From assembly GCF_003323745.1 (NCBI RefSeq), contig NZ_QOIL01000001.1, forward strand, positions 186,001 to 250,000: a stretch of DNA of 64,000 nt. The letters are read 5' to 3'. A program made the translations under genes and the position numbers. The stretch is from Sphaerisporangium album (GTDB lineage Bacteria > Actinomycetota > Actinomycetes > Streptosporangiales > Streptosporangiaceae). Under the pieces are notes generated by a model. It saw only the letters and a program-made list of their open reading frames with translations, was not told the DNA's origin and did not search any database. Position 1 is the first letter of the stretch. Every line of letters starts with the position of its first letter. Positions 1 through 64,000 of this stretch are shown piece after piece.

Positions 1-466
1 CGACCGGTGCGCGGCGGAACATGAACCGGCCGCCGCTCGCGAGCCGCTTCCACACGGTCTCGGACAGATCGTCCGGCAGCTCGCGCGGCTCCCAGCCCGG
101 CTGGGCCCGTCGCACGTCCTCGTGGTGGACCAGGAACTCCAGCGTGTTGACCGTGTTGTCCAGCCCGGGGATGAAGCCGTACGGCGTCCACTTGGGCGGG
201 CCCTGGCGCACGGCGTCCACCACCTCCCGATAGCTCCTGCCGGACTTGATGCGGTCCTGAACGGACGCGGTGTACCCGGCCAGGGCGGGGATGGCGATGC
301 CGCCCGCCGCGTCGAGCCGCCGCTCGCGGAGCACGAGGTGGGCGGCGAGGTCGGCGGTGGTCCAGCCCTCGCACAGGGTGGGCGCGTCGGGACCCAGGTC
401 GTCGAGGAGGTCACAGAGGGCGGCGCGCTCGGCGCGTGCGTGCGTCACCCTGGTCACCCTACTCAT
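1..466 (-). CDS. TIGR03085-type DinB-like metal-binding protein (partial, C-terminus cut off)
   Basis: Read from the complement, an ATG at 466 opens a frame that runs off the left edge (155 codons visible). The N-terminus has the pattern RAALCDLLDDLGPDAPTLCEGW followed by DLAAHLVLRERR. This is typical of the maleylpyruvate-isomerase N-terminal / DinB-like four-helix family known as TIGR03085; the His of AAHL is a usual metal ligand in that fold. A second conserved stretch, NTVNTLEFLVHHEDVRRA, follows. Members are soluble and of unproven function, and some relatives act in mycothiol-dependent chemistry. The gene is divergent from the ABC exporter that starts at 613. The missing part is only the C-terminus. 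The family call is confident; a biochemical role is not. Confidence 0.8.
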   Translation of the reverse strand, partial: MSRVTRVTHARAERAALCDLLDDLGPDAPTLCEGWTTADLAAHLVLRERRLDAAGGIAIPALAGYTASVQDRIKSGRSYREVVDAVRQGPPKWTPYGFIPGLDNTVNTLEFLVHHEDVRRAQPGWEPRELPDDLSETVWKRLASGGRFMFRRAPV

Positions 467-612
467 CGGCGTGTGCGGCCGGTCGGGCGCGGGAGGGGGG
501 AATAAACAGGTTGCCGCGGATGATAGGGATTTAGTCAGGCATCTCCCAACGCCTCCCCGTGAAAGCCCCCCGTCTTCCCCAAGGCGGGCCCCCGTTCGAG
601 AGGACCCCCGGC

Positions 613-2436
613 GTGCCGAGCGAGCGCGACTCCACCCCGACCGTCATGCGCCAGGGCTTCCGTGTCCTCGGCCACGCCATCAGGACGGAGCCGCGCGTGT
701 TCGCGGGCGCTGTGCTCGCCAGCTGCGTCTACGGGATCATGACGGTCGGCTCGTCGTGGGCGCTCGGCCTGGCCACGGAGAACGCCGTGCTCCCCGCCTT
801 CCGCGACGGCAAGGCGAGCACCGGGGCGCTGCTCACCGCCGCCCTGCTGATCGTCGGCGTGGCCGTCCTGAAGGCGGCGGGCGTGATCGGGCGCAGGCTG
901 CTCGCGGGCATCATGCAGTACCGCATGCAGGCTTATTCGCGGCGCGCCGTCACCCGCCAGTACCTGCGGCTTCCCCTCGCCTGGCACCATCGCCACCCCA
1001 CCGGCCAGCTGCTGTCGAACGCCAGCTCCGACGTCGAGGCCGCGTGGGCCCCGCTCGCGCCGCTGCCCATGGCCGTCGGCGTGGTGGTCATGCTGGTCAC
1101 CGCCGCGGTCGCGATCCTGCTGGTGGACCCGCTGCTCGCCGTGGTCGGCTTCCTGATCTTCCCGGCCATCGCCGTGCTGAACTTCGTGTACCAGCGCCGG
1201 CTGTCGCCGCTGATGATGCGCTCACAGCAGCTTCGCGCCGAGGTCAGCGAGATCGCGCACGAGAGCTTCGACGGCGCGCTGGTCGTCAAGACGCTGGGCA
1301 GGGAGGACACCGAGGCCGCCCGCTTCCAGGCCAGGGCCGACCGGCTCAGGGACGCCAACATCGCCGTGGGACGGGTGCGCGGCCTGTTCGACCCCCTGCT
1401 GGAGGCGCTGCCCACGCTGGGCGTGCTGGCCGTGCTGCTGTTCGGGTCGGTCCGGCTCCAGGCGGGCGGGGTGTCCCCGGGCGAGCTGATCCAGGTGTCC
1501 TACCTGTTCACGCTGCTGGCCTTCCCGGTCCGCGCGCTCGGCTGGGTGCTGGCAGAGCTGCCCCGCAGCGTCTCGGGCTGGACGCGGGTGCGCGCCGTGC
1601 TGGACGCCACCGGCTCGATGGAGTACGGCCGCGAGCGTCTGCCCGAGACCGGCCCGGCCCGGGTGGAGGTGCGCGACCTGACCTACGGCTACACCCCCGG
1701 CGCGCCGGTGCTGTCCGGGATCGGCTTCGACGTGCGGCCCGGCCGCACGGTCGCGATCGTCGGGCCCACAGGGTCGGGCAAGTCCACGCTCACCCAGCTC
1801 CTGGTCCGGCTGGTCGACCCCGACGAGGGCGCGGTCCGCATCGACGGCGTCGACCTGCGCGACCTCGCGGCGGGGCGGCTGAGCTCCGCCGTCTCGCTGG
1901 TGCCGCAGCAGACGTTCCTGTTCGACGACACCGTCCGCGGCAACCTGACGCTCGGCGAGGACGGCGTGCACGCCGTGCCGGACGAGAAGATCTGGGCGGC
2001 GCTGCGCCTGGCCCAGGCCGAGGGGTTCGTCAGCGCGCTGCCCAAGGGCATCGACACGCGGGTCGGCGAGCGCGGCGCGACCCTGTCGGGCGGCCAGCGG
2101 CAGCGGCTCGCGCTGGCCAGGGCACTGGTGCGCGACCCGCGGCTGCTGATCCTGGACGACGCCACCTCCAGCGTGGACGCGCAGGTCGAGGGCAGGATCC
2201 TGTTCGGCCTGCGTGAGGGCTCGCCGGAGTCGACGGTGATCGTGGTCGCCTACCGGATGGCGACGATCGCGCTGGCGGACGAGGTGGTCTACCTCGAACA
2301 CGGCCGGGTCGCCGACCGCGGCACCCACCACGAGCTCCTCGGCCGCTGCCAGGGATACCGCAACCTGGTGACGGCCTACGAACGCGAGGAAGCCGAGCGC
2401 ACGGCGCTGGACGCCGGTGAGGAGATCGTCGCATGA
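613..2436 (+). CDS. ABC exporter half-transporter, subunit 1 (degenerate ATPase site)
   Basis: A type IV exporter half of 607 residues: six-helix transmembrane domain (about 1-310), then a nucleotide-binding domain. I chose GTG 613 because GAGAGGA (598-604) lies 8 bases upstream; an in-frame start at 559 has no clear ribosome site. Walker A is GPTGSGKST (about residue 384) and the signature is a canonical LSGGQ (about 491). However, Walker B reads LLILDD, with Asp in place of the catalytic Glu. The switch His is replaced by Tyr (VVAYRMATI). These losses are typical of the inactive-site partner in heterodimeric exporters such as TM287/288 or BmrCD. The stop overlaps the next start (ATGA, 2433), so both halves are probably made together. 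The exported substrate is unknown; drug or lipid are the usual guesses. Confidence 0.92.
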   Translation: MPSERDSTPTVMRQGFRVLGHAIRTEPRVFAGAVLASCVYGIMTVGSSWALGLATENAVLPAFRDGKASTGALLTAALLIVGVAVLKAAGVIGRRLLAGIMQYRMQAYSRRAVTRQYLRLPLAWHHRHPTGQLLSNASSDVEAAWAPLAPLPMAVGVVVMLVTAAVAILLVDPLLAVVGFLIFPAIAVLNFVYQRRLSPLMMRSQQLRAEVSEIAHESFDGALVVKTLGREDTEAARFQARADRLRDANIAVGRVRGLFDPLLEALPTLGVLAVLLFGSVRLQAGGVSPGELIQVSYLFTLLAFPVRALGWVLAELPRSVSGWTRVRAVLDATGSMEYGRERLPETGPARVEVRDLTYGYTPGAPVLSGIGFDVRPGRTVAIVGPTGSGKSTLTQLLVRLVDPDEGAVRIDGVDLRDLAAGRLSSAVSLVPQQTFLFDDTVRGNLTLGEDGVHAVPDEKIWAALRLAQAEGFVSALPKGIDTRVGERGATLSGGQRQRLALARALVRDPRLLILDDATSSVDAQVEGRILFGLREGSPESTVIVVAYRMATIALADEVVYLEHGRVADRGTHHELLGRCQGYRNLVTAYEREEAERTALDAGEEIVA

Positions 2437-4205
2437 CGCTGTCGGTGAACGAGCGCTCGGCGCTGTCGACGTTCCGGCGCGGGTTCGCGCTGTCGCCGGA
2501 GTTCAAGGTCGGGCTGCCGGTGACGCTGACGCTGGCCGTGTTCGCCACGCTCGGCAAGATCATCGTGCCCATCGCGATTCAGCAGGTCATCGACCGCGGT
2601 CTGAGGGGCGCGACGCCTGACCTGCCGTTCATCAGGAACGCCGTCGCGCTGTGCGCCGTCGCCGTGGTGCTGACCGCGGTGTGCGGCTACCTGATGAACG
2701 TCCGGCTCTACCGGTCGACCGAGTCCGGCCTTGCCTCGCTCAGGGGCAAGGGCTTTCGGCACGTCCACGACCTGTCGGTGCTCACGCAGAACACGGAGCG
2801 GCGCGGTGCGCTGGTGTCCCGGGTCACCAGCGACGTCGACCAGATCAGCACGTTCATGCAGTGGGGCGGCCTCATGGTCATCGTCTCGCTGGGTCAGCTG
2901 CTCATCGCCAGCGTGCTGATGGCCGTCTACTCCTGGCAGCTGGCCCTGCTCGTCTGGGCCTGCTTCGTGCCGCTGCTGATCGTGCTGCCGCGGTTCCAGC
3001 GCTGGGTGGCCCGCGCCTACACCGGCGTCCGCGAACGCACCGGGGACATGCTGGCCGCGGTCAGCGAGACGGTGGTCGGCAGCGCGGTGATCCGCGCGTA
3101 CGGCTCGGAGGAGCGCACCGCCCGGCGGATCGACGCGGCGGTCGACGCCCACCGGAAGGCCCAGACCCGGGCGCAGAAGATCGTCGCGACCACGTTCCCG
3201 ATCACCGAGCTGGCGGGCGCGGTCGCCATCGCCGGCGTGGTCGTGCTCGGCGTCCACCTCGGCGTCGGCGGCACGATCTCGGCGGGCAAGCTCATCGCCT
3301 TCCTGTTCCTGATCACGCTGTTCATCAGCCCGCTGCAGACCGCCACCGAAGTGCTCAACGACGCGCAGAACGCCATCGCCGGCTGGCGCCGCGTCCTCGG
3401 CGTCCTCGACACGCCGGCGGACGTGGCCGACCCGGGCGAGGCGGGCGTCGTCCTGCCGCGCGGCGCGATCACCGTCACCTTCCAGAACGTCGGCTTCGCC
3501 TACCCCGGCGGCCCGCCCGTGCTGCACGACGTGAGCGTCGAGATCACGCCCCGCACGCGCGTCGCTGTGGTCGGCGAGACCGGGTCGGGCAAGACCACGT
3601 TCGCCAAGCTGCTCACCCGCCTCATGGACCCGACCGGCGGGCGCGTCCTGGTCGACGGCGTGGACCTGCGCAAGGTGCGCTTCTCGTCGCTGCGCGAGCG
3701 CATCGTCATGGTGCCGCAGGACGGGTTCCTGTTCGATGGCTCGCTGGCCGACAACATCCGCTACGGACGTCCCTCGGCCACGGACGCCGAGATCACGCTC
3801 GCCCTTACCGAGCTGGGCCTCACCGACTGGCTGGAGGGCCTGCCCGCGGGCCTGGGGACGCCGGTGGGCCAGCGCGGCGAGTCGCTGTCGGCGGGGGAGC
3901 GCCAGCTCGTCGCCCTGGCGCGGGCCTACCTCGCCGACCCCGACCTGCTGCTGCTCGACGAGGCGACCTCCGCCGTCGACCCGGCCACCGAGGTCCGGAT
4001 CGCCCGCGCGCTGGACGGGGTCACGCGCGGCCGCACGGCCGTGTCGATCGCCCACCGCCTGTCCACCGCCGAGGCGGCCGACGAGGTGCTGGTGTTCGAG
4101 CACGGCCGCGTCGTGCAGCACGGCTCGCACGAGGAGCTGCTGCGCCACGACGGCGTGTACGCCGACCTCTACGCGTCCTGGACCTCCGGCGCCCGCACGT
4201 CCTGA
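2433..4205 (+). CDS. ABC exporter half-transporter, subunit 2 (catalytic ATPase site)
   Basis: A 590-residue half-transporter: transmembrane domain about 20-310, then a nucleotide-binding domain with Walker A GETGSGKTT (about 381), Walker B LLLLDE with the catalytic Glu (about 505) and a normal switch His (IAHRLST, about 538). The signature is LSAGE rather than LSGGQ. This mirrors subunit 1: the weak signature here would face the defective Walker B of subunit 1, giving one dead and one live ATP site. It overlaps subunit 1 by four bases. Its 3' end overlaps the convergent acetyltransferase gene (ends at 4169) by 37 bases. It acts in the inner membrane with subunit 1. Substrate unknown. Confidence 0.92.
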   Translation: MTLSVNERSALSTFRRGFALSPEFKVGLPVTLTLAVFATLGKIIVPIAIQQVIDRGLRGATPDLPFIRNAVALCAVAVVLTAVCGYLMNVRLYRSTESGLASLRGKGFRHVHDLSVLTQNTERRGALVSRVTSDVDQISTFMQWGGLMVIVSLGQLLIASVLMAVYSWQLALLVWACFVPLLIVLPRFQRWVARAYTGVRERTGDMLAAVSETVVGSAVIRAYGSEERTARRIDAAVDAHRKAQTRAQKIVATTFPITELAGAVAIAGVVVLGVHLGVGGTISAGKLIAFLFLITLFISPLQTATEVLNDAQNAIAGWRRVLGVLDTPADVADPGEAGVVLPRGAITVTFQNVGFAYPGGPPVLHDVSVEITPRTRVAVVGETGSGKTTFAKLLTRLMDPTGGRVLVDGVDLRKVRFSSLRERIVMVPQDGFLFDGSLADNIRYGRPSATDAEITLALTELGLTDWLEGLPAGLGTPVGQRGESLSAGERQLVALARAYLADPDLLLLDEATSAVDPATEVRIARALDGVTRGRTAVSIAHRLSTAEAADEVLVFEHGRVVQHGSHEELLRHDGVYADLYASWTSGARTS

Positions 4206-4750
4206 CCCCGTCCCCCTCGGGCCGGGAGGTCCTTCTCGAAGACGAGGTGGTGCAGCGTCTCGACGGGGACGGACAGGTCGTGCAGCGGCCGGTACCCGGC
4301 GCGCAGGTACAGCCCGGCGGCCTCCGGCTGGCGGGGTCCGGTGGTGAGGTACACGCGCCGGTAGCCCTGGCGGGCCGCCTCCTCCTCAAGGGCCCGCACG
4401 ACCAGCCGTCCGAGTCCCCGCCTGCGCTGGCCGGAGTCGGTCCAGATCCGCTTGAGCTCGGCCGTGACGGCGTCGAGGCGGCGGAACGCGCCCCCGGCCA
4501 CCGTCCGGCCGCGCTCCACCAGGATCAGGAACGCGCCTCCCGGCGGGGCGAACTCGGCGTCCGGGTAGCGGCCGAGCTCGTCGTTCGGCCCGTACCGGGT
4601 GCGGTACTCCAGGTCGAGCCCGGCCAGCAGCGGCGCGGCGGCGGGGTCGCTCACCCTGACCTGGCGGATCTCGATCGTTTCCGGATACGCGGACGGCACG
4701 GTCGGCCGGGTGGGCGCGGTCGGTTCGGCGGTCATGCGATGGACGCTCAT
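4169..4750 (-). CDS. GNAT family N-acetyltransferase, last gene of the sulfur-type amino-acid uptake operon
   Basis: 193 residues with a GNAT fold. The acetyl-CoA pyrophosphate loop is QRRRGLGRL (about 108-116) and the C-terminal motif AAGLYLRAGYRPL (about 144-156) is typical. The ATG at 4750 overlaps the stop of the solute-binding-protein gene (ATGA), so translation is coupled and the enzyme belongs to the transporter operon. In Bacillus subtilis, acetyltransferases encoded with cystine-type transporters (ytmI/snaB with tcyJKLMN) act on S-modified cysteines. A similar role here is inference, based on operon position and the upstream cysteine leader peptide. The start could be internal at residue 6 (Met). 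The 3' end overlaps the convergent exporter gene. Confidence 0.85.
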   Translation of the reverse strand: MSVHRMTAEPTAPTRPTVPSAYPETIEIRQVRVSDPAAAPLLAGLDLEYRTRYGPNDELGRYPDAEFAPPGGAFLILVERGRTVAGGAFRRLDAVTAELKRIWTDSGQRRRGLGRLVVRALEEEAARQGYRRVYLTTGPRQPEAAGLYLRAGYRPLHDLSVPVETLHHLVFEKDLPARGGRGQDVRAPEVQDA

Positions 4751-5760
4751 TTCTTCTGGCGCGGCAGGCCCGGAGGGTTGACCTGCGAGGACGGGATGGC
4801 CTCGTTCGACAGCCCCCAGCGCTTGAGCACCTCGGCGTACTTCCCGTTGCGGATGACGGTGTTCAGCGCGTCGGAGACCGGCTGCGCGAGCCCGTTGCCC
4901 TTCTGGGTCATGGCGGCGATGAGACCCTGGAGCGACTCACCGGCGCCGGACAACGTCCCGACGATCCTGGTGTCCCCGCTCACGGCCGCATGGTACGCCG
5001 AGGTGGGGTTCGGGCCGAAGTAGGCGTCGATGCGGCCGGATTTCAGGGCCAGGTAGTAGTCGGCGGGCCGCTGGTAGTACTGCACCTCGATCGGGGCGAG
5101 GCCGGCCTTCTTGTTGCGCTCGTCCCAGTCCAGCAGGATCTTCTCCTGGTTGGTGCCCGCGCCGACCGCGACCTTCAGCCCCGCGATGTCCGGCGGCTGC
5201 GCGATCTTCGTGATCTTCCCGTCCGCGGCGACCTCCCAGGCGAGCTGGTCGACGCGGTAGGTCGCGAAGTCGTAGATGTCCTTGCGCTCCTCGGTGACGG
5301 TGATGTTGGAGAACCCGACGTCGTCCTTGCCCGACTTCACCGACAGGAAGAGGTTCTCCCACGAGGTGCGGTCCAGCCGCAGCTTCAGGCCGAGCACGTC
5401 GGCGACGAGCTGGGCGACGTCGGCCTCCACGCCGATCACGGTGCTGTCGTCGTCGGCGAGGAAGGACAGCGGCGGGATGCCGTCCCCGGTGATCCCCACG
5501 ACCAGCTCGCCGCGGGTCCGGACGGCCTCGGGCACCTTCGCGGCGATGTCCGCCGCCTTCTCGGCGCGCACGCGGTTCTGCTCGGGGCTGGTGTCGATCG
5601 TGAGGGTGGTAGCGGCCGCCGCCGGGGCCGCGGCCTCGGCGCGGGTGCCGTCGCCGGTGGCCGCTCCGGATCCGCAGGCGGTCAGCAGGAGCAGCGGGAG
5701 CAGGCCGAGGGCGGCGGGCCGCAGGGCGCGAGGGAGCGGGCGCAGAGCCAGGGAGGGCAT
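4747..5760 (-). CDS. polar amino-acid ABC transporter, solute-binding lipoprotein
   Basis: 337 residues. The signal sequence ends in the lipobox LLTAC (Cys29), so the protein is a membrane-anchored lipoprotein. The body is a family 3 periplasmic binding protein (SBP_bac_3): ELVVGITGDGIPPLSF, then DVAQLVADVLGLKL, FSNITVTEERK and GAGTNQEKI, the usual landmarks. It is third in an operon after the permease (6546-7604) and ATPase (5785-6549), with 24 bases to the ATPase stop. Its stop overlaps the GNAT start. The cysteine-type leader peptide at 7734-7811 makes cystine, cysteine or a related sulfur compound the likely ligand; this is inference. Sequence alone does not settle substrate in this family. 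Confidence 0.9.
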   Translation of the reverse strand: MPSLALRPLPRALRPAALGLLPLLLLTACGSGAATGDGTRAEAAAPAAAATTLTIDTSPEQNRVRAEKAADIAAKVPEAVRTRGELVVGITGDGIPPLSFLADDDSTVIGVEADVAQLVADVLGLKLRLDRTSWENLFLSVKSGKDDVGFSNITVTEERKDIYDFATYRVDQLAWEVAADGKITKIAQPPDIAGLKVAVGAGTNQEKILLDWDERNKKAGLAPIEVQYYQRPADYYLALKSGRIDAYFGPNPTSAYHAAVSGDTRIVGTLSGAGESLQGLIAAMTQKGNGLAQPVSDALNTVIRNGKYAEVLKRWGLSNEAIPSSQVNPPGLPRQKK

Positions 5761-5784
5761 TTCACTGGTCCTTTTCGGGGGTTG

Positions 5785-6549
5785 TCAGAGCACTTTGCTG
5801 AGGAATGCGCGGGTGCGCTCGTGCCGGGGGGCGTCCAGCACCTGGCCGGGCGTCCCCTGCTCGACGACGCGGCCCGCGTCCATGAAGACCACGGTGTCGG
5901 CGACCTCGCGGGCGAACCCGACTTCGTGGGTGACGACGATCATCGTGGTGCCGCTGCGCGCCAGGTCCTTCATGACGTCCAGCACCTCGCCGACCAGCTC
6001 GGGGTCCAGCGCGGAGGTCGGCTCGTCGAACAGCACGACCTTGGGCTCCAGGGCGAGCGCGCGCGCGATGGCGACGCGCTGCTGCTGGCCCCCGGACAGG
6101 CGCCGGGGGTATTCGTCGATCTTGTCGGCGAGTCCCACGCGGTCGAGCAGCCGCGCGGCCAGCTCCTCCACATCGGCCCGCGGACGGCGCTGCGCCGACA
6201 GCGGCGCCTCGGTGACGTTCTGGCGGACGGTGAGGTGCGGGAAGAGGTTGAAGTTCTGGAACACGAACCCGATCCGGGCGCGCCTGCGCAGGATCTCCCG
6301 CTCGGGCAGCTCGTGCAGGCGGTTCCCGGCGCGGCGGTACCCGACCAGCTCGCCGTCGATGAGGACGGAGCCGCGGTCCACCTTCTCCAGGTGGTTGACG
6401 CTGCGCAGCAGGGTGGACTTGCCCGACCCCGAGGGGCCGATGATCACGGTGACCTCGCCGGGGCCGACCCGGAGGTTCACGTCGTTCAGGACCTCCAGCG
6501 CGCCGAACCGCTTGTGCACGCCGCGCAGCTCCACCATCGGCCGGGTCAT
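5785..6549 (-). CDS. polar amino-acid ABC transporter, ATP-binding subunit
   Basis: 254 residues starting at ATG 6549, which overlaps the permease stop by four bases (ATGA). A longer in-frame ORF reaching 7350 is only an antisense shadow over the permease gene. The motifs are complete: Walker [11 protein letters not shown]-loop [10 protein letters not shown], signature LSGGQQQR, Walker [13 protein letters not shown] and switch VTHE. The Q-loop and the [10 protein letters not shown] box are typical of the GlnQ/HisP/TcyC group that powers uptake of polar amino acids. It works at the inner face of the membrane with the 6546-7604 permease. The context suggests cyst(e)ine uptake. Confidence 0.93.
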
Positions 6550-7604
6550 CGCGTCCCGCCGATCCCCGGCGTACCCGACGCGGCGCGCGCGGCGAGGATC
6601 CGGCGCAGGCGCGCGAGCGGGGTATCGGGCAGCCGCCTGCTGGCCCCCTTGGCGTAGTGGCGCTCCAGGTAGTACTGCCCGATCGACAGCACCGTGGTCA
6701 GGATGAGATACCAGATCGCCGCGACCAGCAGCAGCGCGATCACCCGCCCGCTGCGGTTGTAGATGACCTGCGCCTGGTAGAACAGCTCGGGCAGCGCCAT
6801 GATGTAGACGACCGAGGTGCCCTTGACCAGGCCGATGATCTCGTTGCCCGCCGTCGGGACGATCGCCCGCATGGCCTGCGGCAGCACGATCCTGAAGGTC
6901 TGGCGGGTCCGGGGTATCCCGAGCGCGGCGGCGGCCTCCAGCTGGCCAGGGTCCACCGACAGGAACCCGGCCCGCACGATCTCTGCGGCGTAGGCGCCCT
7001 GGTGCAGGGCGAGGCCGATCGCGGCGGCGGTGACCGGCCCGATCAGGTCCATCGTGCCGATCGAGAAGAACGACGGGCCGAACGGCACGCCGAACGAGAT
7101 CTGCTTGTACAGCAGGGCGAGGTTGTACCAGAACAGCAGCTGCAGGATCAGCGGCACCGAGCGGAACAGCCAGGTGTAGCCCCAGGCGACCGAGCTGAGC
7201 AGCGGGTTGCGCGACAGCCGCATGAGGGCGACCACCGTGCCGATCACGAAGCCGAGCACGATGCCGAGCGCCGTCAACTGCAGCGTGAACGCCACCGCCC
7301 GCAGGATCGAGGGCGCGAACAGGTACTCGCCCACGACCGGCCACTCCCACGCGGGGTTGGTGATCAGGGCGCTGGCGGCCATCGCCAGCAGGACGAGCAC
7401 GGCGACCGCCGACACCAGGCGCCAGGGGTGACGCGCGGTGACGACCTTGAGCGCTTCGCCGTCCGTCCCGGCCGGCGCCGCCGCGGTCGGGACGGTGGCG
7501 GACGGCGGTTCCGGCGGAGGCGCGGGCGGAGCGGGTCGCGTCGCCGGCGACATGGTCTCGGGGCGTGCCGCCGCGGGTGGCACGGTTTCGGGGGGTATGG
7601 CCAT
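6546..7604 (-). CDS. polar amino-acid ABC transporter, permease subunit
   Basis: 352 residues. The first 60 or so are Pro/Ala-rich and cytoplasmic, which is unusual in length. The integral membrane domain follows. It has the His/Glu/Gln permease pattern ([33 protein letters not shown]) and the EAA loop ([18 protein letters not shown]) that docks the ATPase. It is the first structural gene of the operon permease - ATPase - binding protein - GNAT. The order with the binding protein third is slightly unusual. The ATG at 7604 lies 129 bases after the stop of the leader peptide, as expected if the leader region controls entry of RNA polymerase or ribosomes into the operon. Confidence 0.9.
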
Positions 7605-7706
7605 GATCTGGTTCGGCTCCGGTGTCAGAGTGCGGTAGTCGGCGGCGGGCCGTGGGCGGGCATGAGGGCCTCGCGACGGGAGGGCGGGAGGAGCCCCGGG
7701 CGCGGA

Positions 7707-7723
7707 GACGGCGGCACGCCGTC
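7707..7723 (-). terminator. hairpin after the leader peptide (possible attenuator part)
   Basis: GACGGC, a 5-base loop, then GCCGTC. The hairpin sits about 10 bases past the leader-peptide stop in the transcribed strand. It has no T-tract, so on its own it is not an intrinsic terminator. It could be one arm of a leader structure that responds to ribosome stalling. Weak evidence. Confidence 0.3.
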
Positions 7724-7733
7724 GTGTGTCACC

Positions 7734-7811
7734 TCAGCGGTGACAGGAGGAGGACCACACGCGGCACAGATCGATGTGCCCGCGAATCACCAGTCGGAGC
7801 TCGGCCTGCAT
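7734..7811 (-). CDS. 25-residue leader peptide of the actinobacterial sulfur/cysteine type
   Basis: A small ORF, too short for routine ORF calling: ATG at 7811, stop at 7734. The product contains the sequence RGHIDLCRVWSSSC, ends in His-Arg, and has Cys at positions 16 and 23. The pattern R-x-H-(I/V)-D-L-x-R-V-x-S-x-x-C is that of the short 'putative leader peptides' that precede sulfate, cysteine and cystine genes in actinobacteria. In mycobacteria, related Cys-containing upstream ORFs mediate cysteine-responsive attenuation. A ribosome site GGAG lies 7 bases before the ATG. The downstream gene is the amino-acid ABC permease at 6546-7604. I infer that ribosome stalling at the Cys codons raises transporter expression when cysteine is scarce. 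Confidence 0.85.
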   Translation of the reverse strand: MQAELRLVIRGHIDLCRVWSSSCHR

Positions 7812-7847
7812 GTGTCCACTCCAACACAGACCACGATTCCCGTCAAG

Positions 7848-7866
7848 ACCTACTTGTTTAGTAGGT
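7848..7866 (-). promoter_or_regulatory. 19-bp palindrome upstream of the leader peptide (candidate operator)
   Basis: ACCTACT-TGTTT-AGTAGGT is a perfect inverted repeat with 7-base arms. It extends to 10-base arms if one G-T pair is allowed (7845-7869). It lies 36 bases upstream of the leader-peptide ATG, in an AT-rich patch, directly before a TTGACG hexamer on the transcribed strand. The position suits a regulator site over the promoter of the uptake operon. The binding protein is unknown. Confidence 0.5.
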
Positions 7867-7908
7867 TTTATTCGGGCGAAAACGGGCGCCGCGCCGACGT
7901 CCGTCCCT

Positions 7909-8217
7909 TCAGGACCGCCGTGAGGGGGTGAGCACCCCGCAGATGCGCGTGACGGCGGTGGTCAGCTCCTCGACCGGGGCGATGCGCTCGGCCCACGGCC
8001 ACCAGAACCACCAGGCGCCCTCGCCCTGGGCGGCGAACACGACCTCCGACAGCGTCGGGACGACCGTGCTGACCACGATGAGCTGCGGGATGCCTCCGCT
8101 GGTCTCGCCGACCCGCGCGTGCAGGCCGCGGGCTTGGAGCGAATCACCGAGCGCCTGCAGGTGCGCGACGGCCGTGACGGCCGTCGCGGCGCTCGCGACC
8201 TGTCCGATGCTCGACAT
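7909..8217 (-). CDS. small protein of unknown function, Trp-rich
   Basis: 102 residues from ATG 8217, chosen because GAGGGAGG sits just upstream; the longer ORF to 8418 covers the neighbour in another frame. It starts with a helix rich in Ala and Val (QVASAATAVTAVAHLQALGDSL). A conspicuous aromatic patch, GAWWFWWPWAERI, follows. No family is recognised. It lies 14 bases downstream of another small gene (8232-8588) with a similar layout, an N-terminal helix plus a Trp-rich strand. Both sit downstream of a DUF5753 regulator, a position often taken by DUF397-type partner proteins. The pair may be regulator partners; this is inference. Confidence 0.65.
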   Translation of the reverse strand: MSSIGQVASAATAVTAVAHLQALGDSLQARGLHARVGETSGGIPQLIVVSTVVPTLSEVVFAAQGEGAWWFWWPWAERIAPVEELTTAVTRICGVLTPSRRS

Positions 8218-8231
8218 GGAGCCTCCCTCTG

Positions 8232-8588
8232 TCACTCGGGATGGGCGTAGAGCCGGGGCACGTACTTCTCGCGCAGCGTCGCGTAGTGGTCCGCCAGCCG
8301 GACGGCCGCCGTGGCGGGGGAGACCGCGAAGGTCCGCAGGGCGCCGCCCCTGCGGCTCGGATGCGGGCTCGTCCACCAGATGATGCGGCCGTCGACCCGG
8401 GCGAGCAGCCCCTGCCACAGAGAGACGGCGGCCTGGCCGTCCTCCAGGTAGTAGATGTAGGCGGGGATCCCGCGGCGGGCGAGCGTCGCCTGGAGCTCCT
8501 CGGCGATCCGCCGGACCTCCGCCGAGGGACGCCTGCAGACCAGCGCGGCCGCTTCGACATGGAGGGCGGGCACGAGGTGACTCCTCAC
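8232..8588 (-). CDS. small protein of unknown function next to a DUF5753 regulator
   Basis: 118 residues from ATG 8588; GTG 8571 is a possible alternative. The layout is a helix with the sequence EVRRIAEELQATLARRG, then GIPAYIYYLEDGQAAVSLW, then RIIWWTSPHP, ending HYATLREKYVPRLYAHPE. The spacing of the helix and the Trp strand resembles the 7909-8217 product, so the two may be distant paralogues. It has no signal peptide or membrane segment. The gap to the next gene on this strand is 144 bases, so it may have its own promoter. No function can be assigned. Confidence 0.65.
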   Translation of the reverse strand: MRSHLVPALHVEAAALVCRRPSAEVRRIAEELQATLARRGIPAYIYYLEDGQAAVSLWQGLLARVDGRIIWWTSPHPSRRGGALRTFAVSPATAAVRLADHYATLREKYVPRLYAHPE

Positions 8589-8732
8589 CGGCGCGGCGGC
8601 CCGCGCCTGGCTCGTCCTTGGGGGGCTGCGATGCGGGCCGGGGCCCGCGCCGCGACTGAGGTCGTCCGGAGTTCGGAACAGAGTTCGATGCGAGGCTAGG
8701 CTGCGGGCGCTCCGGAGATCAACGATGTTGCT

Positions 8733-9590
8733 TCATGTTCCTCCTAATTCGCCGGCTGCCGCGTTGATGAGGTCGCGGGCCGCCTGACCATAGACGGCGG
8801 CGTCGGCGAGGGTGGCGAAGGCCCTTTCGTACAACGCCACATCGGTGGGGGTCTTGATGCGGTACTGGCCCGGGATGGTATCGACGCGCACCTGATTATC
8901 GTCATATATCCAGAAATTTTCGGGCGGCATCAACGACGGGCGCCCGCGCGCAGGAATCACGCCGAAGCTGAGTTGCGGCATGTTGATCGTCAGGTCCACC
9001 AGGCGCGCGAGCTGCGCGGCCATCTCCTCGGGGCCGCACACCGGCGTGCGCAGCGCCTGCTCCCCGACGATGAACATGAACCGCTTGCCGCCCGCGCCGA
9101 GCACCTCCTGGTGCCGCAGGCGGACGCCGACCGCCGCCTCGAGGTCGTCGGGAATGCCGCGGAACTCGATGACGGTGCGCAGGTGGGCGCGGGCGTACCC
9201 GGCGGTCTGCAGCAGGCCCGGCACCGCGGAGTGCTGGAACACCCGGAACTGCTGGGTCTCGCGGTAGAGCGGCTGGAAGGACTCCTGGACGTGCCGCAGT
9301 CCGGTGGCCTCGAGCCGGCGCCACTCGGTGTACATGGAGTCGATGTTGCGCACGGCCGCGATCAGGTCGACGACGTACTCCTCGGCGTCGCAGACCCGGC
9401 ACCACACCCGGATGTCGTTCTCGTTGGGCATCTGCGCCGCGTGCTCGATCTTCGACACCTTGGAGTAGTGCCAGCCCGCCTGGGACGCCAGCGTCCGCCC
9501 GGTCAGGCTGGCTTCGTTGCGTATTTCCCGGAGCCGTGCGGCGAGTATTCCCTTCGCCTCCGTTATGCGCGATGAGGGCATATGGGGCAC
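8733..9590 (-). CDS. XRE-family regulator with DUF5753 sensor domain
   Basis: 285 residues. The N-terminal helix-turn-helix (about 10-65) contains LREIRNEASLTGRTLASQAGWHYSKVSKIEHA, the XRE pattern. The rest is DUF5753 (about 95-275), with RETQQFRVFQHSAVPGLLQTAGYARA and LRHQEVL as hallmark segments. Such regulators are abundant in spore-forming actinomycetes and are often paired with small DUF397 or similar proteins. The two small genes downstream on the same strand (8232-8588 and 7909-8217) are candidate partners. Some family members affect development or antibiotic production. The target here is unknown. Confidence 0.92.
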   Translation of the reverse strand: MPHMPSSRITEAKGILAARLREIRNEASLTGRTLASQAGWHYSKVSKIEHAAQMPNENDIRVWCRVCDAEEYVVDLIAAVRNIDSMYTEWRRLEATGLRHVQESFQPLYRETQQFRVFQHSAVPGLLQTAGYARAHLRTVIEFRGIPDDLEAAVGVRLRHQEVLGAGGKRFMFIVGEQALRTPVCGPEEMAAQLARLVDLTINMPQLSFGVIPARGRPSLMPPENFWIYDDNQVRVDTIPGQYRIKTPTDVALYERAFATLADAAVYGQAARDLINAAAGELGGT

Positions 9591-9687
9591 CTCTTGGGAT
9601 GCGTGTGTTGGCTGACAACCCAGACCGTAGCGTGAGGTTTTCCGCTTATCCCCATATGTTGCGCGATGTTGCTTGGAGCGGCTGGGG

Positions 9688-10494
9688 TCAGTGCGTGCTC
9701 GCGGTGCCCGAGAGGCGCTGCGCCAGATAGATCGGGACCACGGACAGCACGATCAGCGCCGCCGCCACGACGTTGACCACCGGCGCCTGGTTGGGCCGGA
9801 ACAGGTTCTCGAAGATCCAGATCGGCAGCGTCCTCACCCCCGCCCCGGCCGTGAACGTGGTCACGATGATCTCGTCGAACGACAGCGCGAACGCCAGCAG
9901 CCCGCCCGCCAGCAGCGCCGAGCGCATCATCGGGAACGTCACCAGGCGGAAGGTCGTGAAGGTGTCCGCCCCGAGGTCGGCGGAGGCCTCCTCGGCGCCG
10001 GCGCCCATGCGCCGCAGCCGCGCCAGCACGTTGTTGTGCACGGTCACCACGCAGAACGTCGCATGGCCGACGATCACCGTGAACAGTCCGAGGCCGACGC
10101 CGAACGGCTCAAGGATCGTGCGGAACGCGTTGTTGAGCGCGATGCCGGTGACGATGCCCGGCAGCGCGATCGGCAGCACGATGAGCAGCGAGACCGTGTC
10201 GCGCCCGAAGAACCGGTAGCGCTGCACCGCGAACGCCGCCATCGTGCCGAGCACCAGCGCGATCGCGGTCGCGCCGAGGCCCGCCTGCACCGACGTCCAC
10301 AGCGCGTCGCGCACGCCCGCCGAGTTCCAGGCGGCGCCCCACCAGCGGGTGGTGAACCCGGCGGGCGGCCAGGCGAAGGTGCGGTCGGAGTTGAAGCTGT
10401 TCAGCAGCACGACGCCGAGCGGCACGTAGATCACGCCGAGGCCGAGCACCAGGGCGAGGCGCAGCGCCAGCCGCGCCGGGCGGGACAGGTTCAC
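9688..10494 (-). CDS. spermidine/putrescine-type ABC permease (PotC-like)
   Basis: 268 residues with about six membrane helices. The BPD_transp_1 docking loop is present (GAGAEEASADLGADTFTTFRLVTFPMM). The C-terminal FSFDEIIVT-type segment (LSFDEIIVTTFTAG) is typical of PotC in polyamine and gamma-aminobutyrate uptake systems. It is the last gene of a four-gene minus-strand operon: ATPase - binding protein - PotB-like - PotC-like. The 37-base gap to the PotB-like stop is short. It forms the membrane channel with its partner. Confidence 0.92.
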   Translation of the reverse strand: MNLSRPARLALRLALVLGLGVIYVPLGVVLLNSFNSDRTFAWPPAGFTTRWWGAAWNSAGVRDALWTSVQAGLGATAIALVLGTMAAFAVQRYRFFGRDTVSLLIVLPIALPGIVTGIALNNAFRTILEPFGVGLGLFTVIVGHATFCVVTVHNNVLARLRRMGAGAEEASADLGADTFTTFRLVTFPMMRSALLAGGLLAFALSFDEIIVTTFTAGAGVRTLPIWIFENLFRPNQAPVVNVVAAALIVLSVVPIYLAQRLSGTASTH

Positions 10495-10531
10495 GAGGGC
10501 CTCCCAGGGCGGGCGGGAACGATCGCCGGGG

Positions 10532-11413
10532 TCAAAGGTTGTCCAGGGCTCCGGTGCGGCGCACCGCCGCCAGGTACACGAGCATGATCAGGACGGGGAT
10601 CGCCGCCACGGCCGCCGCGAACGGCAGGTTGCCCGCGGCGCCGATGTTGTCGTACACGACGTTGCCGATGAGCTGGCTCCTACCGCCGACGATCTTGACC
10701 GCGATGTAGTCGCCGAGCGACAGCGAGAACGTGAACACCGAGCCCGCGACCACGGCGGGGAACGTCAGCGGCCACACCACCGTGCGGAACGTCCGCGGAC
10801 CCCGCGCGCCGAGGTCGCCCGCCGCGTCCAGCAGCGAGTTCGGCAGGCGCTCCAGCCCCGCGTAGATCGGCAGGATCATGTACGGCAGCCACAGGTACGC
10901 CAGGGTCGCGATCGTCGCCGGCAGCCCGTACCCCCAGCCGAGCAGGCCGTCGGACGACAGCATCACCCGCCAGGCGTACGCCTTGACCAGGTAGGACGCC
11001 CACAGCGGGGTCAGCACCGCGATGACCAGCCACCGCTGGGCGCGCGGCGAGGCCAGCTTGGCCATCGCGAACGCCATCGGGAAGGCGATGACCACGTCGA
11101 TCAGCGTCACGGCCACGGCCACGCCGAGCGAGCGCAGCGCGACCGTCCGGTAGACGTCGACGGTGAGCACGTCCTGGAAGTTGGCCCACGTGAACGTCCT
11201 CACCAACTCGCCGGTGAAGGAGTCGGTGGACCAGAACGCGGTCACCAGCAGCGCGGCCAGCGCGCCCAGATAGGCGACGCCCAGCCAGGCGAGCGGCGCC
11301 GACAGCAGGAGCGCCAGCCGCGCCCCCGCGTGCCGGTGCAGCCCGGCGGCGAGCCCGCGGCGCAGGCCCGCCCGCCGGGGAGTCCCCGGCGGGGACGCGG
11401 CGGCGGTGCTCAA
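10532..11413 (-). CDS. spermidine/putrescine-type ABC permease (PotB-like)
   Basis: 293 residues from TTG 11413, which overlaps the stop of the binding-protein gene (TTGA). Longer starts up to 11488 would read over the end of that gene. After a basic N-tail (about 35 residues) come six helices. The docking loop is DLGARGPRTFRTVVWPL, and FSLSLGDYIAVKIVGG corresponds to the PotB C-terminal signature. It pairs with the 9688-10494 permease. Confidence 0.9.
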   Translation of the reverse strand: MSTAAASPPGTPRRAGLRRGLAAGLHRHAGARLALLLSAPLAWLGVAYLGALAALLVTAFWSTDSFTGELVRTFTWANFQDVLTVDVYRTVALRSLGVAVAVTLIDVVIAFPMAFAMAKLASPRAQRWLVIAVLTPLWASYLVKAYAWRVMLSSDGLLGWGYGLPATIATLAYLWLPYMILPIYAGLERLPNSLLDAAGDLGARGPRTFRTVVWPLTFPAVVAGSVFTFSLSLGDYIAVKIVGGRSQLIGNVVYDNIGAAGNLPFAAAVAAIPVLIMLVYLAAVRRTGALDNL

Positions 11414-12621
11414 CCCTTGATCTCCGTCCAGGCCCGGGTCCACTCCGCGTAGTCCTTGCACTTGACGTCCGTGCGGCCGTCCAGGCACTGGGCGATCGGC
11501 GTGGTCCAGAAGTGGACCTTCTCGAAGTAGGCCTCGTCGGTGGCGTGGAAGGTGTCACAGAACTTCTTGTCGGACGTCTGCGCGCACGCCTCCTTGTTGG
11601 AGGGCGCCTCGCCGAACCATTCGGCGACCTGGGCGTTCGCCTTCGGCGAGATGATCCAGTCCAGCCACTTGTAGGCGCAGTTCGGGTGCTTGGCCTCGGC
11701 GGCGACCATCCAGGTGTCCGACCAGCCGGTGGCGCCCTCCTTGGGCAGGACCGCCTCGACGGGCGCCTTGTCGGCCTGCACCAGGTTGGCGATGACCTGC
11801 CAGGTCGTGCCCGCCACGGTGTCGCCGCTCTTGAACGCCTGCACCGCCTTGGTGTAGTCCGACCAGTACTCGCCGATGTTCTGCTTCTGCTGCTTCAGCA
11901 GGTCGACCGCCGCCTGGAACTGCGTGTCGTCGAGCGCGTAGGGGTCCTTGATGCCGAGGTCGGGCTTGGTCGCCATGAGGTACAGCGCCGCGTCCGCGAT
12001 GTAGATGGGGGAGTCGTACGCCGTCAGCTTTCCCTTGTACGGCGACGCCGGGTCGAACACCACTCCCCAGGAGTCCGGCGCCGGGGTGACCTTGTCGGTG
12101 CGCCACATGAGCAGGTTGGCGCCCCGGCCGTGCGGCACGCCGTAGGCGACTCCGTTGACGGAGTTCCACGGCTTCATCTTCAGGCCGTCGAAGACGTTCG
12201 CGTAGTTCGGCACCAGATCGGTGTTGACCGGCGCCACCGTGCCCGAGGCGATCAGGCGCAGCGAGGCGTCGCCCGAGGCGGACACGGCGTCGTACTCGCC
12301 GGTCTTCATCAGGTTGAACATCTCGTCGGAGGTGCCGGCGGTCTTGGTGTTGACCTTGCAGCCGGAGGCCTGCTCGAACGGGTGCACCCAGTCGACCTTG
12401 GGGTCGTTGGAGCCGTCCTCGGCGTACCCGGCCCAGGCGACCAGGTTGACCTGGCCCTCGGCCGCCCCGAGGCTCGCCGGGGCCGAGAGCCTGGGCGGGG
12501 TGAATCCGCTCTGGCCGGGGGCGGCGGTGGCGCCGGTCGAGCCGCCGGTCGAGCCGCCACCGCAGGCGGCGGCCGCCAGCGCCAGCGCGGCCGTGACGAT
12601 CACGAGTCGCGTGCTCCGCAT
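11410..12621 (-). CDS. spermidine/putrescine-type solute-binding lipoprotein (PotD-like)
   Basis: 403 residues from ATG 12621, chosen for AAAGGAGT five bases upstream; another in-frame ATG at 12639 is less well placed. The lipobox is AAAAC (Cys20). The mature part is a PotD/SBP_bac_8-like protein with VNLVAWAGYAEDGSNDPKVDWV, then GTSDEMFNLMKTGEYDAVSASGD and a C-terminal Cys-rich tail. The four tail Cys may form disulfides outside the cell. The 74 bases between it and the ATPase gene hold a GC-rich repeat that could tune expression. The ligand is probably a polyamine or a related amine; not proven. Confidence 0.9.
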   Translation of the reverse strand: MRSTRLVIVTAALALAAAACGGGSTGGSTGATAAPGQSGFTPPRLSAPASLGAAEGQVNLVAWAGYAEDGSNDPKVDWVHPFEQASGCKVNTKTAGTSDEMFNLMKTGEYDAVSASGDASLRLIASGTVAPVNTDLVPNYANVFDGLKMKPWNSVNGVAYGVPHGRGANLLMWRTDKVTPAPDSWGVVFDPASPYKGKLTAYDSPIYIADAALYLMATKPDLGIKDPYALDDTQFQAAVDLLKQQKQNIGEYWSDYTKAVQAFKSGDTVAGTTWQVIANLVQADKAPVEAVLPKEGATGWSDTWMVAAEAKHPNCAYKWLDWIISPKANAQVAEWFGEAPSNKEACAQTSDKKFCDTFHATDEAYFEKVHFWTTPIAQCLDGRTDVKCKDYAEWTRAWTEIKG

Positions 12622-12695
12622 GAGTACTCCTTTGTTCATGGCCGCGCCTTCGGCGCGGCGGTTCTGGGTGCCCTCGAGTCGCACGGAACGGCCTC

Positions 12696-13733
12696 TCATG
12701 AGGCGACGGAGAACTCGTGGCGCCGGTCCCAGACGAGGCGGACGCGGGTCTCGCGCAGGCCGGTCACGTCCATGGACGAGACCTGGAGGTTCTGCTGCAG
12801 GACGACGATCCGGGGCCCGGCGTCGAGGTCGACGACAAAGCGGGTCGCCGCGCCCGCGTACACCACCTCGGCGATCCGGCCGGTGGCGCTGTGGTCGCCG
12901 TCCCCCACGGGCGCGTCCAGGTCGAGCACCAGACGCAGCTTCTCCGGGCGCACGCTGAAGGTGCCCGGCCTGCCGAGCACGGCCTCGGCCGCCTCGCCGG
13001 AGATCAGGTTGGACGTGCCGACGAAGCCGGCGACGAACACGGTCGAGGGGCGCTCGTAGACCTCGGCGGGCGTGCCCACCTGCTCGATCCGGCCCTGGTC
13101 GAAGACGGCGACGCGGTCGCTCATCGTCAGCGCCTCCTCCTGGTCGTGGGTGACGAACAGGAAGGTGATGCCGACCCGGCGCTGGAGCTCCTTCAGCTCG
13201 ACCTGCATCTCCTCGCGCAGCTTGAGGTCCAGGGCGCCGAGCGGCTCGTCCAGCAGCAGCACCCGCGGCCGGTTGACCAGGGCGCGGGCCAGGGCGACGC
13301 GCTGACGCTGCCCTCCCGACAGCTGGGCGGGCCTGCGCTGCTCGAACCCCGCGAGCCGCACCGACCGCAGGGCCTCGGCCGCGCGCTCGCGCCGCTCGGC
13401 CCTCGGGACCTTCTTCACCCGCAGGCCGTACTCCACGTTCTCCCGCACGCTCATGTGCGGGAACAGCGCGTAGTCCTGGAAGACGGTGTTGACGTCGCGC
13501 TCGAACGGCGCCAGGCGGGTCACGTCGCGCCCGCCGAGCTCGACCGTGCCCGCGGTGGGGGTCTCGAAGCCCGCGATCATGCGCAGGACGGTGGTCTTGC
13601 CCGACCCCGACGGGCCGAGCATGGCGAAGAACTCGCCGTCGGCGATGTCGAGGTCGACGCCGGCGACGGCTTCGACGGGGCCGAAGCTCTTGCGCAGGCC
13701 GCGCAGCCGTACCGCCACGTTCTGATCTGGCAT
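12696..13733 (-). CDS. spermidine/putrescine-type ABC ATPase (PotA-like)
   Basis: 345 residues from ATG 13733 (a start at 13745 is also open). It has Walker [11 protein letters not shown]-loop [10 protein letters not shown], signature LSGGQRQR, Walker [13 protein letters not shown] and switch VTHDQEE. A C-terminal TOBE domain (about 265-345) is typical of the PotA/MalK group. It is the first gene of the uptake operon. Its start is 108 bases from the divergent GntR regulator. No Shine-Dalgarno sequence is visible before the ATG, so a leaderless message is possible. Confidence 0.93.
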
Positions 13734-13781
13734 GACGCAAAACATATGGGGTTAAATGTTTCACGCCGATGCACGAACAGA

Positions 13782-13794
13782 TATCACTGTGATA
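13782..13794. promoter_or_regulatory. palindrome between the PotABCD-like operon and its GntR gene
   Basis: TATCAC-T-GTGATA is a perfect inverted repeat with 6-base arms, lying in the 108-base divergent promoter region. FadR-type GntR proteins bind short palindromes close to their own genes, so this is the natural candidate site for the 13842-14564 product. Position and symmetry are seen; binding is inferred. Confidence 0.5.
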
Positions 13795-13841
13795 AACCAC
13801 CGCGAACCGCACGAATCACTTCGAAGGGAGAGCGGGCGGGC

Positions 13842-14564
13842 ATGAACACCGCTCTGCGGGCCGTGTTCTCCCCGGTCGACAGCACGGCCCGGGTGGACGC
13901 CGTCGTGCGCCGCCTCGAAGGCGCCATCGCCCTCGGGCTGCTGGCCGACGGCGAGCAACTCCCCAGCGAGGCCGAGCTCGCCGGGCGGCTCGGCGTCTCC
14001 ACCGTCACCCTGCGCGAGGCGCTGACGGCCCTGCGGCGGCGCCGGCTCGTCGAGACCCGCCGCGGCAGGGGAGGCGGCAGCTTCGTCCGCGTGCCCCCCG
14101 ACCCTTACGACGGCGAGTTCGAGGCCCGGCTGCGCGCGTTCTCCGCCGGCGAGCTGCGCGACCTCGGCGACCACTACGCCGCCATCGCCGGCGCGGCCGC
14201 CCGCCTCGCGGCGCGGCGCTCCCTGCCCGAGGACCTCGCGCCGCTGTGGCGGTCGATCGGCGAGATGGCCGCCGCGCCCGGCTCCCGGCGCGGACGGGTC
14301 GAGGGCCGCTTCCACATCGAGGTGGCCGCCGCCTCGCAGTCGGCGCGCCTCACCCAGGAGGAGATCCGGTTACAGGCCGACATCGGACCGCTGCTGTGGC
14401 TTCCGCGCTCGGGCGTCACCAGGCACGATGAGGTGGTGGCAGAGCACCGCGCCATCGCCGAGGCCGTCCAGCGGGGCGACGCGGACCAGGCGCGCGAGCT
14501 GGCCGAGCGGCACGTGCTCGACGCCGTCGAGCACCTCATCGAGCTGCGGCTCCTAGAGACGTGA
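13842..14564 (+). CDS. GntR-family regulator, FadR (FCD) subfamily
   Basis: 240 residues from ATG 13842, with GAAGGGAG upstream; the longer ORF from 12717 is antisense shadow. The winged-helix domain (about 15-85) contains GLLADGEQLPSEAELAGRLGVS followed by TLREALTALRRRRLVETRRGRG. The helical FCD ligand-binding domain fills the rest, ending HRAIAEAVQRGDADQARELAERHV. It is divergent from the PotABCD-like operon and overlaps the Cache-domain gene downstream (GTGA). It most likely controls the transporter in response to its substrate; this is inference from position. Confidence 0.9.
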   Translation: MNTALRAVFSPVDSTARVDAVVRRLEGAIALGLLADGEQLPSEAELAGRLGVSTVTLREALTALRRRRLVETRRGRGGGSFVRVPPDPYDGEFEARLRAFSAGELRDLGDHYAAIAGAAARLAARRSLPEDLAPLWRSIGEMAAAPGSRRGRVEGRFHIEVAAASQSARLTQEEIRLQADIGPLLWLPRSGVTRHDEVVAEHRAIAEAVQRGDADQARELAERHVLDAVEHLIELRLLET

Positions 14565-15334
14565 ACGGGTTCCACGAGATCGACGCCGGCAACGACACCA
14601 GAGCCCCCCGGGCCGACGCGGCCGGGGACGAGGCGGGGGCGGCCGTCGACCGGGCGCGCCTCGCCGTCAGTGACGCCGCCGACGGCGTCTTCCGCGCGCT
14701 GGACGAGGTCCGCGCGGCCGCCGCCGAGTGCGTCGCGCGGGCGCGGCTCCGTGGACGCGACCCGGTGAGGGCCGACCTGGCGGCGCTGCGGCCCCTGCTG
14801 TCCGGGCATCTCGGCGCGCTCATCGCGGGCATCGGCTTCATCGCCGCCCCCGCCCTGCTCGCCGACGCGCCCTGGTACCTCGAATGGTGGCAGGACAGGC
14901 CCGGCGGCGCCCCCGTCCAGCTGCTGCGCGACCTCGACCCCGCCAGCAGCGCGTTCTACGACTACACCCACTGGGACTGGTTCGCCGGTCCGCGCTCGGG
15001 AGCGGAGCGCACCGTCTGCGGCCCCTACGTCGACTACCTGTGCACCGACGAGTACGGCCTCACGCTGGCGGTCCCCGTCCTGGTGAACGGCGCCTTCGTC
15101 GGGGTGGCGGCGGCCGACGTCCTGGTGCGGTCGCTGGAGGGGACGCTGGCCCCCGTGCTGAGGGGGATCGGCGCGCCCGCGCTGCTGGTCAACGCCTCCG
15201 GGCGTGTCGTGGCGTCCACCACGGCCCGGTGGCCGGCCGGTTCGGTGTACCGGGGCGAGGCGGGGTTTCGCGCATACCCGTGCGGTGACCTGCCCCTGCG
15301 GCTGGTTGCGGCAGAATTGCACCATGCCTCTTGA
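14561..15334 (+). CDS. soluble Cache (PDC) sensor-domain protein
   Basis: 257 residues from GTG 14561, coupled to the regulator stop. The segments [43 protein letters not shown] and [11 protein letters not shown] match the ligand-binding core of PDC/Cache domains (about 90-230). There is no signal peptide, membrane helix or output domain, so this is a stand-alone cytoplasmic sensor, unlike the usual extracytoplasmic Cache domains of receptors. It is next to the FadR-type regulator and divergent PotABCD-like transporter. I infer that it senses or buffers the transported amine. The last 11 bases overlap hisI. Confidence 0.8.
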
Positions 15335-15668
15335 TCCGAAGATCGCGGACCGTCTCAAGCGCGATCCCGGCGGCCTGGTGCCCGCGGTCGTCCAGCAGCA
15401 CGACACCGGCGAGGTGCTCATGCTGGCCTGGATGGACGACGAGGCGCTGCACCGCACGCTGACCACCGGCCGCGCCACCTACTGGTCGCGCAGCCGCCGC
15501 TCGTACTGGGTGAAGGGCGAGACCTCCGGCCACGTCCAGTGGGTCAGGCACGTCGCCCTCGACTGCGACGGCGACACGATCCTGCTCAAGGTCGACCAGG
15601 TCGGGGCGGCCTGCCACACCGGCGACCGCACCTGCTTCGACGCCGACGTCCTGCCGGTCTCGCCATGA
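15324..15668 (+). CDS. hisI: phosphoribosyl-AMP cyclohydrolase
   Basis: 114 residues from ATG 15324. It catalyses hydrolytic ring opening of phosphoribosyl-AMP, step three of histidine synthesis, in the cytoplasm. Conserved blocks are seen in order: [45 protein letters not shown] and [10 protein letters not shown]. The Cys and Asp residues of the last two blocks are the Zn and Mg ligands. The length is normal for the monofunctional enzyme without HisE. The start overlaps the end of the Cache gene by 11 bases, and its stop overlaps a 26-codon ORF (ATGA at 15665). In related genomes hisI is followed by trpE, which is absent here. Confidence 0.96.
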
Positions 15669-15745
15669 GCCCCGTCAGCCCTGTGAGCCCTGTGAGCGCG
15701 GGCCGCGCGAACGCCGTCCCGGTGCCCGCGGGCGCGGCGCGATGA
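15665..15745 (+). other. 26-codon ORF coupled on both sides, in the usual place of trpE
   Basis: ATG 15665 overlaps the hisI stop, and its own stop TGA 15743-15745 overlaps the next ATG (15742). The peptide starts [20 protein letters not shown]. The first part is a 9-base tandem repeat (Ser-Pro-Val three times). In related actinobacteria trpE sits exactly between hisI and the Trp-associated membrane protein. This may be a trpE deletion scar keeping the first and last codons, or a chance ORF. No function is claimed. Confidence 0.4.
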
Positions 15746-16422
15746 CCGCCACCCGCGCCCCCGAGGCGTCCCCGGAGGGCAGGGCCCGGCGGGGGCTGCT
15801 CGCCTGGCTGGTCCTCGGCGTGGCGGGGGCCGTCCTCGCGCTGGCCTCCTCCGGACGCACCTGGGCCACGATCACCCTCGGCGGAGGTGCCGGGGCGGCC
15901 CGTACGCCGCCCGTGCCGCTCACCGGCGGCGAGATCGCGCCCGTCCTGAGCCCGCTGGCCCTCGCCGCGCTCGCCGCCGTGGTCGCCGTGCTCGCGACCC
16001 GGGGGCCGTGGCGCGGGCTGGTGGGCGCCGTCCTCGGCCTGATCGGCCTCGCGCTGGCCGGGGCGGTGGCGGGCGGGGCGGCGTCCTCCTCGCGGCTGGT
16101 GTCGCTGGCCGAGGAGCGCACCACGGTGACCGGCGCGGACGTCGCCGCCGTCGCGCACGCCTGGGCGTGGCCCGTGGCCGCGGCGGCCGGGGGAGTCATG
16201 CTGCTGGCGGCGGGCGTCCTCGCCGTCGCGCGGGGGGCGCGGTGGCCGGGCATGTCCGAGCGCTACGACAGGCCGGGCGGCGCCTCCGGGGAGGATGGCC
16301 GTCCCGCGGCCGGGCGGGAGGGCCGCGCCGGGCGGTCCGCCGAGCGGTCGCTGTGGGACGCGCTCGACCGCGGCGTCGACCCGACCGACGGCGACGCCGA
16401 TGGGCGCGATCGACGGGTTTAG
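15742..16422 (+). CDS. Trp-biosynthesis-associated membrane protein (TIGR02234 family)
   Basis: 226 residues with about four helices: LLAWLVLGVAGAVLALASS, PLALAALAAVVAVLAT, LVGAVLGLIGLALAGAVAG and AWPVAAAAGGVMLLAAGV. The order, plus the segment VTLGG/ITLGGG...PPVPLTGGE after helix 1, fits the Trp_oprn_chp family found in actinobacterial trp clusters. The last 65 residues are hydrophilic and Arg/Asp-rich. The start overlaps the stop of the 26-codon ORF. Its function is unknown; a role near the Trp pathway is inferred only from gene order. Confidence 0.8.
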   Translation: MTATRAPEASPEGRARRGLLAWLVLGVAGAVLALASSGRTWATITLGGGAGAARTPPVPLTGGEIAPVLSPLALAALAAVVAVLATRGPWRGLVGAVLGLIGLALAGAVAGGAASSSRLVSLAEERTTVTGADVAAVAHAWAWPVAAAAGGVMLLAAGVLAVARGARWPGMSERYDRPGGASGEDGRPAAGREGRAGRSAERSLWDALDRGVDPTDGDADGRDRRV

Positions 16423-16737
16423 TGAAGATCTGCCCACAATGTCGAAGTTCGCTCCTGCGGCGCCCTCCACGTCGCTATGCTGCCGCCGCACGATGCGCGC
16501 CGAAAGGCTCACAGGGGGTAAGGGCATGGGCCACGGGGCCCGCCGGGTGATCCCGGGGGACACGGCCCGCGCCGGAACCAGGCGCACGGGGGAGGACGGG
16601 AGGGCTCGGCGCCCGGTCGTCCGACCTTGCTCGGGTGGGCCGCCCCGTCTCGGGCGGGGCCGCTCGCGTTCATCGGCACCGGATCGGCCAGTACGGCCGG
16701 CTACCAGGCCAGGCCCGCGTCAGCAAGGAGATCATCG
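16423..16737 (+). other. 315-base gap before the CD225 gene
   Basis: A TATGCT hexamer near 16474 could be a -10 element. A frame opening at ATG 16526 codes only Arg/Gly-rich text up to 16741 and looks like a non-coding artefact. Near the 3' end AAGGAG (16725-16730) is a good ribosome site for ATG 16738. Nothing else recognisable. Confidence 0.5.
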
Positions 16738-17154
16738 ATGAGTTACGGCCAGCAGGGCGGCGGCTACGACGCTCCGCCTCCGGGGGGGTACGGCGGCCAG
16801 CCCCCGGGCGGCGGGTACGGCGGCCAGCCTCCGGGCGGGTACGGTCCCGGCGGGTACGGCCAGCAGCCCTACGCCCCCGAGCCGCCGAACAACCAGCTGC
16901 TCCCCGCGATCCTCACCACCTTGTTCTGCTGTGGCCCGTTCAGCCTCCCCGCGATCTTCTTCGCGGGCAAGGTCAACGGCAAGTACGAGGCCGGTGACTA
17001 CCAGGGCGCGCTGGAGGCCTCCGCGCAGGCCAAGAAATGGTGGATGATCTCGCTGTTCGTCGGGCTCGGCGTGTGGGTGCTCTACCTGATCCTCTCGTTC
17101 ACGATCGGGCTGAGCTTCTTCCAGGCCATCCAGAACGGCGCCCAGTACGGATGA
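16738..17154 (+). CDS. CD225/dispanin-family membrane protein
   Basis: 138 residues from ATG 16738, with AAGGAG seven bases upstream. Residues 1-45 are a Gly/Tyr/Pro/Gln-rich tail with GGYGGQPPGG repeats. Two hydrophobic segments follow: LLPAILTTLFCCGPFSLPAIFFAGKV and WWMISLFVGLGVWVLYLIL. The first carries the CD225 pattern (Cys-Cys then a re-entrant helix, followed by GKYEAGDYQGALEASAQAKKW). This fold is shared with eukaryotic IFITM proteins; bacterial roles are mostly unknown. The stop overlaps the DUF2752 gene, so the two are co-translated. Confidence 0.85.
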   Translation: MSYGQQGGGYDAPPPGGYGGQPPGGGYGGQPPGGYGPGGYGQQPYAPEPPNNQLLPAILTTLFCCGPFSLPAIFFAGKVNGKYEAGDYQGALEASAQAKKWWMISLFVGLGVWVLYLILSFTIGLSFFQAIQNGAQYG

Positions 17155-17588
17155 ACGCGCGCGAGGCGCACGCCGGGCGGCGCGGCGCCGGGGGAGCGCG
17201 GGCCCTGCTCGCGCCCCTCGGCGCCGCGGCGCTCACGGGGGCCGTCGTCGCCTACGTCGGAACGGTGGACCCCAACCGGCCGGGCCACTATCCGACGTGC
17301 CCGTTCCTGTTCGTCACCGGGCTGTACTGCCCGGGGTGCGGCTCGCTGCGCGCCATCCACGCCATGGCGCACGGCGACCTGCCGGCGGCGCTCGGCCTCA
17401 ACCCGCTCGCCGTGGTCACCGTCCCGTTCCTGCTCTTCTGGTGGGGACGGTGGGCCCTCCGCGCCTGGCGGGGACGGCCGGCGCGCACCCGGGTCGCCCG
17501 GCCGGCGTACATCTGGGCGTTCCTCGCGATCGTCATCGTCTACTGGATCGTGAGGAACCTGCCGTTCGGCGCCTTCCTCGCGCCGTGA
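17151..17588 (+). CDS. DUF2752 membrane protein
   Basis: 145 residues from ATG 17151, coupled (ATGA) to the CD225 gene. The DUF2752 signature is clear: CPFLFVTGLYCPGCGSLRAIHAMAHGD (read in two parts around Tyr-Cys-Pro-Gly-Cys-Gly), then AALGLNPLAVVTVPFL. There are about three membrane helices. The CPGCG motif could bind a metal or be redox-active, but this is not established. Repeated pairing of CD225 and DUF2752 genes suggests a shared membrane function. Confidence 0.88.
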   Translation: MNAREAHAGRRGAGGARALLAPLGAAALTGAVVAYVGTVDPNRPGHYPTCPFLFVTGLYCPGCGSLRAIHAMAHGDLPAALGLNPLAVVTVPFLLFWWGRWALRAWRGRPARTRVARPAYIWAFLAIVIVYWIVRNLPFGAFLAP

Positions 17589-17808
17589 GCCCCGGACTCC
17601 GCGCCACGACGCCCCCAGAGTCGCCACCCTGTGGCGAGCCGACGGCGGTAAGCCCGATACCATCGGCAGGGCAAGGTCGGGAGAGGAAGGCGGCCTCCGG
17701 GGTGATCGGCCGCGATCGGCCGGTCAGGGGGGCCGGGCCTCCTCTGCCCGCGGCGCAGTCGACCGGAGGGGACCCTGATCGGGTGAGCGAGCCAAGCGAG
17801 GAGATCAA

Positions 17809-18629
17809 GTGAGCGTGCTCGACGAGATCCTGGACGGCGTACGGGCCGACCTCGCCGATCGCCAGCGGGAAGTGCCACTGGCCGACCTGCAGGAGCGCGC
17901 GCAGCGCGCCCCGGCCAGTAAGGACGCCTACGCCGCGCTCGGCGGCGACAAGGTGTCGGTGATCGCGGAGGTCAAGCGGTCCAGCCCCTCCAAGGGCGCC
18001 CTGGCCGCCATCGCCGACCCCGCCGCCCTCGCCGGCGACTACGAGGCGGGCGGCGCCCACGTCATCAGCGTCCTCACCGAGCGCCGGCGCTTCGGCGGCA
18101 GCCTGGAGGACCTCGCGGCGGTCCGCGCCGCGGTCGACATCCCCATCCTCCGCAAGGACTTCGTGGTCACCTCCTACCAGCTGTGGGAGGCGCGCGCCCA
18201 CGGCGCCGACCTCGCCCTGCTGATCGTGGCCGCCCTCGATCAGAACGCTTTGGTCTCATTGATCGAACGCGCCGAGTCGATCGGCCTCGCGCCCCTCGTC
18301 GAGGTGCATACTGAGGAGGAGCTCGACCGGGCTCTGGACGCCGGTGCGCGCATCATCGGCGTCAACGCGCGGGACCTCAAGACCCTGGAGGTCGACCGCG
18401 ACGTCTTCGCCAGGCTGGCTCCCAAGATCCCGGACGGCGTGATCAAGATCGCCGAGTCCGGCGTCCGCGGCCCGCACGACCTGCTGGCGTACGCCCGCGC
18501 CGGCGCCGACGCCGTCCTCGTGGGCGAGAGCCTCGTCACCGGCAAGGACCCGCGCGCCGCCGTGGTCGACCTGGTCACCGCGGGGGCGCACCCCGCATCG
18601 CGATTCGACAACCCACCCGAGAGGCAGCA

Positions 18630-18633
<4 letters not shown>
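17809..18633 (+). CDS. trpC: indole-3-glycerol-phosphate synthase
   Basis: 274 residues from GTG 17809, with GCGAGGAG upstream. This TIM-barrel enzyme converts carboxyphenylaminodeoxyribulose phosphate to indole-glycerol phosphate in tryptophan synthesis. The landmarks are [14 protein letters not shown] (catalytic Lys), [22 protein letters not shown] (second catalytic Lys), [24 protein letters not shown] and [12 protein letters not shown]. The length is normal. It heads the trpCBA operon; the trpB start overlaps its stop (GTGA). Upstream (17589-17808), a TACCAT hexamer near 17657 is a weak promoter candidate. Confidence 0.97.
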
Positions 18634-19871
<1,238 letters not shown>

Positions 19872-19903
19872 GCCCCAAGAACCTGTGAGCGGGACTCCCT
19901 GAC

Positions 19904-20698
19904 ATGACGACTCTTCAGACGGTGTTCGAGAAGGCGCGGGCCGACAAGCGGGCCGCCCTGATCGGGTACCTGCCGGCCGGCTTCCCCACCAAGGACGGCG
20001 CCGTCGCCGCCGCGACCGCGATGGTGGAGGCCGGTTGCGACGTCATCGAGATCGGCCTGCCCTACTCCGATCCGCTCATGGACGGTCCCACGATCCAGGC
20101 CGCGGTCCACCAGGCGCTCACCGGCGGGACCCGCATCGCCGACGTCATGCGCACCGTCGAGGGCGTGGCCAAGACCGGCGCCGCCGTGCTGGTCATGACC
20201 TACTGGAACCCGATCGACCGCTACGGCGCCGAGCGCTTCGCCCGCGACCTCGCCGGCGCCGGCGGCGCCGGCACCATCACCCCCGACCTCACGCCCGAGG
20301 AGGCCGCGCCCTGGCGCCGCTTCAGCGCCGAGGCCGGCATCGACACCGTCTTCCTGGTCGCCCCCAGCTCCACGGGCGAGCGCATCCAGGCCGTGGCCGA
20401 GTGCTGCACCGGCTTCGTCTACGCCGCCTCGCTGATGGGCGTCACCGGCGCGCGTGAGAGCGTGGGCGTGGCCGCCGAGGGCCTGGTCAAGCGCACCCGC
20501 GCCCACACCGACCTGCCCGTGTGCGTGGGCCTCGGCGTCGGCACCGGGGCGCAGGCCGCCGAGGTCGCCGGGTACGCCGACGGCGTGATCGTCGGGTCGG
20601 CGTTCATCCGCCGCCTCCTCGACGCCCCCGACGAGGCCACGGGGCTGGCGTCGGTGCGCGAGCTCGCCGCCGAGCTCGCCGCGGGCGTGCGCGCCTGA
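19904..20698 (+). CDS. trpA: tryptophan synthase alpha chain
   Basis: 264 residues. It cleaves indole-glycerol phosphate to indole for TrpB. The motifs are GYLPAGFPTKDG, IEIGLPYSDPLMDGP (with the catalytic Glu and Asp), TYWNPIDRYGAERF and the flexible loop AASLMGVTGAR. The C-terminus has VCVGLGVGTGAQAAEVAGYADGVIVGSAF. A small hairpin follows at 20733-20747. The operon seems to end here, since the next gene is 235 bases away. Confidence 0.97.
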   Translation: MTTLQTVFEKARADKRAALIGYLPAGFPTKDGAVAAATAMVEAGCDVIEIGLPYSDPLMDGPTIQAAVHQALTGGTRIADVMRTVEGVAKTGAAVLVMTYWNPIDRYGAERFARDLAGAGGAGTITPDLTPEEAAPWRRFSAEAGIDTVFLVAPSSTGERIQAVAECCTGFVYAASLMGVTGARESVGVAAEGLVKRTRAHTDLPVCVGLGVGTGAQAAEVAGYADGVIVGSAFIRRLLDAPDEATGLASVRELAAELAAGVRA

Positions 20699-20732
20699 TC
20701 TTCGCGCTTCGCTCCTATTTCACCCGTTTTCC

Positions 20733-20747
20733 GAGGTCAGCGACCTC
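20733..20747 (+). terminator. small hairpin after trpA
   Basis: GAGGTC-AGC-GACCTC followed by TTCTCC. The stem has six pairs and only a weak pyrimidine tail. It is a possible end of the trpCBA message. Confidence 0.35.
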
Positions 20748-20933
20748 TTCTCCGGCGCGCCGGGCGATGCTTACCGGGCGCTTATCGGCGTCATGATGGG
20801 CTTGGTGGCCGGTACCCTTCGGCGTGAAGCCGGTACCGGGCCGGTCCCCGGCGTGCCATGCCCGCCGTTCCCCGACCGGCTTCACCAGGGGCAGAGAAGA
20901 CGATGACTTGCCGAGCTCAGAGAGGTCGCGCCG

Positions 20934-21467
20934 ATGAGGTGGCTTTACGTACATCCAGCGGTACCCTGGGTGACGACCGTCGCCCGGCTCGTGGTCGCCG
21001 GCGTGCTCATCGCCGCCGGATGGCTCAAGATCGGCACGCCCGGCCTGTCCATCCAGGCGGTGAAGGCGTACGAGCTGCTGCCGGAGTCGGTCGCGACCGC
21101 GGTGGGCTACGGCCTGCCGATCATCGAGATCGTCGTCGGGGTGTTGCTGGTCGTCGGTCTGCTCACGCGCTGGGCGGGCGTCGTCTCCGCGCTGCTCATG
21201 CTGGCCTTCGTGGTCGGCATCGCGTCGGCGTGGGCGCGGGGCCTGCGCATCGACTGCGGCTGCTTCGGCGGCGGCGGCCGGCTCGGCGCCGGGCAGGATC
21301 CGAACTACCTGTGGGAGATCCTTCGCGACGCCGGGCTGTTCCTGCTCGGCGCCTGGATCGCCTGGCTGCCCCCGGGCCGCTTCTCGCTCGACTCGGCTCT
21401 CGGGCTCGTCCCGGCCGCGGGCGGCGGGGAGCCCGAGGGCGGAGAGCCCGGAATGAGCCCGGCCTGA
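20934..21467 (+). CDS. MauE/DoxX-family membrane protein
   Basis: 177 residues with four predicted helices: WVTTVARLVVAGVLIAAGWLKI, VATAVGYGLPIIEIVVGVLLVVG, VVSALLMLAFVVGIASAW and DAGLFLLGAWIAWL. The first helix and its LKI ending, and the RIDCGCFGGGG motif in the third loop, fit MauE/DoxX redox-associated proteins. The CGC pair may exchange electrons with the DsbA-like protein encoded 24 bases downstream (21492). I infer a disulfide relay at the outer face of the membrane. The Gly/Glu-rich C-tail is not conserved. Confidence 0.85.
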   Translation: MRWLYVHPAVPWVTTVARLVVAGVLIAAGWLKIGTPGLSIQAVKAYELLPESVATAVGYGLPIIEIVVGVLLVVGLLTRWAGVVSALLMLAFVVGIASAWARGLRIDCGCFGGGGRLGAGQDPNYLWEILRDAGLFLLGAWIAWLPPGRFSLDSALGLVPAAGGGEPEGGEPGMSPA

Positions 21468-21491
21468 GGCCGGATTGAGGGAGGACTTCTG

Positions 21492-22244
21492 ATGGGTAAG
21501 GCCGCGCGGGAAGTCTCCGCCCGCGAGCGGATCAAGACGCAGCGCGAGCAGGAGGCGAGGCAGCAGCAGCGCCGCCGCCTCGCCACCGTCGTCGCCGTGG
21601 TCGTCGTGGTGCTCACGATCGTCGGCGGCGGGTGGTGGTACGTCCAGTCCGGCAAGTCGGAGACCCTGACCGGCGCGCTGGCGCCGATCACCATCCAGCA
21701 GGACGGTTCGGTCGTCATGGCCAAGCCCGGCGTCACCAAGCCGGTCCTGGACATCTACGAGGACTTCCAGTGCCCGGCGTGCCAGGCGTTCGAGCAGTTC
21801 AGCTCGGCCACGGTGAAGAACATGGCCGCCGCGGGCCAGGTCAAGGTCGTCTACCACCCGATCAACATCTTCGGGCAGGAGCCCGCGCTGGGGAACACCA
21901 TGCGCGCCTCCTCGGCCGCGCGCTGCGTCACCAACGGCGAGCAGTGGATCGCCTTCCACGACCGGCTGTTCAAGGAGCAGCCGCCGGAGACGAAGGCCGG
22001 CTTCTCGCTCGACGACCTGGTCAAGTGGGGCAAGGAGGCCGGGGTCACCGACCCGGGCTTCGAGTCCTGCGTGCGCGGTCAGAAGAACGCCGAGGCCCAG
22101 GCCACCTACAGCAAGCGGATCCTGGACGCGAAGCTCGTCCCGGAGGGCACGCCGACGGTGCGGCTCGACGGCAAGGTGGTCGACAACAAGGTCGCGTTCA
22201 GCCCGGCTTCACTGCGCCAGACCATCCTTGATGCCGCGAAGTAG
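21492..22244 (+). CDS. membrane-anchored DsbA-like thiol-disulfide protein
   Basis: 250 residues. A basic, Gln-rich cytoplasmic tail (1-30) and one helix (31-48) anchor a thioredoxin-fold domain outside the cell. The active site is CPAC (94-97) within DIYEDFQCPACQAF. Later segments WIAFHDRLF and GTPTVRLDGKVV (cis-Pro loop) are typical of the DsbA/thioredoxin_4 group. GGGAGG-type sequence (GAGGGAGGA) lies before the ATG. It is adjacent to the MauE/DoxX gene and followed by lgt after 26 bases. It likely forms or shuffles disulfides in exported proteins. Confidence 0.92.
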   Translation: MGKAAREVSARERIKTQREQEARQQQRRRLATVVAVVVVVLTIVGGGWWYVQSGKSETLTGALAPITIQQDGSVVMAKPGVTKPVLDIYEDFQCPACQAFEQFSSATVKNMAAAGQVKVVYHPINIFGQEPALGNTMRASSAARCVTNGEQWIAFHDRLFKEQPPETKAGFSLDDLVKWGKEAGVTDPGFESCVRGQKNAEAQATYSKRILDAKLVPEGTPTVRLDGKVVDNKVAFSPASLRQTILDAAK

Positions 22245-22270
22245 GCACGGAACCGGTAACGTCACCTGAC

Positions 22271-23401
22271 ATGCCCCTGGCCTCCATTCCCAGCCCGCCC
22301 GAAGGGGTCTGGTACCTCGGACCGATCCCTCTGCGGGCCTACGCTTTCTGCATCGTGCTCGGCGTCATCGCCGCCGTCTGGATCGGCGAGCGCCGCTGGC
22401 GTGCCCGCGGCGGCGAGCCGGGCACGATCACCGACCTCGCCGTCTGGGCCGTCCCGTTCGGCCTGGTCGGCGGCCGGTTGTACCACGTCATCACCGACTG
22501 GCAGCTCTACTTCGGTGCGGACGCGCCCAACCGGCCCATCGACGCCCTGTACATCTGGCACGGCGGCCTCGGCATCTGGGGCGCCATCGCGCTCGGCGCC
22601 CTCGGCGTGTGGATCGCCTGCCGCAGGCGCGGCATCTCGCTGTCGGCGGTCGCCGACGCCGTCGCCCCCGGCATCGCGGTGGCGCAGGCCATCGGCCGCT
22701 GGGGCAACTACTTCAACCAGGAGCTGTTCGGCGGTCCCACCGACCTGCCGTGGGGCCTGGAGATCGACCCGGGCCGCGACGGCACGGTCGCGGGTGTGTC
22801 CACCTACCACCCGACGTTCCTGTACGAGTCGCTGTGGAACCTGCTCCTCGCGGGCGCGCTGATCCTGCTGGGCCGGCGGTTCACGCTACGGCACGGCCGG
22901 TTGTTCGCGCTGTACGTCGCGGGCTACACCTTCGGCCGGTTCTGGGTCGAGAGCCTGCGGGTCGACCCCGCGCACCACGTCCTCGGCATGCGGCTCAACC
23001 AGTGGACCGCCCTGGTGCTGTTCGCCGGCGCGCTGCTCTACTTCTGGCTGACCAGGGACAAGACCACCGAAGAGATCGTGGTCCCGCATTCCGCCGCCGG
23101 TCTCTCCGCCGACCCCGCGCACGGCGCCGACCAGGCCGACCCGCACGAGACGGCCGCGGCCGACCCGGCACACGAGGCCGGCCAGGCGGACGGGGACGAG
23201 ATCGCCCGCGATCCGGTTCCGTCCGGCGCGGACGGCGACGCCGGGGAGACCGCCGACGAGGCCCGGCCCGCCAAGACCGAGCCCGGCAAGACGGAGCCGG
23301 ACAAGGTGGAGGCCGCCAAGGCCCAGGAGGCGGCGCCCGCCGCCAAGACCGAGGCCGGCCAGGCGCCGGCGGCGTCGGACTCGGAGGCGAATTCGCGATG
23401 A
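22271..23401 (+). CDS. lgt: prolipoprotein diacylglyceryl transferase with long charged C-tail
   Basis: 376 residues. Lgt moves diacylglycerol from phosphatidylglycerol to the lipobox Cys of lipoproteins, which this window encodes in number. The membrane domain (1-265) shows RAYAFCIVLGVIAAVWI, VGGRLYHVITDW, WHGGLGIWGAI and the signature IGRWGNYFNQELFGGPTDLPWG (catalytic His and Arg regions are intact). A tail of about 105 residues follows, rich in Ala, Glu, Asp and Lys, with repeated K-T-E-P-G/D-K units. Such tails occur in other actinobacterial Lgt proteins but vary. It is coupled by short spacing to the DsbA-like gene. Confidence 0.97.
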   Translation: MPLASIPSPPEGVWYLGPIPLRAYAFCIVLGVIAAVWIGERRWRARGGEPGTITDLAVWAVPFGLVGGRLYHVITDWQLYFGADAPNRPIDALYIWHGGLGIWGAIALGALGVWIACRRRGISLSAVADAVAPGIAVAQAIGRWGNYFNQELFGGPTDLPWGLEIDPGRDGTVAGVSTYHPTFLYESLWNLLLAGALILLGRRFTLRHGRLFALYVAGYTFGRFWVESLRVDPAHHVLGMRLNQWTALVLFAGALLYFWLTRDKTTEEIVVPHSAAGLSADPAHGADQADPHETAAADPAHEAGQADGDEIARDPVPSGADGDAGETADEARPAKTEPGKTEPDKVEAAKAQEAAPAAKTEAGQAPAASDSEANSR

Positions 23402-23435
23402 CTCTAGGCCGCTCCTCGGGGGGAGCCGGCGGCCT

Positions 23436-24242
23436 GTGAGCGCCCGCAGTAAGAGACGTCGCTCCTCGTTCGAGGTCCCCGCCCTGACCGAGCGCGGGCT
23501 GACGCAGCGGCAGCAGCGCGTGCTGATCGTCATCGGCACGGTGCTGGCCGTGCTGGCGGGCGGTTTCGGGCTGACGCTCGTCGTCAGCACGGTCGGCATC
23601 CGCGATCAGGCGCCCGAGCCGAGCTCGGGTGACCTGATCGGCCTGCCGCACCCCGACGATTACCAGGCGTGGACGTCGCCCAAGCTGTTCGCCCCCATCG
23701 GGAGCCGCCAGGCCGACGTCGGCCCGCTGAAGGCCGAGGAGGTCTTCGGGGCCAAGACGCTGAAGAGCGGCCCCCTCACGCTGAGGCTCCTGGACCGGCG
23801 CCTCGACGACGTCTGCGCGCCGGTCGTCTGGGGCGGCAGCGTGCTGGCCGAGCTCGGCAAGACCGGCTGCACCCAGGCCGTCCGCGGCGTCTACCTCAGC
23901 GCCGACCGCCGGTACATCGCGCAGTACACCCTGTTCAACCTGGCGAGCTCGGAGGCCGCCGACGGGTTGGTGCAGGCCATGTCGACGCTGTATCGAGGTG
24001 GCGGGTGGGTGCGTCCGCTGGAGTCCAAGACGGCGGTGTTCTCGGGTGACGGGTACACCGAGGGCAGCGGGCACGCCATGGGCCACTACGCCGGGTTCGT
24101 CTGGGTCGGCCGGGTCGACGGCCGCGATCCGCAGCCGAAGGACGACTTCGTGTCCCTGACCCTCGCCGCCCGGGGCGCAGAGAAGGCGATCTACCACCGC
24201 GTCGTCTCCGTCGGCGGGCCGCCACCCCTCCCGGCCGGGTAG
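23436..24242 (+). CDS. membrane-anchored protein of unknown function, copy 1 of a tandem pair
   Basis: 268 residues from GTG 23436. A basic N-tail and one helix (RVLIVIGTVLAVLAGGFGLTLVVS) put the rest outside the cell. The outer part contains SPKLFAPIGSRQADVGPLKAEEVFG and a Cys pair (DDVCAPVVWG ... KTGCTQAVRGVYLS) that could form a disulfide. The same order of motifs recurs in the next gene, so the two arose by duplication. No known family is recognised. It follows lgt closely and may be a secreted partner of the cell-envelope genes. Confidence 0.75.
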   Translation: MSARSKRRRSSFEVPALTERGLTQRQQRVLIVIGTVLAVLAGGFGLTLVVSTVGIRDQAPEPSSGDLIGLPHPDDYQAWTSPKLFAPIGSRQADVGPLKAEEVFGAKTLKSGPLTLRLLDRRLDDVCAPVVWGGSVLAELGKTGCTQAVRGVYLSADRRYIAQYTLFNLASSEAADGLVQAMSTLYRGGGWVRPLESKTAVFSGDGYTEGSGHAMGHYAGFVWVGRVDGRDPQPKDDFVSLTLAARGAEKAIYHRVVSVGGPPPLPAG

Positions 24243-24253
24243 GGTCGGCTGCC

Positions 24254-24919
24254 GTGCCAAGCCGTACGCTGATCGTCGTCGCGGTCGCCGGCGTGCTCGC
24301 CGCCGCCGGCGCGGGCCTGTACGTGACCACCCGGCCGGAGGCCGGCCCGACCCCCGCGTTCTTCCGAGGCGAGCCGACGTCCGCCCTGTACGCGCCCATC
24401 GCGACCCGCCGGCTGGACCCGCGCCCGCTGACCGGGCAGGAGGTCTTCGGGACCTCGCCCCGCGTGACCGCGCAGGGCGTGACCATGGAACGCGGCCAGG
24501 TCACGGTCTCGGACGACTGCGCCGAGGCGCTATGGGGGAGCGAGGTGAAGGCCGCGGCCTCGGGGTGCGCCCGGGTGGTGCGCGGCGGCTTCGCCGGCGC
24601 GGGCGGCGGGGTGGCCGGCGAGTACGCCGTGTTCGACATGGCCGACGGCGCCTCCGCCGACCGCCTCGTGGCGGCGCTCGACCCCCGGCGCGGCGGCGGT
24701 TTCCTGCGGCCCGCGCCCGGCCGGCAGGCGTTCGACGCCGCCCGCAGCCGCGCCGAGGTGCGCGCCCTCGGCCACTTCGTCGTCGTCAACTGGGTCGGCC
24801 CTGTCGGGAACCGGGTCGGCCCTGTCGGGGACGTAGGCGGCGCCGACCTGACCTTCCCGCAGCTCGCGCTGGACGGGCTGGGCGCGTTCGCGCAGGCACG
24901 GGTCCTGGCTGCGGGCTGA
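24254..24919 (+). CDS. membrane-anchored or secreted protein of unknown function, copy 2 of a tandem pair
   Basis: 221 residues from GTG 24254. A short N-terminal helix (LIVVAVAGVLAAAGAGLYV) acts as anchor or signal. The outer part parallels copy 1: SALYAPIATRRLDPRPLTGQEVFG, then DDCAEALWGSEVKAAASGCARVVRGGF, then a shared pattern around VVNWVG/VWVGRV. Only 11 bases separate it from copy 1. A near-duplicate stretch, NWVGPVGNRVGPVGD, shows a small internal repeat. The function is unknown. Confidence 0.72.
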   Translation: MPSRTLIVVAVAGVLAAAGAGLYVTTRPEAGPTPAFFRGEPTSALYAPIATRRLDPRPLTGQEVFGTSPRVTAQGVTMERGQVTVSDDCAEALWGSEVKAAASGCARVVRGGFAGAGGGVAGEYAVFDMADGASADRLVAALDPRRGGGFLRPAPGRQAFDAARSRAEVRALGHFVVVNWVGPVGNRVGPVGDVGGADLTFPQLALDGLGAFAQARVLAAG

Positions 24920-25216
24920 GCGGGCTCCCGGCGTCCTTGACCCGATCCTGACCGGCTCCGGGGTGTTTGAGGACGTGGCGATCTGGAATAAACGACGAGG
25001 CGTGAACCGTTCTGTGTTCGCGGCCTGGGACGTACGGCTGTGTACACCCAGAGGTGGGCACTCCGATGGTGAATGTTCGCGATCCCAACCTGGCGGGCAC
25101 TATTCCGGCAGGGTGAGGTAGTCTCTACACACCTAACAGCAGCAGGGCCAACGTCGTCCCTCTTGCCTGCACTCGCCAATCCAGACGAAGCAGACGAAGA
25201 CGACGGGAGGGATTCA

Positions 25217-28200
25217 ATGCCTGCTGCCCGCCTCGGTCTCCCCGAGCCCCAGGGCCTGTACCACCCTTCGCACGAGCATGACGCCTGTGGTGTCGCCATG
25301 GTGGCCGACGTGAACGGCCGCCGCACGCACGACATCGTCGCGAAGGCGCTGACGGCACTGTGCAATCTCGATCACCGAGGAGCCAAGGGTAGTGAACCGG
25401 ACACCGGGGACGGTGCCGGCATCCTGACGCAGTTGCCCGACGCGTTCCTCCGCGTCTCGGTGGACTTCCCCCTTCCCCCGGCCGGCTCCTACGCCGCCGG
25501 CATCGCCTTCCTGCCGGTGGACGCGCAGGCCCGCGCGATCGCCACCGGGATGATCGAGGAGATCGCCGCCGAGGAGGGCCTCACGGTTCTCGGGTGGCGC
25601 GAGCTCCCCGTCGACGCCTCCCACCCGGGCCCGAGCGCCCGCGCCGTCATGCCCGCGTTCCTGCAGCTCTTCGTCTCCTCGCCGGGCGGCGAGACCGGCC
25701 TGGAGCTCGACCGGCTGGCCTTCTGCCTGCGCAAGCGGGCCGAGCACGAGGTGGACGTCTACTTCCCCTCGCTGTCGTCGCGGACGATCGTCTACAAGGG
25801 CATGCTGACGACCCCGCAGCTCGGCGAGTTCTTCCCGGACCTGACCGACGAGCGCTTCGAGAGCGCGATCGCGCTGGTGCACTCGCGGTTCTCCACCAAC
25901 ACCTTCCCGTCGTGGCCGCTGGCGCACCCTTACCGGTACGTCGCCCACAACGGTGAGATCAACACCGTCAAGGGCAACCGCAACTGGATGCGGGCCCGCG
26001 AGGCGATGCTGAACAGCGAGCTGATCCCCGGCGACCTCGCGCGGCTCTTCCCGATCTGCGACCCGGACGGCTCGGACACCGCGTCCTTCGACGAGTGCCT
26101 GGAACTGCTGCACCTCGGCGGCAGGAGCCTGCCGCACGCCGTGCTGATGATGATCCCCGAGGCGTGGGAGAACCACGCCGAGATGGACCCGGCGCGGCGC
26201 GCGTTCTACGAGTACCACTCCACCTCGATGGAGGCGTGGGACGGCCCGGCGTCGATCACCTTCAGCGATGGCACGCTGGTCGGCGCGGTGCTGGACCGCA
26301 ACGGCCTGCGCCCGGGACGCTACTGGGTGACCGAGGACGGCCTGGTGGTGCTCGCCTCCGAGGCCGGCGTGCTCGACATCGAGCCGTCGCGGGTGGTCCG
26401 CAAGGGCCGCCTGCAGCCCGGCAAGATGTTCCTCGTCGACACCTCCCTCGGCAAGATCATCGAGGACGACGAGATCAAGGCCGAGCTGGCCGCCGCCGAG
26501 CCGTACGCCGACTGGCTGCACGCCGGTCTCGTCCGGTTCGAGGAGCTGCCCGAGCGCCAGCGCCCGATCGTCACCCACGAGGCCCTGGTGAAGCGCCAGC
26601 AGACCTTCGGGTACACCGAGGAGGAGCTGCGGATCATCCTGGCGCCGATGGCGAAGGCGGGCGCCGAGCCGATCGGCTCGATGGGCACCGACTCGCCGGT
26701 GGCGGTGCTGAGCGAGAAGCCGAGGCTGCTGTTCGACTACTTCAGCCAGCTCTTCGCCCAGGTCACCAACCCGCCGCTCGACGCGATCCGCGAAGAGCTG
26801 GTCACCTCGCTGCAGACGACGATCGGCCCCGAGGCCAACCTGCTCGCGCCGGGACCCGCGTCCTGCCGCAGGCTCGTGCTGCCCTATCCGGTGATCGACA
26901 ACGACGAGCTCGCGAAGATCATCCACATCAACGACGAGGGCGCGCTGCCGGGCTTCCAGCCGCACGTCGTCTCCGGCCTGTTCGAGGTCTCCGGCGGCGG
27001 CGAGGGGCTGCTGCACCGCCTGGAGGAGATCTGCGCCGAGGTCTCCGCGGCCATCGCCGGCGGCGCCCGCATCATCGTGCTGTCCGACCGCGGCTCCGAC
27101 GCGCGCATGGCGCCGATCCCGTCGCTGATGCTGACCGGCGCGGTGCACCACCACCTGATCCACGAGAGGTCGCGGACGCGCGTCGGCCTGGTCGTCGAGA
27201 CCGGAGAGGCCCGCGAGTGCCACCACATGGCGCTGCTGATCGGGTACGGCGCCTCCGCGGTCAACCCGTACCTCGCGATCGAGACCGTCGAGGACATGAT
27301 CGCCTCCGGGACGCTCGCGCTCGACCCGCGCGTGGCCGTCCGCAACCTGATCAAGGCGTACGGCAAGGGCGTCCTGAAGATCATGTCCAAGATGGGCGTG
27401 TCCACGGTCGCGTCCTACACCGGCGCGCAGATCTTCGAGGCGCTGGGCCTCGGCCAGGACGTCGTGGACGCCTGCTTCGCCGGCACCACCTCCCGGCTCG
27501 GCGGCGTCGGCTTCGACGTGCTGGCCCGCGAGGCGGCGCTGCGCCACCGGCGCGCCTACCCGCGCGCCGAGAACGCCCACCGCCGGCTGGAGGTCGGCGG
27601 CGAGTACCAGTGGCGCCGCGAGGGCGAGCCTCACCTGTTCAGCCCGGAGACGGTCTTCCGCCTCCAGCACGCGACGCGCACCCGCCGCTACGAGATCTTC
27701 AAGCAGTACACCGATCTGGTGGACGGCCAGGCCGAGAAGCTCATGACGCTGCGCGGCCTGTTCAAGCTGCGCGAGGGCCTGCGCCCGGCCGTGCCGATCG
27801 AGGAGGTCGAGCCGGTCGAGAGCATCGTGCGGCGCTTCTCCACCGGCGCGATGTCCTACGGGTCGATCTCGCGGGAGGCGCACGAGACCATCGCGATCGC
27901 CATGAACCGGCTGGGCGCCAAGTCCAACACCGGCGAGGGCGGCGAGGACCCGGAGCGGCTGCACGACCCCGCGCGCCGCAGCGCGATCAAGCAGGTGGCC
28001 TCCGGCCGCTTCGGCGTCACCAGCGAGTACCTGGTCAACGCCACGGACCTGCAGATCAAGATGGCGCAGGGCGCCAAGCCCGGCGAGGGCGGCCAGCTTC
28101 CCGGCCACAAGGTGTACCCGTGGATCGCCAAGACCCGGCACTCCACGCCCGGCGTCGGCCTCATCTCGCCGCCGCCGCACCACGACATCTACTCGATCGA

Positions 28201-29731
28201 GGACCTCGCCCAGCTCATCCACGACCTGAAGAACTCCAACCCCGAGGCGCGCGTCCACGTCAAGCTGGTCGCCGAGGTCGGGGTCGGCACGGTCGCGGCG
28301 GGCGTCAGCAAGGCCCACGCCGACGTCGTGCTCATCTCGGGCCACGACGGCGGCACCGGCGCCTCGCCGCTGACCTCGATCAAGCACGCGGGGGCGCCCT
28401 GGGAGCTCGGCCTGGCCGAGACCCAGCAGACCCTGCTGCTCAACGGCCTGCGCGACCGCATCGTCGTCCAGGCGGACGGCCAGCTCAAGACCGGCAGGGA
28501 CGTCATCGTCGCCGCGCTGCTCGGGGCCGAGGAGTTCGGCTTCGCGACCGCGCCGCTGGTGGTGTCCGGCTGCGTCATGATGCGCGTCTGCCACCTGGAC
28601 ACCTGCCCGGTCGGCGTCGCGACGCAGAACCCCGAGCTGCGCAGGCGGTTCAGCGGCAAGCCGGAGTTCGTGGTCAACTTCTTCGAGTTCGTGGCCCAGG
28701 AGGTGCGCGAGTACCTCGCCGCGCTCGGTTTCCGCTCGATCGACGAGGCCGTCGGCCACGCCGAGTACCTGGACACCACGGCCGCCGAGGACCACTGGAA
28801 GGCGGCGGGCCTGGACCTGTCGCCGATCCTGCACGTGCCCTCGCTTCCCGAGGGCACGCCGCTGCGGCACACCGTCGCACAGGACCACGGCCTGGACAAG
28901 GCGCTGGACAACACGCTGATCCAGCTCGCCGAGGGCGCGCTGAAGTTCGGCGACCGGGTGACGCTGGAGCTGCCGATCCGCAACGTCAACCGCACGGTCG
29001 GCACCATGCTCGGCAACCAGGTGACCAAGCGGTACGGCGGCGAGGGCCTGCCGGACAACACGATCGATGTGAGCTTCACCGGCTCGGCGGGCAACTCCTT
29101 CGGCGCCTTCGTGCCGAGGGGCGTCACGCTGCGGCTGACCGGCGACGCCAACGACTACCTGGCCAAGGGCCTGTCGGGCGGCCGTGTCACCGTGCGGCCG
29201 CACCCGGACGCGCCGTTCAGCGCCGAGACGCAGGTCATCGCCGGGAACGTCGGCCTGTACGGCGCGACCTCCGGTGAGGTGTTCATCCGGGGCGTGGTGG
29301 GCGAGCGGTTCTGCGTCCGCAACTCCGGTGCGACCGCGGTCGTCGAGGGCGTGGGCGACCACGGCTGCGAGTACATGACGGGCGGCCGCGCGATCGTGCT
29401 CGGCCCGACCGGCCGCAACTTCGCCGCGGGCATGTCGGGCGGCATCGCCTACGTGCTGGACCTGAACCAGGCGCGGGTCAACCGCGAGATGGTCGAGATC
29501 GAGCAGCTCACCGAGGCCGACTCGGAGTTCCTGCGCGAGATCGTCGAGCGCCACCTCGCCGAGACGGGCTCCACCGTCGCCAAGGCGCTGCTGGACGACT
29601 GGGACGGCACGCTGACCCGCTTCGGCAAGATCATGCCGATCGACTACAAGAGGGTGCTCAAGGCCGCCGAGACCGCGCGGGCCGAGGGCCGGGACATCGA
29701 CGAGGCGGTCATGGCCGCCGTGCACGGTTAG
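25217..29731 (+). CDS. gltB: glutamate synthase (NADPH) large subunit
   Basis: 1504 residues from ATG 25217, chosen for GGGAGG six bases upstream; an in-frame ATG at 25073 would add an unconserved tail. The enzyme makes two glutamates from glutamine and 2-oxoglutarate. The N-terminal amidotransferase domain begins after a 23-residue propeptide ([11 protein letters not shown], Cys24 becomes the catalytic N-terminus). The synthase domain has [12 protein letters not shown] and [13 protein letters not shown] (FMN and substrate loops). The 3Fe-4S cluster Cys are in [15 protein letters not shown]. The C-terminal GXGXG beta-helix is intact. gltD follows after 16 bases. Promoter elements before 25217 are unclear; TAGTCT near 25118 is one candidate. 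Confidence 0.97.
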
Positions 29732-29747
29732 AGGGGGGTTCCACCGA

Positions 29748-31232
29748 ATGGCCGACCCGAAGGGTTTCCTGACGCACGCCCGTGAGCTGCCGGCGCGCCG
29801 CCCGGTCGACGTGCGCATCCGCGACTGGCGCGAGGTCTACGAGGACTTCCCCAAGCCCGCGCTGACCGCGCAGGCCGCGCGGTGCATGGACTGCGGCATC
29901 CCGTTCTGTCACAACGGCTGCCCGCTCGGGAACCTCATCCCCGAGTGGAACGACCTGGTGTACCGCGACGACTGGCGTGAGGCGATCGAGCGGCTGCACG
30001 CCACCAACAACTTCCCGGAGTTCACCGGGCGGTTGTGCCCCGCGCCGTGCGAGGCGGCGTGCGTGCTCGGCATCAACTCCGACCCGGTGGCGATCAAGCG
30101 CGTCGAGGTCGAGATCATCGACCGCGCCTTCGCCGAGGGCTGGGTGACCCCGCGGCCGCCGGCGTCCAAGACCGGCAAGAGGGTGGCCGTGGTCGGCTCC
30201 GGCCCCGCGGGCCTGGCCGCCGCCCAGCAGCTCACCCGCGCCGGGCACGACGTCGTGGTGTTCGAGCGGGCCGACCGCGTCGGCGGGCTGCTGCGCTACG
30301 GCATCCCCGAGTTCAAGATGGAGAAGCGCCACGTCGACCGGCGCCTGGCGCAGATGCGCGCCGAGGGCACCGAGTTCCGCGCCGGGGTCAACGTCGGCGT
30401 GGACGTCACGGTCGCGCGGCTGCGCGAGGAGTTCGACGCGATCGTGCTGGCGGGCGGTGCCACGGCGTGGCGCGACCTGCCGGTGGCGGGGCGGGAGCTC
30501 GCGGGCGTGTACCAGGCGATGGAGTACCTGCCGCCGGCCAACAAGGCGCAGGAGGGCGACTACCCGCGGTCCCCGATCTCCGCCGAGGGCAAGCACGTCG
30601 TGGTGATCGGCGGCGGCGACACCGGCGCCGACTGCATCGGCACGGCGGTGCGCCAGGGCGCGGCCTCGATCACCCAGCTGGAGATCATGCCGAGGCCGCC
30701 GGCCCAGCGGCCGGACGCCCAGCCGTGGCCGACCTACCCGATGTTGTTCAAGATGGAGAGCGCCCACGAGGAGCTCGAGGCCGGGACCGGCGCGCGGGTG
30801 TACGCGGTGTCCACGACCGAGTTCGTCGGCGACGAGCAGGGCCGGGTGAAGGCCCTGCGCCTGGTGGACGTCGAGGGCCCGGCGGGAGGCTTCAAGCCCA
30901 TCCCGGGCTCGGAGCGCGAGATCCCCGCCGAGCTGGTCACGCTGGCGATGGGCTTCGTGGGGCCGGAGAAGGGCCCTCTGCTCGACGACCTCGCCGCGCT
31001 CGCCGGCGAGCCGGAGGCGTTCTTCGACGCCCGTGGCAACGTGGCGCGGGACAAGGGGTACATGTCCGGCGTCGACGGCGTCTTCGTCGCCGGAGACATG
31101 GGCCGGGGGCAGTCGCTCATCGTCTGGGCGATCGCGGAGGGCCGCTCGGCGGCCGCGTCCGTCGACCGCTACCTGACCGGGCAGACGGCCCTTCCCGAGG
31201 CGATCCCGCCGACGGCCCGGCCGCTGGTCTGA
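29748..31232 (+). CDS. gltD: glutamate synthase (NADPH) small subunit
   Basis: 494 residues. It passes electrons from NADPH through FAD and two 4Fe-4S clusters to GltB. The N-terminal Cys motifs CMDCGIPFCHNGCPLGNLIPEW and RLCPAPCEAACVLG hold the clusters. The FAD loop is VVGSGPAGLAAAQQL, and the NADPH loop is VIGGGDTGADCIGTAV. The C-terminal GDMGRGQSLIVWAIAEGR closes the FAD site. It ends just before a strong terminator (31240-31275). Confidence 0.97.
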   Translation: MADPKGFLTHARELPARRPVDVRIRDWREVYEDFPKPALTAQAARCMDCGIPFCHNGCPLGNLIPEWNDLVYRDDWREAIERLHATNNFPEFTGRLCPAPCEAACVLGINSDPVAIKRVEVEIIDRAFAEGWVTPRPPASKTGKRVAVVGSGPAGLAAAQQLTRAGHDVVVFERADRVGGLLRYGIPEFKMEKRHVDRRLAQMRAEGTEFRAGVNVGVDVTVARLREEFDAIVLAGGATAWRDLPVAGRELAGVYQAMEYLPPANKAQEGDYPRSPISAEGKHVVVIGGGDTGADCIGTAVRQGAASITQLEIMPRPPAQRPDAQPWPTYPMLFKMESAHEELEAGTGARVYAVSTTEFVGDEQGRVKALRLVDVEGPAGGFKPIPGSEREIPAELVTLAMGFVGPEKGPLLDDLAALAGEPEAFFDARGNVARDKGYMSGVDGVFVAGDMGRGQSLIVWAIAEGRSAAASVDRYLTGQTALPEAIPPTARPLV

Positions 31233-31239
31233 CCTGCGA

Positions 31240-31275
31240 GGACGGCGCTTCGCTCATCGAAGCGCCGTCCTTTTT
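31240..31275 (+). terminator. intrinsic terminator of gltBD
   Basis: A perfect 13-pair stem, GGACGGCGCTTCG / CGAAGCGCCGTCC, with loop CTCAT and a TTTTT tract. It lies 8 bases after the gltD stop. It is the clearest intrinsic terminator in the window. Confidence 0.92.
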
Positions 31276-31318
31276 GTACGTTTTTATGCTTGCCTCATAT
31301 AGCTTGTTGTTACATGTG

Positions 31319-31325
31319 TATAGAT
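31319..31325 (+). promoter_or_regulatory. possible -10 element for the subtilase gene
   Basis: TATAGAT in an unusually AT-rich patch (31271-31330), 100 bases before the subtilase ATG. A good -35 at normal spacing is not evident. A 7-pair hairpin (TGCCTCG / CGAGGCA, 31389-31409) lies in the presumed 5' leader. Confidence 0.35.
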
Positions 31326-31424
31326 CGGGTCGTACGCCGGAGGAATCTGTCGACAAGTTGCTTTGGTCCTCGATCCCCTGAAAGATGCTGCCTCGTCATA
31401 CGCGAGGCATGAGGAGAGGGTCAG

Positions 31425-33128
31425 ATGACGCGGGGGTACGGACGCCTGAAAGGCGCTGTCGTTTCGGCCACGGTGGGCGCGCTCGCCGTCGGCTCTCTCC
31501 TGACGGGCGCCGGTCCCGCCGGCGCCGCGTCCGTCCGCGAGGCGACGTCGGACTTCCTGGTCTTCTACGCGCCCGGCGCCAGGGACGACGCGCTCGGCGC
31601 GATCAGGGCCGCGGGAGGCACGGCGGGCGCCGTCGACGCCAAGCTCGGCTACGTCGTCGCCCGGGGCGCGGGAACCGCGTTCGCCGAGCGGCTCGGCTCC
31701 TCCCGGTCGGTCGTCGGCGTGACGAGCGACCGCCGGATCGGCGCGGCCACCGCTCTGACCTCCGCGTCCACGCGCGCCGCGGCCGCCACGGCCGAAGGCG
31801 TCACCGAGACCACGTCGGCGAGCACCGCGCTGGCGAGCACCGCGTCCAAGGGCGGCGCGGACCCGCTGTCGTCCCGGCAGTGGGACATGAAGATGATCGG
31901 CGCGACCGCCTCCGGCTCCTACGCCAAGGCCCGCGGCAGCAAGAAGGTCCTGGTCGGCATCATCGACACCGGCGTGGACGGCAACCACCCGGACATCGCC
32001 CCGAACTTCAACCGCGCGCTCAGCCGCAACTTCGTCACCGACCGCCCGAACGACTCCAATGGCAAGAAGCTCGACGGGCCGTGCGAGGTCAAGAGCTGCA
32101 AGGACCCGGTCGACGCGGACGACGACGGCCACGGCACCCACGTCGCCAGCACGATCGGCTCGCCGCTCAACGGCATCGGGGTCGCGGGGGTCGCGCCCGG
32201 CGTGTCGCTGGTCAACATCCGCGCCGGCACGGACTCGGGCTTCTTCTTCCTCAAGCCGGTCCTGGACGCGCTCACCTACGCGGGCGACGCGGGCATCGAC
32301 GTGGTCAACATGAGCTTCTACGTCGACCCGTGGACGTTCAACTGCGCCCACAACCCGTCGGACTCCCGGGCCGAGCAGCTCCAGCAGCAGGGCATCATCA
32401 CCGGCGTCCAGCGCGCGCTCGACTACGCCCGCGGCCACGGCGTCACGCTCATCAGCGCCCTCGGCAACGGCGCCACCGACCTCGGCCGCCCGACCGTGGA
32501 CAAGGACAGCCCCGGCTACCCGCTCAACAGCGAGCGCGACCGCAAGATCGACAACTCCTGCCTCAACGTCCCGGCCGAGTCCCGCGGCGTCGTGTCCATC
32601 TCCGCGCTCGGCCCGAGCGGGGGCAAGGCCTGGTACTCCGACTACGGCGTGGAGCAGACCGACCTGTCCGCCCCCGGCGGCGACCCCTCCGACGAGGGTA
32701 CGTCCCTGAAGGGTACGGCCCGCGAGATCCTCGCCGCGGCCCCGGAGAAGGTGCTGCGCAGGCAGAACCTGATCGACGCCTCGGGCAGGCCCAAGAGCTC
32801 GCAGGTGGTACGCGACTGCCACAACGGGAAGTGCGCCTACTACCAGTACCTGTCGGGCACCTCGATGGCCTCGCCGCACGCCGCGGGCGTCGCCGCGATC
32901 CTGATCAGCCGCTTCGGCAAGCCGGGCAAGGGCGGCCTGGCCCTCAGCCCCGCCACGGTGGAGAAGCTGCTGTACGCCACGGCCACTCCGAAGGCGTGCC
33001 CCGCGTCCGGCTCCACGAAGTACTCCGTCAGCGAGGACACGCACGTCTGCGCCGGCCCCCGCGACAAGAACGGCTTCTACGGGCGCGGCGTCGTCAGCGC
33101 CTCGCGCGCCGCGACCACCAAGGGCTGA
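31425..33128 (+). CDS. secreted S8-family (subtilisin-like) serine protease
   Basis: 567 residues from ATG 31425, with GAGGAGAGGG upstream. A signal peptide ends around TGAGPAGAAS (about 36). A propeptide with an I9-like pattern follows (DFLVFYAPGA ... VDAKLGYVVARG). The catalytic triad is clear: Asp in GIIDTGVDGNHPD, His in DDGHGTHVAS and Ser in SGTSMASPHAAGVAA. Three or four Cys in the C-terminal half (SCLNVP, RDCHNGKC, KACPASG) may form disulfides. It is likely an extracellular protease. It stands alone between gltBD and pyk, with its own AT-rich promoter region. Confidence 0.94.
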   Translation: MTRGYGRLKGAVVSATVGALAVGSLLTGAGPAGAASVREATSDFLVFYAPGARDDALGAIRAAGGTAGAVDAKLGYVVARGAGTAFAERLGSSRSVVGVTSDRRIGAATALTSASTRAAAATAEGVTETTSASTALASTASKGGADPLSSRQWDMKMIGATASGSYAKARGSKKVLVGIIDTGVDGNHPDIAPNFNRALSRNFVTDRPNDSNGKKLDGPCEVKSCKDPVDADDDGHGTHVASTIGSPLNGIGVAGVAPGVSLVNIRAGTDSGFFFLKPVLDALTYAGDAGIDVVNMSFYVDPWTFNCAHNPSDSRAEQLQQQGIITGVQRALDYARGHGVTLISALGNGATDLGRPTVDKDSPGYPLNSERDRKIDNSCLNVPAESRGVVSISALGPSGGKAWYSDYGVEQTDLSAPGGDPSDEGTSLKGTAREILAAAPEKVLRRQNLIDASGRPKSSQVVRDCHNGKCAYYQYLSGTSMASPHAAGVAAILISRFGKPGKGGLALSPATVEKLLYATATPKACPASGSTKYSVSEDTHVCAGPRDKNGFYGRGVVSASRAATTKG

Positions 33129-33488
33129 CCTGTTCGGGCGCCTCACGAGCGCCCCGAACCGCCGGGCCGAAGGCTCGGCCACAGGCATGACACCTCCCTC
33201 CCGGGCGGCACGGCTCACGGCCGTCCGGGACCAGCGCGCCGGATCGCCGGGCGGCCCCCCTCGCCGCCCGGCGGCAACTATCCTGTGATGCGCACGGACA
33301 CCATTGACGGACCACCCGGGCCCGGCCGCCGCCGTCGCGGCCTCCATCCCGGAGCCCCTCGTGACAGGGGCTCCCTCCCGCGACGCGGAACACCGGGGCC
33401 CTTATGGCGATCCCATGTCACCTGGATTTCGCCAGGGGCTGTGGACTTCGTCATCGCCAAGTGGTCTGTACCAATTAGGGTAGGACTT
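33129..33488 (+). other. 360-base gap between subtilase and pyk
   Basis: Terminator-like hairpins (33132-33159 and 33165-33180) lie after the subtilase. A TATCCT hexamer near 33280 could be a -10. A perfect 8-pair hairpin GGAGCCCC / GGGGCTCC (33351-33374) may be part of the pyk leader. A TTAGGGT motif ends about 8 bases before the pyk GTG. A long ORF through this gap is an upstream extension of the pyk frame without conserved sequence. Confidence 0.5.
33132..33159 (+). terminator. hairpin after the subtilase gene
   Basis: GTTCGGG-CGC, loop, GCG-CCCCGAAC with one bulged C. It starts four bases after the stop. A second small hairpin, GGCCGA-AGGC-TCGGCC, follows at 33165-33180. There is no T-tract. 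Confidence 0.45.
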
Positions 33489-34922
33489 GTGAGTCGTCGA
33501 GCAAAGATCGTGTGCACACTGGGGCCGGCCACCTCCTCTCCGGAGCGCCTGCGCGAACTGATCGCGGCGGGAATGAACGTCGCCCGGTTCAACCTCAGTC
33601 ATGGGAGCCATGAGCTCCACAAAGAGATTCACGGGCGGGTGAGGGAGGCCGCCGCCGAGCTCGGCAAGGCCGTAGGAGTCCTGGCCGACCTGCAGGGGCC
33701 GAAGATCCGGGTCGGCCGCTTCGCCGAGGGTCCGGTCCGCCTGGGCTTCGGCGACGTCTTCACGATCACGACCGAGGACGTCCCCGGCGACCGCGCGCTG
33801 GTCTCCACCACCTACGAGGGGCTGCCCGCCGACGTCAATCCGGGTGACAAGATCCTGGTCGACGACGGGCGCCTGGTCCTGGAGGCCACGGCCGTCGAGG
33901 GCCCGCGCGTCGTCACCAAGGTCGTCGTCGGCGGCATGATCTCCGACAACAAGGGCCTCAACCTGCCCGGCGTCGCCGTGTCCGCCCCCGCCCTCACCGA
34001 GAAGGACGAGGAAGACCTGCGCTGGGCGCTGCGCACGGGCTTCGACATGATCGCCCTCTCCTTCGTCCGCAGCCCGGACGACGCCGCCCTGGTCCGGCAG
34101 ATCATGGACGAGGAGGGCGTGCACCTGCCGCTGCTCGCCAAGATCGAGAAGCCGCAGGCCGTCGACCTCCTGGAGGAGATCGTCGACGCCTTCGACGGCA
34201 TCATGGTCGCCCGCGGCGACCTCGGCGTCGAGCTGCCGCTGGAGCAGGTCCCGATCGTCCAGCGCCGCGCCATCGCCCTGGCGCGCGAGAAGGCCCACCC
34301 GGTCATCGTCGCCACCCAGATGCTCGACTCGATGATGACCGCGCCCCGGCCCACCCGCGCCGAGGCCTCCGACGTCGCCTACGCCGTCATGGACGGCGCC
34401 GACGCGGTCATGCTCTCGGGCGAGACGTCGGTCGGCAGCCACCCGATCGAGGCCGTCGCCACCATGGACCGCATCGCCTCCGCCGCCGAGGCCGAGACGC
34501 TGCAGTCCACCCACACCTTCGACCGCCTTCCCGAGACCACCGGCGGGGCCATCGCCCGCGCCGCGGCCGAGGTCGGCGCGATCGTCGGCGCCAAGGCCCT
34601 GTGCGCGTTCACGATGTCGGGCGAGACCGCGCGCCGCCTGGCCCGCTACCGCTCGCCGATCCCGCTGCTGGCCTTCACCTCCGCGCCGGAGGTTCGCGGC
34701 CAGCTCGCGCTGACCTGGGGCGTCGAGACCTTCGAGGTGCCCTTCGTCCACCACACCGACGACATGGTGCGCCAGGTCGAGTCGGCCCTGCTCTCGCTCG
34801 GCCGCTGCGAGAAGGGCGACAAGGTCGTCATCGTCGCCGGCTCGCCTCCCGGCAACCACGGCTCGACCAACGCCCTGCGGGTGCACACCATCGGCTCGGC
34901 GGTCTCCAGCGCCGGCACCTGA
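33489..34922 (+). CDS. pyk: pyruvate kinase
   Basis: 477 residues from GTG 33489; the frame is open to 33285 but conservation starts at SRRAKIVCTLGPATSS. It transfers phosphate from phosphoenolpyruvate to ADP in glycolysis. Seen in order: AGMNVARFNLSHG, LADLQGPKIRVG, the B-domain (about 70-170), LLAKIEKPQAV (catalytic Lys), MVARGDLGVELPLEQVP (Mg ligands) and ATQMLDSMMTAPRPTRAEASDVA. The C-terminal allosteric domain is present. A TAGGA sequence lies close to the GTG. The large inverted repeat at 34971-35008 probably ends the message. Confidence 0.97.
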   Translation: MSRRAKIVCTLGPATSSPERLRELIAAGMNVARFNLSHGSHELHKEIHGRVREAAAELGKAVGVLADLQGPKIRVGRFAEGPVRLGFGDVFTITTEDVPGDRALVSTTYEGLPADVNPGDKILVDDGRLVLEATAVEGPRVVTKVVVGGMISDNKGLNLPGVAVSAPALTEKDEEDLRWALRTGFDMIALSFVRSPDDAALVRQIMDEEGVHLPLLAKIEKPQAVDLLEEIVDAFDGIMVARGDLGVELPLEQVPIVQRRAIALAREKAHPVIVATQMLDSMMTAPRPTRAEASDVAYAVMDGADAVMLSGETSVGSHPIEAVATMDRIASAAEAETLQSTHTFDRLPETTGGAIARAAAEVGAIVGAKALCAFTMSGETARRLARYRSPIPLLAFTSAPEVRGQLALTWGVETFEVPFVHHTDDMVRQVESALLSLGRCEKGDKVVIVAGSPPGNHGSTNALRVHTIGSAVSSAGT

Positions 34923-34970
34923 GCGCGTACGGCGCGAGCGCGCGTGACGGTCGCGTAGGGGCCCGAGCGC

Positions 34971-35008
34971 GCGTACGGCCCGCCGGAAGGTTCCGGCGGG
35001 CCGTACGC
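34971..35008. terminator. large perfect inverted repeat between pyk and the tRNA gene
   Basis: GCGTACGGCCCGCCGGAA and its exact complement are separated by two bases: 18 pairs in the DNA. It lies between the converging pyk (+) and tRNA (-) genes, so it could stop both messages. There is no T-tract on either side. Confidence 0.6.
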
Positions 35009-35041
35009 GGACGATCTCGCGACAGAAACGATCTCGCTATG

Positions 35042-35072
35042 GACGGGAGCGACTCGACGGGTCGCTCCCGTC
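35042..35072 (-). terminator. hairpin downstream of the tRNA gene
   Basis: GACGGGAGCGAC / GTCGCTCCCGTC, 12 pairs with a 7-base loop, lies 22 bases past the tRNA 3' end on the minus strand. It is a likely processing or termination structure. No T-tract is seen. Confidence 0.45.
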
Positions 35073-35093
35073 GTGCTCGGGTGCCCGTTTCAG

Positions 35094-35166
35094 TGCCCCG
35101 AGTGGGATTCGAACCCACACTTGATGGATTTTGAGGCCATTGACTCTGCCGTTGGTCTATCGGGGC
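35094..35166 (-). tRNA. tRNA-Leu(CAA)-like gene with a short variable arm
   Basis: 73 bases, 5' end at 35166. The acceptor is GCCCCGA / TCGGGGC with seven pairs. The T-arm is GTGGG-TTCGAAT-CCCAC and the discriminator is A. CCA is not encoded. The D-arm is GACC...AGTC (three good pairs). The anticodon arm is ATGGC-CTCAAAA-TCCAT, which puts CAA at positions 34-36 and would read the Leu codon UUG. Two things are odd: the variable loop is only five bases (CAAGT), whereas tRNA-Leu normally has a long class II variable arm; and the last anticodon-stem pair (31:39) is C-U. The identity as a tRNA is firm; the amino acid is inferred from the anticodon. Confidence 0.85.
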
Positions 35167-35216
35167 GCCGTGAGGCTCGTGCCCCTAATCTAGCGGACGT
35201 AGGTACTCTCTTGGTC

Positions 35217-35810
35217 GTGAGTACGCAGCGGCGAGTGGTGATCGCGGAAGACGAGGCACTGATCCGCCTCGACCTCAAGGAGATGCTGGAAGAGGAGGGC
35301 TATGCCGTCGTCGGCGAGGCCGGAGACGGTGAGTCGGCCATCAAGTTCGCCTTGGAGCAACGCCCCGATCTGGTGATCCTGGACGTGAAGATGCCGATCC
35401 TGGACGGCATCTCGGCCGCCGAGCGCATCGTGTCCGAGCGCGTGGCCCCGTGCCTGATCCTGACGGCGTTCTCCCAGCGCGACCTGGTCGAGCGGGCCAG
35501 GGACGCCGGGGCCATGGCCTACCTGGTCAAGCCGTTCACCAAGTCCGACCTGGTGCCGGCCATCGAGATGGCCGTGAGCCGCCACGTCGAGATCACGGCG
35601 CTCGAGAAGGAGGTCACCACCCTCGGCGAGCGACTGGAGACCCGCAAGCTCGTCGAGCGCGCCAAGGGCCTGCTGATGGCCCAGCACGGCTGGACCGAGC
35701 CGCAGGCCTTCCGCTGGATCCAGAAGGCGTCCATGGACCGCCGCCTGAGCATGCGCCAGGTCGCCCAGGCCGTGGTCACCGACGCCGAGGCCGAGCCCAA
35801 GGAGTCCTGA
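35217..35810 (+). CDS. pdtaR: response regulator with ANTAR RNA-binding domain (PdtaR family)
   Basis: 197 residues from GTG 35217; the longer frame to 35073 reads through the tRNA region and is not conserved. The receiver domain (1-125) has VVIAEDEALIRLDL, the phospho-acceptor Asp56 in VILDVKMP, and the Lys of YLVKPF. A coiled linker (about 125-140) leads to the ANTAR domain (about 135-190), with KLVERAKGLLMAQHGWTEPQAFRWIQKASMDRR. In Mycobacterium tuberculosis this protein (Rv1626) with PdtaS controls translation of target mRNAs by antitermination-type RNA binding. No sensor kinase gene is adjacent, as is usual for this locus. The gene may be transcribed leaderless. Confidence 0.95.
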   Translation: MSTQRRVVIAEDEALIRLDLKEMLEEEGYAVVGEAGDGESAIKFALEQRPDLVILDVKMPILDGISAAERIVSERVAPCLILTAFSQRDLVERARDAGAMAYLVKPFTKSDLVPAIEMAVSRHVEITALEKEVTTLGERLETRKLVERAKGLLMAQHGWTEPQAFRWIQKASMDRRLSMRQVAQAVVTDAEAEPKES

Positions 35811-35860
35811 GTCCTGCCGAGGGCCCTGCGCGACGCGGGGCCTTCCAGGGCTTCGGTGCC

Positions 35861-36790
35861 CTACGCCGCGCCGATCCGCTTCACGAAGTGAACCCCCGGC
35901 ATGTCCGTGATCGACCTGCCGATGATCTCGATGGCCCGGCGGTCCGACAGCCTGACGTAGAACGACTCGGTCATCTCGTCCAGGGTGAGAACGCCGTCGT
36001 CCGCAGGGGCCTCGGATCCGTCCGGACCGGGCGCGGCGTAGTGCCGGCGGACCTTCTCCGTGTGGGCGCGGTCCTCGAAGTAGATCTTCTCGACACCGTC
36101 GATGCCCCAGAGCCGGTCGACGATGTCCTGTTTCTGTGCCTCCGTCGCCGACGGGTCGTTGACGCCGGTGCAGAGCAGCCCCGGGCCATGCGCGCAGAGT
36201 TCGATCTCGACATCGGCCTTGTCCTCCCAGAAGCCGGGAGCTTTCAGGCTGACATGGTTCACGCCGGGGATGGATCGCGCCCGTTCAGCCACGCGGGCGT
36301 AGTCCTCCAGGCGTCCCAACGTCCCGTGGAGGCTCACCGGGTAGTAGACCAAGTACGGAGTCTCCTTGAGAACGCGCGATGTCCAGATACCCGTGTCCCG
36401 CTCAAGGGACTGGACGCCCGTGTCCCGCCTAACGGACGGCACGTCCAACCGGATGGTGGCGACCCCTGGTATGGCCCGCAGCGCGGCGGTCACGGCGGGC
36501 AGGTCCTTCGCCGCCTCGTTGACCGTCGGTGAGCAGTCGTGAAACGGGACTTGGCAGAGGGTCACGACAAACCCTGTGGGCTCGGGCCACGGGCCGTCAG
36601 GGGGAGGGAGCGGCCTGAGGGACAGCTCGCGCAGGTACAGGCCACCCGCACCGGACGCGCACAGCAGCACGACGGCGGCCAGGCACACGGCCAGCGGGCG
36701 GCGATGCGCCCGGGCCCACAGGCTCAGCCGGGAAGGCGGGTCGTACCCGTGCGACAGTTCCTCGGTCATCGGTTCGGCGGACGTGTCCAT
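35861..36790 (-). CDS. single-pass membrane protein with two FtsX-like extracellular domains
   Basis: 309 residues from ATG 36790 (AAGGTGG upstream); a TTG at 36826 is an alternative. One helix (33-53) is followed by two similar outer domains. Domain 2 (about 193-303) reads VEIELCAHGPGLLC ... EAQKQDIVDRLWGIDGVEKIYFEDRAHTEKV ... ESFYVRLSDRRAIEIIGRSI ... MPGV. That is the pattern of the FtsX extracellular domain in actinobacterial cell-division FtsX. Domain 1 (about 73-182) has the same layout: FVVTLCQVPFHDC, an alpha-helical part, IPGVATI, then YYPVSLHGTLGRLEDYARVAE and IPGV. The four-helix FtsX permease is absent. It may bind FtsX partners such as peptidoglycan hydrolases; this is inference. 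It is convergent with pdtaR. Confidence 0.75.
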   Translation of the reverse strand: MDTSAEPMTEELSHGYDPPSRLSLWARAHRRPLAVCLAAVVLLCASGAGGLYLRELSLRPLPPPDGPWPEPTGFVVTLCQVPFHDCSPTVNEAAKDLPAVTAALRAIPGVATIRLDVPSVRRDTGVQSLERDTGIWTSRVLKETPYLVYYPVSLHGTLGRLEDYARVAERARSIPGVNHVSLKAPGFWEDKADVEIELCAHGPGLLCTGVNDPSATEAQKQDIVDRLWGIDGVEKIYFEDRAHTEKVRRHYAAPGPDGSEAPADDGVLTLDEMTESFYVRLSDRRAIEIIGRSITDMPGVHFVKRIGAA

Positions 36791-37098
36791 ACCGCCCACC
36801 TTCGCGATCTTCCGTCCCTCCGGCAACCGCTTCCGGAAGGCCGCGTGCGTCCGGCTCGCACGTGGTCGCGTACAGGCTGTGTCAGAATGGCCGCGCCCGC
36901 CGTGTCAAGATCGGCGCGCCTGTACTGTAGGTGATCTCCGGAGCCGGTTCCGCGAGGAGCGCGCCATTGCCTCATCGCCCATGTGACCTTTACTTTTCGA
37001 GTCGATCGCCGAAGAGGACCGGTGTGATAACGAAGCGGTAACGTGATGTGTCTCTGTACCGACCTGTGACTTGAGCTGGGTGTAATGCCGTCAACGAG

Positions 37099-37118
37099 CC
37101 CTGGCCAGATCGCCAGGG
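37099..37118 (+). promoter_or_regulatory. leader hairpin 1 before livJ
   Basis: CCCTGGC, loop CAGATC, GCCAGGG: seven perfect pairs, 52 bases before the livJ start. Confidence 0.4.
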
Positions 37119-37133
37119 TGGCTCTGTGAACCC

Positions 37134-37150
37134 GATCCCGACACGGGATC
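37134..37150 (+). promoter_or_regulatory. leader hairpin 2 before livJ, next to the ribosome site
   Basis: GATCCCG-ACA-CGGGATC: seven perfect pairs, ending five bases before AAAGGAAGG. It could affect message stability or ribosome access. Confidence 0.4.
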
Positions 37151-37169
37151 AGGCGAAAGGAAGGCAACC

Positions 37170-38363
37170 TTGCGGCCCAAGATTGCTCGCCTCGGGGGCG
37201 TGCTCGCCGTCGGTGTGGCACTTACCGTTGGTCTCGCCGCGTGTGGCGGCGATTCGGGGTCGGGTTCGGGGGGTGACAGCTCCGCCGCCGCGCCGTCCAC
37301 CCTCAAGATCGGCTTTATGGGCGACCTGTCGGGTGAGAACTCCGGCATCGTCATTCCGCCGAGCAACGGCGCCCAGCTTGCCGTCGACGAGTACAACGCC
37401 ACCAACCCCAAGGTCAAGGTGGAGATGATCAAGTACGACAGCCGCGCGGACGCGACGACGGCTGTCTCTCTTGCGCAGACGGCGATCAAGACCGACAAGA
37501 TCGTCGCCTTGGTCGGTCCGGCTTTCTCCGGTGAGTCCAAGCAGGCCGTCCCCGTGCTGGAGGAGGCGAAGATCCCGAACATCTCCGCCTCGGCCACCAA
37601 CGTCGACCTGGCCAAGAACGGGTGGAAGTACTGGCACCGCGTCGTCCCGAACGACGGCGTGCAGGGCCCGGCCATCGCCGACTTCATCGCCGGGGCCGCG
37701 GCCGCCAAGAACGTCTTCGTGGTCGACGACAAGTCCGAGTACGGCAAGGGCATCGGCGACGCGGTCCGCGGTCAGCTCAAGACCAAGGGCGCCACGGTGA
37801 CGGACGACGCGCTCGACCCCGCCGCCACCGACTACTCCTCGACCGTCAACAAGATCGCCTCCGCCAAGCCGGACGCCATCTTCTTCGGCGGCTACTACGC
37901 CGGCGCCGGCAAGCTGCTCAAGCAGCTGCGTGACAAGGGCGTGACGGCGAAGTTCTTCTCCGGCGACGGGTCGCTGGACAAGGGCATCATCGAGAGCGCG
38001 GGTGCCCCGCAGGCCGAGGGCGCGCTCATCGGCTGCCCCTGCCGCATCCCGACCTCGGCCGAGACCGACGAGAAGGTCAAGAAGTTCGCCGCCGACTACA
38101 AGGCGAAGTTCGGCGCCGACCCGCTGATCTACGCCACCGAGGGCTACGACGCGATGACGGCCTTCCTCAAGGCGATCGGGGGCGGCGCGACCACCGCCGA
38201 CGCGATCAACGAGGCGGTCGGCAAGTCGGACTTCGATGGCATCTCCAAGCACATCAAGTTCGACCCGACCGGTGAGCCCTCCGCGAAGTCGATCTACATG
38301 TACCAGGTCAAGGGTGGCCAGATCGGCCTGCTCGGCGACACGACGACGGCCACGCTCGGCTGA
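37170..38363 (+). CDS. livJ: branched-chain amino-acid-type ABC solute-binding lipoprotein
   Basis: 397 residues from TTG 37170, with the strong ribosome site AAAGGAAGG. The lipobox is GLAAC (Cys25). The mature protein is a type I binding protein (Peripla_BP_6/LivJ): STLKIGFMGDLSGENSG, NGAQLAVDEYNA, ALVGPAFSGESKQAVPVLEEAKIPNISASATN and ATEGYDAMTAFLKAI are standard segments. It is the first gene of livJHMGF. A hairpin between it and livH probably makes the binding protein more abundant than the membrane parts. The ligand is likely Leu, Ile or Val, though relatives bind other amino acids or amides. Confidence 0.92.
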   Translation: MRPKIARLGGVLAVGVALTVGLAACGGDSGSGSGGDSSAAAPSTLKIGFMGDLSGENSGIVIPPSNGAQLAVDEYNATNPKVKVEMIKYDSRADATTAVSLAQTAIKTDKIVALVGPAFSGESKQAVPVLEEAKIPNISASATNVDLAKNGWKYWHRVVPNDGVQGPAIADFIAGAAAAKNVFVVDDKSEYGKGIGDAVRGQLKTKGATVTDDALDPAATDYSSTVNKIASAKPDAIFFGGYYAGAGKLLKQLRDKGVTAKFFSGDGSLDKGIIESAGAPQAEGALIGCPCRIPTSAETDEKVKKFAADYKAKFGADPLIYATEGYDAMTAFLKAIGGGATTADAINEAVGKSDFDGISKHIKFDPTGEPSAKSIYMYQVKGGQIGLLGDTTTATLG

Positions 38364-38391
38364 CGGATTCAAGTTACCGGCCAGGTAGTGA

Positions 38392-38423
38392 GGGGGCGGG
38401 AACGCCACGGCGGACCCGCCCCC
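38392..38423 (+). terminator. hairpin between livJ and livH
   Basis: GGGGGCGGG / CCCGCCCCC: nine pairs with a 14-base loop, without a T-tract. In binding-protein operons such hairpins often protect the first gene's message or cause partial termination. Confidence 0.55.
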
Positions 38424-38463
38424 GTCCCTTCCCACGTGAAGGCTCCCCTGAAAGCGATAATCC

Positions 38464-39432
38464 GTGTTCGATAACCTCCTCGGCTCGTTCTGGCCGTACA
38501 CGATCGACGGCCTCATCCTGGGCGCGATCTACGGCCTCGTCGCCCTCGGCTACACGATGGTCTACGGCGTCCTGCGCCTCATCAACTTCGCGCACTCCGA
38601 GATCTTCATGATCGGCACCATGGCGTCGGCGTTCGTCGTCATGACCCTCGGCATCACGCAGCCGCTGACGGGCTTCGCGCTGATCGGCGGTCTGCTGCTG
38701 ATGGTGCTCGCGGGTGGGGCCGCCTCCGCCGGCTCCGCCATGCTGCTGGAGCGCATCGCCTACCGCCCGCTGCGCAAGCGTGGCGCGTCCCGCCTGGCCG
38801 CGCTCATCTCGGCGATCGGCGCCTCGCTCTTCCTGCAGGAGCTCTTCGCCCTGTTGATCATCCCGCACGTGTTCAACCGTCCTCAGCAGGGCCGCAACCA
38901 GATGGGTGTGGCTCGCATCATGGACAAGGAGACCCTGTTCACGCTCGGCGGCGCCCAGGTCCGGGTCGACCAGGTCCTGATCTTCGTGGCGGCGATCGGC
39001 ATGATGGTCCTGCTCGACCTGCTGGTGAACCGCACGAAGATCGGCCGTGGCATCCGGGCGACCTCCCAGGACCCCCAGACCGCGGTCCTGATGGGCGTCG
39101 ACATCGACAAGATCGTGCGGGTGACGTTCCTGATCGGCGGCCTGATGGCCGGCGTCGCGGGGGCGTTGTTCATCCTGCAGTTCGAGGTCACCAAGTTCTC
39201 CATCGGCTTCCTCCTCGGCATCAAGGCGTTCACGGCCGCGGTGCTCGGGGGCATCGGCAACCTACGTGGAGCGCTGCTCGGCGGCCTGTTCCTCGGTCTC
39301 ATCGAGAACTACGGCGCCGCCGTCTTCGGCTCGGGATGGAAGGATGTCATCGCGTTCACGGTTCTCGTCCTGGTCCTGATGTTCCGGCCCACCGGCATCC
39401 TCGGCGAATCTCTCCAGCAGGCGCGCGCATGA
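38464..39432 (+). CDS. livH: branched-chain amino-acid-type ABC permease (LivH)
   Basis: 322 residues from GTG 38464, with about eight helices. The LivH landmarks are DGLILGAIYGLVALGYTMVYGVLRLINFAHSEIFM at the start and IRATSQDPQTAVLMGVDIDKIVRVTFLIGG (the docking loop). The C-terminus has LLGGLFLGLIENYGAAVFGSGWKDVIAFTVLVLVLMFRPTGI. The stop overlaps the livM start (ATGA, 39429). It forms the membrane channel with LivM. Confidence 0.94.
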   Translation: MFDNLLGSFWPYTIDGLILGAIYGLVALGYTMVYGVLRLINFAHSEIFMIGTMASAFVVMTLGITQPLTGFALIGGLLLMVLAGGAASAGSAMLLERIAYRPLRKRGASRLAALISAIGASLFLQELFALLIIPHVFNRPQQGRNQMGVARIMDKETLFTLGGAQVRVDQVLIFVAAIGMMVLLDLLVNRTKIGRGIRATSQDPQTAVLMGVDIDKIVRVTFLIGGLMAGVAGALFILQFEVTKFSIGFLLGIKAFTAAVLGGIGNLRGALLGGLFLGLIENYGAAVFGSGWKDVIAFTVLVLVLMFRPTGILGESLQQARA

Positions 39433-40577
39433 GCACGAACACCACGATCTCCCACCGCAGGAACGCCGTCGGGGCGTTCATCGAGAACGTCCGCGACCGG
39501 TGGGCCACCGCTCCTGGCTGGCAGCGCTGGACCGTGTACATCCTGCTGTTCGTCATCGCGCTGCTGCTCCCGTCGGACTCCATCGGGCAGTTCATGTCGC
39601 CCTACAGCGACTGGGCCAGCGTCCTGTTCTTCCCCATCGGCACCTACGTGGTGCTCGCGATCGGCCTCAACGTGGTCGTCGGCCAGGCCGGCCTGCTGGA
39701 CCTCGGGTACGTCGCGTTCTTCGCCATCGGCGGGTACACGATGGCGATGTTCGGGACCAAGCTCGGCCTGAACTTCTGGGAGATCCTGATCGTCGGCGTC
39801 CTGCTGTCGGCGGTGTCCGGGGTCGTGCTCGGAGGGCCGACGCTGCGCCTGCGGGGTGACTACCTCGCGATCGTCACGCTCGGATTCGGCGAGATCGTCC
39901 GGCAGACCGCCGAGAACACCGACTCGATCGGTGGTCCCCGCGGCATCGCCGGCATCCCGCACCCGCCGAGCATCGACGGTGTCCAGATCTTCGGGGTGGA
40001 CATCTTCCACTACGGCGTGCTCGATCCGCGGCCGTACTATTACCTGCTGGTCGTCGTCGCCACCGCGATCATCATCTTCGTGAAGCGCTGGGAGAAGAGC
40101 CGCGTCGGCCGCGCGTGGGCCGCGATCCGCGAGGACGAGGACGCCGCCGAGGTCATGGGCGTGCCGACCTTCAAGTTCAAGCTGCTGGCCTTCGCGATCG
40201 GCGCCTCGATCGGCGGTGCCATGGGCGTGGTCTGGGCCGGCAAGACCATCTCGATCAACCCGAACGACTTCCTGTTCATGCTGTCCGCGACCATTCTCGC
40301 GGCGGTCGTGCTCGGCGGCTCGGGCAACATCCCCGGCGTCATCCTGGGCGCGTTCCTCGTCGCGTGGCTGCCCGAGCGGTTCCGCGGCCTGTCCGAGTAC
40401 CGCATCCTGGTCTTCGGCGCCGCGCTGGTCGCGTTGATGATCTTCCGTCCGGAGGGGCTGCTGCCCTCGCGCAGACGCAAGGCGGAGCTGGCCGAGGGCA
40501 CGGGAGGAATGGGAAGCATGGGGGCCGAGGTCCCGGGTCCTGAGACCCAGGCCGCGGCCGAGGGAGCAGCCAAATGA
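39429..40577 (+). CDS. livM: branched-chain amino-acid-type ABC permease (LivM)
   Basis: 382 residues from ATG 39429; upstream in-frame codons overlap livH and are not conserved. The segments are VVLAIGLNVVVGQAGLLDLGYVAFFAIGGYT, PTLRLRGDYLAIVTLGFGEIVR and the docking loop GRAWAAIREDEDAAEVMGVPTFKFKLLAFAIGA. About nine helices are present. The last 40 residues are hydrophilic and Ala/Glu-rich. The livG start overlaps its stop. Confidence 0.94.
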   Translation: MSTNTTISHRRNAVGAFIENVRDRWATAPGWQRWTVYILLFVIALLLPSDSIGQFMSPYSDWASVLFFPIGTYVVLAIGLNVVVGQAGLLDLGYVAFFAIGGYTMAMFGTKLGLNFWEILIVGVLLSAVSGVVLGGPTLRLRGDYLAIVTLGFGEIVRQTAENTDSIGGPRGIAGIPHPPSIDGVQIFGVDIFHYGVLDPRPYYYLLVVVATAIIIFVKRWEKSRVGRAWAAIREDEDAAEVMGVPTFKFKLLAFAIGASIGGAMGVVWAGKTISINPNDFLFMLSATILAAVVLGGSGNIPGVILGAFLVAWLPERFRGLSEYRILVFGAALVALMIFRPEGLLPSRRRKAELAEGTGGMGSMGAEVPGPETQAAAEGAAK

Positions 40578-41356
40578 GCGAACCGCGCCCGCTTCTGCAG
40601 TTGCAGAGCGTCAAGATGCAGTTCGGCGGCGTCGTCGCGCTGCGCGAGGTGGACCTGACGATCGACGAGGGCGAGATCTTCGCGCTCATCGGCCCGAACG
40701 GAGCCGGGAAGACGACGGTCTTCAACGTCGTCACCGGCGTCTACCGGCCGACGTCCGGCATGGTGGTGTTCGACGGCGACCGCATCGACGGCATGAAGCG
40801 GTTCAAGGTCACCAAGCGCGGCATCGCCCGCACGTTCCAGAACATCCGCCTGTTCCACAACATGTCGGCGCTGGAGAACGTGATGGTCGGGGCCGACGCC
40901 CACCACCGGGCGGGAATGTTCAGCGCGGCGCTCGGTCTCCCGTGGCACCGCAACGAGGAGCGCGACGGCAAGGCCCTCGCCATGGAGCTGCTGGAGTTCG
41001 TGGGCATCCCGCACCGCGCCGAGGAGACCGCCAAGAACCTCCCCTACGGCGACCAGCGGAGGCTGGAGATCGCCCGCGCGCTCGCCACCAAGCCCAAGCT
41101 GCTGCTTCTGGACGAGCCCGCGGCGGGCATGAACCCGTCGGAGAAGGAGTCGCTCCAGGTCCTGATCCGCAGGATCCGCGACGCCGGGCGCACGGTCCTG
41201 CTCATCGAGCACGACATGGCCCTGGTGATGGGCATCAGCGACCGCATCGCGGTGCTCGACTTCGGGCAGAAGATCGCCGACGGTCTTCCGGCCGAGGTGC
41301 AGAACGACCCGCGGGTCATCGAGGCGTACTTGGGGGCTCCCGCAGATGCTTCTTGA
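40574..41356 (+). CDS. livG: branched-chain amino-acid-type ABC ATPase (LivG)
   Basis: 260 residues. It has Walker A GPNGAGKTT, Q-loop FQNIRLFHNM, the signature LPYGDQRR (the LivG variant of LSGGQ), Walker B LLLLDEPAAGMNPSE and switch LIEHD. These variants separate LivG from LivF. The ATG overlaps livM and its 3' end overlaps livF by 11 bases. It powers transport as a LivG-LivF heterodimer. Confidence 0.95.
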   Translation: MSEPRPLLQLQSVKMQFGGVVALREVDLTIDEGEIFALIGPNGAGKTTVFNVVTGVYRPTSGMVVFDGDRIDGMKRFKVTKRGIARTFQNIRLFHNMSALENVMVGADAHHRAGMFSAALGLPWHRNEERDGKALAMELLEFVGIPHRAEETAKNLPYGDQRRLEIARALATKPKLLLLDEPAAGMNPSEKESLQVLIRRIRDAGRTVLLIEHDMALVMGISDRIAVLDFGQKIADGLPAEVQNDPRVIEAYLGAPADAS

Positions 41357-42077
41357 AGTCAAGGACATGCGCGTCCACTACGGCAAGATCGAGGCCATCA
41401 AGGGCATCTCGCTGGAGGTGGCCGAGGGCGAGATCGTCACGCTGATCGGTGCCAACGGGGCCGGCAAGACCACGACGCTGAAGACGATCTCGGGCCTGCG
41501 GGCGCTGACATCGGGCACCGTCACCTTCGACGGCAAGGACATCACCAAGATGCCCGGGCACAAGCGGGTGCTCGCCGGCATCGGCCAGTCCCCGGAGGGC
41601 CGGGGGGTGTTCCCCGGGATGACGGTCACCGAGAACCTCCTCATGGGCGCCTACACCCGCAGCGGTGACCTCACGAAGGACCTCGACGAGGTCTTCGAGC
41701 TGTTCCCGCGCCTGGCCGAGCGCAGGACGCAGGCCGGCGGCACGATGTCGGGCGGTGAGCAGCAGATGGTCGCCATCGGGCGGGCGCTGATGAGCAAGCC
41801 CAAGGTGCTGCTGCTGGACGAGCCCTCGATGGGCCTGGCCCCGATGCTGGTCGCCCAGATCTTCTCGATCATCAAGGAGATCAACGACCGGGGCACGACC
41901 GTCCTCCTGGTGGAGCAGAACGCCCAGCAGGCGCTTCAGCTCGCCCATCGGGCGTATGTCCTGGAGACCGGCAAGGTCGTCAAGTCCGCGCCGGCGGCCG
42001 AGCTTCTCGACGACCCGCAGGTGCGCGCGGCGTACCTCGGGGGTGAGTTCGGCCAGGCCGAGTCGGGCAGGAGCTGA
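41346..42077 (+). CDS. livF: branched-chain amino-acid-type ABC ATPase (LivF)
   Basis: 243 residues from ATG 41346. It has Walker A GANGAGKTT, signature MSGGEQQM, Walker B VLLLDEPSMGLAP and switch LVEQN, the LivF set. GQSPEGRGVFPGMTVTENLLMGAY is a family landmark. It ends the liv operon; nested inverted repeats follow at 42085-42148 before a convergent gene. Confidence 0.95.
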   Translation: MLLEVKDMRVHYGKIEAIKGISLEVAEGEIVTLIGANGAGKTTTLKTISGLRALTSGTVTFDGKDITKMPGHKRVLAGIGQSPEGRGVFPGMTVTENLLMGAYTRSGDLTKDLDEVFELFPRLAERRTQAGGTMSGGEQQMVAIGRALMSKPKVLLLDEPSMGLAPMLVAQIFSIIKEINDRGTTVLLVEQNAQQALQLAHRAYVLETGKVVKSAPAAELLDDPQVRAAYLGGEFGQAESGRS

Positions 42078-42084
42078 GCGGGGC

Positions 42085-42148
42085 GGCCGCGGCGGTACCT
42101 GACCCCGGCACGCATCGCAGGCGTGCCGTGCGGGGACCCGCCGCGGCC
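42085..42148. terminator. nested inverted repeats between converging livF and a lipoprotein gene
   Basis: The outer arms are GGCCGCGGCGG (42085-42095) and CCGCCGCGGCC (42138-42148). The inner hairpin is CGGCACGC / GCGTGCCG (42106-42128). A two-way terminator is likely. No T-tract. Confidence 0.5.
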
Positions 42149-42208
42149 ACCGCCGCGCGCTCACGCGGGACCTGAGGGCACTCGGCCCGGAGCGGCGTGC
42201 CGGAGGCG

Positions 42209-42757
42209 TCAGCGCAGTGTCACGTCGACGCCCTTGGACGGGCCGATGGCGCCCAGCGGCGGGTCGGCGAAGAAGCGGATCTTGGTGATCCTCGCGTCCT
42301 TGGGGACGTCGTACCAGAGGTCGAACTCCATGCGGACGAAGCTGCCCACGGGCAGCTCGTCGGGCTGCCGCTTGATCGCCTGCGCGAAGTTGTCGATGTG
42401 GAAGGTGCGTCCGTCCGCCGCGACCAGCAATTGCTGTTTGGCGTCGAACTTCTGGTTCGTCCGGTCGGTGCTCTCGATGAGGACGCGCACCCGGGCGTAC
42501 TGCCCTTTGGCGTTCCACTCGGCGTGGCTGCCGAACATGCTCGGCATGCCGTCCTGGAAGGACAGGACACGGAACCGCATCTGGCCGTCGACGACCGGTG
42601 CCGCGTTGACGACCTTCTCGTCCGGGCGCGCCGTCTGCGGAGGGATCACGTACGTGGGAGAGGGGGTCGCGACCGGCTTGGCGGGCGTGTCGGAGCAGCT
42701 CGTGACCAGGAAGGCGACAAGGGCCGTGGGGATCAGCACGGCGGAGGATGCCCGCAC
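42209..42757 (-). CDS. putative lipoprotein, DUF4352-like
   Basis: 182 residues from GTG 42757, chosen because the next residues form a signal peptide with lipobox LVTSC (Cys21). A TACAGT hexamer lies just 6 bases upstream, so the message may be leaderless. The frame is open back to 42862. After a Pro/Thr-rich linker, the outer domain (about 60-182) has YARVRVLIESTDRTNQKFDAKQQLLVAADGRTF and LPVGSFVRMEFDLWYDVPKDA. This fits the immunoglobulin-like DUF4352 group of exported proteins. The function is unknown. It is convergent with livF and divergent from the amino-acid binding protein at 42920. Confidence 0.75.
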   Translation of the reverse strand: MRASSAVLIPTALVAFLVTSCSDTPAKPVATPSPTYVIPPQTARPDEKVVNAAPVVDGQMRFRVLSFQDGMPSMFGSHAEWNAKGQYARVRVLIESTDRTNQKFDAKQQLLVAADGRTFHIDNFAQAIKRQPDELPVGSFVRMEFDLWYDVPKDARITKIRFFADPPLGAIGPSKGVDVTLR

Positions 42758-42876
42758 GTTCGCACTGTAGGCCCGCCACGGAGGTGGGAGCGCCAGGATG
42801 TGACAGGTGTTGTGCGATCGTTTCATTCCGGTAATACCCCTGGTGACCAGGTGCGGGACCATGGCCAGGGTTACGG

Positions 42877-42888
42877 TAAGTTAACTTA
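42877..42888. promoter_or_regulatory. palindrome upstream of the second polar amino-acid uptake operon
   Basis: TAAGTTAACTTA is a perfect 12-base palindrome in an AT-rich spot, 31 bases before GTG 42920. The position suits an operator or promoter overlap. The regulator is unknown. Confidence 0.45.
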
Positions 42889-42919
42889 ACTCCGACAAAC
42901 AGCTAAAGAGGAGGACGTT

Positions 42920-43789
42920 GTGGTCTTTTGGTCCAGGCGTCGCCGTATTACCTCAATCGGGGCGGTCGCCGTGGGCGCCGCATGTCTTCTCTCGGCCTGT
43001 GGTGGCGGGTCCGGCTCGGACACGAGCGCGAGCAGCGGCGCGAGCGCGCCCGCCGGTGGCACCTCGGCCTCGGCGATCAAGCTGATCACCCCGGGCAAGC
43101 TCACCACCTGCACGAACCTGCCGTACGAGCCCTTCCAGTTCAAGGATGGCGCCAAGGTGGTGGGCTTCGACGTCGACATCGTGGACCTCGCGGCCAAGAA
43201 GCTCGGTGTGACGCAGGAGATCGTGGACATCGACTTCGCGGTGATCAAGAGCGGCGCCGCGATGAACGCCGGCAAGTGCGACGTCGCCGCGGCCGGCATG
43301 ACGATCACCGACGAGCGCAAGAAGAACATCCTGTTCTCCGACCCGTACTTCGACGCGACGCAGGCGCTGCTCGCCAAGAAGGGCACGGGCGTCAAGTCGC
43401 TCGACGACGTGAAGGCCAAGAACCTCAAGCTGGGCGCGCAGGCCTCCACCACCGGCCTCGACTACGTCAAGGGCAAGGGGCTCAACCCGACCGAGTTCGC
43501 CGACTCCCCGAAGGAGCTGCTCGGCCTGCAGTCGGGCCAGGCCGACGTGATCGTCCAGGACCTGCCGGTCGTGCTGACCTGGCTGAAGAAGCCGGAGATC
43601 GCCGACAAGTTCGAGCTGGTCGCCAGCCTCGACACCGGCGAGCAGTACGGCATCGGCATGAAGCTCGGCAACGACGCGCTCGCCAAGGTGATCAACGAGG
43701 AGATCGCCAAGGCGAAGTCGGACGGCACCTACGAGCAGATCTACGTCAAGTGGTTCGGCAAGAAGCCCGGCGAGCTTGGAGCCTCCTGA
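42920..43789 (+). CDS. polar amino-acid ABC transporter, solute-binding lipoprotein
   Basis: 289 residues from GTG 42920, with AAGAGGAGG upstream. The lipobox is LLSAC (Cys27), followed by a Ser/Gly/Ala linker. The SBP_bac_3 core has LTTCTNLPYEPFQFKDGAKVVGFDVDIVD, DVAAAGMTITDERKKNILFSDPYF and DGTYEQIYVKWFG. These fit the Glu/Gln/Asp or basic amino-acid group. It is first in a three-gene operon with a permease (43794) and ATPase (44642). No sulfur-type leader peptide is seen here, unlike the operon at 4747-7604. Confidence 0.92.
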   Translation: MVFWSRRRRITSIGAVAVGAACLLSACGGGSGSDTSASSGASAPAGGTSASAIKLITPGKLTTCTNLPYEPFQFKDGAKVVGFDVDIVDLAAKKLGVTQEIVDIDFAVIKSGAAMNAGKCDVAAAGMTITDERKKNILFSDPYFDATQALLAKKGTGVKSLDDVKAKNLKLGAQASTTGLDYVKGKGLNPTEFADSPKELLGLQSGQADVIVQDLPVVLTWLKKPEIADKFELVASLDTGEQYGIGMKLGNDALAKVINEEIAKAKSDGTYEQIYVKWFGKKPGELGAS

Positions 43790-43793
43790 GTCC

Positions 43794-44641
43794 ATGACCG
43801 ATCAGTCCATGGCGGCCGGTCCCGCCGGTCCTGCCGGGCCCGTGCCCGGCAGGGCCCGGATGAGCCCCCGCAAGCGGCAGCGCATCAGCCGCGGCGTCCA
43901 GTACGTCGTACTGGTCGCCGCGGTGGTCGCCATCGCCTTCGTCACCAACTGGGAGGGGCTCGCCCAGAACTTCGCCAAGATGGACGTGGCGAAGCAGGCG
44001 TTCCCCGACGTGTTCACGGTCGCGCTCAAGAACACGATCATCTACTCCGTCGGCGGCTTCGTCTTCGGTTCGCTGGGCGGCCTGCTGCTCGCCCTGATGC
44101 GCATGTCCTCCGTCCGGCCCTACCGCTGGATCGCGACGGTGTACATCGAGGTCTTCCGCGGCCTGCCCGCTCTGTTGATCTTCCTTCTCATCCTGTTCCT
44201 GCCGCTCGCGCTGCCCGGCTTCGAGGTGCCCGGCGGCACCTACGGCCAGGGCATCCTCGGCCTCACGATCGTCAGCGCCGCCTACATGGCCGAGACGCTG
44301 CGGGCGGGCCTGCAGGCCGTCCCGAAGGGCCAGGCCGAGGCGGCGCGCTCGCTCGGCATGTCCCACACGCGGTCCATGGTCTCGGTGGTCATCCCGCAGG
44401 CCCTGCGCATCGTGATCCCGCCGACGACCAACCAGTTCGTCGCGCTGCTCAAGGACTCCTCGCTCGTGCTGTTCCTCGGCGTGAGCGGTGAGTACGTCGA
44501 GCTGACCAAGTTCGGCAACGACCTCGCGTCGACGACGGCGAACGCCACTCCGATCATGGTGGTCGGCCTGACGTACCTGCTCGTCACGATCCCGCTGGGG
44601 TACCTGGCGGGCCGCCTCGAAAAGCGTCAGGCGAAGGGACG

Positions 44642-44645
<4 letters not shown>
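43794..44645 (+). CDS. polar amino-acid ABC transporter, permease subunit
   Basis: 283 residues from ATG 43794, four bases after the previous stop; TTG 43776 and ATG 43860 are alternatives. After a short Pro/Gly tail come about five helices. The landmarks are [49 protein letters not shown] and the docking loop [25 protein letters not shown]. It is the His/Glu/Gln type. The ATPase start overlaps its stop (GTGA). Confidence 0.92.
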
Positions 44646-45469
<824 letters not shown>

Positions 45470-45508
45470 GCCGCGCGCCGGCGGGCCCCAGGAACGACAT
45501 CTACCGAC

Positions 45509-45543
45509 ACGACCCCCGCCGGCATCGCCGCCGCGGGGGTCGT
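45509..45543 (+). terminator. strong hairpin after the amino-acid uptake operon
   Basis: ACGACCCCCGC / GCGGGGGTCGT: 11 perfect pairs. The 13-base loop can itself fold (CGGC / GCCG). It lies 40 bases after the ATPase stop. No T-tract. Confidence 0.6.
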
Positions 45544-45748
45544 CTCGCGAGAACCGCCCGGCGCATGGGCGCGCTCCCGGCCGGTCGGCGCGAGGAGCCC
45601 GCGGGTGATCTTTGGGGCCATGTAGGGCTTCCCCGGCCGCACACGTTGTCTACTCGATCACCCACGGGCTCTGGTGTCACAACGCTAGCGAGCCCGGACG
45701 CCCGCGTGCAAAGAGAGTGGCAAATCGTGCCCCGATACGGGGCAGATT

Positions 45749-46201
45749 TCACGGCGTGTCACTGAGCATGCACGTAAGCCGGGACGTGCACACGAGCCGT
45801 CCCTCGTCGTCGGTGATCGAGATGTCGTACGTCGCCAGGCTGCGCCCGCCGTGCAGCCGCGTGGCCACCCCCGTCACATGCCCGGACCGCGCGGAGCGGT
45901 GGTGGGTCGCGTTGATCTCGATTCCCACGGCCACCCGGCCGGGCCCGGCGTGCAGCATCGCGCCGGTGGAGCCGATCGTCTCGGCCAGGGCGCACGAGGC
46001 GCCCCCGTGCAGCAGTCCGTACGGCTGGGTGTTGCCCTTGACCGGCATGCGCGCCACGACCCGCTCCGCCGTGGCCTCGAGGAACTCGATGCCCATGCTC
46101 TCGGCCAGCGTCCCGCTGTAGTCGCCTCCGTGAAGGGCGGCGAGCCGGGTCAGGTCCTCGGGATCCGGCATGGGGTCCGGCATGGGATTCGGCATGGTCA
46201 A
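45749..46201 (-). CDS. PaaI-type hotdog-fold thioesterase
   Basis: About 150 residues. I favour TTG 46201, six bases after GGAGGG; ATG 46195 and ATG 46222 are in frame too. The N-tail has an M-P-D-P repeat. The hotdog domain has GNTQPYGLLHGGASCALAETIGS, where His-Gly-Gly is the usual active-site loop. VAVGIEINATHHRSARSGHVTGVATRLHGGRSLATYDISITDDEG then follows. It probably hydrolyses acyl- or phenylacetyl-CoA-like thioesters. It is divergent from polA, as thioesterase genes often are at this locus. Confidence 0.88.
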   Translation of the reverse strand: MTMPNPMPDPMPDPEDLTRLAALHGGDYSGTLAESMGIEFLEATAERVVARMPVKGNTQPYGLLHGGASCALAETIGSTGAMLHAGPGRVAVGIEINATHHRSARSGHVTGVATRLHGGRSLATYDISITDDEGRLVCTSRLTCMLSDTP

Positions 46202-46262
46202 GGCAAGCCCTCCAGTCGCCATCGGGGGATGTTCTGTCGTACATGGAGACTAGGCTGCGGGT

Positions 46263-48965
46263 GTGCCGAAGAAGGAACCGACCCCCACACGTCCCTGCCT
46301 GCTCCTGCTCGACGGGCATTCACTGGCGTACCGGGCGTTCTACGCGCTCAAGGAAGCCAACCTCATGACGACCGAGGGCCAGCACACCGAGGCGGTGTAC
46401 GGCTTCACCTCGATGCTCATCAACGTCCTGCGCGACGAGAAGCCGACCCACGTCGTCGTGTGCTTCGACCGGTCGGAGCCCACCTTCCGGCACGAGGCGT
46501 ACGAGCACTACAAGGCCAACCGCCAGGAGACCCCGGAGGACTTCCGCGGCCAGGTGAGCCTGATCTTCGAGGTGCTCGACGCGCTGCGCATCCCCTACCT
46601 CTCGCTCGCCGGCTACGAGGCCGACGACCTGATCGCCACGCTCGCCCACCGCGCCTCCGGGCAGGGCATGAACGTGCTGATCGTCACCGGTGACCGCGAC
46701 GCGCTGCAGCTCGTCGACGACCGCGTCACGCTGCTGATGACCCGCCGCGGCATCAGCGACATGACCCGCTTCGACCCCGCCGCCGTCGTCGAGAAGTACG
46801 GCCTGACCCCGCGGCAGTACCCCGACTTCGCGGCGCTGCGCGGCGACCCGAGCGACAACCTGCCGAGCATCCCCAGCGTGGGCGAGAAGACCGCCACCAA
46901 GTGGATCCAGGAGTTCGGCTCGCTCACCGAGCTGGTCGACCGCGTCGACGAGGTCAAGGGCAAGGTCGGCGACAAGCTGCGCGAGCACCTCGGCCAGGTC
47001 ATCCACAACCGCCAGCTCACCGAGCTGCGGCGCGACGTCCCGCTGGAGGCCGACGTCGAGGCCCTGAAGATGGGCCAGTGGGACCGCGACGAGATCCACA
47101 AGCTCTTCGACACCCTGCAGTTCCGGGTCCTGCGCGACCGGCTCTACCAGAGCATCGGCACCGCCGAGCCCGAGGCCGAGGAGGGCTTCGACGTCGAGGT
47201 CGTGACGCTCGGCCCCGGCCAGGTCGAGGCCTGGCTGGCCGCGATGCCGCAGGGCCGGGCCGGGCTCGCCGTCAAGGGCTCCTACGGCGGCGGCACCGGC
47301 AGGCTGGACGGCCTGGCGGTCGCCGCCCCCGCCGACGCCGAGGGGCACCCCCGCGCGGCCTACATCGACCTCACCGGGCTGACCCCCGCCGACGAGGGCG
47401 CGCTCGGCAGGTGGCTCGCCGACGAGTCCGCCCCGAAGGCGTTGCACGACGCCAAGGGCCCGCTGCTCGCCCTGTGGGCCCAGGGGTTCGACATGCGCGG
47501 CCTGACGTGCGACACCGCCCTGGCCGCCTACCTCGCCATGCCCGGCCAGCGGTCCTTCCCGCTCGACGACCTGGTGTTGCGCTACCTGCACCGCGAGCTG
47601 CGCGCCGAGGCCGACACCGGTGGCCAGGCCGCCCTGTTCGACGACCCCGAGGAGAACGCCGGCCAGGAGCTCGCCGTCCGCGCCCAGGCCGTCCAGGAGC
47701 TCGCCGACGCGTTGGAGGCCCACCTGGAGCCCCGGGGTGGCGCCCGGCTGATGCGCGAGGTCGAGCTGCCGCTGGTGCGCGTGCTCGCCGAGCTGGAGCG
47801 GGCCGGCATCGCCGCCGACCACGCCTACTTCACCGGGCTGGAGGCCGAGTTCGGCGCCGCGGTCAAGCAGGCGGTCGAGGAGGCCCACCGGGTCGTCGGC
47901 GAGCAGTTCAACCTCGGCTCGCCCAAGCAGCTCCAGGAGATCCTCTTCGTCAAGCTCGGCCTGCCGAAGACGAAGAAGATCAAGACCGGCTACACGACCG
48001 ACGCGGACGCGCTGGCGACGCTCGCGACCCAGACCGACAACGAGCTGCCCACCATCCTGCTGCGCCACCGCGACCAGACCAAGCTGCGCGTCACCGTCGA
48101 GGGCCTGATCAAGGAGGTCGCCGACGACGGGCGCATCCACACCACCTACAACCAGATCATCGCGGCCACCGGGCGGCTGTCGTCGGAGAAGCCCAACCTG
48201 CAGAACATCCCGATCCGCACGGCCGAGGGGCGGCGCATCCGCCAGGGCTTCGTCGTGGGGCAGGGGTACGAGAGCCTGCTCACCGCCGACTACAGCCAGA
48301 TCGAGCTGCGCATCATGGCCCACCTCTCAGGCGACGAGGCGCTGATCGCCGCGTTCGAGTCGGGGCACGACTTCCACCAGGCCACCGCCTCGCGCGTGTT
48401 CGGCATCCCGCCGGAGCAGGTCGGTGGCGAGCTGCGCGCCCGCATCAAGGCGATGAACTACGGCCTGGCGTACGGCCTGTCCGACTTCGGGCTCTCCGGC
48501 CAGCTCAACATCCCGGTCGCCGAGGCGCGCGCGCTGAAGAACGAGTACTTCGAGGAGTTCGGCGGCGTCCGCGACTACCTGGAGTCGCTCGTCGCCCAGG
48601 CCCGCCACGACGGGTACACCGAGACCATCCTCGGCCGCCGCCGCTACCTGCCCGACCTCACCAGCGACAACCGGCAGCGCCGCGAGATGGCCGAGCGCAT
48701 GGCGCTCAACGCCCCCATCCAGGGGTCGGCCGCCGACATCATCAAGGTCGCGATGCTGCACGTCCAGCGTGCCCTTGAGGACGGCGAGCTGCGCTCGCGC
48801 ATGCTGCTGCAGGTCCACGACGAGCTCGTCTTCGAGGTCGCGCCGGGCGAGCTGGAGACGCTGCGCGAGCTGGTCGTCTCCCAGATGTGCGCGGCGTACG
48901 AGCTGCGCGTCCCGCTGGACGTCTCGGTGGGCGTCGGCCGCACCTGGCAGGACGCCGGCCACTGA
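46263..48965 (+). CDS. polA: DNA polymerase I
   Basis: 900 residues from GTG 46263. The 5'-nuclease domain (1-300) has LLLLDGHSLAYRAFYAL, AGYEADDLIATLA, VTGDRDALQLV and LRGDPSDNLPSIPSVGEKTA with its Asp cluster. The middle 3'-5' exonuclease-like domain (about 310-500) lacks the DxE proofreading residues, as in other actinobacterial PolA. The polymerase domain has motif A DYSQIELRIMAHLSGD, motif B RIKAMNYGLAYG and motif C QVHDELVFE. It repairs DNA and removes RNA primers. Its place next to rpsA and coaE is conserved. Confidence 0.97.
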   Translation: MPKKEPTPTRPCLLLLDGHSLAYRAFYALKEANLMTTEGQHTEAVYGFTSMLINVLRDEKPTHVVVCFDRSEPTFRHEAYEHYKANRQETPEDFRGQVSLIFEVLDALRIPYLSLAGYEADDLIATLAHRASGQGMNVLIVTGDRDALQLVDDRVTLLMTRRGISDMTRFDPAAVVEKYGLTPRQYPDFAALRGDPSDNLPSIPSVGEKTATKWIQEFGSLTELVDRVDEVKGKVGDKLREHLGQVIHNRQLTELRRDVPLEADVEALKMGQWDRDEIHKLFDTLQFRVLRDRLYQSIGTAEPEAEEGFDVEVVTLGPGQVEAWLAAMPQGRAGLAVKGSYGGGTGRLDGLAVAAPADAEGHPRAAYIDLTGLTPADEGALGRWLADESAPKALHDAKGPLLALWAQGFDMRGLTCDTALAAYLAMPGQRSFPLDDLVLRYLHRELRAEADTGGQAALFDDPEENAGQELAVRAQAVQELADALEAHLEPRGGARLMREVELPLVRVLAELERAGIAADHAYFTGLEAEFGAAVKQAVEEAHRVVGEQFNLGSPKQLQEILFVKLGLPKTKKIKTGYTTDADALATLATQTDNELPTILLRHRDQTKLRVTVEGLIKEVADDGRIHTTYNQIIAATGRLSSEKPNLQNIPIRTAEGRRIRQGFVVGQGYESLLTADYSQIELRIMAHLSGDEALIAAFESGHDFHQATASRVFGIPPEQVGGELRARIKAMNYGLAYGLSDFGLSGQLNIPVAEARALKNEYFEEFGGVRDYLESLVAQARHDGYTETILGRRRYLPDLTSDNRQRREMAERMALNAPIQGSAADIIKVAMLHVQRALEDGELRSRMLLQVHDELVFEVAPGELETLRELVVSQMCAAYELRVPLDVSVGVGRTWQDAGH

Positions 48966-48979
48966 CGGGCCCCGGCGGG

Positions 48980-49780
48980 TCAGTCCGCCGGGGACAGGGC
49001 GGGGGAGTGGCGGCCGGTGATCGTCTGGTCCAGGGCGGCGGCCTCCACCTCCAGCAGGCTCGTCTCGTGGCGTTCGGCCTCGTGCGCCGCGTGCCCGCCC
49101 CGCAGGCCGAACAGGCGTTTGGTCAGCAGAATGTACGCCACCGCCGTCAGGTTGATCAGCAGGACGACGATCCTGAGCCACGTGACCTTCTCGACGATCT
49201 CGTAGATCTCGATCGGGACGAACAGCGACGTCGCCACCACGGCGAAGTACTCGCCCCAGCGCTTCAGCAGCCACAGGCCGAAGCCCTCGGCCATCAGCAG
49301 CGCTCCGAACACCAGCAGTCCGGCAACGATCCACGTCAGCGTCCGGGTCTCGGCGGCCAGCACCGTGCGCAGCGTGTGCACCACGCCCGACTCCTCCAGG
49401 TTCCACCCGAGCTTGTCGGCGAGCGGCTGCAGCAGCGGCAGGTCCTCGTCGAAGGCGAGGCTGATGGCGTCCTGGTGGGCGCGGAACCGCCAGATGCCGA
49501 ACGCCGCGGCGAGCACGAGCAGCCCCTTGCCCCAGCGGAACACCGCCAGCAGGCGCAGGATGGTCGCGTCCCGCAGCGCCTTGCCGCGCAGGACGATGGG
49601 GGCGTCCTCGGCCGGCCCGGAGCCGTGCGGCGCGCCCAGGGTGAAGTCGCCGCACCGCAGGCAGCGCCAGGCCTCCCCGAGCGCCGTCTCGGCCCTCAGA
49701 CGCTCGCGAAGCGCCTCCTCGGCGGGGGCGTAGGTGACATGGCCGTGTCGGCCACAGGCGCGCAGGCTCCAGTTCACCAT
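48980..49780 (-). CDS. DUF2127 membrane protein with N-terminal CxxC segment
   Basis: 266 residues. The N-terminus holds WRCLRCGDFTLG, a possible half zinc site, plus SLRACGRHGH with another Cys and His. The DUF2127 membrane region follows: LRLLAVFRWGKGLLVLAAAFGIW, TLTWIVAGLLVFGALLMAEGFGLWLLKRWGEYFAVVAT and LRIVVLLINLTAVAYILL (four helices). The function is unknown. It converges with polA (14-base gap) and is divergent from the deacetylase gene at 49881. Confidence 0.85.
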   Translation of the reverse strand: MVNWSLRACGRHGHVTYAPAEEALRERLRAETALGEAWRCLRCGDFTLGAPHGSGPAEDAPIVLRGKALRDATILRLLAVFRWGKGLLVLAAAFGIWRFRAHQDAISLAFDEDLPLLQPLADKLGWNLEESGVVHTLRTVLAAETRTLTWIVAGLLVFGALLMAEGFGLWLLKRWGEYFAVVATSLFVPIEIYEIVEKVTWLRIVVLLINLTAVAYILLTKRLFGLRGGHAAHEAERHETSLLEVEAAALDQTITGRHSPALSPAD

Positions 49781-49880
49781 CAGATTTCAGCACATGCGAG
49801 ACGTGTACGCTGGCTCCGGACGAGGCCGAACGTGCTGTCCTGGCAGAAAAACGACCTGCCGCCGATCCAGGAGATAACTA

Positions 49881-50966
49881 GTGCGCCCCACGCCCGGCCT
49901 GACGTCCGTCATCGCCATCGTGAACGTCGGTGTGATGATCGTCGCGGCCGTGGTGCTGCTGGTGCGCCCCTTCGGAGGCGACGACGGCGACGTCCCGGCC
50001 CCCGAGCACCTCGCCGGGCCCGCCGCCTCGCCCGCCGCGCCTCCGTCCCCCGCCCGTCCCCGGGCGACCCCGGAGTCGGCGCGCCAGGCCGGGGCCAACG
50101 AGCTCGGCATGATCCCGGTGCTGATGTACCACCGCATCCTCGACAAGCGCCTCGCCGCGATCGACCGCACGCCCGGCCAGTTGCGGCGTGAGCTGGAGAG
50201 ACTCGCCGGCAGCGGCTACGTGCCGATCACCGCGGCGGAGTACGCCAAGGGCGCCGTCGACGTCCCGGCGGGCGCGCACCCGGTGGTGCTCACCTTCGAC
50301 GATGGCCATCCCTCGCACTTCGCCCTCGGCTCCGACGGCCTGCCCGAGCCGGACACCGCCGTGCGGATCATCCTGGAGGTCGCGGCGAGGTTCCCGGGGT
50401 TCCGGCCGGTGGCCACCTTCTGGATCAACAAGAACCCCTTCGGCCTGCGCGACCACGGGCGGCAGGCGGCGGCGGTCCGGTGGCTGGTGGGGCACGGCTT
50501 CGAGGTCGCCAACCACACCTTCGCCCACCCCGACCTTCACCGGCTGACCGCCAAGAAGGTGAGCGAGTCGATCGTCCGCCAGCAGCGGCTGCTGGACTCC
50601 CTGGGAGCCCCCCGCACGCCCACGTTCGCCCTGCCGTACGGCAGCCGGCCGAAGAAGCGCTCGGGCGCGCGCGAGGGGAAGTGGGACGGCACCGCGTACG
50701 ACTTCGACGCGGTCTTCCTGGCCGGGGCCCAACCGTCGATTTCGCCGTACGCGAAGGACTTCGACCGCTATAACATCCCAAGGATCCAGTCGAACGGTAA
50801 AAAGGGGGAGTGCCGCAAGTGGTGCTCCGAGTACTGGCTGGGATGGCTCGACAGGCACCCGGACAGGCGGTACACCTCTGACGGTGATCTCACACGCGTC
50901 TCCATGCCCCGTCGATTTCAGGGTAAGATCCAGGCAAAGCTTCGCGGGGTGGCGATCCCTTACTAG
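49881..50966 (+). CDS. membrane-anchored polysaccharide deacetylase (NodB domain)
   Basis: 361 residues from GTG 49881, with CCAGGAG seven bases upstream. One N-terminal helix (SVIAIVNVGVMIVAAVVLLV) and a Pro/Ala linker lead to a NodB-type domain. Motif 1 is LTFDDGHPSH (metal Asp-Asp), motif 2 is VANHTFAHPDL (His-x-x-x-His metal pair), and a third conserved segment is FALPYGSRP. It probably removes acetyl groups from cell-wall glycans. It contains a late Cys pair (GECRKWCSEYW). The gene lies between a DUF2127 gene (divergent) and rpsA. Confidence 0.92.
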   Translation: MRPTPGLTSVIAIVNVGVMIVAAVVLLVRPFGGDDGDVPAPEHLAGPAASPAAPPSPARPRATPESARQAGANELGMIPVLMYHRILDKRLAAIDRTPGQLRRELERLAGSGYVPITAAEYAKGAVDVPAGAHPVVLTFDDGHPSHFALGSDGLPEPDTAVRIILEVAARFPGFRPVATFWINKNPFGLRDHGRQAAAVRWLVGHGFEVANHTFAHPDLHRLTAKKVSESIVRQQRLLDSLGAPRTPTFALPYGSRPKKRSGAREGKWDGTAYDFDAVFLAGAQPSISPYAKDFDRYNIPRIQSNGKKGECRKWCSEYWLGWLDRHPDRRYTSDGDLTRVSMPRRFQGKIQAKLRGVAIPY

Positions 50967-51184
50967 GGGTTGGCGGGGTTGTGCGGGTGGGCGCCGGATT
51001 GACCACGCCCGCGTACTCTCATATGCTGATCGCTGCGCTGTGGGCTCGCGTGCCTCGGACGGAGCGGGCTCGCTGCTCGGTCATGTCGACCACGGGTCAT
51101 CCGACCATCCTCGGCTTGAACGATAAAGGGCCTGCCGCGCGTCCGCCACATCGACACCTGTCCGCGTTCGGAGCAATTCCACAC

Positions 51185-52663
51185 ATGACGAGCAGCACCG
51201 AGGCCACCTCGAACACCCCGCAGGTAGCGGTCAACGACATCGGTTCCGAGGAGGCCTTCCTCGCCGCGATCGACGAGACCATCAAGTACTTCAACGACGG
51301 CGACATCGTCGAAGGCACCGTCGTCAAGGTCGATCGAGACGAGGTCTTGCTCGACATCGGCTACAAGACCGAGGGCGTCATCCCCTCGCGTGAGCTCTCG
51401 ATCAAGCACGATGTCGACCCGGCCGAGGTCGTCGAGGTCGGGGAGCACGTCGAGGCGCTTGTTCTCCAGAAGGAGGACAAGGAAGGCCGTCTCATCCTGT
51501 CCAAGAAGCGCGCGCAGTACGAGCGCGCCTGGGGCACGATCGAGAAGATCAAGGACGAGGACGGCATCGTCACCGGCACGGTCATCGAGGTCGTCAAGGG
51601 TGGTCTCATCCTCGACATCGGCCTGCGCGGCTTCCTCCCTGCGTCTCTGGTCGAGATGCGGCGGGTCCGCGACCTGCAGCCGTACGTCGGGCGCGAGCTC
51701 GAGGCGAAGATCATAGAGCTGGACAAGAACCGCAACAACGTGGTCCTGTCCCGCCGCGCCTGGCTCGAGCAGACCCAGTCCGAGGTCCGCCAGACCTTCC
51801 TCAACACCCTCCAGAAGGGGCAGGTCCGCAAGGGCGTCGTCTCTTCGATCGTCAACTTCGGCGCCTTCGTCGACCTCGGCGGTGTGGACGGTCTGGTCCA
51901 CGTCTCCGAGCTCTCCTGGAAGCACATCGACCATCCCTCCGAGGTCGTCGAGGTCGGCCAGGAGGTCACGGTCGAGGTGCTGGACGTCGACATGGAGCGC
52001 GAGCGGGTCTCCCTGTCGCTCAAGGCGACGCAGGAGGACCCCTGGCAGCAGTTCGCCCGCACGCACCAGATCGGCCAGGTCGTCCCCGGCCGGGTCACCA
52101 AGCTGGTGCCGTTCGGTGCGTTCGTCCGCGTCGAGGAGGGCATCGAGGGCCTGGTCCACATCTCCGAGCTGGCCGAGCGCCACGTCGAGATCCCGGAGCA
52201 GGTCGTCCAGGTCGGCGACGAGATCTTCGTCAAGATCATCGACATCGACCTCGACCGCCGTCGCATCTCGCTGTCGCTGAAGCAGGCGAACGAGGGCGCG
52301 ATCGGCGCCGACGTCGAGTTCGACCCCACGCTGTACGGCATGGCGGCCACCTACGACGACCAGGGCAACTACATCTACCCCGACGGTTTCGACCCCGAGA
52401 CCGGCGAGTGGCTGGAAGGCTTCGAGAAGCAGCGCGAGGAGTGGGAGCGGCAGTACGCCGAGGCCCAGACCCGCTTCGAGGCCCACAAGTCGCAGGTCGA
52501 GAAGGCTCGTCAGGAAGAGGCTCAGGCGGCGGGCGCGTCCACCTACACCGGTGAGACGGCTCCGGCGTCGAGCGGTGGCGGCGCGGCCCCGGCCGCGGGC
52601 GCCCTGGCGTCCGACGAGGCCCTGGCGGCGCTCCGCGAGAAGCTCGCGGGCGGCCAGAGCTGA
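51185..52663 (+). CDS. rpsA: 30S ribosomal protein S1
   Basis: 492 residues from ATG 51185; the upstream open frame from 50981 has no conserved content. There are four S1 RNA-binding repeats (about 35-105, 122-190, 207-277 and 294-363). The marks are GDIVEGTVVKVDRDEVLLDIGYKTEGVIP, GGLILDIGLRGFLPASLVE, VVSSIVNFGAFVDLGGVDGLVH and VTKLVPFGAFVRVEEGIEGLVH. The C-tail is Glu/Ala/Gly-rich and ends ALREKLAGGQS. S1 binds mRNA for translation initiation. The region 50967-51184 carries a TATGCT hexamer near 51022 as promoter candidate. Confidence 0.97.
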   Translation: MTSSTEATSNTPQVAVNDIGSEEAFLAAIDETIKYFNDGDIVEGTVVKVDRDEVLLDIGYKTEGVIPSRELSIKHDVDPAEVVEVGEHVEALVLQKEDKEGRLILSKKRAQYERAWGTIEKIKDEDGIVTGTVIEVVKGGLILDIGLRGFLPASLVEMRRVRDLQPYVGRELEAKIIELDKNRNNVVLSRRAWLEQTQSEVRQTFLNTLQKGQVRKGVVSSIVNFGAFVDLGGVDGLVHVSELSWKHIDHPSEVVEVGQEVTVEVLDVDMERERVSLSLKATQEDPWQQFARTHQIGQVVPGRVTKLVPFGAFVRVEEGIEGLVHISELAERHVEIPEQVVQVGDEIFVKIIDIDLDRRRISLSLKQANEGAIGADVEFDPTLYGMAATYDDQGNYIYPDGFDPETGEWLEGFEKQREEWERQYAEAQTRFEAHKSQVEKARQEEAQAAGASTYTGETAPASSGGGAAPAAGALASDEALAALREKLAGGQS

Positions 52664-52683
52664 CGCTCCGAGCACCACGAGGA

Positions 52684-52716
52684 AGGGCCCTGCCGATCCG
52701 GTGGGGCCCTTCCCCG
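52684..52716 (+). terminator. terminator after rpsA
   Basis: GGAAGGGCCC / GGGCCCTTCC: ten pairs with a 13-base loop, followed by CCGTTTCC. It lies 21 bases after the rpsA stop. Confidence 0.7.
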
Positions 52717-52737
52717 TTTCCGCCCTAAGGTGGGCGG

Positions 52738-53196
52738 GTGACGCGGATCGAGCGGGCCCTGCCCGAGGACGCCGGAGAGATCCTCACCCTCCAGCGCGCC
52801 GCCTACGTGACCGAGGCACAGCTCTACGGAGACCCGTTCATCGCCCCGCTGGTGGAGTCGCTGGACCAGATGCGCGCGACGATCGTCGCCTCGACCGTCC
52901 TGAAGGCCCTCGGCGGCGACCGCATCGTGGGCGCGGTGCGCGGGCGGCTCGCCGGCCGCACCGGCGTCATCGGGCGGCTGGTGGTGGCCCCCGACCACCA
53001 GCGCCGGGGCCTGGGTACGGCCCTGATGGGCGAGATCGAGCGCGGGCTCGGCGACCAGGCGGAGGCGTTCGGCCTGTTCACCGGCCACCTCTCGGAGGGC
53101 AACCTGCGCCTGTGCCGCCGGCTCGGCTACCGCGAGACGCGGCGCGAGCGCGTCCACGAGCACCTCACCCTGGTCCACATGAGGAAGCCCGCCTAG
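52738..53196 (+). CDS. GNAT family N-acetyltransferase
   Basis: 152 residues from GTG 52738. The GNAT landmarks are [24 protein letters not shown] (acetyl-CoA loop QRRGLG) and [20 protein letters not shown]. The start of the protein, [28 protein letters not shown], is also typical. Substrate unknown. It lies between rpsA and coaE, 74 bases after rpsA and past the terminator, so it may have its own promoter. Confidence 0.9.
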
Positions 53197-53245
53197 CGGC
53201 CCCCTCGGCAGGCCCCGGCCGCCCGCGTTGGCTACCCTTCCGTGC

Positions 53246-53851
53246 ATGCTGAAGATCGGGCTGACGGGTGGGATCGGATCCGGGAAGAGCGAGGTGTCCC
53301 GGCGCCTGGCGGACCATGGCGCGGTGGTCATCGACGCCGACAAGATCGCGCGGGAGGTCGTCGAGCCGGGGACGAGCGGCCTGGCCCTCGTCGTCGAGAC
53401 CTTCGGCCCGGGCGTGCTCCGCGAGGACGGCACGCTCAACCGGGAGAAACTCGGCCAGATCGTGTTTCCCGACCCCGAGAAGCTCAAGCGGCTCAACGCG
53501 ATCGTCCACCCGAGGGTGGGGGAGCGCATGGCCGAGCTGCAACGGCGGGCCCCGTCGGACGCCGTCGTGGTCTACGACGTGCCGCTGCTGGCCGAGAACG
53601 GCCTGGCGCCGATGTACGACCTGGTGATCGTGGTGGACGCCTCCGACGAGGTGCGCCTGGAGCGCCTGGTCACCCTGCGCGGCATGTCGCGGGAGGACGC
53701 CCTGGCGCGCGTCCGGGCCCAGGCGTCCCGGGAGGACCGGCTGAAGATCGCCGACATCGTCGTGACCAACGAGGGCGGCCTGGACGATCTGGACGCCCGC
53801 GTCGCCGAGGTGTGGCACCAGCTCCAGGCCCGCCGCGACCGCCCCGCCTGA
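53246..53851 (+). CDS. coaE: dephospho-CoA kinase
   Basis: 201 residues from ATG 53246; six in-frame codons upstream are not conserved. It adds phosphate to the ribose of dephospho-CoA, the last step of CoA synthesis. It has the P-loop [13 protein letters not shown], the lid and substrate segments [31 protein letters not shown] and [13 protein letters not shown]. Unlike the M. tuberculosis protein it has no C-terminal GrpB-like extension. It converges, with a 16-base gap, with the giant TIR-NACHT gene. Confidence 0.96.
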
Positions 53852-53867
53852 CGCTCGGGGGGCGGGC

Positions 53868-56800
53868 TCAGAACTCGGCGTCGAGCGGGATCTGCCGCAC
53901 GCCCGGAAGGTAGGGGTCCAGTTCGCCGGGGTCGAACCTGCACATGCCGATCACGAACCAGAACTGGCCGGCGACGTCCCCCTCGGTCTTGTACCGGCCG
54001 TCGGGGCTGAACGCCGCCCAGCCCTCGGGCAGGCCGAGCAGCGTGGCCCGCCGGACGGGCGTCTCGCCGGTGAGGTCCCAGAGGATGACCACGCCGTCGT
54101 CCCCCGCGCTGGCCAGCCGGTCGCCCGAGGGGCTGAAGGCGAGCGAGCCGATCCGGCGGGTGTGGCCCACGAGCGTGTGCAGGTGGGCGCCGGACTCGGT
54201 GTCCCACAGCCGGACGACCAGATCGTCCCCGCCGGTGGCGAGCCGGCGGCCGTCGGGGCTGAAGTCCAGCGTCCACAGGCGCCCGGTGTGCCGCCGCAAC
54301 GTGTGCAGCAGATCGGCCGACCAGGGCCCGCCCTCGGGGCCGAGCCGCCAGACGCGGGCCGTCCCGTCGTTGCTCGCGCTCGCGAGCAGCCTGCCCGTCG
54401 GGTCGAACCGCACGGCGTACACACGGTCGGAGTGCCCGTCCAGGGTGGCCAGGCGCATGCCCGTCCCGGCGTCCCACAGCCGCACCATGCGGTCGTCGCA
54501 GCCGGTGGCGATGGTGGCGCCGCCGGGGCTGAAGTCGATCGAGCGCACGCGACCCCGGTGCTCGGCGAGGCTGCCGACCTCCCGGCCGGAGGTGCGGTAC
54601 CAGAGGCGGACGCTGTCGTCGTCGTTGGCCGTGGCCAGGATCTCGCCGTCGGGGCTGAACGCCTCTGCCCAGACGTGGTCGGTCTCGACGTCCAGCTCGC
54701 GCTCGAAGGCGGAGGAGGAGAGGTTCCACAGGTAGACCCCGCCGTCGTTGCTGGCGGTGGCCAGCAGGGGACCGGCCGGGCTGAAGATCGCCGAGATGAG
54801 GCGGTCGGCCGAGCCGGTGAGCTCGCGCAGGCGTCGCCCGGTGCGCGGATCCCACAGCCGGACGTAGCCGTCGTTGCCGCAGGTGGCGAGCATGGTGCCG
54901 TCGGCGCTGAACCGCACGGCCGTGATGCGGCGGCCGTGGCCGCGCAGCGTGTGCCGGCACTGGCCGCTGTCGGGGTCCCACAGCCGGGCGGTGCCGTCGT
55001 TGCTCGCCGTGGCCAGCTGGCGGCCGTCGGGGCGGAACGCGAACGGCCACACCGACCCCCGGTGCCCGGCCAGCTCGGCACGCCGGCGGCCGGTCTCCGG
55101 GTCCCACACGCGCACGACGCCGTCGCTGTCGCCGGTGGCCAGCACGCCGCCGTCCGGGGAGAAGAGCACCTGGTAGACCGCGCCGGAGTGCCCCTGGAGC
55201 ACGTTGACGGCCTGCCCGCGGCGGGGGTCCCACAGCCGTACCCCGCCCGAGGTGTCGCCGGAGGCCAGCAGGTCGCCCGACGGGTGGAAGTCCAGGGCGT
55301 ACACCCGGCCCGTGTGGCCGCGCAGGTCGTGCAGCGGCTCGCCGGTGAGCGGGTCCCAGACGCGCACGACCCCGGTGTGGTCCCCGGCGGCCAGCATGCG
55401 GCCGTCCGGGCTGAGCACCAGCCGGTACACCGTGCCGCGGTGGCCGGTCAGCGCGTGGACGAGGGAGCCGGTGGCGAGGTCCCAGACGCGGATCGCGCCC
55501 CCGGCGTCGCCGGTGACGAGCCTGCCGGGCAGGAAGACCACGGTGTAGATCGGCGCGGTGTGGCCGGGGAGCGCGGCGACGTGCGCGCCGGTGAGGGCGG
55601 ACCACACGTTCATCACCCCGTCGGCCCCGCCCGCCGCGATCAGGTCCCCGGCCGGGTCGGCCACGACCGGCCAGACCCCCTCGGAGTGTCCGGCGCGCAC
55701 ATGGCGCATCTCCCCGGTGAGGGGATCCCAGACGCGCACGGCGCCGTCGGCCGCGCCGGTCACCAGCACGCCAGGGGCGTACGCCACCGAGTACACCCGC
55801 CCGCGGTGGCCGTGCAGGGTGCGCAGCGGCGCGCCGGTGACGGTGTCGCAGATGAGCACGCCGCCGTCCTCGCTGCCGAGGGCGAGCAGGCCGCCGTCGG
55901 GGCTGTAGGCGACGGGACTGGGAAGGCGGCTGCTCTGGTAGTGGTACCCGTAGGGCACGCCGATCTGCGGCGGCGCGAGCTCGGGGGTCACCGGGTGGCC
56001 GGGGACGATCGCCGCGCCGTGCAGCGCGGGGTCGGAGGCCAGGGCGGGGGAGGCGGTGACGTCGATGAGGGCCGCGCGGCTCCACCGGCCGCCCTCGACG
56101 GCGGCGTCGCGCAGGTCGGCGCGCGAGAGGCGGGCGCGGCTGAGGTCGGCGCCGCGCAGGTCGGCCCCGGCCAGGACGGCCTCGTCGAGCCGGGCGCCGG
56201 TGAGGCGCGCGTCGCGCAGGACCGCCCGGGACAGGTTGGTGCCGACGAGCCGGGCGTCGGTCAGGTCCGCCCCGGTGAGGTCGACGCCGGCGAAGTGACG
56301 GTAGGACAGGTCCTCGCCGCTCAGGCGCGCGCCGCGCAGGTCCGTCCGCGCGGGGGTGCGCAGACGGGTGGTGATCTTGATGGCGTTGGCCCGCGCGGTG
56401 TCGTCCGCGTCGGGGTCGCTGAGGGTGGCGCCCGCCCACGCCTGAAGCGGGGCGGTGTCGGCGAGGTCGCACAGGAAGTCGACGATCAGCGCCGACAGGG
56501 GCCGCCGCGACAGGTTCTCGTCCAGGGTGCCGGCCAGGTGGCGGGCGACCAGCCACTCCATCACCGAGGCGTGGATGAAGCCGAACAGCCCCTCGTCGGT
56601 GCGGACGAGCAGGCCGCCGGTGCCCATGGCGTGGGCGGTCTGGCCGGCCGACAGGCGGCTGCCGGCCAGATCGGCCAGCGTCTCGGCGACCTCGGCCAGG
56701 TCGTCGGGCTGAAGGTAAGCCTCGCCGCTCTCCCACAGGCGCAACGCCAGGGTCGTCGCCGCCCGCCACAGCTCCTCGGCGGTCAGGCCGCCCGGTGCCC

Positions 56801-59615
56801 CGGGAACGTGGGTGCGCAGCTCCTCGAACCGCAGCCAGTGGTCGAGGATCTCGGCGTACAGCCCGGCCGCGCTGAGCGTGTCGCCCGCCTGGGCCGCCGC
56901 GCGCAGGCGGTCGTCGGGCAGGTCGGCGATGAAGCCGAGCATGCGCGGGTTCTGGGCCAGCCCGAGCAGGTCGGAGATCCCGGTGATCATGCTCATGCGC
57001 TCGTCGGCCTCGTCCGCGTCCCCGCCGTACCGGTTGAGCAGGTACGCCCTGACCTGGGCGGGGGTGAACTCCTCCACGCTGAGCACCCGCCGCTGCGGTA
57101 GGGTGCCGACCCGCTCGCCGAGCGCCGTCAGCACCTGGGCGTGCGACTTGAAGTGCTGCGTGCGGCTCGCCACCACGATCTTGGCCTTGTCCTCGGCCGC
57201 CTGGAGCAGCGTGTCGAGGTGGTCGGCGGCGCGTTCGTACGTGACCCGGGTGACCAGCTCGTCGAAGCCGTCGAACAGCAGGACGATGCGGCCCTGGCGC
57301 AGCATGTAGTGGAACGCCTTGAGGTCGATCAGCTCCTCGCCGTGGTTGGCGAGGTGGGCCGCCACCAGGCCGTCCACCGAGTGCGCCTTGTCCAGGGCGC
57401 GCAGCTCGATGAAGATCGGGGTCAGGTGGGGGAGCTCGGCGGGGATCCTGCGCGCCACCTCGCGCAGCGCGAACGTCTTACCGCGCCCGAAGTCGCCGAG
57501 CAGCAGCACGAACCTGCCGTGGTCGGCCGCCAGCAGCCGCATCAGCTCGCCGACCAGGTCGTCGCGCACCCCCGCGACCGCGCGGTCGACGTCACGGAAC
57601 CGCTGCGGGACGTACAGCGCCGGCGGGTAGCGGCGGTCGTCCCGCAGCCGGGCGCTCTGCTCGGCGACGTGCTCGGACAGGTCGAGCAGCCCCTGGAACT
57701 CGGTGAAGCTGCGCAGGCGCACGCCCAGGCGCAGCGCGTCGTCGCGGACCTGCCGGGACGGGGCCGGTCCCTGGTACACCAGCTCGGAGCCGTGCTCCAG
57801 CCCGGCCGCGTGGACGTGCCGCAGGAAGGACGTGACGTCCTCGCCGGTCGGCGTCCCGGCGTGGGCCCCGATGAGCTGCTGGCGGACGAAGCCGTCCTCG
57901 GCGAGCGTGACGAGCAGGTGGGGCGGGTCGCCCGCCACCTTGCGGATGCGCGCCCGCTCGCTGCGCGTCTCGCACACCTCGGCGATCCTGTCGAGCAGCA
58001 GGCCGGCCGGGCCGGCCTCGCGGGCCGGCTCGCCGCCGGTGTCCGGCGGGGCCTCCAGCGGGTTCAGCGCGGCCTGCGGGGTGGCGGACGGGGGAAACGT
58101 CCCCCGCACCGCGCGCCGGTCGTACGAGAGCTCCTGGGGCGGGGAGAGGGCGGACCGGTCGCGTGCCCAGCGGCGCAGCCCCGCCGGGCCCACCTCGATG
58201 ATCTGGTGGCGTCCCGGCGCCAGGGACGGCACGCACGGAACCTCGCCGATCCAGCCCACCTCGTCGGGGCCGCCGCCGTGCACCAGCAGGTTGAGCCGCG
58301 GCCCGAGCAGCTCGGCGAGCGTCTCGGCGTCGCGCAGCGCGGCCGGGGCATGGCCGAGGACGCCCACGCGCAGCCAGCCGGTCTCCTCGAAGGGACGCAG
58401 GCGCTCGGCGAACCACGCGGCCTGGGCCTGGCCGAGCCAGCCGTGGGAGTCCTCCTCGCGGTGGCTCATCGCCATCGTGGAGTTCAGCCCTGCCGCGACG
58501 ACCCGCAGCTCCGGCTCGGCGAACAGGCTCCACGGCTGGGCGCTGTCGAAGTCGAGGTCGGTGAGCCCCTGGTAGACGTCCTTGAACAAGCCGGAGAAGT
58601 GGCGCCACTTCGGCCAGTACGGCGGCTGGGGCGCCACGTCGTCGGCCTCGCAGGTGGCGAAGTAGGCGCGGCTGGCGGCCTTGGTGACGTCGCGCGGCCC
58701 CGGGACGATCACCACGCGGCGGGGTTCGAGCCCGAGCAGCACGCGCAGGCCGGTGAGGAACGCCAGCGCCTCGCCGTACTCTCGGATGCTGCCGGACTCG
58801 GTGATGTCGCCGGTGACCAGCAGCAGGTCGGGACGGGGCACGCCCGCGTCCGCCAGCCGGGTCAGATCGGCCCAGATGCTCGACTGCAACTCCCCTGCGC
58901 CGAGCGGCTCGTCCGCCTCGGCCAGGCCGCGGCCGAAGCGGGGTCCCGCGACGTGCAGCAGCGTGATCGCCTCGCGCTCGCCCCGCCCGGGGCCGCCGGA
59001 GGGGAACGCGGGCGGCGTCACGGGGGTCCTGCGCGCCGCGGGGACGCCTCCCGGGTCGGCGCGCGGCGGCGCCTCCGTCCGCGCCTCCGTCCGGGCCACG
59101 CCCCCCCTGGTGCCGTCGCGCACGACGGTGCCCGGGATCGTCCTGGCGGGGACGGCGGGGAAGCCGGGCTGCTCGGCGGGCTTGGCCCGTCCCGCCAGCG
59201 TGTGGCGGATGCGGCTGAGCAGCAGCGACCTGGCCTCGGCGGCGTCGGAGACCCCCACCATGTCGACCCAGGTGATCGTGGACAGCAGGCCCTCCAGCGG
59301 GCAGTCCTCGATGCGGATCGTCACCAGTCGATTGCCGGGGTTGTCCGGGTCGGCGCGGAACGCGGTCAGCCATTCCTGCCGCCCGAACCGCGAGCCCAGG
59401 TAGTTGCGCGACAGGACGGCGACGATCAGCCCGGCCTCGCTGACCCCGCGGTCCATGAAGTCCACGAAGTTCGTGCCCGGCACGAAGTCCCAGGCCTGGA
59501 GCATGGTGCGGTAGCCCGCGGCCTCCAGCTGCCAGGCGATCCAGGACGCCCAGCGCTCGTCGGCGGGCGAGTAGCTCACGAAGATGTCGATCCGCGTGCC
59601 GTCCCGGTCGTCCAC
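53868..59615 (-). CDS. giant TIR / phosphoesterase-like / NACHT / pentapeptide / WD40 protein
   Basis: 1915 residues from GTG 59615 (GAGGGG six bases upstream, right before the TIR domain); ATG 59708 would add a low-complexity Arg/Asp tail. Domains: TIR (8-140) with FVSYSPADERWASW and a candidate NADase Glu81 in RQEW. A calcineurin-like phosphoesterase domain (217-455) keeps TGDIT (268-272) and GHAP (421-424) but reads AGPRFG, VPGPRD and VHGGGP where D-x-H, GNH(D/E) and GHxH are expected. A NACHT NTPase follows (about 700-850): GDFGRGKT 707-714 and LLFDGFDEL 779-787. Then a helical part, pentapeptide repeats (1091-1175) and 15 WD40 repeats (about 1220-1870). The C-tail is of a type shared with other actinomycete WD40 proteins. 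This layout is that of a STAND-type sensor. I infer defence: WD40 sensing, NACHT oligomerisation, TIR NAD depletion. Confidence 0.9.
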   Translation of the reverse strand: MDDRDGTRIDIFVSYSPADERWASWIAWQLEAAGYRTMLQAWDFVPGTNFVDFMDRGVSEAGLIVAVLSRNYLGSRFGRQEWLTAFRADPDNPGNRLVTIRIEDCPLEGLLSTITWVDMVGVSDAAEARSLLLSRIRHTLAGRAKPAEQPGFPAVPARTIPGTVVRDGTRGGVARTEARTEAPPRADPGGVPAARRTPVTPPAFPSGGPGRGEREAITLLHVAGPRFGRGLAEADEPLGAGELQSSIWADLTRLADAGVPRPDLLLVTGDITESGSIREYGEALAFLTGLRVLLGLEPRRVVIVPGPRDVTKAASRAYFATCEADDVAPQPPYWPKWRHFSGLFKDVYQGLTDLDFDSAQPWSLFAEPELRVVAAGLNSTMAMSHREEDSHGWLGQAQAAWFAERLRPFEETGWLRVGVLGHAPAALRDAETLAELLGPRLNLLVHGGGPDEVGWIGEVPCVPSLAPGRHQIIEVGPAGLRRWARDRSALSPPQELSYDRRAVRGTFPPSATPQAALNPLEAPPDTGGEPAREAGPAGLLLDRIAEVCETRSERARIRKVAGDPPHLLVTLAEDGFVRQQLIGAHAGTPTGEDVTSFLRHVHAAGLEHGSELVYQGPAPSRQVRDDALRLGVRLRSFTEFQGLLDLSEHVAEQSARLRDDRRYPPALYVPQRFRDVDRAVAGVRDDLVGELMRLLAADHGRFVLLLGDFGRGKTFALREVARRIPAELPHLTPIFIELRALDKAHSVDGLVAAHLANHGEELIDLKAFHYMLRQGRIVLLFDGFDELVTRVTYERAADHLDTLLQAAEDKAKIVVASRTQHFKSHAQVLTALGERVGTLPQRRVLSVEEFTPAQVRAYLLNRYGGDADEADERMSMITGISDLLGLAQNPRMLGFIADLPDDRLRAAAQAGDTLSAAGLYAEILDHWLRFEELRTHVPGAPGGLTAEELWRAATTLALRLWESGEAYLQPDDLAEVAETLADLAGSRLSAGQTAHAMGTGGLLVRTDEGLFGFIHASVMEWLVARHLAGTLDENLSRRPLSALIVDFLCDLADTAPLQAWAGATLSDPDADDTARANAIKITTRLRTPARTDLRGARLSGEDLSYRHFAGVDLTGADLTDARLVGTNLSRAVLRDARLTGARLDEAVLAGADLRGADLSRARLSRADLRDAAVEGGRWSRAALIDVTASPALASDPALHGAAIVPGHPVTPELAPPQIGVPYGYHYQSSRLPSPVAYSPDGGLLALGSEDGGVLICDTVTGAPLRTLHGHRGRVYSVAYAPGVLVTGAADGAVRVWDPLTGEMRHVRAGHSEGVWPVVADPAGDLIAAGGADGVMNVWSALTGAHVAALPGHTAPIYTVVFLPGRLVTGDAGGAIRVWDLATGSLVHALTGHRGTVYRLVLSPDGRMLAAGDHTGVVRVWDPLTGEPLHDLRGHTGRVYALDFHPSGDLLASGDTSGGVRLWDPRRGQAVNVLQGHSGAVYQVLFSPDGGVLATGDSDGVVRVWDPETGRRRAELAGHRGSVWPFAFRPDGRQLATASNDGTARLWDPDSGQCRHTLRGHGRRITAVRFSADGTMLATCGNDGYVRLWDPRTGRRLRELTGSADRLISAIFSPAGPLLATASNDGGVYLWNLSSSAFERELDVETDHVWAEAFSPDGEILATANDDDSVRLWYRTSGREVGSLAEHRGRVRSIDFSPGGATIATGCDDRMVRLWDAGTGMRLATLDGHSDRVYAVRFDPTGRLLASASNDGTARVWRLGPEGGPWSADLLHTLRRHTGRLWTLDFSPDGRRLATGGDDLVVRLWDTESGAHLHTLVGHTRRIGSLAFSPSGDRLASAGDDGVVILWDLTGETPVRRATLLGLPEGWAAFSPDGRYKTEGDVAGQFWFVIGMCRFDPGELDPYLPGVRQIPLDAEF

Positions 59616-59973
59616 GTCGCACCCCTCGCCTGATCCGTCGCCGCGCCGCCTTCGGCCGCGCACCCGGTCATCCGCCCGCACCGGCTCCGCGCACGGCTCC
59701 TCCGCCATCGCCGCAGCCGGTCCTCCACCCTGGGGGGCTCCGCGTACGGCCGTCCTACCCTGACCGGCTCCGCGTACGGCCCTCCGCCGAGGTGCCGGTC
59801 ACGGCCCGGCGCCCGCCGACCGGCCCGTGTGCCCGGCCGGTGAGGCTGTGGTGACGCCCTCCCTCGTGTGACGACCACGCCGGCGCGCGGGTTCACCGGC
59901 GTCATTATCTCCTTTGCGGCCGGGGCTTTCGAGGACTTGGATCATTCGGGCGATGTTGGATCGGTGTGGGATC
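59616..59973. other. 358-base divergent promoter region with three direct repeats
   Basis: It lies between the TIR-NACHT gene (-) and the permease gene (+). Three copies of GGCTCCGCG(T/C)ACGGC start at 59683, 59736 and 59766. No separate gene is seen; an ATG at 59708 could extend the TIR protein. Confidence 0.5.
59683..59780. repeat. three direct repeats upstream of the TIR-NACHT gene
   Basis: 15-base units GGCTCCGCGCACGGC (59683), GGCTCCGCGTACGGC (59736) and GGCTCCGCGTACGGC (59766). The second and third are identical and the first has one change. The spacings of 53 and 30 bases are not multiples of one helical turn. They could be regulator sites or remnants of duplication. Confidence 0.5.
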
Positions 59974-61164
59974 ATGGCGCGCGTGAAGTGGCGGCCGAGT
60001 GTCCTCGACGGGGTCAGGATCGGCGTGCTCGCCGCGGGCCTGCTGTGCGTGGCCACCGGCCTGCTGCCCGCCGGCGAGGCGTCCGACAACGTCCGGCGCA
60101 TCGGGCCGTTGCTGCTGTTCCTGGCCGCGGTGATCGTCCTGGCCGAGCTGACCAAGGAGGCGAACGTCTTCGACGTGCTCGCCGGGCGGCTGGCGATCAT
60201 CGGCCGCGGCAACTACGCCGCACTGTTCGTGCTTTGTACGGCATTCGCGTCATTTGTCACGATATTTCTGAATCTCGATACGACGGCGGTGCTGCTGACC
60301 CCCGTCATGCTCGCCCTGGCGCCCCGCGCCCGCATCACCCCGCTGCCGCTCGCCATGACCACCATCTGGCTGGCCAACACCGCGAGCCTGCTGCTGCCGG
60401 TCTCGAACCTCACCAACCTGCTCGCCATGGGCCGGGTCGGGCTGTCCACCCGGGACTTCGCCGGGCGCATGTGGGCCCCGCAGGTGGCCTCCATCGCGGT
60501 GACCATGCTCCTGCTCTGGGTCTTCTACTGGCGGCGCGGCGAACGCGGCGAGGACAGGTACGTCCCGCCGCCACCCGCGGCCGTGGGGGACCCGGTGCTG
60601 TTCGGGGTCGCCGCCGGGGCCTGCCTGCTGTTCATCGCGGCCATCCTCGCCGGCGTCCAGATCGGCGCCGCCGCAGCCGTGGCCGCGGTGATCGTCATCG
60701 CCGCCTTCGCCTGGCGCGACCGGTCCAAGCTGACCTGGGCGCTGTTCCCGTGGCAGCTCCTGGTCTTCGTGACCGGCCTGTTCCTGGTGGTCCCCACGCT
60801 CAGCCGCTACGGCCTGGGCGACCTGATGCGCGGGCTCATCGGCGACGGCGGCGACGCCCTCGGCGACTACCGGGCCGCCGCCGCCGGGGCCGGGCTGTCC
60901 AACGTCGTCAACAACCTGCCCGCCTACGCCGCGGGCGAGGCGGTCGTCCCCGCCGGCGACCACCGCCAGCTGCTGTCCCTGCTCATCGGCACCAACGTCG
61001 GGCCCGTCATCACCCCGTGGGCGTCGCTGGCCACGCTTTTGTGGTTCGAGTGGTGCCGCCGCCGCGGGGTCAGGGTGCCGATACTCAAGTTCGTCCTGAC
61101 GGGGGTCTGCCTGGCCGTCACCGGGCTCGCCGCCACGATCGGCGCACTGCTCCTGACGTCCTGA
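59974..61164 (+). CDS. ArsB/SLC13-type permease
   Basis: 396 residues from ATG 59974 (GTG 59983 is possible), with about ten helices. The family marks are ELTKEANVFDVLAGRLAIIGRG, TIFLNLDTTAVLLTPVMLALAP, LANTASLLLPVSNLTNLLA and the mirrored motif LSNVVNNLPAYAAGEAV. The two N-rich motifs form the substrate site in ArsB, NhaD and SLC13 transporters. Arsenite, dicarboxylate or cation-coupled export are all possible; no ars genes are near. A cluster of codons rare in this genome (around 60230-60290) encodes the first of these motifs. Confidence 0.88.
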   Translation: MARVKWRPSVLDGVRIGVLAAGLLCVATGLLPAGEASDNVRRIGPLLLFLAAVIVLAELTKEANVFDVLAGRLAIIGRGNYAALFVLCTAFASFVTIFLNLDTTAVLLTPVMLALAPRARITPLPLAMTTIWLANTASLLLPVSNLTNLLAMGRVGLSTRDFAGRMWAPQVASIAVTMLLLWVFYWRRGERGEDRYVPPPPAAVGDPVLFGVAAGACLLFIAAILAGVQIGAAAAVAAVIVIAAFAWRDRSKLTWALFPWQLLVFVTGLFLVVPTLSRYGLGDLMRGLIGDGGDALGDYRAAAAGAGLSNVVNNLPAYAAGEAVVPAGDHRQLLSLLIGTNVGPVITPWASLATLLWFEWCRRRGVRVPILKFVLTGVCLAVTGLAATIGALLLTS

Positions 61165-61185
61165 CCGTCTCGGGGCCCGTACCGC

Positions 61186-61995
61186 TCAGCGGGTGGCGGC
61201 GGCGACCAGGCCGAGCAGGTCGTCCACCAGCGCGGGATGCGCGGCGACGAAGCTGCGCCGCTCCGCCGGCAGGCCGGTGCGCCCGTCGAAGCGCGCCCCG
61301 TCGAAGCCGCGCACGGTCAGCCCCGCCTCCTGCGCGATCAGCAGGCCGCCCGGCAGGTCGACCGCCTCGGCGCGGTAGCCGACCACCGCGTCGATGTCCC
61401 CCCGCGCCAGCATCACCCAGCCCAGCATCGGCGCCCAGAGCTGGAGCACCCGCCGCGCGTGGACGTCCAGCGCCGCCTTCAGCGCGCGCAGCGCGGGGTC
61501 GTCGCGCGCCACGCCGTGCCCCTGCGTCCAGGCGAGCACCGGCCCGCGCGGGTCGTCGTCGTAGCGCGGGCAGGCCAGCGGTCCCTTCGGCCCCGACGCG
61601 CCCGCCCCCCTGATCGCCGACCAGGTGCGCCGCCCCACCGGGTCGTGGACGACGCCGAGCAGCGGCAGGCCCTCGTGGCACAGGGCGACCCCGACGACGT
61701 ACAGGGGCAGCCCGAGCGCGACGTTGCTGGTGCCGTCCAGCGGGTCCACCAGCCACGTCCACTCGCCGTCAGGATCGCCCGACACGCCCGACTCCTCGGC
61801 GATCACCCGGTGACCGGGGAAGGCGCCCTGGAGGCGTTCGAGCAGCAGCTTCTCGGCCGCCATGTCCAGGTCGGTGACGATGTCCCCCCCGGCCTTGGCG
61901 CGGACCTCCAGCACGCCCGAGACCCGCTCCCTGAGCAGGTCTCCCGCCGCCTCCACGGCCGCCACCGCCACCCGGCGGGCGTGATCGAGATCCAT
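61186..61995 (-). CDS. inositol-monophosphatase-family phosphatase
   Basis: 269 residues. The metal-binding motifs are VIAEESGVSG (Glu) and WLVDPLDGTSNVALGLP (DPxDGT). The third motif, normally WDxAAG, reads EAVDLPGGLLIAQEAG; the Asp is kept but the context is changed. The N-terminus has AGGDIVTDLDMAAEKLLLERL. It cleaves small sugar or nucleotide phosphates in the cytoplasm; the substrate is not certain given the variant third motif. It converges with the permease gene and lies 52 bases after the cupin gene on this strand. Confidence 0.9.
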   Translation of the reverse strand: MDLDHARRVAVAAVEAAGDLLRERVSGVLEVRAKAGGDIVTDLDMAAEKLLLERLQGAFPGHRVIAEESGVSGDPDGEWTWLVDPLDGTSNVALGLPLYVVGVALCHEGLPLLGVVHDPVGRRTWSAIRGAGASGPKGPLACPRYDDDPRGPVLAWTQGHGVARDDPALRALKAALDVHARRVLQLWAPMLGWVMLARGDIDAVVGYRAEAVDLPGGLLIAQEAGLTVRGFDGARFDGRTGLPAERRSFVAAHPALVDDLLGLVAAATR

Positions 61996-62047
61996 CGGAG
62001 CCTCCTAGGGTCCGGGCCGGCCGGCGCCGGCCTGGGCTGGTTCGGCG

Positions 62048-62698
62048 CTAGGTTCGCGCCAGGTGGTCCGCCGCCAGCCGGGCGGCCCGGGCGGTCTCCT
62101 CATCGTCGCAGCGTTCCCGCGTCACGCGGTGCCGCCGCGTGCCGAGCGGGCCCAGGGACAGGTCCGCCGCGCCGGGGCGCCCGTCGCCCAGCGCGATCGT
62201 CGCGGTGTCGATGCCCTCGGGGATCACGCTGCGGTGGAAGACGCCCGCGGGCAGCGTGTAGACCTCCCCCGTGCGGTACACCCCCGCGGCGCCCTCGGTA
62301 TAGGTGACCGTGCGGCGGGTGGGGTGGATGTCGTCCACGCCGCCTGAGCTGACCACCTCCAGCACCCGGTGGGTCGCCCCCGCCTCGCGGTCGGTCACGC
62401 CGACCAGCACGTTGCGCACCTGGCCGTACAGCACGTAGCTCACCAGATCCCAGCTGTGGCAGTGGACCTCGGAGGTGGTGTTGTCCGCGCTCGGCAGGTC
62501 TCCCGACCACAGGTGGACGCAGACGCCGCGCGCGCCGCCGCGCTCCACGGGCAGGCAGACGAAGCCGAGCGGATGGCGTACCGCCCTGATCGGGGAACGT
62601 CCCGCGGCGACGTCCTCCAGCAGGCGCAGCGCCCGGCGCGGGGTCTCCTTGGAGACGACACCCGAGGTCAGCTCGTCGTGCAGCTCCCGGTACCTCAT
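62048..62698 (-). CDS. cupin-like protein coupled to a 2-TM membrane protein
   Basis: 216 residues from ATG 62698, overlapping the previous gene's stop (ATGA); the longer ORF to 63184 is shadow. A helical N-part (1-35) leads to a beta-rich domain. It has VHCHSWDLVSYVLYGQ (His79, His81, then Gly92), a classic cupin motif 1 pattern, and LPAGVFHRSVIP (His155), matching motif 2. Metal binding by these His is likely. VHLWSGDLPSADNTTSEVHCH resembles metal-dependent oxygenases or isomerases only in a general way. The function is unknown. Strict coupling to the membrane protein gene suggests a two-protein unit. Confidence 0.75.
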   Translation of the reverse strand: MRYRELHDELTSGVVSKETPRRALRLLEDVAAGRSPIRAVRHPLGFVCLPVERGGARGVCVHLWSGDLPSADNTTSEVHCHSWDLVSYVLYGQVRNVLVGVTDREAGATHRVLEVVSSGGVDDIHPTRRTVTYTEGAAGVYRTGEVYTLPAGVFHRSVIPEGIDTATIALGDGRPGAADLSLGPLGTRRHRVTRERCDDEETARAARLAADHLART

Positions 62699-63723
62699 AT
62701 CGAATACGGATTCTTCGCGCGGATGGCCTTGCGGATGATCTCGACGACGTCGCGGTCCCCGTACGACTTCGGCAGGCCGAGGCCGAGCACCTCGAACAGC
62801 TTGCGCGTCTCGTCGACGGTGGGCTCGTCGCTGAGGACGGCGGCCTTCGCCGCCTCGATGGGGACGCGCCGCGTCTGGTCGAGGCTGGACATCAGCTCGG
62901 TGGCGCAGTGGTCGTAGTAGAAGCTGCCCCGCCTGCTCATCAGCGCGCGGTTCGGGTCCTCGACCGTGATGATGACGAAGCCCGCCGACAGGTCCCAGCG
63001 GAACGTCGTCATCGTGGACGACAGCCCGAGATCGATGTCCAGCAGGCTGAACCGCTGGCGGTGCCAGCACGACGCCAGGATCGTCGCGTACGACTCCTTG
63101 CGGGTGCGGTCCACCGTCCAGTACTCGCCGGTGCCGTCGGGGGCCTCCGACACCGACCGGCGGAAGCGCACGTACGCCTCGCACACGCCGAGGTGGGTCG
63201 GGTCGATGATCTCCAGCCGCATGAGCAGCGCCCTTCGCTCCCTGCGGGCGGCGACGACCAGGTCGGGCAGCGTCACCGCGCGCACGTACGTGCCCGTGCC
63301 GCCCTTGAAGCTCCAGCGGTCGGTGGCGCGGCGGGCCTCGGCGTGGGCCTCGGCGATCTCGTCGGCCCCGTTGAGCACCTGGACGGCCTGCAGGTCGTCC
63401 AGGACGCGGCGGGCGCTCTCGACGACGGCCTCCAGCCGGTCCAGGCGGTCCAGGCGCGCGGGGAGGTCGGCGAGCGCGCCCGAGGTGGTGCGGAAGTTCT
63501 CCTTGATCGTCTCTTCCATGGGCTCCTGGCGCCAGCGGTCGCGCAGGATCGCGGCGGTCAGCAGGCCGAGCACCAGCAGCGTCACGCCGTTGATCAGGTC
63601 GCTCTTGTCCTGCCCCAGGACGCGGTCACCCGAGGCCAGGCCGAGGAAGGCGATGAAGACGGCCAGCAGCAGAGCGATGACGCCGTCGGCGTTCTTGCCC
63701 AGCCACCCTACGAATTTCCCCAT
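62695..63723 (-). CDS. 2-TM membrane protein with cytoplasmic effector-like domain
   Basis: 342 residues from ATG 63723; the frame is open to 63894 with alternative ATG 63774. Helices at about 14-31 (VIALLLAVFIAFLGLA) and 45-60 (NGVTLLVLGLLTAAIL) form a hairpin. A likely coiled coil (80-112, with ALADLPARLDRLDRLEAVVESARRVLDDL) follows. A soluble domain of about 200 residues comes next, with DRWSFKGGTGTYVRAVTLPDL, IIDPTHLGVCEAYVRFRRSV, RQRFSLLDIDLGLSSTMTTF and GSFYYDHCATELMSSL. No known family is recognised. The layout (membrane anchor, coiled coil, sensor or effector) is common in defence systems. The stop overlaps the cupin start. It is divergent from uvrB. Confidence 0.7.
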   Translation of the reverse strand: MGKFVGWLGKNADGVIALLLAVFIAFLGLASGDRVLGQDKSDLINGVTLLVLGLLTAAILRDRWRQEPMEETIKENFRTTSGALADLPARLDRLDRLEAVVESARRVLDDLQAVQVLNGADEIAEAHAEARRATDRWSFKGGTGTYVRAVTLPDLVVAARRERRALLMRLEIIDPTHLGVCEAYVRFRRSVSEAPDGTGEYWTVDRTRKESYATILASCWHRQRFSLLDIDLGLSSTMTTFRWDLSAGFVIITVEDPNRALMSRRGSFYYDHCATELMSSLDQTRRVPIEAAKAAVLSDEPTVDETRKLFEVLGLGLPKSYGDRDVVEIIRKAIRAKNPYSI

Positions 63724-63916
63724 GCGCCCCACAGCGCCCGCCCCGCCTCGACGATCAGTCAGCCCCGCCGCCATGGTAACGACATGGTCAAAGAGTGGGC
63801 CAGTATCGCGCGGGATAGCCGGTGTTGGCGGGCGTTCCGCCGCACTGGCCGTGCCCGGCCGCGGGGCAGGCCGGGAGCCCTGGGTGAGCGCCACCGGAAA
63901 TGTCGGTGGCCCGGCG

Positions 63917-63922
63917 TAGGTT
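63917..63922 (+). promoter_or_regulatory. possible -10 element of uvrB
   Basis: TAGGTT lies eight bases before GTG 63931. A GGAGG sequence is only one base from the GTG, too close to act as a ribosome site. A leaderless message is the simpler reading. Confidence 0.4.
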
Positions 63923-63930
63923 ATGGAGGT

Positions 63931-64000
63931 GTGAGGCCGGTAACAGATTTGCAGCGCAGGGTGGCGCCCTTCGAGGTCGTCACCGACATGTCCCCCTCCG
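63931..64000 (+). CDS. uvrB: UvrABC excision-repair subunit B (first codons only)
   Basis: From GTG 63931 the frame reads VRPVTDLQRRVAPFEVVTDM and then SPS to the window edge, with no stop. MRPVTDLQR.VAPFEVVSE is the usual start of actinobacterial UvrB, the helicase-like subunit that verifies DNA damage in nucleotide excision repair. Only 23 codons are visible. In Mycobacterium, uvrB lies two genes from coaE; here about 10 kb of other genes lies between. Confidence 0.85.
   Translation, partial: MRPVTDLQRRVAPFEVVTDMSPS

Follow-up and report, generated by a model that had tools for sequence, protein, structure and literature searches.

Why should a large protein related to the immune receptors of animals and plants reside among the housekeeping genes of an actinobacterium, and why should it carry a phosphoesterase fold behind its effector domain? 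Both questions are raised by a TIR-STAND gene of Sphaerisporangium album that lies in the 64,000-nucleotide stretch of DNA analysed here as a whole (the window). Its product runs in a single chain from TIR through a metallophosphoesterase-fold domain (MPE), NA-iREase3 and NACHT to pentapeptide and WD40 repeats (Table 1). A Pfam domain search confirmed that the TIR, phosphoesterase-like, NACHT, pentapeptide and WD40 parts named in a preliminary description all stand in one chain; NA-iREase3, between MPE and NACHT, had been overlooked there. Two long open frames overlap the gene, at 54162-57101 (+, 979 aa) and 53572-56769 (-, 1065 aa), and are probably artefacts of the GC content of about 75%. 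Elsewhere in the window, 62698-63894 (-) encodes a 399-aa protein whose only Pfam match is below threshold (holin-X like, E 0.0009).

Table 1. Positions in the window of the TIR-STAND gene, its domains and its conserved neighbours.
Feature	Position	Strand	Remarks
coaE	53228..53851	+	directly before the transporter in genomes without the STAND gene
TIR-STAND gene	53868..59615	-	1915 aa, GTG start; alternative ATG at 59708
WD40 repeats, presumed sensor	53982..55898	-	14 Pfam stretches
Pentapeptide repeats	56055..56390	-	
NACHT ATPase core	57036..57515	-	Walker A 57474-57497, Walker B 57255-57281
NA-iREase3 (NACHT-associated inactive restriction endonuclease)	57678..58001	-	PF22739, 138 bits vs cut-off 27
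MPE domain	58116..58982	-	most metal ligands gone
TIR_2 domain	59229..59585	-	Pfam E 7e-33
Candidate catalytic Glu81 codon of TIR	59373-59375	-	
ArsB/CitMHS-type transporter	59914..61164	+	divergent neighbour of TIR-STAND gene, conserved partner
Inositol-monophosphatase (IMPase)-family gene	61186..61995	-	weaker conserved neighbour

The view that a TIR effector, a NACHT switch and a repeat sensor are joined in this protein holds up, with conservation of both the candidate catalytic Glu81 and the nucleotide-binding motifs. Walker A and Walker B of the NACHT domain are invariant across 34 aligned sequences (33 of 35 intended relatives included); the NACHT part matches NLRC4, and the NLR-like fold is accompanied by C-terminal repeats. 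The iREase sequence, compared with solved structures, matched nothing up to E 10. Of 68 profile-aligned TIRs, 63 have the glutamate, as do all 43 readable TIRs of the window's clade; judged by sequence, both TIR-family membership and the candidate catalytic Glu, as expected of NADase TIR effectors, are present. TIR domains can also serve as scaffolds. Over 11 pairs of TIR-STAND orthologs, the TIR is the most constrained domain of the protein (median dN/dS 0.057), followed by the pentapeptide repeats (0.15), MPE (0.168), iREase (0.179), NACHT (0.199), WD40 repeats (0.23) and the TIR-MPE linker (0.299). Because of these values, the TIR appears to act like a working effector and the MPE like a retained part.

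The MPE had been described as an unusual addition, a view that its distribution does not support: it marks an earlier effector site. Relatives without a TIR begin with it and have it intact; in the window's clade it looks dead. We aligned 79 relatives and judged by motif the eight residues with recognised roles as metal ligands (D, H/Q, D, N, H, H, H, H). All eight are kept in 6/6 proteins that have no other N-terminal effector (one of these, G557, has 300 unread bases (N) in its locus, and its lack of a TIR is less sure), whereas each of the 40 TIR proteins scored from the window's clade keeps 0-3 of the eight, the window protein one or two. None of these 40 has the first Asp or the Gln/His that follows it, and none has the Asn of GNHD or the last His. 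Three clade members found through the GNHD pattern (L140-L142, counted among the 45 clade loci and outside the 40 scored) keep GNHD and have lost the first and last motifs; all loci found by patterns with intact MPE motifs (L133-L146) were excluded from the ligand counts. Two of the 15 other TIR proteins have all eight ligands, and nine TIR relatives lack any MPE to score. Six fragmentary or frameshifted proteins (G616b, G581a, G573b, G630, G503 and G048) stand outside these classes, and G448a, which the TIR profile missed, counts as a TIR protein on visual inspection and a forced alignment. Among decayed proteins with a readable N-terminus, decay is met only alongside another N-terminal effector-like domain.

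A separate alignment to the phosphodiesterase Rv0805 shows its metal-site residues replaced in the window MPE; the YydB model 9a6c_B, ranked first, is grouped with Rv0805 among the closest known systems. The anti-phage phosphoesterase DS9_1 (NCBIfam NF053862) resembles the MPE at E 2e-10 in the window and at 1e-29 in the intact G146, but the window protein scores 40 bits against a cut-off of 420, and its metal ligands are lost. The predicted structure retains a calcineurin-like fold, and the window's clade lacks the binuclear metal ligands of an active metallophosphoesterase: the window MPE looks like a dead enzyme. It is nevertheless under purifying selection despite the lost metal site. Decay by mere relic drift is unlikely, given a dN/dS like that of iREase and NACHT and replacement motifs conserved in much of the clade.

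How, then, did a TIR come to stand before a dead phosphoesterase? Some relatives have no TIR: in these MPE-NA-iREase3-NACHT proteins (family loci in G146, G205, G066, G234 and G006, 35-46% identical; Pirellulaceae L135) the backbone from the MPE onward is that of the window protein. Unlike the window, they have intact MPE metal motifs, no transporter in the fetched loci and, in the three compared, a sensor more divergent than that of the window's clade. In 8/8 loci of TIR-less relatives searched with the TIR profile, no separate TIR gene lay nearby. The Pirellulaceae (Planctomycetes) MAG protein (L135:6791-10435; TIR-less MPE-iREase3-NACHT-pentapeptide-WD40) is 43% identical to the actinobacterial backbone, suggesting cross-phylum transfer or misbinning.

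On a backbone tree of iREase and NACHT (85 tips, deeper nodes weak), the window's side stands beside the intact TIR-less group (joint clade support 100, TIR side 72), and decayed MPEs are nested among intact relatives; of the Frankia type, decayed G494, G573 and G623 lie beside intact G360, G581 and G557 with supports of 96-100. A TIR and an MPE with 8/8 ligands share one chain in G360a (L137, Frankia sp. CIT1) and G581b (L119), and in L146, where the first motif alone was inspected, a TIR accompanies an intact MPE motif. Because TIR and intact MPE coexist in G360 and G581, decay does not follow TIR gain at once, and L137, L119 and L146 are possible intermediates of effector replacement. A trypsin-like domain takes the place of the TIR before the MPE in L058 and L059 (G142), L055 (G012) and L139, a group with support 100 on the same tree; it rests on a Pfam match for G012 and L139 and on likeness alone for both G142 copies. 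The MPE is intact in G012, nearly intact in L139 and decayed in both G142 copies. Another protein, in an Actinomycetota MAG (L138:5255-5884), has an N-terminal stretch without Pfam match ahead of an MPE with intact motifs, possibly a further effector. The TIR tree is at odds with the backbone tree, which suggests more than one exchange of the TIR. In the order of events we propose, the MPE would be a former effector; a TIR would have been added at the N-terminus and the metal site then lost, with the dead fold kept as a structural or adaptor part. It may also serve as a decoy.

In related systems the N-terminal effector can be a TIR, a calcineurin or a trypsin domain, and inactive enzymes are proposed to act as decoys (PMC8195603 and PMC7159879). 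In the conflict systems of Kaur et al. (2020/2021), the same effector set (TIR, calcineurin, trypsin, REase) swaps N-terminally. In contrast to those systems, none of the seven annotated neighbours of the TIR-STAND gene is a vWA-MoxR or GTPase gene; the partner here is a transporter, and the protein keeps a dead effector behind the new one. A literature search that covered a minority of subscription journals and no bioRxiv preprints returned no title on a TIR-MPE-NACHT-transporter arrangement and, in the same literature, no description of a dead effector behind a new one or of a linked transporter.

The transporter changes the picture of a single-gene system in which the gene had been cast: an ArsB/CitMHS-type transporter adjoins the STAND gene in 44/45 clade loci, versus 0/40 loci of other clades, some of these control loci being cut by contig ends. 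It is divergent, at 60-90% identity, in the window's family, two Nocardia, one Pseudonocardiaceae record and families f20 and f39; in family f19, to which Frankia sp. CIT1 belongs, six loci have it downstream on the same strand, at 30-33% identity. The linkage is thus kept across a shift in gene order from divergent to downstream. At E 1e-6, the window transporter as query has as its sole match the linked transporter in five f19 (Frankiaceae-family) genomes; in the reverse search, the f19 transporter hits the linked copy alone in G000, G003 and G525. Among 297 genomes of the window's family, 105 have the window-type gene, 124 the transporter and 103 both (counts including G203, where the transporter is accompanied by a STAND gene cut off by the contig end); 21 have the transporter only and 171 neither. 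Because these 171 genomes have neither gene, shared descent inflates the association, and linkage alone is no proof that the two products interact. G203 apart, 102 genomes have both: in 100 of them the two genes neighbour each other on a single contig, and in two they are split between contigs. Over 22 loci, the correlation of STAND distances is 0.84 with transporter distances and 0.74 with coaE distances. In G207, a second copy (L071), 58% identical to the window protein, comes with a transporter of its own, and no coaE lies in that stretch; this places the pair at a second chromosomal site as well.

Around the TIR-STAND gene lie lgt, glutamate synthase, polA, coaE and an rpsA-like gene with an S1 domain. 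A mobile or island-borne defence gene is unlikely here, in view of this synteny with housekeeping genes. The preliminary description had counted consistently non-defence surroundings against a defence role, and these are half seen: the region is housekeeping, with coaE inside the fetched stretch in 24/32 family loci. Because it is outside the stretch in the other eight (the second copy of G207, G079, G071, G114, G116, G176, G182 and G172), the site is not strictly fixed.

An IMPase ortholog was found in 7/10 genomes searched, the window's included, sharing a contig with the STAND locus every time: the two are neighbours in six and about 13 kb apart in G525. Its identity outside the window's genome is 52-62%, with paralogs at 39% or less. 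In L100 and L114 of family f19, IMPase, STAND and transporter follow in a row on one strand, operon-like. The IMPase neighbour, retained even in rearranged order, would agree with a physiological regulator, a scaffold that tunes a transporter and IMPase pathway through TIR and MPE as interaction modules and causes no cell death, as would the housekeeping site, the conserved sensor described below and the retained dead MPE. We consider such a scaffold very improbable, however: the TIR is the most constrained domain and keeps its catalytic Glu, as expected of an enzyme.

Loss of the pair is one-sided. On a tree of 66 transporters rooted on f19, with many weak nodes, the distribution of STAND takes 11 Fitch changes, or 12 losses if the ancestor had it; on some 11-12 occasions STAND disappeared while the transporter stayed. 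In 17 transporter-only genomes, 40 to 472 bases separate coaE from the transporter, with no STAND pieces between. STAND remnants are kept in G009 and G191; coaE and transporter are 3.9 kb apart in G225, coaE is absent nearby in G227, and G006 and G234 have a TIR-less STAND at another place in the genome. Conversely, only two family genomes, G048 and G100, have STAND without a transporter match. Such one-sidedness would suit a poison-antidote pair, with the transporter silencing TIR-STAND or clearing a toxic product and STAND tolerated just in its presence; the frameshift inside the TIR of G048 points the same way. But the transporter persists without STAND, G100 (an assembly 86% complete) has STAND without a transporter match, and we know of no precedent for an ArsB-type carrier as antidote. 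We regard an antidote role as improbable.

What the protein senses is addressed by its C-terminal repeats. We used aligned identities because some proteins are truncated; bins hold at most 25 pairs, and some truncated proteins are included. At NACHT identities of 0.65-0.75, sensor identity is 0.61 in the window's clade (25 pairs); it falls to 0.48 among intact proteins without a TIR (3 pairs) and to 0.40 among the remaining TIR proteins (5 pairs). At 0.55-0.65 the trypsin group, at 0.50 (2 pairs), is nearly as conserved as the window's clade at 0.54. The sensor of the window's clade is more conserved than in most sister groups, and the TIR-STAND gene does not look like a typical arms-race gene. 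A sensor that responds to a conserved feature of the cell is a better fit than one that detects phage directly. These observations bear on the reading of the gene as an ordinary antiphage STAND sensor of the Avs or bNACHT kind, whose WD40 repeats would bind a phage product and whose TIR would deplete NAD+, the transporter being a bystander. The domain layout is that of known defence proteins, antiphage NACHT and phosphoesterase families of NCBIfam resemble it weakly, and repeated losses suit a costly defence gene; yet the gene lies in a housekeeping region, its sensor is more conserved than most sister groups', and the transporter linkage spans families and gene orders. An antiphage sensor of this kind seems to us unlikely.

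Avs proteins have a C-terminal TPR-like sensor, which the window protein lacks, having pentapeptide and WD40 repeats, and PADLOC gave it 7 matches with no Avs profile among them. In Thoeris a TIR gene stands beside a ThsA gene; no ThsA-type gene was found among the seven annotated neighbours (coaE, transporter and IMPase included; two without clear family). An N-terminal effector, a NACHT domain and a C-terminal sensor are common to the window protein and bacterial NACHT/STAND immune proteins (bNACHT, Avs and the NCBIfam families EruA and HyoA); unlike them, it has a WD40/pentapeptide sensor and a transporter partner. Its EruA and HyoA scores are far under the cut-offs (29 vs 1000 and 18 vs 1200 bits), and our literature search turned up no publication from which the NCBIfam names DS9, EruA and HyoA derive. 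Guarding has a precedent among bacterial NACHT proteins, since bNACHT25 requires DnaJ (PMC12169576), and indirect sensing of that style is possible for the window protein too.

We judge the chances evenly balanced that this gene is a domesticated TIR-STAND suicide switch of actinobacteria that would guard a host process, probably the linked transporter, which is the best candidate for the guarded component. The WD40 repeats would keep the NACHT ATPase off; an altered conserved cue in the cell, for which the adjacent transporter's state or function is the likeliest candidate, would free the NACHT module, which would oligomerise and bring the TIR domains together, and these would consume or convert NAD+ and stop growth or kill the cell. 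We infer the oligomerisation, the NADase activity, the transporter as the thing sensed, and the cell death or growth arrest.

A more specific version is tentative, and we hold it at less than even confidence: a bacterial NLR with a dedicated linked guardee (an ArsB-type transporter, often with an IMPase) that would kill or arrest the cell on transporter failure, for example when a phage or a rival's toxin acts at the membrane, carrying its earlier effector as a dead load-bearing domain. N-terminal effector exchange among bacterial STAND proteins has already been described; here possible intermediates of a swap are visible, from MPE alone through TIR with intact MPE and TIR with dead MPE to TIR without MPE. 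The guard hypothesis can be tested in this clade, in which the partner gene is named and adjacent and there are natural empty sites and natural loss variants. If the tentative version is true, replacement of an NLR effector can run by stacking and inactivation.
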